This document shows positions 1-53,177 of a stretch of DNA of 53,177 nucleotides, piece after piece. Origin of the DNA: Bacillota bacterium (GTDB lineage Bacteria; Bacillota; Sulfobacillia; JAJZYS01; JAJYTV01); contig JAJYSZ010000013.1 in the NCBI GenBank assembly GCA_021793315.1, positions 1 to 53,177 on the forward strand, written 5' to 3'. Both the position numbers and the translations under genes were made by a program. Under the pieces are notes generated by a model that was not told the origin of the DNA, ran no database searches, and saw nothing but the letters and a program-made list of their open reading frames with translations. Position 1 is the first letter of the stretch. The number at the start of each line of letters is the position of its first letter.

Positions 1-330
1 CCTGGCCGCATAGGTCGCCAGCCGCGTCCCTCGGTCCGGATTGAAAGTGTCGATGCCCTTGATCAGCCCCACGGTGCCGATCGAGATGAGGTCGTCCGTG
101 TCCTCGCCTGTGTTGTCGAACTTTTTGACGATGTGGGCCACTAGTCGAAGATTGCGCTCGATCAGCATCTGCCTCGCCCGCAGGTCGCCGTTGCGCAGTC
201 CCTGCAGGGCTTTGGCCTCCTCCACCTCCGACAGAGGCTGCGGGAAGGCGTTACCTGAGAGATACCCTACGAGCAGCCATACGCCGCGGAGGAGCGGCAT
301 CACGATCAGAGCGACGACATCGAAGTCCAT
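1..330 (-). CDS. sigK: RNA polymerase sporulation sigma factor SigK, N-terminal ~110 aa (gene runs off window start)
   Basis: Minus-strand translation [110 protein letters not shown]; matches the sigma-K/E N-terminus ([36 protein letters not shown]). Not in the ORF track because it is truncated. Confidence 0.9.
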
Positions 331-410
331 GCGTCACCACCCCTGCCATGCGCGTGCCTTACCAGACTATGCTGGCAACGCTGGGGTGTTACACTCCCTC
401 GGATTTGGCC

Positions 411-2792
411 TCAGGCCAGCACTTTCGGCATGGCCTCCAACGCCGCAAGGGTTTCCGCAAACTGTGCGGCCTGGTAACTTACCATGTCCTGGACGCCACC
501 GAAGCGAGGGTCCTTGCGCTGATCGGTGAGGGCGAGCCCCGCACCTACCTGGCGAAGCATGCCATGGCCACGCAGGGACACAAGGGCCCGGCGCACTGCC
601 GGCTCCGGGTCGCGTCGCAAGTCGGGCGCAAGCGCAGCTTTGCCCGCGATCTGCCGCAGCCGCTCCAGCACCTCGCGGACCACGTCGTCGGGTGTCAGGT
701 GCGGGCTTCCCTCAAGCAGCACCGTAGCCATGAGCTGGCTTACGGTGACGGGTCGAGCCGCCTTGAGCTGTCGGCCAAGGTCGAGGCCCTTGCGCAGCGG
801 TACAAGACGTACCAGCAGGCGCAGCCTTCCCGGCGCGAAGGGGTCATAGCTTACCCCGGAGAGCACGACGTTCTCAGCATGCGACAGAAGACGCATCAGC
901 GACTCACGCAGCCGACCCAGGGCGCCGTCCTCGGTGTACCGGCCTTCCGGTGTGAGATAAAGCGTTCCGCCATTGTCCAGGATGGCGGTGAGTACCTCGA
1001 TCTGCCCCTCCACCCGCTGCCGCAAGCCGGCGCGGAGTTCGCTGCGGTAGGGCTCCTTGAGTGCGGCGAACGGCCAGACCTCTTGCGCCACCCCAAGGAA
1101 TCTCCGCCGCCAGAGGTCGCGCAGGCGCGCGCCGAAGGCCGGAATCCCCAGCCGCAGCAGCGTGTCGCCCGTGAAGACGTCCTCAAGCGGCAGGTTCCCG
1201 TGCCGCTGCCAGACGGCGAACGCGAGGCCGACGATCGGACGCGACCGCGGCATGTTCTCGATCGGCCGTACCCCCAGGTGCCGCAGGATCTTGCCGATGT
1301 GAACGCCCGCGAGCAGCGGCTGCAGCAGTTTCGGTCCCCGCGTCGCGAGAAACCCAGGTTCGAAGAGCCGCTCAGACCCCGCGGAATAGACTCCCTGGGA
1401 GGCCCTGCCCTGCCACTGCAGGCAGACGGGCAGGACCATGCCCTCGAGGTCATGGGCGTGGTTTGAGACGACAAGCGTCGGACCGCGGCGCTTCGGCAAC
1501 CGCCCCTCGATCGAGACCCGGTAGGCCATGCGCACATACACGAAGAGCAGGAGGGACACCGCGAGACGCAAGACTGTGTCCGCAAACGATGATCGCCGCT
1601 GGGTGCGCACGAACAGCACAAGGAAGGCCCCGAGCAGGGTTACCGCACCCGTCAGCAGGAACAGCTCGCGATAGCCGGCGGCAGGCTGCAGGACATGCGT
1701 CAGGATGAGGCCGCCGGCGACAGGCGCGAGCACGGCGGGCAGGTTCGACGCGATGCCCCAGACGCCGAGATCGCGCGCCACATTGCTGAGGTCCGGAATT
1801 GCATCGAGGGCGAGCGCCCAGTCCACCGACAGATAGGCGCCGTAGCCGACGCCGTAGAGGATGGCGAAGAGGAAAATCCAGTGCACGTTCTCCATCAGAC
1901 CGAACCCGCCGGCCGCGATCGCCATCGGGATGCTGGCGAAGAAGACGATGCCGGGCCGGTCGGAGCGGTCCGACAGGTTGCCGAGCGTGAAGGCGGAGAG
2001 CACCGCGCCGACCATCGCCAGTCCAGCGATCATGGCAGTCGAGCCCTGCGGGCTCGCGACGTGCAGGTCGTCCTGGAAGAAGTAGAGTGCGTACGTCATG
2101 AGCAAGGCCTGGCCGAACATGACGCAGAAGCGCGCAGCGAACACCAGGATGAAGTCGCGGCGGTTCCTGATCTTGGCCCGGGGCGCCGGCTCGTGACGCA
2201 CGGCCTCCTCGCCGCGCGCTGCGCTCGCGCTGTAGATCGCCCCTACGACGGCGATCAACGCCATAGCCAAATAGGCCAACGCGGGCGAGAAGATCCCTGC
2301 GATGACCAGCCCGCCGATCGTGCCGAGCAGGCTGGCGACGCCCATGTAGCCCGAGGCGAGTCCCCAGCTTTCCCGCGGCACGATGTCCGGCATCATCGCC
2401 TGGTAGGCGGCGCCCGCAAAATTCTGGCCGATGACGGCCAGCAGAAAGCCGCCGCCGAGACTGATGACGCTGTTCGCGGACAGCATCCAGACGAGACCGA
2501 GCACATTGATGGCGGTACCCCACAGCAGCATCGGCCGCCGCTGGCCGCCGCGCCGGTGAACGCGATCCGAGACGGAGCCCGCAAACGGCGGCAGCAGCAT
2601 GGCCACCGCCGAGCCGATCACCGCCAGGCGCGCCAGCATGGAGACGTGGCTGCTGAAGGCGAGCCGGTCGAGCGCCGCCGGGATCACGATCGTCAACAGG
2701 CTCGCGGATTCGAAGTTGAGGGAGAACCAGTATGCGGCGAGGGCCACCTGACGACGGACAGGCAAACGAGCGGATACTGCCGGGCGCGACAC
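411..2792 (-). CDS. MFS transporter fused to a C-terminal PlsC-like acyltransferase domain (LplT-acyltransferase-like)
   Basis: 793 aa; ~12 hydrophobic segments with MFS motif SDRVHRRGGQRRP, then SNHAHDLEGMVLP and LTPEGRYTEDGALGRLR resembling acyltransferase motifs. Confidence 0.75.
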   Translation of the reverse strand: MSRPAVSARLPVRRQVALAAYWFSLNFESASLLTIVIPAALDRLAFSSHVSMLARLAVIGSAVAMLLPPFAGSVSDRVHRRGGQRRPMLLWGTAINVLGLVWMLSANSVISLGGGFLLAVIGQNFAGAAYQAMMPDIVPRESWGLASGYMGVASLLGTIGGLVIAGIFSPALAYLAMALIAVVGAIYSASAARGEEAVRHEPAPRAKIRNRRDFILVFAARFCVMFGQALLMTYALYFFQDDLHVASPQGSTAMIAGLAMVGAVLSAFTLGNLSDRSDRPGIVFFASIPMAIAAGGFGLMENVHWIFLFAILYGVGYGAYLSVDWALALDAIPDLSNVARDLGVWGIASNLPAVLAPVAGGLILTHVLQPAAGYRELFLLTGAVTLLGAFLVLFVRTQRRSSFADTVLRLAVSLLLFVYVRMAYRVSIEGRLPKRRGPTLVVSNHAHDLEGMVLPVCLQWQGRASQGVYSAGSERLFEPGFLATRGPKLLQPLLAGVHIGKILRHLGVRPIENMPRSRPIVGLAFAVWQRHGNLPLEDVFTGDTLLRLGIPAFGARLRDLWRRRFLGVAQEVWPFAALKEPYRSELRAGLRQRVEGQIEVLTAILDNGGTLYLTPEGRYTEDGALGRLRESLMRLLSHAENVVLSGVSYDPFAPGRLRLLVRLVPLRKGLDLGRQLKAARPVTVSQLMATVLLEGSPHLTPDDVVREVLERLRQIAGKAALAPDLRRDPEPAVRRALVSLRGHGMLRQVGAGLALTDQRKDPRFGGVQDMVSYQAAQFAETLAALEAMPKVLA

Positions 2793-2920
2793 GCGATCAC
2801 CCCAGCCAGAAGCTATGATTGCACGTCAAGCCAGCATCGCAGATGCTTGACGTTACGACAATTTTAGGCCTGGGCCGATCTACCGTCAACGGCAGCCTGT
2901 CCCACGATCGGTCCTGGGCT

Positions 2921-4747
2921 TCACCGGGCGGGGATGCCCTCCCCGTAACCGCCGAGCAGCAGCGTCAGGCGCGCCAGCTCGGCCTGGGTGCCGAGAGCCG
3001 TCAGCCGATCCCCGCGCAGGAGGCGCGTGTCACCCCGGGGCAGCAGCCGCTGACCTTCCCGCTCGAGGCCGATCAGCAGCAGCTCGCGCGGCAGATCGAG
3101 CTCGCGCAAAGTGCGGCCGTCGACGGTGGTGGATTCGACCCGCATCGTGCGGAGTTCCGCACCGCCCACTCCCCCCGACAGCATCTCGAGGACCAGCGGG
3201 GCGCGCGCCATCGCCTCGAGTACCACCAGCGGCGCCGCCTCCGGCAAAAAGCAGCCGATGCCTTCCGCGCGCAAGCTTTCCATGTCCGCCTCGTCTGCGA
3301 TGGCCACCGTGCGCGGCATACCAAAGCGCTGCTGCGCCACGCGGCACATCTGCGCGTTTAACCTCGTGTCCAGCGACAGCGCCAGGAGGGCGGCCGCGGT
3401 CTCGACGTGCGCCGCCTTGAGCCGTTCCTCGATGCTCGCCCCATCCGGCACCCGCAGCACACGCACCCCCGCTGGCGCCTCCGCCACATCGCCGAGCCAG
3501 TGCACCTCCTCGCCGCGCTCGCGCAAGTGGGCCGCGGCCAATGAGGACCACGTCGAACCGCCCTGGACAACCACGCCCGAACGCTCGCGCGGAGGCGAGG
3601 GCATGAGGTGCTGGGCCAGGGCCGGCCAGAGCAGCGAAGAGACGATGCTCATCAGGACGATCGCGATCATGGTCCCGGACGTGATCGCATGCGCCGCCAA
3701 GGCGACGGTCGCACCGGCGATCGTGACGGTGAGACGCGTCGAAAGGAGCAGCGCGCCCGAGAGGGCGCTGCGCCACGGCATCGCGAAGCGCAACAGGAGC
3801 CCAGGGATCAGCGAGGCCACGCTTGCCGCCAGGAGCAGCAGGAGGGAGAGGGTGATGCCGTGCGGGTTGCCGAAGAAGCCGCGCAGGTTCAGGCTGGACC
3901 CGACCTGGATGAAGAAGATCGGCACGAAGAAGCCGTAGCCGATGCCGTCCAACGTGCGGCGCACCTCGTCAGATTCCCGTCCTGCGATGGCGGCGGCGAT
4001 CACTCCGGCGAGAAAGCTGCCCAGTACTGCCTGGATCCCGATCAGCTGCGAGAGGGCGAGGAAGAGCACGATGAGACCGAAGGCACCGCGCACCCCCACC
4101 TGCGCCACCTGACTCTCGGTGCGGCGCCAGACCCGGCGCAGCCGGGGAGCCAGCCGGAGCAGGATCGCTGCGAGCAGGAAGATGCCCACCCCCAGCAGCA
4201 GGCGCCACGCGGCACCTGCCCGCAGCGAGACCTGCACCGTCACGAGCAGCATGCTCAGGAAGTCGAGCAGGATGGCCGCGGTCAGGACGGACTGCCCATA
4301 GTCCGTCTGCATCAGGCCGCGCTCCTTGAGCACCGGCACGACCACCGTAAGTGCCGTAGATCCCACGATGACACCGACCAGAAGGCCGCTGTGAACCAGG
4401 CCGAGCCGCTGGAGGTACAGCGCTGCCGCCACCGAAAGCGTGAGGACGCCGACATAGACGGCCATCGATATGCCCATCCGCCCCCGCGGCCGACCGCCGC
4501 GGAAGATGTCGAGATCGAGCTCCATGCCGGAGAGGAACATCAGGTACGAAAGGCCAAAGAGCGAGAAGAAGCTCAGCAGGCTATTGCTCGGGATGAAGCC
4601 GAAGCCTGAGCGGCCGAAGATCATGCCCGCCAAGAGCTCGCCGACGACCACAGGGATCTGCAGACGGCGCAGACGGCTCAGCCCGAGCGGCACCGCCACG
4701 GCGAGGAGGAGCACCAACACCAGCGGGTACCATTCGTGACCGTCCAT
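2921..4747 (-). CDS. Cation:proton antiporter (CPA2/KefB type) with C-terminal TrkA-N and TrkA-C-like domains
   Basis: Translation from MDGHEWYPLVLVLLLAVAVPLGLSRLRRLQIPVVVGELLAGMIFGRSG; Na_H exchanger-like membrane domain plus regulatory tail. Start moved to 4747 because of the GGGAGGGGG RBS. Confidence 0.85.
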   Translation of the reverse strand: MDGHEWYPLVLVLLLAVAVPLGLSRLRRLQIPVVVGELLAGMIFGRSGFGFIPSNSLLSFFSLFGLSYLMFLSGMELDLDIFRGGRPRGRMGISMAVYVGVLTLSVAAALYLQRLGLVHSGLLVGVIVGSTALTVVVPVLKERGLMQTDYGQSVLTAAILLDFLSMLLVTVQVSLRAGAAWRLLLGVGIFLLAAILLRLAPRLRRVWRRTESQVAQVGVRGAFGLIVLFLALSQLIGIQAVLGSFLAGVIAAAIAGRESDEVRRTLDGIGYGFFVPIFFIQVGSSLNLRGFFGNPHGITLSLLLLLAASVASLIPGLLLRFAMPWRSALSGALLLSTRLTVTIAGATVALAAHAITSGTMIAIVLMSIVSSLLWPALAQHLMPSPPRERSGVVVQGGSTWSSLAAAHLRERGEEVHWLGDVAEAPAGVRVLRVPDGASIEERLKAAHVETAAALLALSLDTRLNAQMCRVAQQRFGMPRTVAIADEADMESLRAEGIGCFLPEAAPLVVLEAMARAPLVLEMLSGGVGGAELRTMRVESTTVDGRTLRELDLPRELLLIGLEREGQRLLPRGDTRLLRGDRLTALGTQAELARLTLLLGGYGEGIPAR

Positions 4748-4768
4748 TGGCCCCCTCCCTGTGCCCCC

Positions 4769-4774
4769 ATTATA
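4769..4774 (-). promoter_or_regulatory. Probable -10 box (TATAAT) for the antiporter gene
   Basis: Perfect TATAAT on the minus strand ~20 nt upstream of the chosen start; -35 weak. Confidence 0.45.
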
Positions 4775-4808
4775 ACGAAGGGCTGTCCAAGCCACCGACG
4801 GCTGGACG

Positions 4809-4837
4809 TTGAGCCGACGCTCGCCTTGCACTAGCAT
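4809..4837 (+). promoter_or_regulatory. Candidate promoter TTGAGC-N17-TAGCAT for azlCD
   Basis: Sequence ttgagc cgacgctcgccttgcac tagcat; azlC ATG at 4844, seven nt after the -10. Confidence 0.45.
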
Positions 4838-4843
4838 AGCGGC

Positions 4844-5515
4844 ATGGACAAGCCGAAGTACGGCTTTGTGGACCCTCGCGCCGTGCCGATCGCCGTGGGA
4901 TACCTGCCAGTTGCCTTCGCCTTTGGCCTATCCGCCGTGGCGGTCCATCTGCCCGGCTGGTTCGCCGCCTTGCTCTCGCTGCTGGTCTACGCCGGGGCGA
5001 GCCAGTTTGCGGCATTGCACCTCTTGGCGAGCGGCACACCGTTTCTGCCCGGCGTCATCGCGATCTGGCTGATCAACCTGCGCATGGCGCTCGAAGGGCT
5101 GTCGTTCTTCCGCCGGGTGGAGTGGGGACACCGCATGCCGCATCTCGCCCTGCTGCTCACCGACGAAACGTTCGTGGCCGCAAGTCTGGGCGACCCCCTC
5201 GGCCCGCCAGGATACCTCAAGCTCGTCTGGCTCCCCTACATCACGTGGGTGCTCGGCAGCCTCCTGGGCGTCCTCGCGGGCGGCCTGCTGCCCGCGCTGC
5301 TGCAGCATGCCTTCGGCATCGCGATCGACGCGCTGTTCGTCAGCCTGCTGGTGAGCGCTGTGCGCGCAGACCCGCGGACGGCCTGGGCCGCGGCAGCCGG
5401 GGCTTTGGGTGCCTTTCCGGGCAGCCCCTTGGGCGGCTGGTCGCTCGTGGTCGGAATGGCACTGGGATCGCTAGCCTACCTCATCGCCTCGCTGCGCGCA
5501 GAAAGGGCCGCATGA
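4844..5515 (+). CDS. azlC: AzlC family branched-chain amino acid permease, large subunit
   Basis: 223 aa, GYLPVAFAFGLSA..LLVYAGASQFAALHLLASG..INLRMALEGLSF typical of AzlC. Confidence 0.88.
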   Translation: MDKPKYGFVDPRAVPIAVGYLPVAFAFGLSAVAVHLPGWFAALLSLLVYAGASQFAALHLLASGTPFLPGVIAIWLINLRMALEGLSFFRRVEWGHRMPHLALLLTDETFVAASLGDPLGPPGYLKLVWLPYITWVLGSLLGVLAGGLLPALLQHAFGIAIDALFVSLLVSAVRADPRTAWAAAAGALGAFPGSPLGGWSLVVGMALGSLAYLIASLRAERAA

Positions 5516-5829
5516 ACCCCATCACCCTCTTCGCCTTCGTCATCGCGGCAGCCCTGGGAACGGCACTCATCCGCTATCTGCCCGCGCGTTACGCCCATCA
5601 CGCCGCCGATCCCCGCATGCAGCGGCTGCTGCAAGGGGTACCCGCCGCAGCCCTTGGCGCGTTGCTCGTCACGAGCTTCCACACTGCTCTGCCGCCCCAT
5701 TATCTCGCCACGACACTCGTGGCGCTGGGTCTCGCCGCGCTGCTCTCCTGGCGACCTGGCGGCGTGCTCTGGCCGGTGCTCGGCGCCGTCCTCGTCGCAG
5801 CTGCGGGTCTCTATCTCCACCTCGGCTAG
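5512..5829 (+). CDS. azlD: AzlD family branched-chain amino acid transporter, small subunit
   Basis: 105 aa hydrophobic, ALGTALIRYLPA..; overlaps the azlC stop by 4 nt. Confidence 0.85.
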   Translation: MNPITLFAFVIAAALGTALIRYLPARYAHHAADPRMQRLLQGVPAAALGALLVTSFHTALPPHYLATTLVALGLAALLSWRPGGVLWPVLGAVLVAAAGLYLHLG

Positions 5830-7259
5830 CCGCCTCGATACCAGCCTGACGGCGCAGGGCTGTCCGCCCGCAGCAGCCTGGACGGTGCCGTGGCAAACAG
5901 GCCATCGATGAAGTCCGGCGCCAGGGCCGCGGTCGGCCAGTCGGCGTTCCAGGCGACCTCCCGCGGCCCGCCAAGTTCCAGGATCCGGCGCGCCAGCTTT
6001 TCGTCCCTGCCGAGGGCGGTGCATGGGCCACCGCTTTGCAGGGCGAGGGCGAGGACCTCCTCGTCGTCCGCCGCTTCCCGCACCTCGAGCACAGCTCCCG
6101 CCACGTCGCACCCTTCGCTCGCCTTGCCTTGCAGCAGCAGCGCGGGGCGCCAGTAGGTCCCGCCTGCGAGCTCGGCCTCAGATGGTGGCTCACCGCCATA
6201 GATCAGCGTCGCGCCGTCCGCCTGGCGGCGGGCGACATGTTCCTTGAGCTGCCCAAGCCATGCCTCTCCGGGCACTGGTCCGATCTCGGTGTCGAAGTCG
6301 ATCGGGTTGCCCATGGCCAGGCTGCCGAGCCGCGAGATGATGCGCAGGAGCAGTTGATCATGGGTCTTGCGCGAGACGTAGAGTCTTTGCGCGGACCACT
6401 TGGACCGCCCGCCCCCGAAGGTCGCGGCCAGCACGGCCGCGGCGGCGGCCACGTCGAGATCGGCCCCGTCGAACACAGCCACGCTTCCCTTGACCCAGGG
6501 TCTGAAGAAGGTGCGGCCGCCGCTCGCCCGACGCAGCGCCAGCCTGTCTTCGGGGCCGAGGCCGGCCGCAAGATCGATCCCCCGGTGGCCGGCAAGTTCC
6601 TTGAGAAGTTCGCCACGGCCCGTCAGCACCTGCAGAGCACCGGCCGGCAAGCCGATCCGCATAGCGTGCTCGGCGATCCGCAAGGCGAAGAGGGGCCGCT
6701 CCTCGGCGGCCAGCCAGATGACCGCGTTGCCGCGCACGAGGGCAGCCATGACCAGGACGAGTTCGTCCGGCATGGCCCCGCAGCGCGGTCCCAGCACGGC
6801 CGTCACGCCGAGCGGCGCCGGGCGCGAGAGGCTCTCCTGTCCGAACCCCACCTGCCGCCATCTCCAGTCCACGCCAGCCACGGAGAGCGCCTGCCCAGCC
6901 CAGAGCACGGCTCGCCTGCAGGCGAGCTCCGCCTCGCGCAGCGGCAGCCCGCTTTCGCGCGCCAGAAGACGCGAGAACTCGTCGTAGTCACTTTCGAGGC
7001 TGCGCACAAGCTTTTCGAGCTGCTCCGCCCTCGCCCCGGGCGTCATGCGCGGCCACGGTCCGCTTGCTGCGGCGTGGCGCGCAGATCGGACGGCCTCCTC
7101 GCCCTGCGCGGTGCTCGCCTGGGCTGCGCGGCCAAGGGTCCGGCCGGTGGCCGGTTCCACGATGACCGCGGCAGCAGGGTCCTGCGGCGCCAGGCGTCCG
7201 TCGATCAGCAGTGGTCTCGGTTCGGCCTGGCTCAGCCAGGCATCGGTCGACAGCAACAT
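5826..7259 (-). CDS. Aldehyde dehydrogenase superfamily protein, apparently lacking the catalytic Cys
   Basis: 477 aa ALDH-like fold signature (LLIDGRLAPQDPAAAVIVEPATGRTLG..; GNPIDFDTEIGPV); the GQxC region reads FGGGRSKWSAQRLYVS. Confidence 0.7.
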   Translation of the reverse strand: MLLSTDAWLSQAEPRPLLIDGRLAPQDPAAAVIVEPATGRTLGRAAQASTAQGEEAVRSARHAAASGPWPRMTPGARAEQLEKLVRSLESDYDEFSRLLARESGLPLREAELACRRAVLWAGQALSVAGVDWRWRQVGFGQESLSRPAPLGVTAVLGPRCGAMPDELVLVMAALVRGNAVIWLAAEERPLFALRIAEHAMRIGLPAGALQVLTGRGELLKELAGHRGIDLAAGLGPEDRLALRRASGGRTFFRPWVKGSVAVFDGADLDVAAAAAVLAATFGGGRSKWSAQRLYVSRKTHDQLLLRIISRLGSLAMGNPIDFDTEIGPVPGEAWLGQLKEHVARRQADGATLIYGGEPPSEAELAGGTYWRPALLLQGKASEGCDVAGAVLEVREAADDEEVLALALQSGGPCTALGRDEKLARRILELGGPREVAWNADWPTAALAPDFIDGLFATAPSRLLRADSPAPSGWYRGG

Positions 7260-7297
7260 AAGCTCCCCCTTGATGTTGCGGGATCAGACCGTCCGAC

Positions 7298-8332
7298 TTA
7301 TGGATGCGCCCGCTCGGCAGCCAGCTGCTGCGCATAGGTGTAGCTGAAGATGTGGCTGCCGTTCGGCAGGCCGTAGAAGTAGAGGTACCCCACCTTGGCC
7401 GGATGCAGGACGGCCTCGATCGAAGGCAGGCCGGGGTTGCAGATCGGGCCCGGCGGCAGTCCCTTGCTGTAATAAGTGTTGTACGGAGAAGGGTAGTGCT
7501 CGTCCTTGATGCTGACGGCGTCGAGCGGCCGGCGCAGCGCATAGGCGACGGTCGGATCGGACTGCATTGGCATGCCGAGGCGCAGGCGGTTCAGGAACAC
7601 GGCCGCGATGATGGGCCGCTCCCGCTCAAGCTTCGCCTCGCGCTCCACCATGGATGCCAAGGTCACGACGGCGTTGATGCTCAGATGTTCCGCGGCCGCC
7701 TCCCGGCGCATGGCCGGCGTGAACTCGCGCTCCCACTGGGCAAAGAGCATGTCCGCGATCTGCGTTGGACTCGAGCCGTAGGGGATCTCATAGGTGGACG
7801 GAAAGGCATAGCCCTCGAGCCGATAGCGGACGTGGCCACCCTGCGGGATGAACGGGTTCGGGAAGCCCTGGGCGGCCGTGACGAACGCCGACACCCGCGC
7901 GATGCCCTTGGCCTGCATCAGGAAGGCGATGTCCGAGATGGTGTAGCCTTCGGGAATGGTCAGCTTGCGGGTGGCCACCTCGCCCGCAACGAGCTTGCGC
8001 AGGATCTCGGCCGCCGACTGGCGCCCCGACAGCAGGTAGACGCCTGCCTGGATGTCCCCCGCATTGTGCGACAGATCGGCGTAGAGCCGCATGTAGAGAG
8101 CACTGCGGATGATGCCGAGGCGTTGGAGGTGCTCCGCCACCCCCGCGAGGGAAGATCCGTCCGTCACATGCACAAGGACCCTTTGGGCTTTCGGCGACAC
8201 CGGGTCGCCTCCCGTGTTCCAGAAGCCGGCCGCCCAGCCGATGGCAGCGATCAGGGCGAGCACAACGAGAAGGCCCAGGATCCTTCCTGGGCCCAGTCGG
8301 CGCACAATGGCAGGCCAAGGCATCGGCTTCAC
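7298..8332 (-). CDS. mltG: Endolytic murein transglycosylase MltG (YceG-like)
   Basis: 344 aa; single N-terminal TM, LTIPEGYTISDIA, LEGYAFPSTYEIPYG, ASMVEREAK, NRLRLGMPMQSDPTVAYA, YPSPYNTYYSKGLPPGPICNPG. Confidence 0.95.
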   Translation of the reverse strand: MKPMPWPAIVRRLGPGRILGLLVVLALIAAIGWAAGFWNTGGDPVSPKAQRVLVHVTDGSSLAGVAEHLQRLGIIRSALYMRLYADLSHNAGDIQAGVYLLSGRQSAAEILRKLVAGEVATRKLTIPEGYTISDIAFLMQAKGIARVSAFVTAAQGFPNPFIPQGGHVRYRLEGYAFPSTYEIPYGSSPTQIADMLFAQWEREFTPAMRREAAAEHLSINAVVTLASMVEREAKLERERPIIAAVFLNRLRLGMPMQSDPTVAYALRRPLDAVSIKDEHYPSPYNTYYSKGLPPGPICNPGLPSIEAVLHPAKVGYLYFYGLPNGSHIFSYTYAQQLAAERAHP

Positions 8333-8363
8333 CGCCTACTGCCAGACGGCGAGGTCGAACGGC

Positions 8364-8744
8364 CTACTCGTCCTTATCCTCGTCGTCGTCAAGACCGTCC
8401 TCCTCGTCCAGGAGCTCCTCCCACGCGGTCGCGACGCGCTCGAACTCGGCCTCGTCGTCGATGTCGACGAGCACCTCGTTGCCTTCCTCGTCCTCTTCCA
8501 TGCGCAGGATGACGGCCTCGTCGGCCTCCTCCGCATCGCCGTCTTCGGCGGGGATCAGGATGGCGTACTCGTTCTCGTCGACCTCAATGACGTCGAGCAA
8601 CGCAAACTGGTGCTCCTTGCCGTCTTCGTCGACGAGCGTGATGACCTCGTCCTCGTTCAGGTGCTCGTGCTCGTGCTCGGCGTGGTCGTGGTCGTGGTCG
8701 TGCCCAGGGTGCAGGTGCTCGCCCTTGTGCTCGTGGTCAGCCAT
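8364..8744 (-). CDS. DUF1292 (UPF0473-like) acidic protein with His/Asp/Glu-rich N-terminus
   Basis: 126 aa MADHEHKGEHLHPGHDHDHDHAEHEHEHLNEDEVITLVDEDGKEHQFALLDVIEVDENEYAIL; synteny mltG-DUF1292-ruvX-ireB-alaS. Confidence 0.85.
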   Translation of the reverse strand: MADHEHKGEHLHPGHDHDHDHAEHEHEHLNEDEVITLVDEDGKEHQFALLDVIEVDENEYAILIPAEDGDAEEADEAVILRMEEDEEGNEVLVDIDDEAEFERVATAWEELLDEEDGLDDDEDKDE

Positions 8745-8765
8745 GCTCTACTTCCTTTCCGACGG

Positions 8766-9191
8766 CTATCTCGCCGGGCTCCGCCACTGGTCGAGGTAGC
8801 TCTGCAGAATCCATTGCGCCGCCTGCTGGTCGATGATGCGCCGCCTGCGCGCACGCGACAGGTCGGCCGCGATCAGCATGCGCTCGGCTCCTTTGGTGGT
8901 CAGGCGCTCATCCCACAGTATCACCGGCAGGCCCGTTCGGGAAGCCAGGTTTTCGGCCAGTTGCCTGGCCGCCATCGCCCGCTCGCCTTCGCTGCCATTC
9001 ATGTGACGCGGCAGCCCCACAACGATGCGTTCAACGTCGAGGCTTCGCGCCAGGTCGCCAAGTTCCTCTGCCTCGGCGTCATCTCCGGTCGCAGCGACCG
9101 TCGCCACCCCGCGCGCCAGCATGCCGAGCTCGTCCGAAACGGCAACTCCGATGCGTCTGGTGCCAGGGTCGACGCCCATCACGCGAGGCAA
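8766..9191 (-). CDS. ruvX: Putative pre-16S rRNA nuclease / Holliday junction resolvase-like RuvX (YqgF)
   Basis: 141 aa MPRVMGVDPGTRRIGVAVSDELG..IVVGLPRHMNGSEGERA..DERLTTKGAERML. Confidence 0.92.
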   Translation of the reverse strand: MPRVMGVDPGTRRIGVAVSDELGMLARGVATVAATGDDAEAEELGDLARSLDVERIVVGLPRHMNGSEGERAMAARQLAENLASRTGLPVILWDERLTTKGAERMLIAADLSRARRRRIIDQQAAQWILQSYLDQWRSPAR

Positions 9192-9194
9192 GCG

Positions 9195-9440
9195 CTACTC
9201 GCCGAGATAACCGCGGACGAGCTCTTCCAGGAGTTCGTCGCGCTCGATCTGACGGATCAGGTTGCGCGCATTGCGGTGCGCGGTGATGTAGGCGGGATCG
9301 CCCGAGAGCAGGTAGCCGACGAGCTGCACGACCGGATTGTAGCCCTTCTCGCGAAGGGCTGCGTGCACCGTCCGCAGCACCTCGGCAGCGTCGGGACCTT
9401 CCGGCCGCACGTCAAACATGCGCGTCCTGTCGTCCGACAT
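9195..9440 (-). CDS. ireB: IreB family (UPF0297) regulatory phosphoprotein
   Basis: [81 protein letters not shown]. Confidence 0.92.
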
Positions 9441-9467
9441 AGCCTTACCTCCCACCCGCGGCCCCCT

Positions 9468-12146
9468 TCAGGCCAAGGCCGCTATCGCGGCTTCCTTGCC
9501 TGCGGCCAGCGCCGATGGCGCAAGCTCGGGGTTCTTCGCGCCTCCCTGGGCGAGATCCGGGCGCCCACCGCCGCGACCATTCGCTGCTTTGGCCATACGT
9601 CCCAGGATGTCCCCTGCACGCACTCCGCGCTGTACCAGGTCCGGGCTGACCGCGCAGAGCAGATGCAGGTTTCCGTCCAGCCGCGAGGCTAGGCATAGGA
9701 TACCTCGTTTGCCCTGTGACCGCCACATATCCGCAACCTCGCGCAGGCCGCCGAGATCGACCCCCGCCACCTCCCCGGCGAGGACACCGGCGCCGCCGAC
9801 GTCCTCCTCGCTCTCCCACAGGCCCTGCAGGGACTCGTAGAGACCGCTGCGGCGCAGCCGGGCGATCTCGTCGCCGCGCCGCGCGATTTCCTGGCTGAGC
9901 TCAAGCGCCCGGGCGCCGAGTCCCTCCGGGGTCGTGCGCAGGCGCTCGCACGCCTCGGCCTGAAGCGACTCGATCTCCTGCCAGCGAGCAAGCGCCGCCG
10001 GTCCCGTCAGGGCCACGATGCGGCGGATGCCCGAGCCAACCGAGGCCTCCTCCACGATCTTGAACGGTCCGATCTCCCCCGTGCGGCCCACATGCGTGCC
10101 GCCGCAGAGCTCGCGGGAGAACCCCTCGACCTCGACCATGCGCACCGTGTCCCCGTACTTCTCTTCAAAAAGGGCCATGGCACCCCGCTTGCGCGCCTCG
10201 GCGGGGGTCGTCTCGATCGTGGTGACGGGCTGGTCGCGGCAGATCTCTTCGGTTACGCGGCGCTCGACGGCCTGGATCTCCTCCGGCCGCATCGCCTCGT
10301 GATGCAGGAAGTCGAAGCGCAGGCGCTCGGGGTCGACGACCGATCCGGCCTGGCGGACGTGCGAGCCGAGAACCTCCCGCAAGGCGGCGTGCAGCAGATG
10401 CGTGGCCGAGTGGTTGCGCATCGTGGCCCGCCGCCTCTGCTCATCGACGCTGGCCCGCAGGCCCTCGCCCACCTTCACGCTGCCCTGCACCACCTCGCCG
10501 ACATGCAGGATGCGCCCGCCCGGCAGCTTGCGGGTGTCGGAAACCTCCACCCTGCCCGCCTGCCCGACCAGGACGCCGCGGTCGCCGACCTGGCCGCCGC
10601 CCTCGCCATAGAACGGTGTGCGGCTGATCAGAAGGCGCACCTGGCTGCCTTCGCCAGCCTCCTCACATCTCTCTTCGCCGACGAAGAGCGCCTGGAGCTC
10701 GCCCTCGTCCTCCAGGGCCTCGTAGCCCGTGAATTCGGTCGCGGGAATCACGCTCGTGGCCGCCGCGATCGCGGCCAGTTCGCCTTCCCGCTGGCCGCGC
10801 GCAGCGCGCGCCCTCTGCCGCTGCGCCGCGAGCTCCACATCGAAGCCCTGGCGATCGAGCCGCAGGCCCTCTTGCGCGACAATCTCTTCCGTCAGTTCGA
10901 TCGGAAAGCCGTAGGTGTCATACAGAAGGAACGCCGCACTGCCCGGGAAGACCCCGCCTTCAGCCGCCTTCATTTGCTGTTCCAGGATCCGCCCGCCATC
11001 CTCGAGGGTCTGCGAGAAACGCTCCTCCTCGGCGGCGAGCGCGACCCGCACGCTCTCCTGGCGCTCCGCGAGTTCCGGATAGGCCTCGCCGAGCGAGGCG
11101 ATGACCCCTGGCAGGAGATCGGGGAGGAAGGGACTCTTCAGCCCGAGCCCACGGCCCATGCGCACCGCCCGGCGGATGATGCGCCGCAGGACGTACCCGC
11201 GTCCCTCGTTGTCCGGCAGCACGCCGTCGACGACCAGAAAGGCCGCAGCCCGCAGGTGGTCCGCGATGACGCGGAACGGAAAGCCCTCTTCGCCGCGGTC
11301 GTACGGCTTGCCGCTCAGACGGACGATTTCGCCGATGATCCCCTGGAAGAGGTCCGTGTCCCAGTTGCTCGGGACGCCTTGCAGCACCGAGACCACGCGT
11401 TCAAGCCCCATGCCGGTGTCGATCGAGGGGCGCGGCAGCGGGGTAAGATTCCCCTCCTTGTCACGGTCGAACTGCATGAAGACGAGGTTCCAGATTTCGA
11501 GGTAGCGGTCGCATGCGCAGGTGACGAAGTCGCAGTCCGGCCCGCAGGCGTGCTCCGGACCGCGGTCGTAGAAGATCTCCGCCGTCGGTCCGCATGGGCC
11601 CGTGTCGCCCATCGACCAGAAGTTGTCCCGCTCGCCGAAACGGCCTATGCGCTCGGGTCCGACGCCAGCGACCTCCTGCCAGAGGGCGAATGCCTCGTCA
11701 TCCTGCTCGTACACGGAGTAATAGATCCTGTCCTTCGGAATACCAAAGCGCCCTACAAGCAGCTCGTAGGCGAATTCCATCGCGTCGCGCTTGAAGTAGT
11801 CGCCGAAGCTGAAGTTTCCGAGCATCTCGAAAAAAGTATGGTGGCGCAGCGTGCGCCCGACCTGGTCCAGGTCGTTGTGCTTGCCACTGACGCGCATGCA
11901 GCGCTGCGCCGTCGTCGCACGCCGGTAGGGGCGCTGCTCGCGGCCAAGGAAGACATCCTTGAACTGGACCATGCCGGCGTTCGTGAAGAGCAGCGTCGGA
12001 TCGCCGTGCGGGACGAGCGACGCGCTCTCCACAGCGGCGTGGCCACGCTCCTTGAAGAACTCGAGAAAGGCGGCACGGACTTCCGCGGACAGCAAAGCGG
12101 TTTCCTCCTCGGACAATTTGCTCCCAGTATACCGCCACCTGTCCAA
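9468..12146 (-). CDS. alaS: Alanine--tRNA ligase
   Basis: 892 aa; FTNAGMVQFKDVFLG, RRATTAQRCMRVSGKHNDL, SATHLLHAALREVLG, CGGTHVGRTGEIG, C-terminal DHHA1 region. Confidence 0.97.
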   Translation of the reverse strand: MDRWRYTGSKLSEEETALLSAEVRAAFLEFFKERGHAAVESASLVPHGDPTLLFTNAGMVQFKDVFLGREQRPYRRATTAQRCMRVSGKHNDLDQVGRTLRHHTFFEMLGNFSFGDYFKRDAMEFAYELLVGRFGIPKDRIYYSVYEQDDEAFALWQEVAGVGPERIGRFGERDNFWSMGDTGPCGPTAEIFYDRGPEHACGPDCDFVTCACDRYLEIWNLVFMQFDRDKEGNLTPLPRPSIDTGMGLERVVSVLQGVPSNWDTDLFQGIIGEIVRLSGKPYDRGEEGFPFRVIADHLRAAAFLVVDGVLPDNEGRGYVLRRIIRRAVRMGRGLGLKSPFLPDLLPGVIASLGEAYPELAERQESVRVALAAEEERFSQTLEDGGRILEQQMKAAEGGVFPGSAAFLLYDTYGFPIELTEEIVAQEGLRLDRQGFDVELAAQRQRARAARGQREGELAAIAAATSVIPATEFTGYEALEDEGELQALFVGEERCEEAGEGSQVRLLISRTPFYGEGGGQVGDRGVLVGQAGRVEVSDTRKLPGGRILHVGEVVQGSVKVGEGLRASVDEQRRRATMRNHSATHLLHAALREVLGSHVRQAGSVVDPERLRFDFLHHEAMRPEEIQAVERRVTEEICRDQPVTTIETTPAEARKRGAMALFEEKYGDTVRMVEVEGFSRELCGGTHVGRTGEIGPFKIVEEASVGSGIRRIVALTGPAALARWQEIESLQAEACERLRTTPEGLGARALELSQEIARRGDEIARLRRSGLYESLQGLWESEEDVGGAGVLAGEVAGVDLGGLREVADMWRSQGKRGILCLASRLDGNLHLLCAVSPDLVQRGVRAGDILGRMAKAANGRGGGRPDLAQGGAKNPELAPSALAAGKEAAIAALA

Positions 12147-12152
12147 ACGGCG

Positions 12153-13193
12153 TTAGCGCAGCGGCCGAGGCATCAGGAGGCGACGGGCGAGGAGGCGGAT
12201 GGTGGCGACGGCGATGCCGGTGACCGGCGCCGCCACCAGGAGCCCTGGCACCCCTGCCACATCCCCGCCGATGAAGAGCGCGGCCACGATCAGCACGGGG
12301 TGGAGCCCCATCTGCTCGCCGACGAGCCAGGGCGCGAGAAAGTTGCCCTCGGTCTCGTGGATGAGCAGGAACGAGACGGCCACCCAGCCCGCCGTCGCCA
12401 GCGACCGGCCCGATGCGATGGCGACAGCGGGCAGGGCGCCGAGAAACGGCCCGACGAACGGCACCATGTCTGTCAGTCCGGCCACAAGGCCGACCGTGAC
12501 GCCGTAGCCCAGGTGAAAAGCCGTCATGACGCTGAACGCCATGATGGCCACCACCGCCGCCACGACGAACTGGCCCCGCAGGTATCCGGAAAGCACGCGG
12601 TCGACGGCCCCGAGCCAGGCCTCAGCCTCGCTCTGCGCCGTCGGCGGCAGGATGCTCAAGACCGCCCGCCGGATGCGCGGCGCGTCGCGCAGGAAATAGT
12701 AGCCGATCCACGGCGCCACGCCGACGCCGAGCAGGAGCGGCGCCGCATCCAGAAGCCCCTGCGCCAATCCCTGCAGGCCCCCGACCACCCTCTGCTCCAC
12801 CGCACCGATCAAGGCGTCGCCCGCGCGCCGATAGGTTTCCGGCCACGCTCCGCTGCGCGACAGGCGATCATAGTCCGTCATCAGCATATCGAGGCCGTGG
12901 CCGATCTGCGGCAGTTGGCGCAGAAGATGGCTTGACTCCCGGCCAAGCTCGGGCACCACCCAAACGCCGGCCAGCACGATCAGCAGGAGCGCAAGGAAAA
13001 AGACGCCCTGCACCGCCCTGTGCCTGACAACCCCCCGGGCCACCAGGTAGCGCACGGGACCGCTCAGGACGTAAGCCAGGACGCCTGCAAGAAGGATCGG
13101 CAGCAGGAAGCCGCGCGCGATCCAGAGAACGGCCGCGGCAGCGACGGCCGCCGCGGCCGCGAACCAGACGGTCCTAGCGCGTCGCGCGCGCAA
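12153..13193 (-). CDS. AI-2E family transporter (YrrI/PerM-like permease)
   Basis: 346 aa, multiple TMs, GYGVTVGLVAGLTDMVPFVGPFLGALPAVAIA, ETEGNFLAPWLVGEQMGLHPVLIVAALFIGG. Confidence 0.9.
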   Translation of the reverse strand: MRARRARTVWFAAAAAVAAAAVLWIARGFLLPILLAGVLAYVLSGPVRYLVARGVVRHRAVQGVFFLALLLIVLAGVWVVPELGRESSHLLRQLPQIGHGLDMLMTDYDRLSRSGAWPETYRRAGDALIGAVEQRVVGGLQGLAQGLLDAAPLLLGVGVAPWIGYYFLRDAPRIRRAVLSILPPTAQSEAEAWLGAVDRVLSGYLRGQFVVAAVVAIMAFSVMTAFHLGYGVTVGLVAGLTDMVPFVGPFLGALPAVAIASGRSLATAGWVAVSFLLIHETEGNFLAPWLVGEQMGLHPVLIVAALFIGGDVAGVPGLLVAAPVTGIAVATIRLLARRLLMPRPLR

Positions 13194-13341
13194 TTAAGTG
13201 CCGTCCCCCCTGCGCCGCGTTGGCCGCGGCCTGGGCACCTATGCGCAGCCAGCGCCGCCGCTGGCTGCGACGCTGCATCCACATCACGACGCCTGCCGCC
13301 ACAAGCCCGCCTGTGATCATCCCCCGCACGTACCTGCCCAT
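13174..13341 (-). CDS. Small single-TM basic protein of unknown function
   Basis: Translation MGRYVRGMITGGLVAAGVVMWMQRRSQRRRWLRIGAQAAANAAQGGRHLIARATR; tight spacing within the operon. Confidence 0.55.
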   Translation of the reverse strand: MGRYVRGMITGGLVAAGVVMWMQRRSQRRRWLRIGAQAAANAAQGGRHLIARATR

Positions 13342-13346
13342 AGCAC

Positions 13347-13514
13347 TCAACCTCCTTCCTCGGAGTCCACGGGAATGAGATCGCCTTCCTCGCCGATGAG
13401 GAAGAGCTGGCTTCCGGTCGGCGTGGCCTGCCACTCGATGCAGCAGTCCCAGCAGTAGAACTGGTCCGGACCAACCTGCCCCGTGGCCCGGCTGCCGCAG
13501 CTAGGGCAGACCAT
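13347..13514 (-). CDS. Small zinc-ribbon protein
   Basis: 55 aa MVCPSCGSRATGQVGPDQFYCWDCCIEWQATPTGSQLFLIGEEGDLIPVDSEEGG with two CxxC pairs. Confidence 0.6.
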   Translation of the reverse strand: MVCPSCGSRATGQVGPDQFYCWDCCIEWQATPTGSQLFLIGEEGDLIPVDSEEGG

Positions 13515-13896
13515 GGCTGGACCTCGGCGACTCGACGCGACTGGCCGGCACGAGTTCGCGCCCATGCACGACGTCATGCCACAAGCCGCGCGAGATGACA
13601 TAGAGCGGTGTCTCGAGCCCATCCGAGAGCACCAGGTCGTAGACGCGCCACTGGCCATGGCGATCGAGCAACGGACCATCGCGCAGGAATGCATCGCTAG
13701 CCTGGGTGGCCGACCCGGCGACGAGGCGGTCGCCAACGCGGCGGAGCACGGTGTAGACGCCGCGCTCAGTGCGCAGGCTCCTGATGTGACCGTCGCCGAA
13801 GCCGATGTCGCGGACCCGGCCAATGCGGTGACCCCGCTCGTCGCGCACGGCGTGGCCGATCAGTTCTCGAGCGAGCAACTGCGTCACCCCCGTCAT
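13501..13896 (-). CDS. PRC-barrel domain protein
   Basis: MTGVTQLLARELIGHAVRDERGHRIGRVRDIGFGDGHIRSLRTERG..; PRC-barrel pattern. Confidence 0.7.
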   Translation of the reverse strand: MTGVTQLLARELIGHAVRDERGHRIGRVRDIGFGDGHIRSLRTERGVYTVLRRVGDRLVAGSATQASDAFLRDGPLLDRHGQWRVYDLVLSDGLETPLYVISRGLWHDVVHGRELVPASRVESPRSSHGLP

Positions 13897-13993
13897 GAGT
13901 TTCCGCAGACGAGGGTGACGCAATACAGCAAAACGGGTTTTTCAGGCGCCAAAACATCGCGCAGCCGGCAGGGCCGGGCGACGCCAAAGGATC

Positions 13994-15067
13994 CTAGATC
14001 GCCTGCTCGATGATGCCACCGCCGAGGCAGTCGTCGCCCGCGTAGAACACGGCCGACTGCCCCGGCGCAATCGCCGTCTGAGCTTCGAGGAACGAAACCC
14101 CGACCCGCCCGGCTCCCAGCGGCTGCACCCTCGCAGGCGCCTCCCGGCCATGGGCGCGGATGCGGACCGTGCAGTCGAAGGCAGCTTCAGGCCAGGCGTC
14201 CGACACGAAGTGCACGTCCTCGACGATGCAGCCGCGCCCGTCGAGTTCTTCGCGGTGGCCGATGACGACGGTATTCTCTCCTGACCTGAGCTCAAGTACG
14301 TAGTACGGCCGCTCGGCCGCGAGGCCAATGCCCCGGCGCTGCCCGACCGTGAAGTGGGTGATCGGCGGGCTCTCGCCCAGGTCTTGCCCCAGGCGGTCAA
14401 CGAAGCGTCCCTTCGGCAGGGCTTCCGTGACCAGTTGGCGGTAGTCGCCTGATACGAAGCAGATCTCCTGCGAATCGGGCTTGTCCCAGGTGCGCAGTCC
14501 CAGCGACTGGGCCACCTTGCGAATCTCAGGCTTTTCGTAGTGGCCCACCGGGAAGAGAACCCGTCGCAGCTCGGACTGCCCAAGGCCCCAGAGCACATAG
14601 GTCTGATCCTTGCGGGAGTCTGCCGCCCGCAGGAGCCGGTAGCCGGCTTCAGCCTCCTCCACCCGGGCGTAATGGCCCGTCGCGAGATAGTCTGCGTCGA
14701 GCGCGGCGGCCCGCCGCAGAAGCTCCGAGAACTTGACCTCGCGGTTGCACGCGATGCAGGGATTCGGCGTGCGGCCGCGCAGGTATTCGGACCTGAAGTT
14801 CTCGATCACCTGCTGGTGGAAACGCTCCCGCAGGTTCAGGACATAATGCGGGATGCCAAGCGCGGTGCAGACGGAGCGCGCATCCTCGACGGCACCGATC
14901 GAGCAGCAGCCGCCCTGGTGCGCCATCTGTTCCTCGCTCATCTCCGGCCAGATCTCCATCGTCACGCCGATCACGTCGTAGCCCTCCTGCACCAGCAGGG
15001 CCGCTGCGACCGAAGAGTCGACGCCGCCGCTCATCGCGCAGACAACGCGCTTTCTCGCCTCAGCCAT
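13994..15067 (-). CDS. mnmA: tRNA 2-thiouridine(34) synthase MnmA
   Basis: 357 aa; MSGGVDSSVAAALLVQEGYDVIGVTM, TPNPCIACNREVKF, TGHYARVE, KPDSQEICFVSGDYR, FTVGQRRGIGL. Confidence 0.97.
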   Translation of the reverse strand: MAEARKRVVCAMSGGVDSSVAAALLVQEGYDVIGVTMEIWPEMSEEQMAHQGGCCSIGAVEDARSVCTALGIPHYVLNLRERFHQQVIENFRSEYLRGRTPNPCIACNREVKFSELLRRAAALDADYLATGHYARVEEAEAGYRLLRAADSRKDQTYVLWGLGQSELRRVLFPVGHYEKPEIRKVAQSLGLRTWDKPDSQEICFVSGDYRQLVTEALPKGRFVDRLGQDLGESPPITHFTVGQRRGIGLAAERPYYVLELRSGENTVVIGHREELDGRGCIVEDVHFVSDAWPEAAFDCTVRIRAHGREAPARVQPLGAGRVGVSFLEAQTAIAPGQSAVFYAGDDCLGGGIIEQAI

Positions 15068-16208
15068 GGGACACCATCAGCTCGCGCTGGCGCTCGACGA
15101 TGCGGCGCAGCACGGAGGCCGTCTCGTCGATCTCCTGCGTGGTGTTGCCCCGCCCCACCGTGAGGCGCAGTCCCTCGCGCGCCGACTGGGGATCGAGTCC
15201 GATGCCCGTCAGTACATGCGATGCCTCGAGCGATCCGGAACTGCAGGCCGAACCCATGGAGCCGCAGATGCCGTGCAGATCGAGGTTCAACACAAGCGCC
15301 TCGCCGTCGACTCCCCTGAAGCGCACCAGGAGGTGACCTGGCAGGCAGTTCTGGGGATCGCCGAGGCGCTCGGCCCCCGGCAGGTCGCAAAGAGTCCGCC
15401 ACAGCCGATCCCGAAGCGTCCGCATGTGGGCGGCTCGCACCTCCATCTCCTGGCGCGCGAGGCGCGCCGCGGCGCCAAACCCGACGATGCCTGCGACGTT
15501 TTCCGTGCCGGCCCGCCGGCCGCGCTCCTGCCCGCCGCCGGTCTGCAGGGGATCGACCGCGATGCCGCGCCGCAGGTAAAGGGCCCCGACGCCCTTCGGC
15601 CCGTAGAACTTGTGGGCCGTGAGGGACAGCGCGTCCACTTGGAGCTCCTGGACGTCGAGCGGCAGCTGGCCCGCGACCTGCACCGCGTCGGTATGCATGA
15701 TGGCGCCCTTCTCGTGCGCGATCTCCGCGATCTCCCGCACCGGTTCGATCGTGCCCAGTTCGTTGTTGGCGGCCATCACGGTCACCAGGGCCGTCCGGTC
15801 GTCGACTGCCTGGCGGACGGCAGCGGGATCGAGGCGGCCCCGCCCGTCGGGCCGGACGACGGCGAGGCGGGCGCCACGGACCTCTTCCGCCCTGCACGCG
15901 TGGAGCACTGCATGATGCTCGATGGCCGAAGTCACGATGGCAGTGCGCACGTCCCCATGCGCCGCCGGCAGGCCCCGCACGGCCAGATTGTCGGCCTCCG
16001 TGCCGCCTGACGTGAAGATGATCTCGCTCGGATCGGCTCCGATCAGCGCCGCCACCTCGCCACGCGCCTGGTCGACGGCCCGCCTCGCCGCCTGCCCCAT
16101 GGCATGCACGGAAGAGGCATTGCCGTACTGGTCGCGAAGATAGGGCAGCATCGCCTCAAGCACCCGCTGGTCGAGCGGAGTGGTGGCAGCGTGGTCAAGA
16201 TAGATCAA
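15060..16208 (-). CDS. iscS: Cysteine desulfurase (IscS/NifS type) partnered with MnmA
   Basis: 382 aa; MIYLDHAATTPLDQRVLEAMLPYL, FTSGGTEADNLAV, LTAHKFYGPKGVGALYLRRG, SMGSACSSGSLEASHVL. Confidence 0.95.
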   Translation of the reverse strand: MIYLDHAATTPLDQRVLEAMLPYLRDQYGNASSVHAMGQAARRAVDQARGEVAALIGADPSEIIFTSGGTEADNLAVRGLPAAHGDVRTAIVTSAIEHHAVLHACRAEEVRGARLAVVRPDGRGRLDPAAVRQAVDDRTALVTVMAANNELGTIEPVREIAEIAHEKGAIMHTDAVQVAGQLPLDVQELQVDALSLTAHKFYGPKGVGALYLRRGIAVDPLQTGGGQERGRRAGTENVAGIVGFGAAARLARQEMEVRAAHMRTLRDRLWRTLCDLPGAERLGDPQNCLPGHLLVRFRGVDGEALVLNLDLHGICGSMGSACSSGSLEASHVLTGIGLDPQSAREGLRLTVGRGNTTQEIDETASVLRRIVERQRELMVSHG

Positions 16209-16229
16209 GGCTCTCCCCCACCCTTGTCG

Positions 16230-16673
16230 TCAGATATCGTAGACAGGCGCCGCCTCCCGTTCGACGGCCAGCGCCTCGTCGCGCAGATCGGCAAGCGTCT
16301 GCGCCGCAAGGAAATCGTCTACCGTCTGTTTGAGGCGAGTCCAGAGGGCGTGCTCGAGGCAGAAGCCGTGCAGGTGCGGCGCCCCCGGGGGGCAGGCGCA
16401 ATCCTCCGCCGCAAAGGTGCCCTCGACCGCCTCGACAACCTGGAGGAGCGAGATCGACTCGGCCCTTCGCGCGAGAATGTAGCCGCCCTGCGCGCCGCGC
16501 GCGCTCTGCACGAGTCCGGCACGCCGCAGGGGCGTGATCAGCTGCTCGAGGTAGTGTTCTGGCAGGTTCTGGCGCTCGGCGATCTGCTTGACCGAAAGCG
16601 GTGCGTCGCCCTGATCCAGGGCAAGAGCCAGCATCGCGCGCATTCCGTAGCGCGCCCGCGTAGAAATGCGCAT
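16230..16673 (-). CDS. Rrf2 family transcriptional regulator (CymR position; three C-terminal Cys)
   Basis: MRISTRARYGMRAMLALALDQG..NLPEHYLEQLITPLRRAGLVQSARGAQGGYILAR..EDCACPPGAPHLHGFCLEHALW. Confidence 0.9.
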   Translation of the reverse strand: MRISTRARYGMRAMLALALDQGDAPLSVKQIAERQNLPEHYLEQLITPLRRAGLVQSARGAQGGYILARRAESISLLQVVEAVEGTFAAEDCACPPGAPHLHGFCLEHALWTRLKQTVDDFLAAQTLADLRDEALAVEREAAPVYDI

Positions 16674-16711
16674 GCGCACGCCCTCCAATTCCGATAAAAT
16701 CACTGGCATTT

Positions 16712-16740
16712 AAGCTAGCATCGGCTCGAAAGGCTGTCAA
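16712..16740 (-). promoter_or_regulatory. Sigma-A-type promoter TTGACA-N17-TAGCTT for the Rrf2-iscS-mnmA operon
   Basis: Minus strand ttgaca gcctttcgagccgatgc tagctt just upstream of the Rrf2 gene. Confidence 0.65.
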
Positions 16741-16756
16741 ACGGGGGTGACTGGAC

Positions 16757-17788
16757 TTGGAGATCGTCGGAGCGGTACACGGCCATTCCCGCTACTCGGA
16801 CGGGCGGGGCACGGTGGAGGAGATCCGCGACGCGGCGGCAGACGCCGGCCTCGACTTCCTCATCCTGACGGACCACGACACGCTCGCGCCCCTCACGGAC
16901 ATCGGCGAGGGCTTCTACCGCAACACCCTGGTGCTGTTCGGCTGCGAAGTGAGCCCGCCGACCAACCACCTGCTCGTGTTCGGCGCCGTGAGCTGCCCGG
17001 ACAGGAGCCGGCGGCCGCAGGAGTACCTCGACGACGCGAGGGGCCAAGGCGCCCTCACCTTTCTCGCCCATCCGCACGACCGCGGCGTGCCCCTTGCCCA
17101 CATCCCCTCGTACCGCTGGGATGCCTGGCCGATCGAAGGCTACACGGGCCTCGAGGTCTGGAACCACCTCTCGGACTGGTCGGGGCATCTTAAAGGGCTT
17201 GGTTCGGCCGTCCGGGCCCTGCGCCGCCCTGCCCACGCCCTGCACGGGCCGGAGGCTGAGACGCTGCGCCTCTGGGACGAGATGGGCAGAACGCGACCGG
17301 TCGCGGGCATCGCCGGCCTCGACGTGCACGACGTGCAGATCGGCCGGCCGCCGTTCGCCGCGCACATCTTCCGCTACCCCTACGCCATGCGCACCCTGCT
17401 CTGCTACGTCGACCTGCCCGCCTGGGGCGGCGATCCCGAAGCGGCCAAGGCGGACCTGCTTGGCGCGATCGCGCACGGTCGGCTGCACTTCGCGAACCGC
17501 GAACTCGGTGACGCGCGCGGCCTCGGCTTTTTCGGCCTGCGCCCGGGCGCGCCGCCGGCCACGATGGGCGACGAGGTGCCCGCCGGCGAGGTGCAGGAGC
17601 TGCGGCTCACATCGCCCCTCGCGGCGGACCTGCGCATCCTCAAGGACGGCACGGCGATCGGGGGTACGTCGGGCAGAGAGCTTGCGTTGCCCCCGGCGGG
17701 GCCGGGCGTCTACCGCGCAGAACTTCGCCTGCGCCGAGACGGGCGCTCCCTGCCCTGGGCATTCACAAATCCGATCTACCTGCGCTAG
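16757..17788 (+). CDS. PHP domain-containing phosphoesterase
   Basis: TTG start after gggggtga RBS; GAVHGHSRYSDGRGTVEEIRDAAADAGLDFLILTDHDTLAPL, LAHPHDRG, IAGLDVHD. Confidence 0.85.
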   Translation: MEIVGAVHGHSRYSDGRGTVEEIRDAAADAGLDFLILTDHDTLAPLTDIGEGFYRNTLVLFGCEVSPPTNHLLVFGAVSCPDRSRRPQEYLDDARGQGALTFLAHPHDRGVPLAHIPSYRWDAWPIEGYTGLEVWNHLSDWSGHLKGLGSAVRALRRPAHALHGPEAETLRLWDEMGRTRPVAGIAGLDVHDVQIGRPPFAAHIFRYPYAMRTLLCYVDLPAWGGDPEAAKADLLGAIAHGRLHFANRELGDARGLGFFGLRPGAPPATMGDEVPAGEVQELRLTSPLAADLRILKDGTAIGGTSGRELALPPAGPGVYRAELRLRRDGRSLPWAFTNPIYLR

Positions 17789-17795
17789 CCCGCGC

Positions 17796-19196
17796 CTAGC
17801 TGCGGTGCGGCGTGCCCTTGTGCGGCTCCTCGCCGCCGCCTTTGCGGTGCAGCCGCTCGAAGAGATTCTGCCAGCGCTCCGCAAGCTGCGCCTCGCTCCC
17901 GTGCGTCTGAGGCTGGTAATAGCGCCGCCCGCGCAGGCTCTCGGGCAGGTAGTCCTGCGTCACGACACCCTCCGGGTCGTCGTGCGCGTACTGGTAGCCC
18001 TTGCCGTAGCCCAGCGAGCGCATCATGCCTGTGACGGCGTTGCGCAGATGCAGCGGAACCGGTACTCCTGGTTGCCGGCGCACATCCTCGGCGGCCGCGT
18101 CGTAGGCTCTGAGGCCTGAATTGCTCTTCGGCGCGAGGGCAAGGTAGATCACGGCTTCCGACAGGGGCAGGCGCGCCTCCGGCAAGCCGATCGCCTGCGT
18201 CGCCTGGTAGGCGGCCACCGCAATCCCCAAGGCCGCCGGGTCCCCCAGGCCCACGTCCTCCGCCGCGGAGATCACGATGCGGCGGGCGACGAAAAGCGGA
18301 TCCTCCCCCGCCTCGATCAGCCGGGCAAGCCAGTAGACGGACGCGTCCGCGTCGGAGCCCCGGATGCTTTTGATCAGTGCCGAGGCGAGGTCGTAGTGGA
18401 GGTCACCCTGGCGGTCATGGCGCAAGGCAGGGTGGAGCAAGGCCTCGCGCACCGCCTGTAGTCCGATGCGCCGCCTGCCCTCCCCATCTGGTGCCGTGGC
18501 GCTCGCGGCAAGCTCCAAGGCGTTGAGGGCAGTGCGGGCGTCGCCGCCGGCGTAGCGCTCAAGCTCCTGATACGCCTGCGGTTCCAGTTCGACGCCCATC
18601 CGGCCTAGGCCGGACTCCTGGTCGCGGGTGGCGCGCTCCAGCACCACGCGCATCGCGGCAGCGTCCAGCGGTGCCAGCTGGATCAACTGGCAGCGCGACA
18701 GGAGGGCGTTATTGATGGAAAGGCTCGGATTCTCCGTGGTCGCTCCGATCAGCCTCACAGTCCCGGCCTCGACATGCGGCAGGATCGCGTCCTGCTGGCT
18801 GCGGCTGAATCGGTGCAGTTCGTCGATGAACAGCACGGTGCGCACCCCGTCCTGCATCAGGCGCGAGCGCGCCTCGGCCACTTCCGCCCGCAGGTCGGCG
18901 ACGCCCGCCGTCACGGCCGACAGGGCGACGAAGCGCGCCCCGACCGCCTTGGCGATCAGCCGGGCCAGGGTCGTCTTGCCGCTGCCCGGCGGCCCCCAGA
19001 TCAGGAGGGAGGGCAGCTCTCCCTGCGCGATCACTCTGCGCAGTACGCTGCCCTCGCCGATCACCGCGTCCTGGCCCACGAACTCCGCAAACGAACGGGG
19101 CCGCATGCGCGCGGCCAGGGGCATGGCGGAGCGGGCCCGTTCGGGATCCTCAAAGAGCCCCGGCCCGCCACCCTCCCCGGCACCCCTGCCCGGCAC
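17796..19196 (-). CDS. rarA: Replication-associated recombination protein A (RarA/MgsA, AAA+ ATPase)
   Basis: 466 aa; LAARMRPRSFAEFVGQDAVIG, GPPGSGKTTLARLIA, LFIDELHRFSRSQQDAILPHVE, GATTENPSLSINNALLSRCQ. Confidence 0.95.
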   Translation of the reverse strand: MPGRGAGEGGGPGLFEDPERARSAMPLAARMRPRSFAEFVGQDAVIGEGSVLRRVIAQGELPSLLIWGPPGSGKTTLARLIAKAVGARFVALSAVTAGVADLRAEVAEARSRLMQDGVRTVLFIDELHRFSRSQQDAILPHVEAGTVRLIGATTENPSLSINNALLSRCQLIQLAPLDAAAMRVVLERATRDQESGLGRMGVELEPQAYQELERYAGGDARTALNALELAASATAPDGEGRRRIGLQAVREALLHPALRHDRQGDLHYDLASALIKSIRGSDADASVYWLARLIEAGEDPLFVARRIVISAAEDVGLGDPAALGIAVAAYQATQAIGLPEARLPLSEAVIYLALAPKSNSGLRAYDAAAEDVRRQPGVPVPLHLRNAVTGMMRSLGYGKGYQYAHDDPEGVVTQDYLPESLRGRRYYQPQTHGSEAQLAERWQNLFERLHRKGGGEEPHKGTPHRS

Positions 19197-19199
19197 GCC

Positions 19200-19745
19200 C
19201 TAGACCTCGGGGAGCTGCCGCCGGATCGCGGCCCTGCGCTCCTCGAGCGATGCGCGCAACTCGTCGGCGTCCGCGGCGCCGTCGAGGTTGATCGCCACGT
19301 TCCGGCCGGCCACGTCGGCCGCGGCCGCCGCAAAGACCACGGCGCTCTCCCAGTCCGAGCGGGCCGAGTTCGGCACAAGCGCCTCAATCTTGCGGATGAG
19401 GTCCAGGAGCCTCAGGACGAGATCCATCGTCTCGAGAGGCGTAAGCGCGGCGCCCTTCAGGGCCTGGGCGATGCGCTCCTTGCGGCCCTCGGCGTCCTTC
19501 GGCTCACGGTAGGCCGCCATCACCACCTCGAACGAGGCGGAGTCGAGATCTGCCTGATGCAGGAACGCCTTGCGCAGATCGGCCGCCGGAGCCAGGATCT
19601 CCTGCGCGCCTGGCCGCTCCTTCTTGGCGGCAATGCCTGCGCACATCTCCACAAGCGCCGCCGACACGGCCCCGGCATAGCACGCCGCCGAACCGCCGCC
19701 AGGCGCCGCGGTGGGAGCAGCCAAGGCATCTAGGAATCGATCCAT
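19200..19745 (-). CDS. Cyclodeaminase/cyclohydrolase family protein (formimidoyl-THF cyclodeaminase-like)
   Basis: 181 aa; FLDALAAPTAAPGGGSAACYAGAVSAALVEMCAGIA; clustered with ftcD and hutI. Confidence 0.88.
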   Translation of the reverse strand: MDRFLDALAAPTAAPGGGSAACYAGAVSAALVEMCAGIAAKKERPGAQEILAPAADLRKAFLHQADLDSASFEVVMAAYREPKDAEGRKERIAQALKGAALTPLETMDLVLRLLDLIRKIEALVPNSARSDWESAVVFAAAAADVAGRNVAINLDGAADADELRASLEERRAAIRRQLPEV

Positions 19746-21016
19746 GCCTGTACCTCCTCTGTCACGCGGCCGGATCTCGCCACGAGGCGGCCGGCCGCGT
19801 AAACGGCCTGCACGGGGTTCATGCCGAAACTGTACATCAGAACGCGGTAGTCCGGGTCGTCGAGGAGGACAAAGTCAGCCCGCAGCCCCGGCGCGACCTG
19901 CCCCCGCGATCCCTCCAGCCCGAGGGCCAGCGCCGCGCCGCGCGTGGCGGCGAGCAGGGCCTCCGCAGGCGTGAAACCGGCCCGGTGCATCGCCAAGGCC
20001 ATCGTCATCGGCATCGAGAAGGTCGGGCTGGAGCCTGGGTTATGGTCTGTCGCCAGGGCGGCGACGACGCCGGCTGCCCGCTGCCGCGCCGCGGGGAGCG
20101 CCTGTTCATGCAGGAAGAACGCGGTGCCCGGCAGGTTCACCGCCACGACGGAGTTCTCCGCCATCGCGTTGAGGCCCTGGTCGGTCGCGGCGAGCAGGTG
20201 GTCCGCGCAGAGGGCGCCGAGTTCCGCCGCCAGTTCCGCGCCATCGCTGGGCCGGAGCTCGTCGGCGTGCAGCCGCACGGCGAGGCCGGCCGCGCGCGCC
20301 GCCTCGAGGTGGCGTCGGGTGTCCGCCGGCGAGAAGACGCCCTGCTCGCAGAAGACATCGACAGCGTCCGCGAGATCGCGCTTCTTCACATCCGCGAGCA
20401 TGCCGTCCATCGCGAGGAGATGGTCTTCGCGGTTCTCGACGCCGAGCGGCCAGGCGTGCAGGCCGAGGAAGGTGCGGTAGATCTCGACCGGGGCGTGCCG
20501 TCGAACCTGCGCGAGCACGCGCAGGAGCCGCATCTCGCGCTCCGGCGTGAGCCCGTAGCCCGTCTTCACCTCGACCGTCGTCGTGCCATACGTTGCAGTC
20601 TCGGCGATGCGCCGTCTCGTCTCGCGGGCCAGGTTTTCGTCGTCCACCGCCGCGGTCTGGCGAACGGTCTCCTGGATGCCGCCGCCCGCGTCGAGGATCT
20701 CGAGGTAGCCCTTCCCCTCCTGCCGCAGCTGCATCTCCGGGATGCGGCGCCCGTGGTAGAGGGCGTGCGTGTGCGGATCGACGAAGCCCGGCACAAGGGC
20801 GCGCCCCTCGGCATCCACGAGCACGGTGTCCGGGCCGAGCGTCGTCTGCGCCAGCACCTCCTCGGTCTTGCCGATGCGCTCGATGCGGCCACTGGCCACG
20901 ACGAGGGCTCCATCCTCGATCATCTGGAGCTCGTGCACCTTGCCCATGGCGATCTCCGACTCGCTGCAAGGCACCATGCGTGCATGGAAGACGACGAGAT
21001 CCGGCGCGCCGCTCAA
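19730..21016 (-). CDS. hutI: Imidazolonepropionase
   Basis: 428 aa; VPGFVDPHTHALYHGRR, GTTTVEVKTGYGL, ALATDHNPGSSPTFSMPMTMALA. Confidence 0.95.
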   Translation of the reverse strand: MSGAPDLVVFHARMVPCSESEIAMGKVHELQMIEDGALVVASGRIERIGKTEEVLAQTTLGPDTVLVDAEGRALVPGFVDPHTHALYHGRRIPEMQLRQEGKGYLEILDAGGGIQETVRQTAAVDDENLARETRRRIAETATYGTTTVEVKTGYGLTPEREMRLLRVLAQVRRHAPVEIYRTFLGLHAWPLGVENREDHLLAMDGMLADVKKRDLADAVDVFCEQGVFSPADTRRHLEAARAAGLAVRLHADELRPSDGAELAAELGALCADHLLAATDQGLNAMAENSVVAVNLPGTAFFLHEQALPAARQRAAGVVAALATDHNPGSSPTFSMPMTMALAMHRAGFTPAEALLAATRGAALALGLEGSRGQVAPGLRADFVLLDDPDYRVLMYSFGMNPVQAVYAAGRLVARSGRVTEEVQAWIDS

Positions 21017-21921
21017 GACTTCTCAGCCTCCTGCATCAGGCGCACCTCCAGCACCTGCCCGGATTGGAAGCCTTGCAGGCGCAGGCTGCGCTCGGCCACG
21101 GCCAGCATGGACGCGAGCGGCACCAGGCCGACGATCTCCGCGTGCGAGACCGCAACGCCGTACTGGGCGGCCTCGCGTTCCACGAACTCGTAGGCCCTGT
21201 GGATCGGCGTGGCATCCACGTCGACGAGGTTCATCGACACCTGGACGGCTCCCTGGGCACTCGTGTCGATGGCCAGGGCGCGGACGTTCTTGAGCCCGCC
21301 CGAGCTTTCGCGCACCGCCTTGGCGACGCGCTTCGCGATCTCGAGGTCCAGCGTCCGCAGGTACACGTTGAAGGCGACCAGGGGCTTGCGGGCCCCGATC
21401 ACGGAGGCGCCAAAGGTGGGATGAAGCTCGGGGCCGCCGATGTCGGGCCGGCGCGAGGGATCCTGGCGGACGGTCTCGCGCAGTCCCTCGTAATTGCCCT
21501 TGCGAATCGCGGGCAGCAGCTTCTTGGCGCCAATCGAGGCCTCTTCGTAGAAGTAGACCGGCACCGAAAGCTCCTGCCACAGGCGCTGTCCAAGTTCGTG
21601 CGCCGCGGCGACGGCATCCTCCATCGTCGCGTCGTCGAGCGGCAGGAAAGGCAGCACGTCGAGCGCGCCGATGCGGGGGTGCTCGCCCTGGTGATGGTTG
21701 AGGTCGATCTCGCGCAGCGCCACCCTGCAGGCGGCGATGGTCGCCGCGATGAGGTCCTCCGCCGAGCCTGCGGCCGTCAAAACGCAGCGATTGTGGTCGG
21801 GATCCGCCTCATGGTCGAGGAGGACGACGCCCTTGGCGTCGCTGTAGCTGCGGTAAAGCGCCTCAAGCACATCGGGTCGGCGACCCTCGCTGAAGTTCGG
21901 TACGATCTCGAAACGCTTCAA
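21013..21921 (-). CDS. ftcD: Glutamate formimidoyltransferase
   Basis: TTG start overlapping the hutH stop; FEIVPNFSEGRRPDVLEAL, DHEADPDHNRCVLTAAG, HPRIGALDVLPFLPL, GPELHPTFGASVIGARKPLVAFNVYL. Confidence 0.93.
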   Translation of the reverse strand: MKRFEIVPNFSEGRRPDVLEALYRSYSDAKGVVLLDHEADPDHNRCVLTAAGSAEDLIAATIAACRVALREIDLNHHQGEHPRIGALDVLPFLPLDDATMEDAVAAAHELGQRLWQELSVPVYFYEEASIGAKKLLPAIRKGNYEGLRETVRQDPSRRPDIGGPELHPTFGASVIGARKPLVAFNVYLRTLDLEIAKRVAKAVRESSGGLKNVRALAIDTSAQGAVQVSMNLVDVDATPIHRAYEFVEREAAQYGVAVSHAEIVGLVPLASMLAVAERSLRLQGFQSGQVLEVRLMQEAEKS

Positions 21922-23429
21922 GAGTCCGATCCCTCCTGCGCCGCGGCGAGCAGAGCGCCCGAACGGCAAAGTTCCGCACCGGCTGCGAGATCCAGGGAAA
22001 GCACCGTGTCATCGTAGTAGGCGATGCGCCCGCGCACGAAGTCGTAGGCACGCTTGCCGGCCGGCGAGAGGTCGGCAGGTCCCGCCAGGTCCAGGGCCTG
22101 GCAGGCAGCCACAAGCTCGATGCCGAGCACCTGCCAGCTCTGGCGCAGCACCTCGCGCAGCTTCAGTGCGCCGACGGAGCCCATCGACACGAAGTCCTCC
22201 TGATTGCCCGAGGTGGGGATCGAGTCGACGGACGCCGGATGGCAAAGCACCTTGTTGTGGGATACGAGGGCGGCGGACGTGTACTGCGCGATCATGAGTC
22301 CCGATGAGATGCCGCCGTGGTCGCTGAGGAACGGGGGCAGTCCGCTCAGATGCGGATTGACCATGCGCTCGGTGCGGCGCTCCGAAATGGACGCGAGCTC
22401 GGCGACGGCGATCGAGAGGTAGTCGAGCGCCACCGCGAGCGGTTCGCCATGGAAATTGCCGCCCGATCGGACCTGCTGCTCGTCGGGGAAGACGAGCGGG
22501 TTGTCCGTCGCGCTGTTGACCTCGATCTCAAGCACCGTGCGCACGTGCGCGAAAGCCTGCCGGCTCGCGCCGTGCGCCTGCGGAATGCAGCGCAGGCTGT
22601 ACGGGTCCTGCATGCGCAGCTGACCAGGCGAGGTGGTGAGCTTCGAACCGGCGAGCCATGTCCTGAGATTGCGGGCAGCCTGGATCGCGCCCGGGTGGGG
22701 GCGCGCGAGGATGATCGACTCGTCGTACGCGTCGGGGATGCCGTGCAGGGCCTGGACGGTCAGGCTGGCGACGACGTCGGCGGTGTCCGCCATCAGCTCG
22801 GCCTCGAGCAGGCCGAGGGTGCCGATCGACGCCATCAGCTGCGTGCCGTTCGTCAAGGCAAGTCCTTCCTTGGCCTGCAGCCGCATCGGCTGCAGGCCAA
22901 TCCGGGCCTGCGCGTCCGTGGCCGGAAGGCGCTCGCCGCGCAGGTGCATCTCGCCGAGTCCGAGCAGCGGCAGCGCCAGGTGGGCCAAGGGCGCAAGGTC
23001 ACCGCTTGCTCCCACGGAACCCTGACTCGGCACGACCGGCAGACAATCCTCCCGGATCCACGTGAGCAGGCGTTCGACGAGATCGATGCGCACGCCCGAA
23101 TAGCCCTTCGCGAGCGCGTTCGCGCGCAAAAGAAGCATCGCGCGCACGACGTCCGCCGGAAGTTCCGGCCCGACGCCTGCGGCGTGATTCTTGAGCAGGT
23201 TCTCCTGCAGGATCTCCCTGTCCTCTGGCGGGATCGGTACCCTCGCGAGGTCCCCGAAGCCAGTCGTCACCCCGTAGACGGCCCTGCCGTCCCGCAGAGC
23301 CTCCTCCACCATGTCGCGGCTGTCCTTCAGCTGGCGCGCCGCCCGCGCCGTGAGTCTTGGCTGCTCAACGCCGCGGGCCACCGCCTTGACGTCCTCGAGC
23401 GTGAGATGATGCCCGTCGATCTCGAGCAA
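21918..23429 (-). CDS. hutH: Histidine ammonia-lyase
   Basis: 503 aa; YGVTTGFGDLARV, GSVGASGDLAPLAHLALPLLG (MIO ASG triad), SVDSIPTSGNQEDFVSMG. Confidence 0.96.
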   Translation of the reverse strand: MLEIDGHHLTLEDVKAVARGVEQPRLTARAARQLKDSRDMVEEALRDGRAVYGVTTGFGDLARVPIPPEDREILQENLLKNHAAGVGPELPADVVRAMLLLRANALAKGYSGVRIDLVERLLTWIREDCLPVVPSQGSVGASGDLAPLAHLALPLLGLGEMHLRGERLPATDAQARIGLQPMRLQAKEGLALTNGTQLMASIGTLGLLEAELMADTADVVASLTVQALHGIPDAYDESIILARPHPGAIQAARNLRTWLAGSKLTTSPGQLRMQDPYSLRCIPQAHGASRQAFAHVRTVLEIEVNSATDNPLVFPDEQQVRSGGNFHGEPLAVALDYLSIAVAELASISERRTERMVNPHLSGLPPFLSDHGGISSGLMIAQYTSAALVSHNKVLCHPASVDSIPTSGNQEDFVSMGSVGALKLREVLRQSWQVLGIELVAACQALDLAGPADLSPAGKRAYDFVRGRIAYYDDTVLSLDLAAGAELCRSGALLAAAQEGSDS

Positions 23430-23476
23430 TCGATCGCCTCCTGGTCCAAAGCAGCCTCGGGCCGCCTTCTGCCCTC

Positions 23477-23505
23477 GTTATACCCGCGGCCCGCAAGAGT
23501 GTCCA
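23477..23505 (-). promoter_or_regulatory. Candidate promoter TGGACA-N17-TATAAC for hutH-ftcD-hutI-cyclodeaminase
   Basis: Minus strand tggaca ctcttgcgggccgcggg tataac, ~48 nt upstream of the hutH start. Confidence 0.55.
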
Positions 23506-23558
23506 CGCCGCCGCACTAGCATGGTAGAGCGCCTGCCGCGGACAGGCCAGGGGCTTTC

Positions 23559-23873
23559 TCAGCCGGCGGCAGAAACGATGCAGGCAAGGATGGTGAAACG
23601 CCCCCTGGGGGCCTTCATCGCATGCGGCACCATCGGCGGCACGACGACCAGGTCTCCCGCCTTCGCCTCGTGGGCCTCCTCGCCGGACACGAGCACTCCC
23701 TCACCCGAAAAGGCCTGCATCAGCACCGTGGCGGCCGCGGTGTGTCTTGGGATCTCCTGCCCCTCCTCAAGGCAGAAGAGCACAACCCTCAGCGAACCCT
23801 GCTCTGCGATCGGGACCCGAACCGGCTCTGCCGGGTCAAAACGGACTTGCTCGCCTACGCGCTCCACAAGCAT
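23559..23873 (-). CDS. Cupin domain protein
   Basis: MLVERVGEQVRFDPAEPVRVPIAEQGSLRVVLFCLEEGQEIPRHTAAATVLMQAFSGEGVLVSGEEAHEAKAGDLVVVPPMVPHAM. Confidence 0.8.
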   Translation of the reverse strand: MLVERVGEQVRFDPAEPVRVPIAEQGSLRVVLFCLEEGQEIPRHTAAATVLMQAFSGEGVLVSGEEAHEAKAGDLVVVPPMVPHAMKAPRGRFTILACIVSAAG

Positions 23874-24310
23874 TCCTCCGCGCACCTGAATTCCTCGCCT
23901 GCGGCAAGGTTCCGGGATAAAGCCTACGTCCGGCCGCCGGGCCCGGAGGTGATGAGCGACACTTTAGCCTGGGCACGGTGCCCCACGTCAGGATGCCCCG
24001 CGCGAGCGCATGGGCGAAGCCTGCCGCCGCGCACCCGGCGCATGCTTCCCTAAAGGGTGGCAGACGGACTCTCGCGCATGATCCCAAGAAACTGGCTGCG
24101 AAGGTCTGTGGCGGAGGCGGCCGTTTGCGGACGAGGTTTCTCGCCACCGCGGCCATCACCGCACTGCTCTCCTCTGGCGGCACCCTGCACATGAAGCCGG
24201 GGGTGCATGGCAGGGGAATCCGTGTGGCGCCGGCGGTCGTGACATTTTGCACACCGCCACGGTCGGGCTGATCCAGGCATGCCTTGGGTGCTGGTCGTCG
24301 AGCGGGTAGC

Positions 24311-24526
24311 TCATGGTGACGAACTGCACCATGCGCGCGCCGGGTGATAGGAAACCGCCCGGCTGCCCTGCACCAGGGCGTTCGCGTCCGCGTGCTGCTC
24401 CTCCTTGACGAGGGCCGGGAAGAGCGAGCCCTGGGCCAGCTGGAACAAAAGGCTGCAGGCGCCTGCCAAGACAGCCGCCGCGTAGAGATCAGCCGACGGC
24501 GCCTTGCCGCGCTGATCGGCGTCCAC
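24311..24526 (-). pseudogene. MFS efflux transporter remnant
   Basis: Short ORF LYAAAVLAGACSLLFQLAQGSLFPALVKEEQHADANALVQGSRAVS resembles one MFS segment with no flanking transporter sequence in frame. Confidence 0.5.
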
Positions 24527-24535
24527 GCAACCCGA

Positions 24536-24562
24536 GAGCTTGGCGCCGCGGGCGCCAAGCTC
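24536..24562. repeat. 12-bp perfect inverted repeat (GAGCTTGGCGCC-gcg-GGCGCCAAGCTC)
   Basis: Read directly; no T-tract on either side. Confidence 0.6.
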
Positions 24563-24697
24563 GGCTGCCTCTGGCTCCTGCCGTCGCCCATTTTGACCAT
24601 CAGGAGCCTGGGGGACGCGGGAGACGTCTCCGCTTGGGACGTGATGGAGCCGCCCAGAGCCCCTCGTGTGGCTTTATCGGTTGGGTCGGTCCCGTCT

Positions 24698-24727
24698 TTG
24701 ACAGGCCTTGGACGGGGCACCTACAAT
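24698..24727 (+). promoter_or_regulatory. Sigma-A-type promoter TTGACA-N18-TACAAT for hisS-aspS
   Basis: ttgaca ggccttggacggggcacc tacaat, 33 nt before the hisS ATG. Confidence 0.75.
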
Positions 24728-24759
24728 GGAATGAACTTTGGTAAAGGACAGGTGGCCCA

Positions 24760-26019
24760 ATGGATCTCCAGCGCCCGCGCGGCACCCAGGACATCCTTCC
24801 CGCCGAGACGCCGATCTGGCACCGCGTCGAGGCCGCCGCACATAGGGTCGCCCAATCCTACGGCTACCGCGAGATCCGCACACCCGTCTTCGAGCACGTC
24901 GAGGTCTTCCGGCGCGGCGTGGGCGATGCGACGGACATCGTTGAGAAGGAGATGTACGAGTTCGAGGACCGCGGCGGGCGCAAGCTCGTCCTGCGTCCCG
25001 AAAGCACCGCGGCCGTGGCTCGCGCCCTGCAGCAGACGTCGCTGCTCGCCGAGCCGCCCGTCAGGCTCTACTACATCCAGTCCCACTTCCGCTACGAGCG
25101 GCCGCAGTCCGGGCGCCTGCGCCAGCACACGCAGTTCGGTGTCGAGGCATGGGGTGTTCCCGGTCCGCTTGCGGACGCCGAGGTGATCGCCCTGGCGGAA
25201 AGCCTGCTCACCGAGCTCGGCCTCACGGGACTGGTCGTGCGCCTCAATTCGATCGGCTGCAGCGAGTGCCGCCCCCGCTACCGCGAGGCGCTCGTGGCGT
25301 ACCTGGGCAGCCGTCGCGACGAGCTCTGCGGCGACTGCCAGCGCAGGCTGGAGCGCAACCCCCTGCGCGTTCTCGACTGCAAGGTGCCGGACTGCCAGGC
25401 CGTGGTGGCCGGCGGCCCCAAGCCGCTCGACTACCTCTGCGAAGCCTGCGAGACCCATCTGGGAGGCGTGGAGGCGGCTCTCTCCGCCCTCGGCGTCGCC
25501 TACGCGCGCGACGGTTCGCTGGTGCGCGGCCTGGACTACTACAGCCGCACCGTGTTCGAGATCGGCTACGAGAAGCTCGGCGCGCAGTCGACGGTCTGCG
25601 GCGGCGGCCGCTATGACGGGCTGATGGAAGTGCTCGGCGGCAAGCCGCAGCCTGCCGTCGGGTTCGGCCTCGGCCTGGAGCGTCTCATCCTGACGCTCGA
25701 GGCCGAGGGACTGCTGCCGCCCGCAGAGCCGCCTGTGGACATCTATGTCGCCTATCTCGGTCCCGAGCTCGGTCCTGAGGCCATGCGCATCGCGCGGATG
25801 CTGCGCTCTGCGGGCCAGAGGGTCGAGTTGGAGGCCCTGGGACGCAGCCTCAAGGCGCAACTTCGGCGCGCGCAAAAGCTCCTGGCGCCCTATGTGGTGA
25901 TCATCGGCCCGCAGGAGCTCGAGCGCGGTGTCGCGATGGTGCGAAATATGAAGACCTCCGCACAGACGGAGGTCCCGATCGAAAGCCTCGCCGGATCCTT
26001 CGACAGCCAGACTTCCTGA
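24760..26019 (+). CDS. hisS: Histidine--tRNA ligase
   Basis: 419 aa; RPRGTQDILPAETPIWHRVE, LRPESTAAVARAL, YIQSHFRYERPQSGRLRQHTQFGVEAWG, LVRGLDYYSRTVFEI, GGGRYDGLMEVLGG. Confidence 0.97.
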   Translation: MDLQRPRGTQDILPAETPIWHRVEAAAHRVAQSYGYREIRTPVFEHVEVFRRGVGDATDIVEKEMYEFEDRGGRKLVLRPESTAAVARALQQTSLLAEPPVRLYYIQSHFRYERPQSGRLRQHTQFGVEAWGVPGPLADAEVIALAESLLTELGLTGLVVRLNSIGCSECRPRYREALVAYLGSRRDELCGDCQRRLERNPLRVLDCKVPDCQAVVAGGPKPLDYLCEACETHLGGVEAALSALGVAYARDGSLVRGLDYYSRTVFEIGYEKLGAQSTVCGGGRYDGLMEVLGGKPQPAVGFGLGLERLILTLEAEGLLPPAEPPVDIYVAYLGPELGPEAMRIARMLRSAGQRVELEALGRSLKAQLRRAQKLLAPYVVIIGPQELERGVAMVRNMKTSAQTEVPIESLAGSFDSQTS

Positions 26020-26044
26020 GCTTGGAAAGGAGTTCCCTGAGCGC

Positions 26045-27802
26045 ATGCAAAGAGTCGGTGCGGGGACGCTTCGTGCCGCCGACGTGGATCGGCCTGTGCA
26101 AGTTGCCGGATGGGTGCATCGCGTAAGGGATCATGGTGGCGTGCTCTTCTTCGACCTTCGCGACCGCTCGGGCATCGTGCAGGTCGTCGTATCACCCCAG
26201 GACACGGCCTATGAGGTGGCGCAGGCCTTGCACCCCGAATGGGTCGTGGCGGTCGCAGGCACGGTGCACAAGCGCCAGAGCGGTGCCATCAACCCGAAGC
26301 TCCCGACAGGCGACATCGAGATCACCGATGCAAGCATCGAGGTCCTGGCGCAGGCGGACGTTCCGCCGCTCCTGCCCTCGGCCCAGGAATCGCCGGATGA
26401 GGCCCTGCGCCTGCGCTATCGCGTGCTGGACCTGCGGCGCCAGGAGATGCAGGAGAACCTCGCGCTGCGCCACCGCCTGCTGCAGGTGACGCGGCGCCAC
26501 CTCGACGAGGCGGGCTTCTACGAGCTCGAAACGCCGATGCTGACCCGCTCCACCCCGGAAGGCGCGCGGGACTTCCTCGTGCCGAGCCGGCTGCAGCCCG
26601 GTGCGTTCTACGCCCTGCCGCAGTCGCCGCAGCTCTTCAAGCAGCTCCTGATGGTGGCCGGCTTCGAACGCTACTTCCAGGTCGTGCGCTGCTTCCGCGA
26701 CGAGGACCTGCGCGCCGACCGCCAGCCCGAATTCACGCAGATCGATATCGAGATGTCGTTCGTCGAGCAGGAAGACGTGCTTGCGCTGGCGGAGGGCCTG
26801 ATGCAGGCCATCTGCGAAGCCGCGGACTGGCAGATTCAGCTGCCGTTGCCCCGCCTCAGCTACCAGGAGGCCATGCTCCGCTTCGGCTCGGACAAGCCCG
26901 ACCTGCGCATCCCTTGGGAGATTCAGGACCTTCAGGCGTTCACGGACGTCTTCAGCGTGCCCTTCCTGCGCAGTGCGGTCGAGGCGGGCGGCGTGCTGAG
27001 AGGGCTCAGGGCACCTGGCGCGGCCAGCCTGAGCCGCAAGCAGTGGGACGAACTCGGCCGGCAGATCGAGCGCTTCGGCTTCAAGAGCGTGCCGTACCTC
27101 GCCCTGCAGGGCGGCGAGCTCAAGGGCAGCCTCGCCAAAGGGGTCGACGCTGCCGCGTGGCCGCGTCTCAAGACGGCCCTCGACCTCCGGGACGGCGATG
27201 CCGCCCTGGTGCTCGCGGGTGACGACGAGGCGGTCAGCCTGGCGCTCGGCCAGCTGCGCCTGACGCTCGCCGACATGTTCGGCTGGCGCGCCAAGGAACA
27301 CCGACTGCTCTGGGTGACAGACTTCCCCTTGATGGAGTGGAGCGACGAGGAGGGCCGCGCCGTCTCGCGCCACCATCCGTTCACACATCCAAAGCCGGCC
27401 GACGTCGATCGCCTGGAGGCGGAGCCCCTCAAGGTGCGCGCCCAGGCCTACGACCTCGTCCTCGATGGGGTCGAGGTGGCAGGCGGGTCGATCCGTATTC
27501 ACGAGCGCGAACTCCAGGAGCGCGTCTTCCGTCTGCTCGGCCTGAGCGAGGAGGAAGCCCAGGGAAAGTTCGGCTTCCTGCTCGACGCCTTCCGCTTCGG
27601 TGCACCACCGCACGGTGGCGTCGCGTTCGGCTTCGACCGCCTCTGCATGCTGCTCGCGGGTGCTTCCAGCATCCGCGACGTCATCGCGTTCCCGAAGACG
27701 GCGAAGGGCACGGACCTTTTGACAGGCGCACCGGCCGAAGTGTCCACGCACCAGCTCGATGAGCTGCACCTGGAACTTCGGCCGGTGGATCGGAAGGCCT
27801 AG
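26045..27802 (+). CDS. aspS: Aspartate--tRNA(Asp/Asn) ligase
   Basis: 585 aa; VAGWVHRVRDHGGVLFFDLRDRSGIVQVV, RYFQVVRCFRDEDLRADRQPEFTQIDIEMSF, GAPPHGGVAFGFDRLCMLLAGASSIRDVIAFPKTAKG. Confidence 0.97.
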   Translation: MQRVGAGTLRAADVDRPVQVAGWVHRVRDHGGVLFFDLRDRSGIVQVVVSPQDTAYEVAQALHPEWVVAVAGTVHKRQSGAINPKLPTGDIEITDASIEVLAQADVPPLLPSAQESPDEALRLRYRVLDLRRQEMQENLALRHRLLQVTRRHLDEAGFYELETPMLTRSTPEGARDFLVPSRLQPGAFYALPQSPQLFKQLLMVAGFERYFQVVRCFRDEDLRADRQPEFTQIDIEMSFVEQEDVLALAEGLMQAICEAADWQIQLPLPRLSYQEAMLRFGSDKPDLRIPWEIQDLQAFTDVFSVPFLRSAVEAGGVLRGLRAPGAASLSRKQWDELGRQIERFGFKSVPYLALQGGELKGSLAKGVDAAAWPRLKTALDLRDGDAALVLAGDDEAVSLALGQLRLTLADMFGWRAKEHRLLWVTDFPLMEWSDEEGRAVSRHHPFTHPKPADVDRLEAEPLKVRAQAYDLVLDGVEVAGGSIRIHERELQERVFRLLGLSEEEAQGKFGFLLDAFRFGAPPHGGVAFGFDRLCMLLAGASSIRDVIAFPKTAKGTDLLTGAPAEVSTHQLDELHLELRPVDRKA

Positions 27803-28131
27803 CGGATCGCGGTCGGAATGAGCAGGTCCACGACGCCGATCACAAAGGCTGCGAGCAGGGCGCCGATTGCCGAGACGTGCATGCCTGGTACGACGAACTG
27901 CACGAGCCAGATCACCACCGCCGAAACCAGGAAGCCGACGATCCCGCGGCCATACGTCGAGTTGCGCCGACCCAGCATCAGCTCGATCAGGTAGCTCACC
28001 GCCGCGATCACCAGCGCCGCCACGAGCGCCTCGCCGAACGTCAGATGGCTGAAACCCGGCACGATGTAGCCGACCAGCATCAGGACGATCGCCGCGACGA
28101 TGAATCGGACGACGGTGCCCATAAAGCGCAT
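27799..28131 (-). CDS. Small multi-TM membrane protein (phage-holin-4_2/YvlD-like)
   Basis: MRFMGTVVRFIVAAIVLMLVGYIVPGFSHLTFGEALVAALVIAAVSYLIELMLG..; GGAGGTG RBS upstream of 28131. Confidence 0.7.
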   Translation of the reverse strand: MRFMGTVVRFIVAAIVLMLVGYIVPGFSHLTFGEALVAALVIAAVSYLIELMLGRRNSTYGRGIVGFLVSAVVIWLVQFVVPGMHVSAIGALLAAFVIGVVDLLIPTAIR

Positions 28132-28234
28132 GCCGACACCTCCGCCAACTAGTTTCGGAAGCACGGGCGAAGGCTATGCGCCTCTTTGCTTGCAGGAGCG
28201 CCGCCGCAGAGCGCGTCAAGGTCCCAACGGCGCT

Positions 28235-28263
28235 TTGAACGGCTTCAGGTACGGTGCTATACT
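28235..28263 (+). promoter_or_regulatory. Sigma-A-type promoter TTGAAC-N17-TATACT driving the putative 6S RNA
   Basis: ttgaac ggcttcaggtacggtgc tatact. Confidence 0.65.
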
Positions 28264-28269
28264 GGCCCT

Positions 28270-28491
28270 CGCAGTCACCCGACCATGTGCGACCCCTTTA
28301 AGCAGTTTTGAGCCAACACCAAAACTGCGGGAGCCAGGATTCTTGCGATGGGAACGGCATGCCCCCATTTCGGGGAGCCTCGATGTCGCGAGGCCGGCAC
28401 CCACCTGCCTGAGGCAGGTTCAAAACGCGAGCGGGAACGGCATGGTGGGGTCTTCGGAACCTCCGCGCGAGCGGAGGTTCTTCGTCTGTCT
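28270..28491 (+). ncRNA. Putative 6S RNA (bsrA/ssrS-like)
   Basis: ~210-nt transcript unit between aspS and the next gene (6S-1 locus synteny in Bacillus). Rod-like pairing: ACCCGACCATG/CATGGTGGGGT, GTTTTGAGCC/GGTTCAAAAC, CTTGCGA/TCGCGAG, with an internal bubble; ends in a terminator hairpin. Not checked with a covariance model. Confidence 0.55.
28456..28491 (+). terminator. Terminator-like hairpin GAACCTCCGC-gcga-GCGGAGGTTC followed by TTCGTCTGTCT
   Basis: 10-bp perfect stem, U-rich but interrupted tail. Confidence 0.6.
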
Positions 28492-28522
28492 AGGCGAACT
28501 CATTACGTGGAGGGGATCCCAT

Positions 28523-29539
28523 TTGACAGACCTGCGCAGCGACACCGTGACGAAACCGACCGACGAAATGCGTGCCGCCATGGCCACAGCCGAAGTGGGC
28601 GACGATGTTTGGGGCGATGACCCCACCGTCAACCGTCTGGAGGCTGTGGCCGCCGAATGGCTCGGCAAGGAGGCGGCGCTGTTCGTCGCCAGCGGCACGA
28701 TGGGTAATCAGGTGGCCGTCATGACCCACTGCCGGCCAGGCGACGAGGTTCTGGTGGAGGCCGAGGCGCACGTCTACTGGTACGAGGTCGGGGGCATCGC
28801 CCGCCTCGCGGGGGCACAGCCCAGACCGATCACGACGCCGGACGGCATCCTTACGCCGGAGCTCGTCCAAGGGGCCGTGCGCGAGGAGAACATCCACTAC
28901 CCGACGCCGCGCCTTCTGTGCCTTGAAAACACCCATAACCGCGCGGGCGGCAAGGTACACCCTGTCGCCGAGTTCAGGGCTGTCGTCGACCTTGCGCATA
29001 GCCTCGGGCTCAAGGTGCACCTCGATGGCGCGCGCCTCGCGAACGCCGCGGTGGCCCAGGGCCTGCCGGTGGCCGAGGCCGCGGCCGGGGCCGACAGCGT
29101 GATGTGCTGCCTCTCGAAGGGGCTCTGCGCACCGGTGGGTTCCGTGCTCGCGGGCTCGCGCGAGTTCATCGCCGAAGCACGCAAAAACCGCAAGGTCCTG
29201 GGCGGCGGCATGCGGCAGGCGGGCATTCTGGCCGCCGCGGGGCTGCTTTCGATCGAGAAGATGGTTGCGCGGCTGCGGGAGGACCATCAGCTCGCCAGGG
29301 ACATCGCGGCCGCCCTGCAGGACGTGCCCCATATCACCTGCGATCCCGCCAAGGTGGAGACCAACATGGTGCAGGTGGACCTCGATCGCCCGGCGGGTCC
29401 TGTCGTCGATGCCCTTGCCCGAGAAGGGGTGCTGTGCGGAACGTCGGGCCCGAGGCGCATTCGCCTCGTGACCCACCACGACGTGGCGGGCGTCCGCCCT
29501 CAGGATATCGCCAAGGCGTTCAGGACCGCCCTCGCCTGA
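28523..29539 (+). CDS. ltaE: Low-specificity L-threonine aldolase
   Basis: TTG start after [89 protein letters not shown]. Confidence 0.93.
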
Positions 29540-30001
29540 TTCCTGATAAGGATCTGCGCGTCGGGCTGGGATGTACGCGTGGTTTGCGCGGTCTTTCCCA
29601 AGTTGGCCGAGCAGGGCGGCGACGCCGCCGTTAGGCAGGCTACCCGCTCTACCGCGGTCTTCTTGCTGGTCGGCGAGGGGCCGCTGGGGATGGCGTTCGG
29701 CATCGACGCCTTTCGCGGGAACTGGTGGATCGGCCGCGGCGCGGCGAAACCGGGAGCGGATCACCCCGCCTGCGCGAATGCCTTCTGCGTCGTCGAGCCT
29801 GGGCGTGCTCCCAGGCTCGCGCACCGTGGCATAGGCACCCTCGAGAGCCTGCTCAGAGCGCGACGCAGGCCGCGAGTCTTGGCGCGTTTCGCTTCTGCCT
29901 GCGTCACGGCTGGACGGTGCGGCACGCAGGCTTTGCGTTGCAGGAACCGTTCTCTGTGCCCGGCTGGCAGCCGAGCGCGGACGCACCCGGACACTTGTCG
30001 C

Positions 30002-30051
30002 GGCACATGACGAAGGCCATGCCGAGCGGGGCATGGCCTTCGTCATGTGCC
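30002..30051. repeat. 22-bp perfect inverted repeat with 6-nt loop
   Basis: GGCACATGACGAAGGCCATGCC-gagcgg-GGCATGGCCTTCGTCATGTGCC read directly. Confidence 0.9.
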
Positions 30052-30066
30052 AGGAGAGGCGGCGGA

Positions 30067-30876
30067 TCAGGGTTGGGCAGGGCAGGCTCTTAGAACCCAC
30101 GCCCCGCTGCCAGGCACCTCGTCGAGGAGTCCAAGCGCCTGGCGCAGCACGAAGAGCTGCGATGCGGGATCCTGGGCCACACCGATCAGCTGGCCGTCGC
30201 GGTGGGTCACCCGGAGCGCCCGCGGCGGCCGGACGAGCTCCAGGCGTTTCGGCATGTTGCCGATCACCACCGTGGCAATGCCCCGGGACTCGAGCAATCT
30301 GGCGATCAGTCCCCCGGACTGATGGCAGAGCGGTCAGACGGGGACGATCAAGGCGATGTCCACGCCCTCTGCGCGCAAGCCGCTCCAGATCGCCTCACCG
30401 GCCTCGCGCACGAGGCCGATCGCGTCGGTGCAATAGCCGTCGATCGCATAGCCGGTGGCCGCGAGCGAGCCAATCTCCCCGAGTTCACGGAGCTCGGCGA
30501 GCCGCGCCGCGGGCCAGAGCACGTTGGGGTCGCGCCGCACGGGGCCCTCATCGTAGTGGCCATGCGCGATCGAGAAGCGCGCGTCCGTGGCAAGGGGCAA
30601 CGCCCGCATGCCCGTATCGCCGCAAAGTCCCCGCCAACGGAATGGGGCCGCGTCCGGCGGGTAAAAGCCAGCCGTGCTCACGAGGCCGACTCGGCTCTGC
30701 GCCGGAACCGGCGGCGGGTCGACGAAAGGAGGCGGTCCGTTCACGACGCGGGGATAGCTCTTGAAGAAGAGATCCGAGTCCTCCGTCGCGATGGCGGCCT
30801 GCACCTCCGGCTGGGCCAGAAAGGCCCGATAGCGCTGCTCCCAATCCTGGGGCAGCACCTCGCGGTGATCGTCCAT
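30067..30876 (-). CDS. GrdB-like (glycine/sarcosine/betaine reductase selenoprotein B family) protein; in-frame TGA at 30334-30336 read as Sec
   Basis: Frame is open on both sides of TGA: ..RAEGVDIALIVPV-U-PLCHQSGGLIARLLESRGIATVVIGNMPKRLELVRPPRALRVTHRDGQLIGVA..; UxxC motif; N-terminal SRVGLVSTAGFYPPD and SIAHGHYD as in the GRDB family; SECIS-like hairpin just 3' of the TGA. Confidence 0.82.
30305..30323 (-). promoter_or_regulatory. bSECIS-like hairpin ATCAGTCC-GGG-GGACTGAT
   Basis: Perfect 8-bp stem with GGG loop beginning 10 nt after the TGA on the minus strand. Confidence 0.72.
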
Positions 30877-31215
30877 CGCTCCTCCTCCTCTGCGTCAGAT
30901 CGCGTGCACCCTTGCGGCTAGGATCCCCGCCTGCGCCCTGGGGCCGCCGCGCAGCCGGCCTGCCGGAAATGCTCGCGAGGCGCTCCACCTTCGCCGGCCG
31001 TCAGGTTCCCTGCGGGCAGGCTGAGGCTTGTCCCGGATGCCAGGTGCCCAGGTTGACCTCCCGCACGAAGCCGCCGCCCTGCTCCCAGAGACCCTCGAGC
31101 GACTGAGCACGCTCGGGGACACCTGGACTGCCAGCCTGATCGCCGCGAGGGCGCGAACTCTCATGTGCATCTCGCAGTCCAAGGAGGCGAAAAGATGGAC
31201 GCACGGGGGCACACC

Positions 31216-31271
31216 CCAGAACAAAGGCGCCTGCAGGCCGGGTCTCCTGGACCCTTGGCCCGCAGGCGCCT
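31216..31271 (-). terminator. Rho-independent terminator of the suf-Rieske-Rrf2 operon
   Basis: AGGCGCCTGC...GCAGGCGCCT stem with inner GGCC/GGCC and GGGTC/GACCC pairing; minus-strand tail TTTGTTCT; 25 nt after the Rrf2 stop. Confidence 0.7.
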
Positions 31272-31295
31272 GGCCGCCCACTGCGGCCGACGGGG

Positions 31296-31706
31296 TCAGA
31301 CACGCTCCGAAGCGGCCTCTGCCAGGGACATCTGGCCCAAGGTGTCCTCGATCGAGTCCTGCAGCCGCTGCCAAACCTTGCGGGTGTAGCAGCGGTCCTG
31401 CCGCACGCAGCCGGGGCCCTCGTCGTCAAGGCAGTCGTAGGGCGCCAGTGACCCCTCAAGCAGCCGGATCACGTCTCCGACGCGGATGTCCTCGGCCGCC
31501 CGCGCCAAGCGGTAGCCACCCTTTGCGCCGCGCACGCTCACAACGAACCCCGCGCGCCGCAACTCGACAAAGATCTGCTCGAGATACTGTTCGGAAATCC
31601 CTTCGTCCTCGGCGATCACCCGTAGCGGCACCGGCTGGTCTCCCTGCCGGTGCACGAGCGACACCAGAGCCCGCAGGCCGTATTCGCTGCGCGTGCTCAG
31701 TCGCAT
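31296..31706 (-). CDS. Rrf2 family transcriptional regulator with IscR-like Cys cluster (suf-linked)
   Basis: MRLSTRSEYGLRALVSLVHRQGDQPVPLRVIAEDEGISEQYLEQIFVELRRAGFVVSVRGAKGGYRLAR..CLDDEGPGCVRQDRCYTRKVW. Confidence 0.92.
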   Translation of the reverse strand: MRLSTRSEYGLRALVSLVHRQGDQPVPLRVIAEDEGISEQYLEQIFVELRRAGFVVSVRGAKGGYRLARAAEDIRVGDVIRLLEGSLAPYDCLDDEGPGCVRQDRCYTRKVWQRLQDSIEDTLGQMSLAEAASERV

Positions 31707-31725
31707 GGCGCTCCCCCCTCGCTCC

Positions 31726-32061
31726 CTACTCGTAGTCGTCGTCCTCGCTCGCCGGTTCGTAGCCGACCAGGACCTGGCCCGCCTCGACACGCACCGGGTG
31801 TACCGCCACCGCCTCCACCACCGGCAGGTGGACAGGCCTGCCGGTGGGGATGTCGAACTGACCGCCGTGCAAGGGACAGGTGACGATGCGTCCGTTCACC
31901 TTGCCTTCGGAGAGCGACGCGTAGGCGTGCGTGCAGGTATCGTCGATGCAGTAGACCTGCCCGCCCACGCGGAAGAGCGCAACCGGTTCTCCACCGACGA
32001 GGCGGCGCAGGGCGTGCCCCTCCTGAACCTCCTCGTCCCGCGCCACCGCGGTGAACTCCAT
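31726..32061 (-). CDS. Rieske [2Fe-2S] ferredoxin-like protein
   Basis: 111 aa with CTHAYASLSEG..CPLHGGQFDIPTG. Confidence 0.92.
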   Translation of the reverse strand: MEFTAVARDEEVQEGHALRRLVGGEPVALFRVGGQVYCIDDTCTHAYASLSEGKVNGRIVTCPLHGGQFDIPTGRPVHLPVVEAVAVHPVRVEAGQVLVGYEPASEDDDYE

Positions 32062-32076
32062 GTCAGGCCTCCTGCC

Positions 32077-33480
32077 TCAGCCGACCGATCCTACCATCTC
32101 GAGCTTGATCAGGCGGTTCATCTCCACGGCGTACTCCATCGGCAGTTCCTTGGTGAACGGCTCGATGAAGCCCATCACGATCATGCGCGTGGCATCTTCC
32201 TCCGTCAGCCCGCGGCTGCGCAGGTAGAAAAGCTGCTCCTCCGAGACGCGGGAGACCGTCGCCTCGTGCTCCATCGTCACGCGGTTGTCGAGCACCTCGT
32301 TGGTCGGGACGGTGTCGGCCTGCGAGCCCTCGTCGAAGATGAGGGTGTCGCAGTTCACCTTGGCCTTGGATCCCTTGACATCCTTGCCGAAGTGGACGAG
32401 ACCGCGATAGGTCGTCTTGCCGCCACCGCGGGAGATCGACTTCGAGATGATGGTCGAGGTGGTGTTCGGCGCCAGGTGGAGCGCCTTGGCTCCCGCGTCC
32501 TGGTGCTGGCCCTTGCCGGCCACCGCGATCGACAGCACGTGGGCGTGCGCGCCTTCCCCGACCATATAGACGGACGGGTACTTCATCGTGAGCTGCGATC
32601 CGATGTTGCCGTCGATCCACTCCATGGTCGCGTGCTCATGGGCCACGGCCCGCTTCGTGACGAGGTTGTAGACGTTCGGCGCCCAGTTCTGGATCGTCGT
32701 GTAACGGCAGCGGGCGCCCTTCTTGACGACGATCTCGACCACCGCCGAGTGCAGGCTGGACTCCGTGTAGATCGGGGCCGTGCAGCCCTCGACGTAGTGG
32801 ACCATGGCGTCCTCGTCGACGATGATCAGCGTGCGCTCGAACTGCCCCATCTGCGAGGCGTTGATGCGGAAATAGGCCTGGAGCGGCACCTTCGCCTCGA
32901 CGCCCTTCGGGACGTAGATGAAGCTGCCCCCGGACCAGACGGCCGAGTTGAGGGCCGCGAACTTGTTGTCCTCGGGCGGAATCACCGTGCCGAAGTACTC
33001 GCGGAAGAGCTCCGGGTACTCCCGGAGCGCGGAGTCCGTGTCGAGGAACACGATGCCCATCGCCTCGAGATCGTGGCGAATATTGTGGTAGACGACCTCC
33101 GAGTCGTACTGGGCCGACACCCCGGCGAGGAACTTGCGTTCCGCCTCGGGGATGCCCAGCTTCTCGAAGGTGTCCTTGATCTCTTGCGGCACCTCGTCCC
33201 AGGTGCGCCCCTTCTCGTCCATCGGCCGCACGTAGTAGGTGATCTCGTCGAAGTTGAGGTGTGAGAGGTCGCCGCCCCACTTCGGCATCGGCTTCTGCTG
33301 GAAGATCTCGAGGCTTCTCAGGCGGAAGTCGCGCATCCAGTCCGGCTCGCCCTTCATCTCCGAGATCGCCTCGACCACCTTGCGCGTCAGGCCCTTCTCG
33401 GTGCGGAACACCGAGATGTCGCGCTCGTGGAACCCGTACTGGTATTCCTCGACGCCAGTGATGTCTGGCCTCTGGCTCAC
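32077..33480 (-). CDS. sufB: Fe-S cluster assembly protein SufB
   Basis: GTG start overlapping the sufU stop; [74 protein letters not shown]. Confidence 0.96.
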
Positions 33481-33923
33481 TTCGGATCTCCCCCTTCCGA
33501 CTCCATCCGGTCGACCGCCTGCTGAAAGGCATTCATGATGAGCGTTGCGCACTTGACACGCGCCGGAAACTTGGAGACGCCCTCCAGGGCCTCCAGGTCA
33601 CCAAGGACGCTCCTGTCTGCGTCCCTGCGCCGGAGAAGGTCCTTGAAGCTCTCCGCGATGCGCCGCGCTTCCTCCAGCTTCTTGCCGCGCACGCGGTCGA
33701 CGAACATGGAGGCTGCCGCCATGCTGATCGAGCAGCCCTGTCCCTCGAATGCCACATCCCGCACGACGCCGTCCTCGTCGACCAGCACGTCGAGATGCAG
33801 CTCGTCGCCGCAGCTCGGATTGTGAAGGCCCACCGAGAGCGTCGGGTGCGCGAGATGCCCATGATGACGAGGGTTCTGGTAGTGGTCCATGACCACCTGG
33901 CGGTAGATGTCATCCAGCGACAC
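33477..33923 (-). CDS. sufU: Fe-S cluster scaffold/sulfurtransferase SufU
   Basis: [64 protein letters not shown]. Confidence 0.95.
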
Positions 33924-35136
33924 GGCGGAAGAACTCCTTTGCGGCCGCGACGGCAGCCAGCAGCTGCTGCACGTCGTCGGCGTCATTGTAGAGATAGAAG
34001 GACGCCCGGGCTGTCGATGCGGCGCCGAGGCGACGCATCAGCGGCTGGCAGCAGTGGTGCCCTGCCCGCACGCAGACGCCGTCCGTGTCGAGCGCCGTGG
34101 CGACGTCGTGCGCATGCACGCCGTCGATGTTGAAGGTGACGACGCCGCTCTCGCGCCGCCCCCTTGGGCCGTAGACTGTCACTCCCTCGATGCGCCGCAG
34201 GCCATCCGCCGCCATGTTCGCAAGCTCGATATCACGGCGGTGGATCTCCTCGAGGCCCACATCCAGCAGGAAGCGCGCCGCGGCGCCCATGCCGACCGCA
34301 CCGGCGACGTTCGGCGTACCGCCTTCGAAGCGCCAAGGCGCCTCCTTGAAAGTAGCAGAAGTGAGCGTGACCTCCTCGATCATCTCACCGCCGTAATAGA
34401 CGGGAGGCATCTGCCGCAGGAGCTCCTTGCGGCCATAGAGCGCGCCGATCCCCGTCGGTCCGCACATCTTGTGGCCGGAGAAGGCGAGAAAGTCGATGTC
34501 GAGCTCCTTGACGTCGACGGGCATATGCGGCACAGATTGCGCGCCGTCCACGGCCAGGACGGCCCCTGCCGCATGGGCGACGGCGGCGATGCGCGCGATG
34601 TCCGTCACGGTGCCGAGCACATTGGAGACGTGGGCCAGGGCGACGACGCGGGTCCCCTGGTCGACCACGGCCGCCACCGCCTCCGGCGTAACCTGGCCGT
34701 CCTCGTCGAGCTCGACGAAGCGGAGCTCTGCACCGCGCTGGAGCGCGACCTGCTGCCACGGGAGGAGGTTCGAGTGGTGCTCCGCAGGGCTCGTCACGAC
34801 ATTCGTGCCCGGTCCCAGCACCACTTCGCCGTAGCTGCGAGCCAGCAGGTTGACAGACTCTGTCGTGCCGCGCGTGAAGATGATCTCCTCGGGCTCCGCG
34901 TGTACGAGCGCGGCCACGTCGGCCCGCGCGTCCTCATAATCCTGTGTGGCACGCGCCGCCAGGGCGTAGACCCCGCGGTAGACATTTGCGTTGTCCTCGA
35001 CGTAGTAGCGCCGCACGGCGTCCAGTACCACCTGCGGCTTCTGCGCGGTGGCCGCGGAATCAACATAGCAGAGGCGCTTGCCGTTCTCGGTGCGCCCCAG
35101 CAAGGGAAATTCCGAACGCAGTACGGCCAGGTTCAT
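33910..35136 (-). CDS. sufS: Cysteine desulfurase SufS
   Basis: 408 aa; YVDSAATAQKPQVVLDAVRRYY, FTRGTTESVNLLARSYG, FSGHKMCGPTGIGALYGRKELL, RAGHHCCQPLMRRLG. Confidence 0.95.
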   Translation of the reverse strand: MNLAVLRSEFPLLGRTENGKRLCYVDSAATAQKPQVVLDAVRRYYVEDNANVYRGVYALAARATQDYEDARADVAALVHAEPEEIIFTRGTTESVNLLARSYGEVVLGPGTNVVTSPAEHHSNLLPWQQVALQRGAELRFVELDEDGQVTPEAVAAVVDQGTRVVALAHVSNVLGTVTDIARIAAVAHAAGAVLAVDGAQSVPHMPVDVKELDIDFLAFSGHKMCGPTGIGALYGRKELLRQMPPVYYGGEMIEEVTLTSATFKEAPWRFEGGTPNVAGAVGMGAAARFLLDVGLEEIHRRDIELANMAADGLRRIEGVTVYGPRGRRESGVVTFNIDGVHAHDVATALDTDGVCVRAGHHCCQPLMRRLGAASTARASFYLYNDADDVQQLLAAVAAAKEFFRRVAG

Positions 35137-36314
35137 AGCTCTACCTTCTCCTGGAAGATGTCAGCAATGCGCTCCCGGACGGAGTCGAGCGGGATGTCGT
35201 GGAGGAGGGAGGCGAGGAAGCCGGCGACGATGAGGCGTCTTGCCTCCACCGGCGCAATGCCCCGCGACTCCATATAGTAGATCTGCACCGGGTCGACGGG
35301 TCCGGCGGACGCAGCGTGCCCCGCACTCACTTCCCACTCGGAGATCTCGAGCTCGGGGATGAGGTCGGCGCGTGCCTCCTCCGACAGCATCAGGGTGTGC
35401 TCGTGCTGCCAGCCGCTTGCGCCCTTGGCGCTCTTGCGGATGACACTGTTCGCGTTGTAGACGGCCCTTGCCTTCCCCTGCAGCACGCCGCGCGCCTCGA
35501 TGTCGCTCGTCGTGTGCTGGCCCTCATGCACCATGATGTGGGTGAAGTCGTAATGCTGGCGGCGGCCGCCGAAGAAGCTTGCCAGCACCCGGGCCTCCGC
35601 TCCGGTACCGCGCAGGTAGGTGCGGGTGTCCGCGACCGCGAGGCGTGCACCGACGTCGGCGAGAATCCACTGTAGCTTGGCGTCGCGACCCAGTTCGGCC
35701 CTGCGCGGCCAGTAGGTCTGCGTGCGACCGGGCAAGCGCTGGAACTCGGTGTAGTTCAGCGCGGCGTTTGCGCCGAGCACGATCTCCACGGCGCCGCGGA
35801 CCGACGCCTCGGCACCGGGCTCGCCGCGCAGTTCGACGACCATGTCCGCCCGTGCACCTTCCTCCAGCACCACGAGCACGTGGGGCGCGTAAAGCACCCC
35901 GCCCTGAAGTTCGATCGATACTTGAAGCGGCTCCTTGAGCTCGACGCCCCGCCCCACCCGGCAGAAAACTCCGCCCGAGAACGTGGCGAGGTGAAGTGCG
36001 TGCAGCCGGCTCTCGCGTTCCGCGAAAAGCCGACCGAGATGCTTCTCCACTTCCGCGCGCCCCTGGCTGATCGCCACGCTCAGGTCGAGGACCTCGGCGC
36101 CGGCCGACAGGGACCCGACCGAGACCCGAGGCGCCTGCGCCAGGTCCGGTGTCACGAACCCGGCCGACTCGAGAGGGGTTTGCTTGGCGTGGGGCAGCGG
36201 CAGCTCGAGCGCCTCCCCGAGGGCGGCAAGGCGGCGCGCGACGAGCCAGGCCGGCTCGGCAGCCGCAAAGGTCGAGATCTGCTCGGGCGTCAGTTCCACG
36301 AGAGTGCCTGCCAT
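35133..36314 (-). CDS. sufD: Fe-S cluster assembly protein SufD
   Basis: Start at MAGTLVELTPEQISTF; HYDFTHIMVHEGQHTTSDIEARGVLQGKARAVYNANSVIRKSAKGASGWQHEHTLMLSEEARADLIPELEI. Confidence 0.95.
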   Translation of the reverse strand: MAGTLVELTPEQISTFAAAEPAWLVARRLAALGEALELPLPHAKQTPLESAGFVTPDLAQAPRVSVGSLSAGAEVLDLSVAISQGRAEVEKHLGRLFAERESRLHALHLATFSGGVFCRVGRGVELKEPLQVSIELQGGVLYAPHVLVVLEEGARADMVVELRGEPGAEASVRGAVEIVLGANAALNYTEFQRLPGRTQTYWPRRAELGRDAKLQWILADVGARLAVADTRTYLRGTGAEARVLASFFGGRRQHYDFTHIMVHEGQHTTSDIEARGVLQGKARAVYNANSVIRKSAKGASGWQHEHTLMLSEEARADLIPELEISEWEVSAGHAASAGPVDPVQIYYMESRGIAPVEARRLIVAGFLASLLHDIPLDSVRERIADIFQEKVEL

Positions 36315-36315
36315 C

Positions 36316-37098
<783 letters not shown>

Positions 37099-37123
37099 GT
37101 CCAGGTCGCTCCCCTCGGGGTCA

Positions 37124-38125
37124 CTAATCCCTACTCAAACAGTCATCTTTCGGACCCATCTTACACATGGCCTCTTGCTCTGTCAAACGGCCAGACGGCC
37201 ACTTGGAAGGGGGCAATTGTTCATCCTGCGCGCCTTCCGCCGCCGAATGCGGCAGGCTGCCGACGCGGGCGAGATAGACGCCCGTCAGCGAGAGCGCGCC
37301 TCCCAGCCCCACCCATACCGTAAGCGGCGCGCCGAGCAGCCAGGCCGCCGCCAAGGCAGCAATCACGGGCTCCGCGTTCAAGTAGACCAGCACGCGGCTC
37401 GGCCCTAGTCTCCCCGTTGCACCCTGCCAGAACGTCAAACCAAAGACCGTGACCGGCAAGGCCGAGTAGAGCACTGCGAGCGTCGGCCAGCCGATCCGCG
37501 TCTGTCCCAGTCCCGTAATCGCCGCGGGTAGCAGCAAGGCGAGTCCGAACAGCGACTGCCACGACGTCACGGTAAGCGGCGGCAGGCGCCGGACGAGCGG
37601 CGCGGAGAGCACTCCGTAGACCGCCCAGAGCAAGGCGGCACCCAGGGCCGCCAGGTCGCCGAGCAGCGGATGCGGCGCCGCCGCCGCCGCGTGACCGCGG
37701 CCCGCCAGGACGACGATCGTCGCCCCGGCGATGCCGAGTGCCACGCCGAGCCAGTTGCCCGGCCGCAGACGATCCGCACCGCTGAGATGTCCCCAAACCG
37801 CGCCGATGGCCGGCGAGAGCGTCATCAGGACCGCCGCCGACGCGACATCCGTCCAGGCAATCGCGCTCGTGAACAGGTACTGATAGAGCGAGATGCCGAT
37901 GAGACCGCTCACCGCGAGCGGCCAAAGATCGCTGCGGGCGACTTTCATGCCGCCCTGCCGCGCGGCCAGCAGCCAAAGCGCAGGAAAGGCGATGACGAAC
38001 CGGAAGGCGGTGAAGACGGTCGGCGGCAAATCGCCGACGCCGATCTTCACCGCCAGGAAGTTGAGGCTCCAGATCAGGATCGTCAGCCAGAGGCCAGCCT
38101 CCTGCCAGAAGCCTCTACGCGCCAT
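37124..38125 (-). CDS. EamA/DMT superfamily transporter
   Basis: 333 aa, ~10 TMs with duplicated EamA-like halves (LWLTILIWSLNFLAVKIGV.., LAALGAALLWAVYGVLSAPLVRR..). Confidence 0.88.
   Translation of the reverse strand: MARRGFWQEAGLWLTILIWSLNFLAVKIGVGDLPPTVFTAFRFVIAFPALWLLAARQGGMKVARSDLWPLAVSGLIGISLYQYLFTSAIAWTDVASAAVLMTLSPAIGAVWGHLSGADRLRPGNWLGVALGIAGATIVVLAGRGHAAAAAPHPLLGDLAALGAALLWAVYGVLSAPLVRRLPPLTVTSWQSLFGLALLLPAAITGLGQTRIGWPTLAVLYSALPVTVFGLTFWQGATGRLGPSRVLVYLNAEPVIAALAAAWLLGAPLTVWVGLGGALSLTGVYLARVGSLPHSAAEGAQDEQLPPSKWPSGRLTEQEAMCKMGPKDDCLSRD
37158..37186 (-). promoter_or_regulatory. Sigma-A-type promoter TTGACA-N17-TAAGAT for the suf operon
   Basis: Minus strand ttgaca gagcaagaggccatgtg taagat, inside the 3' end of the EamA gene. 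Confidence 0.7.
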
Positions 38126-38128
38126 GTC

Positions 38129-39301
38129 TTAGAGGATGCCGATGGCGTGGCCCGCCTTCGCGAAGGCGTCCAGGGCCTGCTCGAGATCGTCCTTGGAATG
38201 GGCGGCAGACACGATGGTGCGCACGCGAGCCTGGCCGCGCGGCACGGTCGGGAAGGCGATGCCCTGCGCGAACACGCCGCTTTCGAACAGCCGGTCCGAG
38301 AACTCCATGGCCGCGCGCTCCTCGCCGATGATCACCGGGGTGATCGGCGTCTCCGACTTGCCGGTGTCGAAGCCCAGCGCCTTGAGTCCCTCCTTGAAGG
38401 TACGGGCGTTCTCCCACAGCCTGGCGATCAACTCCGGCTCCTGCTCCATGATGTTGATGGCCTCGATGGCTGCCGCCGTCACGGCGGGCGGGTGCGACGT
38501 GCTGAAGAGGAACGGCCGGCCGCGGTGGATCAGAAGGTCGACGAGGCCGCGCGTCGTAGCGACGTAGCCGCCGAGCACGCCGACCGCCTTTGAGAGGGTG
38601 CCAACCTGCACGTCGATCTGTCCCTGCAGGCCGAAGTGGTGGACGCTGCCCTGGCCGTTCTTGCCGAGCACGCCGGAGGAATGCGCGTCGTCGACGTAGC
38701 TGATGGCGTCATACTGCTTGCAGAGCCTGGCGATCTCGGGCAGCGGCGCGATGTCGCCATCCATGCTGAAGACGCCGTCCGTGATGACGAGCCGGCGGCG
38801 GTAGCCCCGGGTGTCCTTCAGCTGTTGCTCGAGCTCGGCCATGTTCTTGTGGGCGAAGCGCCGGATCTCGGCGCGCGTAAGACGGCAGCCGTCGATGATC
38901 GAAGCGTGGTTCAGGGCGTCGGAGATGATGACATCGCCCTCGCCCACCAGCACCGGGATCACACCGGAGTTGCAGGTGAAGCCGCTCTGGAACACGATGC
39001 AGGCCTCGGTGCCCTTGAACTTGGCGAGGCGGCGCTCGAGCTCCAGATGCATCTCCATGGTGCCGATGATGGTGCGCACCGCGGCCGTGCCGGCGCCCCA
39101 GCGCTCGGTGGCGGCGATCGCGGCCTTCTTCAGTCGGGGATCGTTCGCAAGGCCGAGGTAGTCGTTGGAGCTCATGTTGATGACGCTCTTGCCGTCGATC
39201 ACGGCACGCGGGCCCTGGGGAGAACTCAGGACGCGCAGCGGGCGGAAAACGCCCTGGCGCTTCAGTTCATCGATCTCCTGCGCTACGAAATCGAGTGACA
39301 T
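38129..39301 (-). CDS. kbl: Glycine C-acetyltransferase (2-amino-3-ketobutyrate CoA ligase)
   Basis: 390 aa; [72 protein letters not shown]. Confidence 0.92.
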
Positions 39302-39413
39302 GTGGATGCTCCCTTCCGTCTCTTGTGAATCTCCGCCCCTGGGTGCTGCCTTGGTCTTCCCGACCGCCGCATGTCTACTGCCGCCTACGCCTCCTGCAAT
39401 CTCTAACGCCGCC

Positions 39414-40193
39414 TCACGCCTCCGCGAGGTACCGGCGAAGGTCCCCGGATCCGATTCGCATGCCCACGAAGAAGGAGCCGAAGAGCGCGTATACGGCGCT
39501 CACCTCGTCGAAGCGCATCTCATAGATGATCTTCTTGAATTGCAGAGGATCGTCGGAAAAGAGATCGACGCCCCACTCCCAGTCGTCCAGGCCCATCGAG
39601 CCCGTGATGATCTGCCGCACCCGATCGGCGTAGCTGTGGCCGATGGTGCCGTGGCTGCGCATCAGGTCCCTGCGCGCCGCGGCGTCGAGCATGTACCAGT
39701 TGTGTGGCTCGCCGCGCAGCTTGCTCATCGGATAGAAGCAGACGTACCGGCTTTGGGGAAGATCGGGCTCAAGGCGTCGGCGAAGAGCCGCCTCGGCCTC
39801 CCGTAGGGCTTCCTCGGTGCGAGGCGCCGCGGTGTGCGTCGACAACTCGACGACGGAAAAGTAGGAATAGGCCGGTAAGAGGTAGCTGCCGATGGCGCTT
39901 TTCGCCCAGGCGTTCTCGACCGCGGCGAGCTCCTCAAGCGTCGGCCTGAAGTGCACGCCCATGAGATCGGCCTTGTGGCCGAGCAGCCAGTAGTGGCCGC
40001 TCGAGCCGAGGTGATCGGCCTCTTTCGCCTGCTCCCTCGCCATCAGCTCTTCGGCCTCGGCCAGCAGCGCGTCGCGACTGCCCGCCTGCAGCGCCTGCCA
40101 GCGTGGCCAGTCGACACGGTAGAGGCTATGCAGGCAGAACCAGCCGTCCAGCGTCTCCGGTGCCTTCGCCACCTTGATCTTCACCCCGTTCAT
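39414..40193 (-). CDS. hemQ: Coproheme decarboxylase HemQ (chlorite dismutase-like)
   Basis: [113 protein letters not shown]. Confidence 0.95.
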
Positions 40194-40316
40194 TGTACAT
40201 CTCGCCGCAAGCAGGTCAGCCTGCGGAAGGACCCTCATCCCTGGCCGATCGGTCGCCCCTGCAGGTACAGGCGGGCCGCCGTCCAAACCTTCAACGAAAG
40301 AAGGTGGCACCTCGCC

Positions 40317-41330
40317 ATGCGCATTCTGGTGATCGGCGGATCCGGGCTGATCGGGCGTCAGCTCGTGCCGCATCTCCTGGCCCAGGGTCACGACGTTGTC
40401 GTGCTGTCGCGCGGCAACCGGACGATCGAAGGAGCGGGGGCGCAACATGTGCGCGCCGACCGCCGGGACGCCTTGGCCGTAAGCCGCGCGGTCGAGGGCA
40501 CGTTCGACGCCCTGATCGACAATGTCGCCTATGCGCCGGAGGATGCAAGGTCTGTTCTCACAGCCCTCGAAGGCCGCATCGGACATTATGTGCTGACGAG
40601 CACCGCGTTTGTCCATCCCGCCCTGGACGCCGGACCCGCTGGGCCCTCCGCGCCGCTCAGGGAGCGAGACGCGCCACCCGCGACCCTCCCGGCGGACGGG
40701 CGGGATGCCTCGCCGCACGGCCGCTACGTCCAGGGCAAGCGGCTCCTGGAAGCACGGCTCTACGAGGATTGCCGGCAACTCGGCCTTCCGCTCACCATCG
40801 TGCGCCCGGCGCCCCAGATCATGGGTCCCTACACCGAGGACGGGCGCTTCGCCTGGTTCTGGCTGCGCGCGCAGGACGGAGGGCCGATCTGGCTTCCGAC
40901 CGACGCGCGCCTGCACGCGGGTCCGTGCCAGGTCGCATTCTCGGGCGATGTCGCCCGCATCCTGGCGGCGGCCGCGGCCACCCCGCCGAGGACGTGCGCG
41001 GTCCACAACGCCGCGCAGCCGGAACTCTGGTCCTACGAGGAGTACCTTGGCCTCATGGCCGAGATCCTCGGCAGGACAGCGGACGTGCGTTACGCGACAA
41101 GAGACGCCCTGGACCGCTCACCGTTCGCGGTCGAGGGCGTCTACCGCCTGCCTCTGCCCTATCGCGTCGCGCTCGAAGTTTCCAGCGTGACCGACCGGCT
41201 CGCGTTCGCATGGACCCCGATGCGCACTTGGATGGCCCTGACCGGCGACTGGGTCAGCCGGTACTACGAAGACCGCCAGGAGCCCTGGTACCGCCTGCGG
41301 CCGCAGGAGCTCGCCTGGCCGGGACCCTGA
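40317..41330 (+). CDS. NAD-dependent epimerase/dehydratase family (extended SDR) protein
   Basis: MRILVIGGSGLIGRQLVPHLLAQGHDVVVLSRGNRTIEG (GxxGxxG Rossmann); NAPLTIVRPAPQIMGPY-like segment. Confidence 0.85.
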   Translation: MRILVIGGSGLIGRQLVPHLLAQGHDVVVLSRGNRTIEGAGAQHVRADRRDALAVSRAVEGTFDALIDNVAYAPEDARSVLTALEGRIGHYVLTSTAFVHPALDAGPAGPSAPLRERDAPPATLPADGRDASPHGRYVQGKRLLEARLYEDCRQLGLPLTIVRPAPQIMGPYTEDGRFAWFWLRAQDGGPIWLPTDARLHAGPCQVAFSGDVARILAAAAATPPRTCAVHNAAQPELWSYEEYLGLMAEILGRTADVRYATRDALDRSPFAVEGVYRLPLPYRVALEVSSVTDRLAFAWTPMRTWMALTGDWVSRYYEDRQEPWYRLRPQELAWPGP

Positions 41331-41363
41331 CCGGGCCACGGAGCCTTCGACACCACGGCGCGC

Positions 41364-42065
41364 TCAGGCGAGGGCATCCGCCCAGATCGACTGCAGGTCG
41401 GCGATGCTGCCGAAGCGCAGGCGCTCCGTCGGTTCGGGCCTGCCGCGCGGCGGCAGGACGAGGTGCACCGACATGCCCGCCGCGAGGGCGGGCATGTCCT
41501 GATCCTCGTCGTCCCCCACCATCAGGCACTCCTCAGCCGCCGCACCCACCGCGTCCGCCATCTCGAGGAAGTAGGAGCGGTGCGGCTTGGCGCTGCGGTT
41601 GTCCTCGAGGCAGGCGACGTGGTCGACCCAGTCGGTACGCACGCCCGCCCAGCGGAGGCGCTCCAGCATGACGTCGCGCGGGTAGATCGGCATCGTCGCG
41701 ACGACCACCTTGAGTCCGCGCTCGTGCACGGCCTGGACCACTTTGGCGGCGCCCGCGATGGGCTTCGCCATCTCCTTGAGCCCGGGCAGGATCTCCTTGG
41801 ACACACGATGGATGGAGCGCCAGAGCTCCGCCGGCGGCCGGTCCAGGGCGTCGCTCAATTTGCGCAGCAGGCAGACCTGGTTCGAATCCTCGTTCACCTC
41901 AGGAGCCAGCATGGCGTAGGTCGAGCCGGCCAGCACCGCCAGCCCGCGTTCCTTGTCCTCCGGCACCAGCCTCTCGGCGACCGACCGGGTGTACGTCTCG
42001 ATGAAGTTGTCGACGTCGATGTCGAGCAGAGTTCCGTCGAGATCGAAGAGCACGGCGCGAATCAT
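41364..42065 (-). CDS. HAD superfamily hydrolase
   Basis: MIRAVLFDLDGTLLDIDVDNFI..VVVATMPIYPRDVML..AKPHRSYFLEMADAVG..CLMVGDDEDQDMPAL. Confidence 0.9.
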   Translation of the reverse strand: MIRAVLFDLDGTLLDIDVDNFIETYTRSVAERLVPEDKERGLAVLAGSTYAMLAPEVNEDSNQVCLLRKLSDALDRPPAELWRSIHRVSKEILPGLKEMAKPIAGAAKVVQAVHERGLKVVVATMPIYPRDVMLERLRWAGVRTDWVDHVACLEDNRSAKPHRSYFLEMADAVGAAAEECLMVGDDEDQDMPALAAGMSVHLVLPPRGRPEPTERLRFGSIADLQSIWADALA

Positions 42066-42133
42066 GGACGACCTCCTCGCAGGCAAGACTGGCGGCCCGC
42101 CGGCTGGCGAGCCTCCTTGCGGGCCGGGGCGGA

Positions 42134-43630
42134 TCAGAAGTACTGCATCGGCTGATCGTTGAGGTCCGCGATGACCGTCTTCGTCTCGAGAAACGCCTCC
42201 ACGCCCTCGGTGCCAAGGTCCCGCCCGTAGCCGCTCTGCTTGAACCCCCCAAAGGGTGCGGTGGGCGTGAGCACCTGGTAGGCGTTGAGCCAGATGGTGC
42301 CGGCGTCGAGCTGCTGCGAGAGCCGCAGAGCCCGGCGCACGTCCTGGGTCCAGACAGCGGCCGCAAGGCCGTACATGGTGCCGTTCGCGATCTTGAGGGC
42401 CTCTTCGTCGCGGTCGAAGGGGATGATCGCCGCCACCGGTCCGAAGATTTCCTCCTGGGCGATGCTCGACCCGGGATCGACGTCCCGGAACACGGTCGGC
42501 TGGAAGAAGTAGCCGCCCGCCTCCCACTGCTGCGCGCTACCGAGAACGGGCTTGAGGCCCGCCGCCACCGCCTTGCCGACGTAGCCAGCGACGCGTCCGT
42601 ACTGCGCACGGCTGACCAGCGGGCCGAGGTCGGTCATCTGGTCTTCCGCGTCACCGACGATGAGGTCTCCGGCTCTTTGCGCCACCGCCTCGACGAAGCG
42701 GTCGTAGAGCGGCCGCTGCACCAGGATGCGGCTGCCCGCCTGGCAGACCTGTCCCGAGTTGAAGAAGATGCCGAAGAGAGCTCCCGAAACGGCATCGTCG
42801 AGGTTCGCGTCGGCGAAGACGATGTTGGGGGACTTGCCTCCCAGTTCGAGGGAAACGCGCTTGAGGCTCCTCGCCGCTTCGGCGGCGACGGCGCGACCCG
42901 TCTCCGTGTTGCCCGTCAGGGCAACCTTCGCCACCCGCGGATCGCGCACCAGCGCGGAACCGACGGCATCGCCGCCCGGCAACACGGAAAGCACGCCTTC
43001 CGGCAGTCCGGCCTCACGCGCGGCGTCGGCAAGCGCGAGCGCCACGAGCGGGGTCTCGGGCGCCGGCTTCAGGATCGCCGTCGCGCCCGCAGCGAGGCAG
43101 GCTGCCACCTTCCAGGCCGGCATCAGCAAGGGGAAGTTCCAGGGCGTGATCAGGGCGGCCACCCCGACCGGCTGCTTCTGCGTCCAGGTCATGTAGCGGG
43201 TTGTGGCGCCCTGCAGGCTGAAGGGCAGCGTCCGGCCGTGCACCAGCGTACCGGCCGCAGCGAAGAAGTCGAAGGCGTCGGCCGCCATCGGAATCTCGAT
43301 GAAGCGGGCGGCGGAAAGTGGCATGCCGCTTTCGCGCGCCACGAGCCGCGCAAGCTCGATCGTGCGCTCGCGCAACTTGCTCGCGATGCCTGAAAGGATG
43401 CGCTGGCGTTCGAGGACGGGCAGGCTGCGCCAGACGCCTGCCTCGTGAGCCCCAAGCGCCACCCCGACCGCGGCGTCGACATCCGCCTCGCCGCTCTCCG
43501 CCACCTCCGTGAACGGTTCGCCCGTCGAGGGGTTGAGATCCGGCGAGACGGCGCCGCCCGACGCCGGACACCGTTCGCCGCCCAGCGAAAGGCGTCCGTC
43601 CAGGAGATCGGCCTTGATCTCCACGCTCAA
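42134..43630 (-). CDS. Aldehyde dehydrogenase (catalytically intact motif)
   Basis: 498 aa; ALITPWNFPLLMPAWKVA, SLELGGKSPNIVFADANLDDAV, FFNSGQVCQAGSRILVQ, QEEIFGPVAAIIPF. Confidence 0.93.
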   Translation of the reverse strand: MSVEIKADLLDGRLSLGGERCPASGGAVSPDLNPSTGEPFTEVAESGEADVDAAVGVALGAHEAGVWRSLPVLERQRILSGIASKLRERTIELARLVARESGMPLSAARFIEIPMAADAFDFFAAAGTLVHGRTLPFSLQGATTRYMTWTQKQPVGVAALITPWNFPLLMPAWKVAACLAAGATAILKPAPETPLVALALADAAREAGLPEGVLSVLPGGDAVGSALVRDPRVAKVALTGNTETGRAVAAEAARSLKRVSLELGGKSPNIVFADANLDDAVSGALFGIFFNSGQVCQAGSRILVQRPLYDRFVEAVAQRAGDLIVGDAEDQMTDLGPLVSRAQYGRVAGYVGKAVAAGLKPVLGSAQQWEAGGYFFQPTVFRDVDPGSSIAQEEIFGPVAAIIPFDRDEEALKIANGTMYGLAAAVWTQDVRRALRLSQQLDAGTIWLNAYQVLTPTAPFGGFKQSGYGRDLGTEGVEAFLETKTVIADLNDQPMQYF

Positions 43631-44055
43631 GGCAGCACCAGATCCTCTCGCCCGAGGCTGCGGACGTGGCCCGGGTAGAGCGGGTAGATCTCGTCCAGAC
43701 TCGGCAGCAGCTTCATGGCGCGCGAGAGCGGCCCCGTGGCGCGGATCTGCTGGCGCGAGAGCGCCTGCGCGAGGTCGAGCTGGCCTTGCCAGAAGCGGTT
43801 CGCGAGGTCCGCGGCCTGATCGAAGATCAGCGTGGCGTCGGGCTGGTCAGGTCCGATGACGACATGAAAGTCCTTGCCGGTCACCCCCGGATCTTCCGGA
43901 ACCCAACTCACGAAGGCATCGGGATCGTGGAACTGGAAGCGCACGGTCCCCCCGACCTTGTGGATCAGGCTGGCCTGCGGCAGCGGGATCAGCGACTCGA
44001 AGAAGCTGCCGAGCACGCGGTAGAGTTCCTCGGTGTCTTGGAAGTAAGCGCCCAC
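43627..44055 (-). CDS. SCP2 sterol-binding domain protein
   Basis: 142 aa; VRFQFHDPDAFVSWV..DATLIFDQAADLANRFWQGQLDLAQALSRQQIRATGPLSRAMKLLPSLDEIYPLYPGHV. Confidence 0.75.
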   Translation of the reverse strand: MGAYFQDTEELYRVLGSFFESLIPLPQASLIHKVGGTVRFQFHDPDAFVSWVPEDPGVTGKDFHVVIGPDQPDATLIFDQAADLANRFWQGQLDLAQALSRQQIRATGPLSRAMKLLPSLDEIYPLYPGHVRSLGREDLVLP

Positions 44056-44073
44056 GACGTGTTCCTCCTGTTC

Positions 44074-45192
44074 TCAGCGGTCGTCGGAGATGCGCAGCAG
44101 CGGACGACCCGCCCTGCCATCGCGCATGGCAGCGAACGCCGAGTTGATCTCCTCGAGTTTGAAGGTCGGGCCAGCCAGGGCCGCAAGATCGAAGCTGCCC
44201 TGCCGGTAGGCCTCGAACAGCTCCGGCGCGTCGTCCGCCAGCACTCCGCCGCCGTACCAGGTGCCCGTGAGCGTCTTCTGCTGCGACGGGAAGGTGAAGG
44301 CGTTCAGCGCGACGTCCAGATGGGGCGGGCTCACGCCGACCACCACCGCTGTTCCGCCCGGCCTCAGAGCATTGAACGCCTGGGCGATCGTCTCCGGTGT
44401 CCCCACCACCTCGAACGCCTCGTCGACGCCGTAGCCACCGGTCAAGTCGAGGATGGTCTGCAGGGGATCCTGCACACCGACCTGCACGAGGTCGGTCGCT
44501 CCGTGCCGCTTCGCATCCTCGAGGCGCTCACGGGAGCGGTCGACCGCGATGATCCGCTCGGCACCATGCATGCGGGCCGCCATCACGACGCTCTGGCCGA
44601 CGCCACCGACGCCGATCACCGCCACCTGGCCGCCTTTGGGCATGCGGGCGGCGTGGGCCACCGCGCCGTAGCCAGTCGTCGCGCTGCAGCCGATCAGGGC
44701 CGCCAGCTCCAGCGGGATGTCGTCCGGCACCGGCACGACGCCCGCCGCCGGCACCAAGGCATACTGCGCGAACGCGCCCACGAGACTCATGACATGGAGC
44801 TCCTCGCCCTGCCGGCGGACAGCTTGCCGGCCGCGCCAGAGCGTCCCCTTTTCCGCCGCCTTCTTGGTCGTCTCGCACATTCCGGTCCAGCCTTGCCGGC
44901 AGGGAACGCACTCCTTACACTCGGGCAGCCAGGACAGCACCACCCGGTCGCCGGCCGCGATTCCCCCGACATCGGGACCCACCGCCGCAACGACACCTGC
45001 GCCCTCGTGTCCCAGGACCATCGGCACGGGCAAGGGCAGGTCACCCGTGATCACATGTTCATCCGTGTGGCAGATCCCGGCGACCGCGATGCGCACCAGC
45101 ACCTCTCCCGGCCCGGGCTCGTCCACCTCAACTTCCTCGATCCGCAGCGGCTCCTCGTAATCCCAAAGCACAGCCGCCAGCGCCTTTGGCAC
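44074..45192 (-). CDS. Zn-dependent alcohol dehydrogenase (class III-like)
   Basis: 372 aa; AGICHTDEHVITGDLPLPVPMVLGHEGAGVVAAVGPDV, CKECVPCRQGWTGMC, IGCSATTGYGAV, VIGVGGVGQSVVMAARMHGAERIIAVD. Confidence 0.94.
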   Translation of the reverse strand: MPKALAAVLWDYEEPLRIEEVEVDEPGPGEVLVRIAVAGICHTDEHVITGDLPLPVPMVLGHEGAGVVAAVGPDVGGIAAGDRVVLSWLPECKECVPCRQGWTGMCETTKKAAEKGTLWRGRQAVRRQGEELHVMSLVGAFAQYALVPAAGVVPVPDDIPLELAALIGCSATTGYGAVAHAARMPKGGQVAVIGVGGVGQSVVMAARMHGAERIIAVDRSRERLEDAKRHGATDLVQVGVQDPLQTILDLTGGYGVDEAFEVVGTPETIAQAFNALRPGGTAVVVGVSPPHLDVALNAFTFPSQQKTLTGTWYGGGVLADDAPELFEAYRQGSFDLAALAGPTFKLEEINSAFAAMRDGRAGRPLLRISDDR

Positions 45193-45217
45193 CTGCCAGC
45201 ACTTCCTTCCGGCTACT

Positions 45218-46294
45218 TCAGGCCATGGGAACGCGGGAGACGATCCTGCCGTCGACGCGCTCCATGATGTCGTCGAGGTCGCGCCCGGTGATCGTCAGTC
45301 CATGGTTCTTGAGACCGACCACCGCCCGGGACGGATCGTCGGCCTCGCGCACCGCCTGCGCTACGGCCTCCGCAAGCTCGATCGTGCCGCAGGGGTAGTT
45401 GATCTCGGTGGAGCGCACGCCGTCCATCCAGGCGTGCACATGGATGATGGCCCCTACTGTCGGGTGCTCACGGTAGATGATGTGGTGCTCGATGGCGTCC
45501 ACGGACACCCGGTGCCCCTTCATCCAGGAGGCCTGGGAGAGGCGCATCGCCTTGATCTCCGGGTCGAACGTCTTGACCATCTGCACGTCCTTGCCGACCT
45601 CGCGCAGGTTGGACTTGTCCACCCCGCTCGCGGACATCCAGAAGCGGCTGCGGTCATGGCGCGTGCTCAGGTTGCCGTAGGATAGGCCGCCAAGCTGGAA
45701 CAGCCGGTGCACATGGCGGTACTCCTCCGGCGGCAGGATCTCCTCGATCGGAAACGGCGTAGGCAGCACGCCCCAGCCGTCCAGGGTGCGGCCGGCCCGG
45801 TACAGCTGGTCGATCGCGTCGCCCCCGCCCCAGAGCTCTTCCTCGAGGTCGGAGTCGAAGACGTTGTCCACGATCAGATGCGACTGCGCGAGCGGCGTCA
45901 GCCTGTCGACCAGCTCCTGCATGTGCCTATCCGATTCGTACGGCGCCTTGGTCTCGTAGTAGCCGCGTTCGAGCGTGACGAAGTACGTCCGCGGATCGCG
46001 CTCGTCGCCGACGACGGCGATCAGCAGGTTGCCGAGGGAGCGGATCATCCATGCGTAAGCCCCGCGCAGGATGTCCTCGGGACTCTCCGGTAGGCGCAGG
46101 AGAGCGACGATATAGGTCGCCTGTGCCCGCCGCCGAAAGGGCCGCGGCTTGTCCGGGTCGACAAAGGAAAGGATCAGCTTTGCCTGTTCTGGAGACGTCT
46201 GCGTATGCCCGGCCGTCGTGAGTGCCTGCGAGAACCTGTTGGCAAACCCCTGCATGCAAGCGTCTGCCGGAGATCCGAAGAAACTGAAGTCCAA
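45218..46294 (-). CDS. Class II aldolase/adducin family protein with long N-terminal extension
   Basis: TTG start with GGAAGGGGG RBS; LSYGNLSTRHDRSRFWMSASGVDKSNL..HHIIYREHPTVGAIIHVHAWMDGVRSTEINYPCGTIELAEAVAQAVREADDPSRAVVGLKNHGLTITGRDLDDIMERV. Confidence 0.85.
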   Translation of the reverse strand: MDFSFFGSPADACMQGFANRFSQALTTAGHTQTSPEQAKLILSFVDPDKPRPFRRRAQATYIVALLRLPESPEDILRGAYAWMIRSLGNLLIAVVGDERDPRTYFVTLERGYYETKAPYESDRHMQELVDRLTPLAQSHLIVDNVFDSDLEEELWGGGDAIDQLYRAGRTLDGWGVLPTPFPIEEILPPEEYRHVHRLFQLGGLSYGNLSTRHDRSRFWMSASGVDKSNLREVGKDVQMVKTFDPEIKAMRLSQASWMKGHRVSVDAIEHHIIYREHPTVGAIIHVHAWMDGVRSTEINYPCGTIELAEAVAQAVREADDPSRAVVGLKNHGLTITGRDLDDIMERVDGRIVSRVPMA

Positions 46295-46685
46295 CGATGT
46301 ACCCCCTTCCGGCGCCTCCCCACGCACGTGCCTTGCGCGCCGGCCGGCCTGGCTGGCGCCGGGCCGGGCGATGCCGCCCGGATCGACGTGGAAAAGGACG
46401 GCACGCAAAACATTGTGCGGGCCGCCCAAAGCGCGCGGAGGGGGAGTTGCCTCGACTCTACATATGCTTGGTCATGGTGCGCCATGCGCACCGTGTCATT
46501 TTGCAGCCCTAGGCAGGGAACAGGACGCAGGCGGTTCGGGCGGTCCCATAAGCGCAGCGTCTGCCCGCCAAGCCACCCGGGCGGAAGTGTCCTGGGGGCC
46601 ATGCTGAATTCATGGGCTTTGGCAAACCCGGAGTCGTCCGATTTTGGCAACAGCATAGCTGGTACCTCCGCATCGGAACAAAGAA

Positions 46686-46719
46686 TCTCGGTGAACCCCT
46701 GCGCGGCGCTTCACCGAGA
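46686..46719 (-). terminator. Terminator-like hairpin TCTCGGTGAA...TTCACCGAGA with minus-strand TTCTTTG tail
   Basis: 10-bp perfect inverted repeat; ~150 nt beyond the MBL gene stop. Confidence 0.5.
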
Positions 46720-46869
46720 TGGCACTTCGTCCCATGGGGGGAGAGACCCTGTGTCCATTTGTACCTATCGCAGGCAGCTCAGGACGCAGGCGATCGTGTC
46801 CAGAGTCCCCTCGCCAGAATGAGGCGCGTGTTTGCCGGCCTCGTGTCGACGGGCCTGCGCGACCCTCGC

Positions 46870-47490
46870 TCAGAGTCCGGCAAGGAAGGGGTTTTCGGCC
46901 CGCTCGCGGCCGATCGTCGTCGCAGGGCCATGGCCTGGATGCACCCGCGTGGCGTCCCCCAGCCCGAGCAGCTGCGCGAGGGAACGGTAGATGGCTTCGG
47001 CGTCGCCGCCCTCGAGATCGGTGCGGCCGATCGAGTCGTAGAAGAGGCAGTCGCCCGCGAAGAGATCATCGCCGATCCGGAAGGCGAGGTGCCCTGGCGT
47101 ATGACCGGGCACCGAGAGGACTTCGATCTCGAGCCCGCAGAGGTCGAGCTTCTCGCCGCCCCGGAGCAGATGGTCAGGCTGCGGCACGGGATAGCTCTCG
47201 CCCAGAAACTCGCCGGTCGCGTACGGCAGATCGGCCTCAGGATAGTAGAGCGGGCACCCGAGCATTCCGCGGAGCACCTCGGCTCCCAGCATGTGGTCAC
47301 CGTGGCCGTGCGTGATCAGGATGGCGTCGATATGCAGGCCCAGCGAACGCGCCTTGGCTGCGATCGCCTCAGGCAGGTAGCCCGCGTCGATCAGCAATGC
47401 GTGCGCAGGATCCTGCCACACGAGATAGCAGTTCGTCGAAAACGGGCCGAAGGTCGCGTTGCGGATCTCCAACTTGCGGCTCCCTCCCAT
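46870..47490 (-). CDS. MBL fold metallohydrolase (glyoxalase II-like)
   Basis: 206 aa; NCYLVWQDPAHALLIDAG, LITHGHGDHMLGAE, VLSVPGHTPGHLAFRIGDDLFAGDCLF, VHPGHGPATTIGRERAENPFL. Confidence 0.93.
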   Translation of the reverse strand: MGGSRKLEIRNATFGPFSTNCYLVWQDPAHALLIDAGYLPEAIAAKARSLGLHIDAILITHGHGDHMLGAEVLRGMLGCPLYYPEADLPYATGEFLGESYPVPQPDHLLRGGEKLDLCGLEIEVLSVPGHTPGHLAFRIGDDLFAGDCLFYDSIGRTDLEGGDAEAIYRSLAQLLGLGDATRVHPGHGPATTIGRERAENPFLAGL

Positions 47491-47511
47491 CAGGAAACGG
47501 ACAGTCCTCGC

Positions 47512-47961
47512 CTACGGCTCCCGCGAACGGCTGGCGTGCGAATCGATGAGAATGGTCACGGGCCCATCGTTCTCCGAGAGAAAGCGCATGTCCGCCCCGA
47601 AGATGCCGCGTTCGGCCGTGCCGAAGCGGGTCAGAAACTCTTGCCACATCGCCTCTGCGGCGTCGGGTGGCAGGGCTGGACCGAAGTCCGGTCGGTGACC
47701 GCGGGCGACATCGCCGTAGAGCGTGAACTGCGGTACCAGCAGATGCGGCAGTCCGAGGTCATCGGCGCTGTGGCGGAGCCTCCCCGTCTCGTCGGCAAAG
47801 ATGCGCAGGGCGTGCAGCTTGCGCACCATCCAGTCGAGGTCCGCGGGCCGGTCCTCCCGGCCCAAACCTACAAGCGCCGCCTGGCCAGGACCGATGGCAG
47901 CTACCGTCTCGCCACCGACGCGCACCTCCGCTTTCGCGACGCGCATGGCCACCGCACGCAA
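47512..47961 (-). CDS. dtd: D-aminoacyl-tRNA deacylase
   Basis: TTG start with GGGAGGAA RBS; LRAVAMRVAKAEVRVGGETVAAIGPGQAALVGLG..LLVPQFTLYGDVARGHRPDFGPALPP..GIFGADMRFLSENDGPVTILIDS. Confidence 0.92.
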   Translation of the reverse strand: MRAVAMRVAKAEVRVGGETVAAIGPGQAALVGLGREDRPADLDWMVRKLHALRIFADETGRLRHSADDLGLPHLLVPQFTLYGDVARGHRPDFGPALPPDAAEAMWQEFLTRFGTAERGIFGADMRFLSENDGPVTILIDSHASRSREP

Positions 47962-48350
47962 GCCGATTCCTCCCATCCGACGGGGCATCGAAACGCAGGC
48001 GTCCCTGGCAGGCATGATACCACCCGAATGCGGCCCAGCGGTGCAGAAGGCAGCATGGAACCAATGGTGCCGATAGGCGGTTGGCCGGGGACAATGACGA
48101 CGAACGCAGCGCTGAAGGTCAGAACCGCCGTGATCGTCAGCCACAAGTGCGCGTGATGACCCGCGACGCAGATGACGCCCGCGCAGGGCACGGTGCGCCC
48201 CAAGCCGTGCGCAGTTCGGTGCGGTCCCACATCCCTCCCATGGATGCAGCTCCAAAAGGCATGAAGAAAATGGACCTGGCAGGAGCCGTGATCCAGAGAA
48301 TGGAATCCCCACCCTGCATGTGGCGTTCTGCCAGGAAAGGGTGCCGCTCG

Positions 48351-49346
48351 ATGATCCGACCGCGCTCCCTTGCGCGTCTCGTCACCTCTCTTGTCCCGCT
48401 CTCCCTGCTGCTGACGGTCGGCTGCTCCCTGGGACCGAGCCGGACGCTGCCCGGCGGACTCGCCATCGCCAGGGCTCCCGCCGGCAGGGCGGACGGCACG
48501 CCAGTCTCGCTCTCCCTGGTTCCTGTGCCCAAGGCGTACCGGCGCAACGTGCCGGGGGGCGTCCACCTCTACAGCCTCGTCTAGTGGAGCCGCGGCCTGC
48601 GCTGCCAGGCCTACCTCTCCGCGCCCGGCGGGGAGCGCGCCTACCCGCTTCTCCTCGAGCTGCACGGCGGGACCTTTATGTCCGAGTTGCTGCACTGGAG
48701 CGGATTCCCGGTGATCACGCCACCTGTCGCAGCCGAGTTCTCGCTGCGTGCGGCAATCGTGTTCTCCCCGAACTACGGCGGGTACGGTCCGAGCCAGGGC
48801 ACCGTGGGAGACGGCCATGACGACTACGTCGACGTGGTGAACGGCCTCAAGGCCCTGCGACAGATCTCGGGGCTGCGCGTCAAGGCGCGCGACACCTTTC
48901 TCTTCGGCGTCTCCCAGGGTGGATTCGTCGCGCTGCTGCTGGCGGCGGACAACCCGCAGGTCAAGGCTGTAGAGCTCGAGAGCCCATGGCCCGGCGCCAC
49001 CGAGGCGTTGGCCTGGCTCGAAGCCCAGCGCCTCGGCAGCTTGAACACGGGCCTTCTGGCGGATATGGACTACCTGACGACGGCCTGCGGGCCGCAGCTC
49101 ACGTCCACCTGGTGCCGGCGGAACTCCGCCCCCTTGCGGGAGGTCCACGCCCCCATCCTGCTCCTCGGCGGTACCAGCGATCCGATCATCACGCCCGGCA
49201 TGCTGCGGGCGACGTACAGAGATCTGCACCGCTACAATCCACACGTGCAGTTGGTGTTCATTCCTGGCGGACACGCACCGACCACCCCGCAGGCCGGGAA
49301 GGTCGAGCAGGAGTGGTTCGCGCGACACGGGCTGCGCATGTACTAG
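48351..49346 (+). pseudogene. Lipoprotein alpha/beta hydrolase interrupted by an in-frame TAG (48582-48584)
   Basis: Signal/lipobox MIRPRSLARLVTSLVPLSLLLTVGC, then ..VHLYSLV-TAG-WSRGLRCQAYLSAPGGERAYPLLLELHGGTFMSELLHW..FGVSQGGFVALLLAADNPQVKAVELESP..PILLLGGTSDPIITPGMLRATY.. in the same frame. Confidence 0.75.
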
Positions 49347-49375
49347 GTTCTACGGGAGGAACCCTTTGCTCTGCG

Positions 49376-49444
49376 CGTACGCCTTCGGTGAACCCCGCCT
49401 CAGCCGGGGTCCAGCGGCGAGGCGGAGTTCACCGAAGGCGTACG
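49376..49444. repeat. Large palindrome: 17-bp perfect outer stem plus inner stem
   Basis: CGTACGCCTTCGGTGAA...TTCACCGAAGGCGTACG, extended inward by CCCCGCCT/AGGCGGAG with one mismatch. Confidence 0.85.
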
Positions 49445-49449
49445 AAGAA

Positions 49450-49478
49450 GGAGCGCCGTCATGGCGCTCCGTTTGCTC
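49450..49478 (+). terminator. Rho-independent-type terminator GGAGCGCC-gtcat-GGCGCTCC-GTTTGCTC
   Basis: 8-bp perfect stem with T-rich tail, downstream of the hydrolase pseudogene. Confidence 0.55.
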
Positions 49479-49611
49479 GGGGGACCTCTTCTCAAAGTTC
49501 CGGCCCGCCGTCCCGCTTCGACCGCCTCGAAGGAGGCGGCGCAGCGAGCAGACCTGGCAACTTCTTCGGCCCGAAGTCGGCCTGGATCGAGTTCAGGACG
49601 CGCTCCTTCCC

Positions 49612-49772
49612 GTCAGGCGTGCCATTCCGTCTCGCTGAGCCGCTTTTCAAGGTTGTCCTGGTGCCAGTCGCGCACGCACGATCGCACGGCAGAACCTGCG
49701 GTCCTTCTCCCTGTTGGCGAGGTATCTCGCGATCAGGAGGTCATGCGGTTCCAGGCAGTAGGCGCGCACACC
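49612..49772 (-). pseudogene. Fragment resembling the C-terminus of DUF6036-type nucleotidyltransferase
   Basis: Minus strand reads YCLEPHDLLIARYLANREKDRRFCRAIVRARL.., like the EPHDLaxxKLxAgREKDxeF signature; no complete ORF around it. Confidence 0.5.
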
Positions 49773-49789
49773 GCGGCGTCTCTACTGTC

Positions 49790-49903
49790 CTAACAGGGAT
49801 GAGCATATCTTCGCTGTCCGCTGCGCGTGCGCTCGGGCGCGTCGATCCGCCCCTCCGCCTCCCAGCGCCGAAGCGTCTCCGCCTGACAACCTAATTCCAG
49901 CTA
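49790..49903 (-). pseudogene. MerR-like HTH fragment resembling IS607-type serine recombinase N-terminus
   Basis: Minus strand reads LELGCQAETLRRWEAEGRIDAPERTRSGQRRYAHPC*, like the TLRRWexeGrI..RTxxGqRRY signature. Confidence 0.5.
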
Positions 49904-50102
49904 TATCTGGACTCGAGCGGATTTCACCTCGGATCGCAACCCTTGATTACGTTCACGCAGCAGTTTCAACCCTCGCTTATCTCGATGCTTTCCTTCCAGG
50001 AGGCGATAAGCACCTGCACCTTGACCGGGTGATGGCCGTCACGATCTTACGTCTTGCCCCGCCGCATCATGGGTGCATGGTTCCTACCGAGGAGGCGCTC
50101 TG

Positions 50103-51230
50103 ATGCCCCTGTCGCCCTACGCGGACGCGCCCTTCATCGTTATCTGGGAGACGACGCGCGCCTGCGACCTCGCCTGCAAGCACTGCCGCGCCGCGGCGAT
50201 CCCGATGCGCAACCCGGAAGAGCTCAGCACCGCTGATGCCAAGCGGCTGATCGACGACGTCGCGGCCATGCGACCGCAGCCAAACTTCGTCCTCTCGGGC
50301 GGCGACCCGATGAAGCGGCCGGATCTCGAGGAGATCATCCGCTACGCGGCCAAGGAGCGCGGCGTGCGCATCTCCATCACGCCGTCCGCGACGCCGCTCG
50401 TGACGCCCGAGCGCATCAGGGCCTGCGCCGAGGCTGGCCTCGCCCGCTGGGCCTTCTCGATCGACGGTGCGACGGCGGAGGCCCACGACTTCTTCCGCGG
50501 CCAGGAGGGGTCGTTCGCCATTACCCTCAAGGCGGTCTCGGAACTGAAAGAGCTGTCGCTGCCGCTGCAGGTCAACACGACCGTCTCGCGCTACAACAAG
50601 GATTCCCTGCCCGAGATCGGCCGCCTCGTGGAGCAGCTCGGTGCAGTGCTCTGGAGCGTCTTCTTCCTTGTCCCTGTCGGCCGTGGCCGCGCGGACGACG
50701 CGCTCGGCCCATACGAGACCGAGGCTGTGCTAGCCTGGCTCGAGGAGTTCGCCCGCTCGTCCGCCTGTGACGTCAAGACGACCGAAGCCCCGCAGTGGCG
50801 GCGTGTGCTGCGCCAGCGCAGAGGCCCCACGTCTTCGGCGGCCGGCATGTCTCCTGACCGCATCGGTCGCGCGCCGCGTCCGGTCACCGACGGCGACGGC
50901 TTCATCTTCGTCAGCCACAAGGGCGACGTCTATCCGAGCGGCTTCCTGCCGCTCGAGCTCGGCAACGTGCGCCAGACCCCGCTCTCCGAGATCTACCGAA
51001 GCTCGGAGGTGCTGCTCGCTCTCCGCGACCGCAGCCGCCTGCGCGGCAAGTGCCGCATCTGCGAGTTCCGCGAGATCTGCGGCGGCTCGCGCAGCCGCGC
51101 CCACGCCATCACGGGCGACTACCTCGAGAGCGATCCCTACTGCCCCCACCAGCCGGATCCGGCGGCGGGCTACCGCCGGGTGCGCGCCGACGCCCGCGAG
51201 CAGCGGGACGCGGCCCTCGCACCGCGCTAG
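50103..51230 (+). CDS. Radical SAM/SPASM domain protein
   Basis: MPLSPYADAPFIVIWETTRACDLACKHCRAAAIP (CxxxCxxC), FVLSGGDPMKRPDLEEII, C-terminal Cys-rich CRICEFREICGGSRSRAHAITGDYLESDPYCPHQP. Confidence 0.92.
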   Translation: MPLSPYADAPFIVIWETTRACDLACKHCRAAAIPMRNPEELSTADAKRLIDDVAAMRPQPNFVLSGGDPMKRPDLEEIIRYAAKERGVRISITPSATPLVTPERIRACAEAGLARWAFSIDGATAEAHDFFRGQEGSFAITLKAVSELKELSLPLQVNTTVSRYNKDSLPEIGRLVEQLGAVLWSVFFLVPVGRGRADDALGPYETEAVLAWLEEFARSSACDVKTTEAPQWRRVLRQRRGPTSSAAGMSPDRIGRAPRPVTDGDGFIFVSHKGDVYPSGFLPLELGNVRQTPLSEIYRSSEVLLALRDRSRLRGKCRICEFREICGGSRSRAHAITGDYLESDPYCPHQPDPAAGYRRVRADAREQRDAALAPR

Positions 51231-51234
51231 GCCG

Positions 51235-51594
51235 TCAGGACTCGAACTCTCCCTCGAGGACGTCCCGCAGCACCGGCACCTGGCAACGCGTGAGGTCGCG
51301 GGCCGCGGTGAGGAGCGCGACGGGCCGCCCCTCGCCGAGACGCCTCAACTCCTCGAGCGCGTCGCTGGCGGGCGGGCGCCTGAGTTCCCCGAGATAACGA
51401 CGGCGAAACTCCCCCTGCTCCTCTGGGTTGGCGTGGTACCAGTTGCGCAGGTCACGGGAAGGTGCGGCCTCCTTGAGCCAGACATTCCACGGCGCGCCCT
51501 CCTTGCGGACACCGCGCGGCCAGAGCCGATCCACCAGGATACGCAAGGCGCCCAGGGGCGTCTCGTCGTAGATGCGGCCGATCAGGATCACCAT
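51235..51594 (-). CDS. DUF488 family protein
   Basis: MVILIGRIYDETPLGALRILVDRLWPRGVRKEGAPWNVWLKEAAPSRDLRNWYHANPEEQGEFRRRYLGEL. Confidence 0.9.
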   Translation of the reverse strand: MVILIGRIYDETPLGALRILVDRLWPRGVRKEGAPWNVWLKEAAPSRDLRNWYHANPEEQGEFRRRYLGELRRPPASDALEELRRLGEGRPVALLTAARDLTRCQVPVLRDVLEGEFES

Positions 51595-51632
51595 AGGGTC
51601 TTCCCCCTTGACGGCGAATGATCTTGAGAAGT

Positions 51633-51663
51633 GAGGTGCAGCGCCTGCCGGCGGCTGCACCTC
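51633..51663 (-). terminator. Candidate relA terminator hairpin GAGGTGCAGC...GCTGCACCTC
   Basis: 10-bp perfect stem between relA and the DUF488 gene; weak T-tract. Confidence 0.4.
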
Positions 51664-51733
51664 CATCATCTTTCTCTTGTGCCGGGCGGTCGGGTCGCGC
51701 ATCACATGCAGCGGCAGGGCCCCGGCCGGCGAT

Positions 51734-53177
51734 CTAGGCCCGCTTGGCCGAGACGACCCGCTCGACCGAATAGACGTCTGGCAGATGGCGCAGCCGCTCG
51801 ATGATGCCACGCAGCTCGCCCAGGTGATGGATCTCCATGACCACCTGCACGAGCGCTGTGCGGTTGCGATAGCCCCGGGCGCGCGCCGACAGGATGTTGA
51901 GCCTCGTCTCCGCGACGGCCTGCGCCACGTCCGCAAGGAGACCGGCGCGGTCCAGGGCGTGCACCTCGATCTCGACGGGGTAGTTCTGCTGCAGTCCCTG
52001 GTCCCACGTCACTTCGACGATGCGGTCCTGCTCCGAGAGGAGCGCCTTGGCGTTCGGGCATTCGGCCCGGTGCACCGTCACTCCCTTGCCGCGCGTCACG
52101 TAGCCGATGATCGGATCGCCCGGCACGGGCGTGCAGCAGCGGGAGAAGCGCACCAGGAGGTTGTCCGCTCCCCGCACGCGCACGCCGTTCATCGGCTTGC
52201 CATAGTCCGCGAACGCCTGCTTGTCTTCCTCCGGGACGCTGAGCGGCGGCTCCGGCAGCCTGTCTTTGAGCCGCGTCACCACCTGTGGCGCCGATAGGCC
52301 CCCGTAGCCGACGGCCGCGAAAAGATCGTCCACCCCGCCGTAGTGCAGGCGCCTTGCCATGTCGTCGAGCCACTCGGACTTCAGCAGGTCCGCGGGATCC
52401 AGGTTGACGCGCCTCGTCTCGCGCTCGACCATGTCGCGCCCCAGCTTGGCATTCTCCTCACGGTTCTTGGCCTTGAACCAGGAGCGGATGCGAGAGCGCG
52501 CCGAGGAGGTCTGCACGAACTGCAGCCAGTCGAGCGACGGGCCCTGGCTCGACTTCGACGTCAGGATCTCGACGATGTCGCCGTTCTCCAGCTTGTGGTC
52601 GAGCGGCATGATACGCCCGTTGATCCGGGCTCCGACGCAGTGGTGGCCGATGTCGGTGTGGATGCGGTAGGCGAAGTCGACGGGCGTGGCGCCAGCCGGC
52701 AGGTTGTGCACCTGGCCCTTCGGCGTGAAGACGAACACCTCGTCGGCGAACAGGTCGATCTTCAGGGTTTCGAGGAACTCGCGCGCATCGCGCAGGTCTC
52801 CCTGCCACTCGAGCAGCTGGCGCAGCCAGCCGAGCTTCTGGTCGAAGCTCGGGTCGGACCGCCCCTCCTTGTAGACCCAGTGCGCCGCGATGCCGAACTC
52901 CGCCGTGCGGTGCATCTCCTGCGTGCGGATCTGCACCTCCACCGGTAGCCCCCCGGGCCCCACCACCGTCGTGTGCAGGCTCTGGTAGAGGTTCGGCTTC
53001 GGCATGGCGATATAGTCCTTGAAGCGGCCGGGGATCGGCGTGTACATGGTATGGACGATGCCGAGCACGCCGTAGCAGTCCTTCACCGAATCGACGATGA
53101 CGCGCAGGGCGACGAGGTCGTAGATCTCCGTGAAGTCCTTGCCCTGCTTCATCTTGTTGTAGATGCTGTAAAAGCTC
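51734..53177 (-). CDS. relA: Bifunctional (p)ppGpp synthetase/hydrolase RelA/SpoT, C-terminal part (5' end off window)
   Basis: Synthetase domain YNKMKQGKDFTEIYDLVALRVIVDSVKDCYGVLGIVHTMYTPIPGRFKDYIAMPKPNLYQSLHTTVVGP, TGS (DEVFVFTPKGQVHNLPAGATPVDFAYRIHT), C-terminal ACT. Confidence 0.96.
   Translation of the reverse strand, partial: SFYSIYNKMKQGKDFTEIYDLVALRVIVDSVKDCYGVLGIVHTMYTPIPGRFKDYIAMPKPNLYQSLHTTVVGPGGLPVEVQIRTQEMHRTAEFGIAAHWVYKEGRSDPSFDQKLGWLRQLLEWQGDLRDAREFLETLKIDLFADEVFVFTPKGQVHNLPAGATPVDFAYRIHTDIGHHCVGARINGRIMPLDHKLENGDIVEILTSKSSQGPSLDWLQFVQTSSARSRIRSWFKAKNREENAKLGRDMVERETRRVNLDPADLLKSEWLDDMARRLHYGGVDDLFAAVGYGGLSAPQVVTRLKDRLPEPPLSVPEEDKQAFADYGKPMNGVRVRGADNLLVRFSRCCTPVPGDPIIGYVTRGKGVTVHRAECPNAKALLSEQDRIVEVTWDQGLQQNYPVEIEVHALDRAGLLADVAQAVAETRLNILSARARGYRNRTALVQVVMEIHHLGELRGIIERLRHLPDVYSVERVVSAKRA

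Follow-up and report, generated by a model that had tools for sequence, protein, structure and literature searches.

The question posed by this locus is whether an in-frame TGA codon ends a gene or is read as selenocysteine (Sec) and, in the latter case, what a protein of the PrdB/GrdB type would do as the product of a solitary gene. The window, which is the whole stretch of DNA that was analysed, comprises 53,177 nucleotides of a Bacillota genome (contig JAJYSZ010000013.1 of assembly GCA_021793315.1). On its minus strand, a purine-rich sequence in the position of a ribosome-binding site, GAGGAGGAGG (30881..30890), lies 5' of an ATG start codon at 30876, and the frame that opens there runs for 180 codons to an internal TGA (30334..30336) and then for 88 sense codons to a terminal TGA stop codon (30067-30069). 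The read-through product of this coding sequence (30070..30876), which was delimited by translation, by homology to TIGR04483 and PF07355 and by conservation across the TGA in relatives, is a protein of 269 residues that contains VPV-U181-PLC184-HQSGGLIARLLESRGIATVVIGN and in which the motif VPV-U-PLCHQSGG surrounds codon 181 of the 269-codon frame. The codon of Cys184 (30325..30327), invariant across 58 aligned sequences, would specify the likely resolving cysteine of the UxxC motif. A standard gene caller would end the protein at residue 180, and would do the same across what is a widespread family. An earlier note on this DNA had placed the TGA at 30334-30336 on the minus strand within a 269-aa read-through frame, and its sequence, coordinates and lengths were re-derived as described; its proposal of a candidate selenoprotein with an in-frame UGA in a UxxC motif is supported by the homologue column, the hairpin and the Sec machinery described below.

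Judging from the sequence, the TGA at codon 181 is almost certainly read as Sec, and this reading goes beyond chance because homology extends across the TGA, a hairpin follows at a fixed position, and the genome holds the full Sec machinery. A GTDB scan with the pattern PxC[HN]QS[VG]GL, which sits just downstream of the Sec column and excludes the column itself, yielded 466 confirmed relatives matching the pattern; the best 80 of these were examined, and all carry TGA in the column. They span approximately 15 phyla, including Bacillota, Rokuibacteriota, Poribacteria, Chloroflexota, Pseudomonadota, Thermodesulfobacteriota, Myxococcota, Actinomycetota, Acidobacteriota, Gemmatimonadota, SAR324, and others. 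The figure of 80/80 is not a family-wide one, because the loci were ranked by their likeness to a query made from TGA-bearing sequences. Of 101 related genomes, 17 hold PrdB-like genes whose frame has a TGA in this position, and U181, P182, C184, Q186, S187, G189, and L190 are invariant across the 58 aligned sequences. In the more distant relatives from Haematobacter and Roseomonas, the column is occupied by Cys (VPNCPICHQT), so that in the alignment proposed as a check in the earlier note, close homologues have TGA in the column and those of Proteobacteria have Cys. A side clade in class-level relatives has Ser in the Sec column (VSPLCHQT; L036 and L038) or Gly (L041-L043 and L047), which indicates that some relatives manage without a selenol and counts against the preferred explanation. 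The genomes of these class-level relatives (L036, L038, L041, L042, L043, and L047) do possess selA, and the Ser forms retain the Cys of PLCHQT.

Directly downstream of the UGA lies a putative bacterial SECIS hairpin, AUCAGUCC-GGG-GGACUGAU (30305..30323, minus strand), assigned from its folding, its position in 80 loci, pair counts, a synonymous-codon null, and the bSECIS model. The hairpin has 8 bp, starts 10 nt past the UGA, and closes on a 3-nt GGG loop whose first base is G, with 18 nt between the UGA and the loop; the upper hairpin folds with −13.2 kcal/mol, and a 48-nt stretch with −17.6 kcal/mol. The bSECIS model describes loops of 3-9 nt, stems of 4-16 bp, a G among the first two bases of the loop, a spacing of 16-37 nt, and an energy of at most −7.5 kcal/mol (PMC13188914), and the hairpin falls within every one of these bounds. 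Its position is identical in all of the best 80 loci, with 8/8 pairs formed in 60 and 7/8 in 20, a conservation that is partly forced because the arms encode the conserved peptide HQS(V/G)GL. When the source gene was recoded synonymously, an equally stable upper hairpin arose in only 0.3% of trials. The arms also covary at synonymous sites: Gln CAA occurs only with Leu TTG (21:0), whereas Gln CAG occurs with Leu CTG or TTG at 44:14 (Fisher 3e-10, phylogeny ignored), so that an A–C mismatch never occurs in the hairpin. In the Ser homologues, where a SECIS is not needed, the hairpin at this site is much weaker, at only −5.5 kcal/mol. Counting against the element, several UGA homologues fail the synonymous test when taken singly, and L047, which lacks the UGA, passes it.

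The decoding machinery named as a check in the earlier note was found in full. The source genome, a draft assembly of 3.5 Mb in 210 contigs that is ~90% complete, contains a tRNA-Sec with anticodon TCA (68.7 bits), selB (310 bits), selA (534 bits), and selD (352 bits). The selD gene (L018, G000:C207:19436-20359) adjoins selA and itself encodes a selenoprotein, with an in-frame UGA in SGUGCK. All 17 relatives whose PrdB-like gene bears a TGA have selA above its cut-off, compared with 70 among the 101 related genomes as a whole (hypergeometric p=0.001, kinship ignored).

The alternative that the TGA is a true stop, either ending a natural 180-aa protein or marking a gene disrupted through a nonsense mutation or an error in sequencing, draws on a random-base model at 68% GC, in which 88 codons after a stop would remain open with a chance of ~15%; because of this chance, the openness of the frame past the TGA is by itself no evidence of read-through. 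The hairpin is also non-significant in the dinucleotide-shuffle test (z-score −1.33), which counts against it. A true stop is, however, difficult to reconcile with protein conservation that continues past the TGA, and retention of the TGA itself, in 80 of the best 80 loci, or with a comparison to the 76% identical orthologue in which third codon positions are the most variable both before and after the TGA, or with a genome equipped to insert Sec. Rejected by conservation, this explanation is extremely improbable.

The profile matches place the protein, as far as its sequence tells, as a PrdB-like member of the GRDB superfamily that is nearer to PrdB than to GrdB, because the NCBIfam model for D-proline reductase PrdB, TIGR04483, outscores both the Grd and the Pfam GRDB models. 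TIGR04483 matches residues 59-258 with 89.2 bits (E=2.7e-25), below its equivalog cut-off of 300. Pfam GRDB (PF07355) matches residues 97-176 with 25.4 bits (E=1e-5), above the gathering cut-off of 22, through a partial alignment that covers profile positions 265-343 of 347. The Grd models align to residues ~96-207 more weakly than the PrdB model, and TIGR01917 and TIGR01918, at 22.9 and 25.4 bits, lie below their cut-offs of 602.2 and 65.45. The PrdB and GrdH models are matched by all 58 aligned homologues. The fit to the GRDB family claimed in the earlier note holds at the level of the superfamily, but PrdB, not GrdB, is the closest relative that has been characterised (E=2.7e-25 vs E=1e-5).

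A further possibility is that the protein serves as PrdB in a genuine D-proline reductase, or as the GrdB-type subunit in a glycine, sarcosine, or betaine reductase, with partner genes that are located at a distance or fall into an assembly gap. The homology to PrdB, which spans 200 residues and has the UxxC in the same position, speaks for this possibility, and at a completeness of ~90% the draft assembly makes the absence of PrdA and GrdA provisional. The TIGR04483 score of 89 against a cut-off of 300 argues against it, as do the partner searches: neither PrdA/GrdE-type subunits nor GrdA were found in the source genome or in four relatives (G001, G004, G006, and G007), two of which are 97% complete. 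The same search was able to detect such subunits on a Peptoclostridium acidaminophilum control plasmid, where it returned PrdA at 556 bits together with a sarcosine-reductase alpha (GrdG-type) subunit, and the control for the GrdA search gave 262.8 bits. Because the partners were not found while the controls were positive, the protein is probably part of neither a D-proline nor a glycine reductase, as far as the assembly shows; membership in such a complex was rejected on these grounds and is very unlikely. The earlier observation that the gene stands without grd or trx partners nearby was right, and for GrdA and the PrdA/GrdE-type subunits it extends to the whole assembly. On the side of identity, the gene is thus very probably a genuine stand-alone PrdB-like selenoprotein gene, as read from its sequence.

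The gene immediately upstream, 420 nt away (31296..31697, minus strand), encodes an Rrf2-family regulator (Pfam Rrf2, 138 bits), which itself follows a Rieske/SufB/SufU/SufS/SufD/SufC cluster. On the other side, the PrdB-like gene is convergent with the gene of a Beta_elim_lyase protein, probably a threonine aldolase. Between these convergent genes, 15 nt past the stop codon, lies a perfect 22-bp inverted repeat with a 6-nt loop, CCGCTC (window 30002-30051), which has no other copy in the genome; no T-run terminator was called there, and the repeat may give the transcript a structured 3' end or act as a different type of terminator. Gene order, including the Rrf2 gene, is conserved in two other genomes of the genus (L141 and L142), in which the PrdB-like protein is ~76% identical and has changed faster than its syntenic neighbours, mostly at 81-96%. 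A second PrdB-like selenoprotein gene occurs in the source genome (L140:247-1000; G000:C125, plus strand), with 30% identity, the motif TPG-U-PMCHQS, and a hairpin; by eye, a LacI-type regulator, a cyclase-family protein, two zinc-dependent alcohol dehydrogenases, and a lipoyl E2-type protein are encoded 3' of it. In Rokubacteria, the gene is near sigma-factor and TetR genes and rplU-rpmA-obg. In Poribacteria, it is flanked by two GFO/IDH/MocA oxidoreductase genes on the same strand (L078:6867-7949 and L078:8997-10055, and 18 further loci), which are a possible substrate lead. When ORFs around the best 80 loci, taken by a simple longest-ORF rule, were clustered, no Pfam family occurred in more than 3 of 85 same-strand neighbours, and a conserved operon partner was rejected, the contexts being lineage-specific only.

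The AlphaFold2 model of the protein comprises one confident domain (pLDDT 95.6, pTM 0.93), with Sec181 located between a strand (174-178) and a helix (182-197). The predicted fold is a single compact domain, with a core strand leading to Sec181 at the start of a helix and Cys184 following it. A Foldseek search against the PDB gave nothing significant (best E 0.024, TM ~0.3), and sequence, profile, and fold searches of solved structures gave no reliable match; the sole profile match below 0.001 spans 31 residues of a de novo design and was discounted as fortuitous.

In the chemistry of PrdB and GrdB, the presumed role of Sec is that of a nucleophile attacking a substrate that has been activated, and that of a nearby Cys is to resolve the intermediate; in the PrdB system, substrate activation is provided by the pyruvoyl group of PrdA. 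For the solitary protein, UGA181 would be decoded by SelB and tRNA-Sec with the aid of the hairpin directly downstream, a step strongly supported by the sequence, and the product would be a PrdB-type selenol reductase that works without a pyruvoyl partner. Without such a partner, the likeliest mode would be attack of the selenolate on a small, inherently electrophilic molecule, after which Cys184 would free the product through formation of a Se–S bond. Re-reduction of that bond would fall to a dithiol system of the cell, for example thioredoxin. We consider this stand-alone Sec–Cys mechanism with a small electrophilic substrate, for which no particular compound is claimed, reasonably probable, and we give an even chance to the broader proposal that the solitary PrdB-like proteins of ~15 phyla constitute a functionally distinct, pyruvoyl-independent selenoreductase. 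If true, the substrate and role would be new to the GRDB/PrdB superfamily, in a fold that has no solved representative.

Alternatively, the protein might act in oxidative or Fe–S stress, controlled by Rrf2 and linked to SUF, as a thiol-disulfide or peroxide reductase of general scope and not as a reductase of a single metabolite. Its position after Rrf2 and SUF in the source genus and the Cys homologues in Alphaproteobacteria would agree with such a role, as would a gene that stands alone in changing surroundings, which is what a stress enzyme would lead one to expect. However, the copies in G006, on a short contig, and in G007 showed no Rrf2/SUF neighbourhood, the protein belongs by sequence to a family of amino-acid reductases, and some members lie among dehydrogenase genes. 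A stress role is a tentative and rather doubtful alternative, and it is not fully exclusive of the electrophile-reducing mechanism, as the two share the Sec–Cys redox step and differ in the substrate.

The Sec-PrdB kind is already known from sequence surveys, to which the source gene adds one more member. It is among the commoner selenoproteins of marine surveys: 42 Sec-PrdB genes were counted in the Sargasso Sea, among the most abundant selenoproteins there (PMC1088965), and 235 Sec and 110 Cys forms of PrdB, likewise among the most abundant, in the GOS survey (PMC2398784). The interest lies in the function of the solitary form, on which nothing was found in the literature. Because Sec, Cys, Ser, and Gly forms all occur naturally, as observed in this analysis, the function of the solitary members can be tested.

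Among known systems, the closest is PrdB, the 26-kDa selenoprotein subunit of D-proline reductase, with which the protein shares homology over residues 59-258, a Sec-x-x-Cys-His in the same place, and a similar size. The PrdB of P. acidaminophilum is ~31% identical and carries AGUGTCHRS, so that its UGTCHRS stands where the source protein has UPLCHQS; the source protein further differs in an extra N-terminal stretch of ~55 residues, in a score far under the equivalog cut-off, and in a genome in which PrdA was not found. The selenoprotein B subunits GrdB, GrdF, and GrdH of glycine, sarcosine, and betaine reductase (PF07355, TIGR01918) share distant homology over residues ~96-207 and the UxxC, but they are ~430 aa long by their models, align only in part, and belong with GrdA and GrdE-type subunits that were not found in the source genome. 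No phage relative of the PrdB-like protein was matched. The Sec-PrdB of marine metagenomes (Sargasso Sea and GOS) resembles the source protein in being related to pfam07355, in its UxxC, and in having Sec and Cys forms; this family was named after proline reductase, an activity not shown in the surveys (PMC1088965, PMC2398784), and, compared by description, the survey sets likely include the orphan form. The Proteobacterial proteins of Haematobacter and Roseomonas, annotated at NCBI as 'glycine/sarcosine/betaine reductase selenoprotein B family protein', have the same domain and, like the source protein, no adjoining prd or grd partners; at ~33-35% identity, they differ in carrying VPNCPICHQT in place of VPVUPLCHQS, that is, Cys for Sec.
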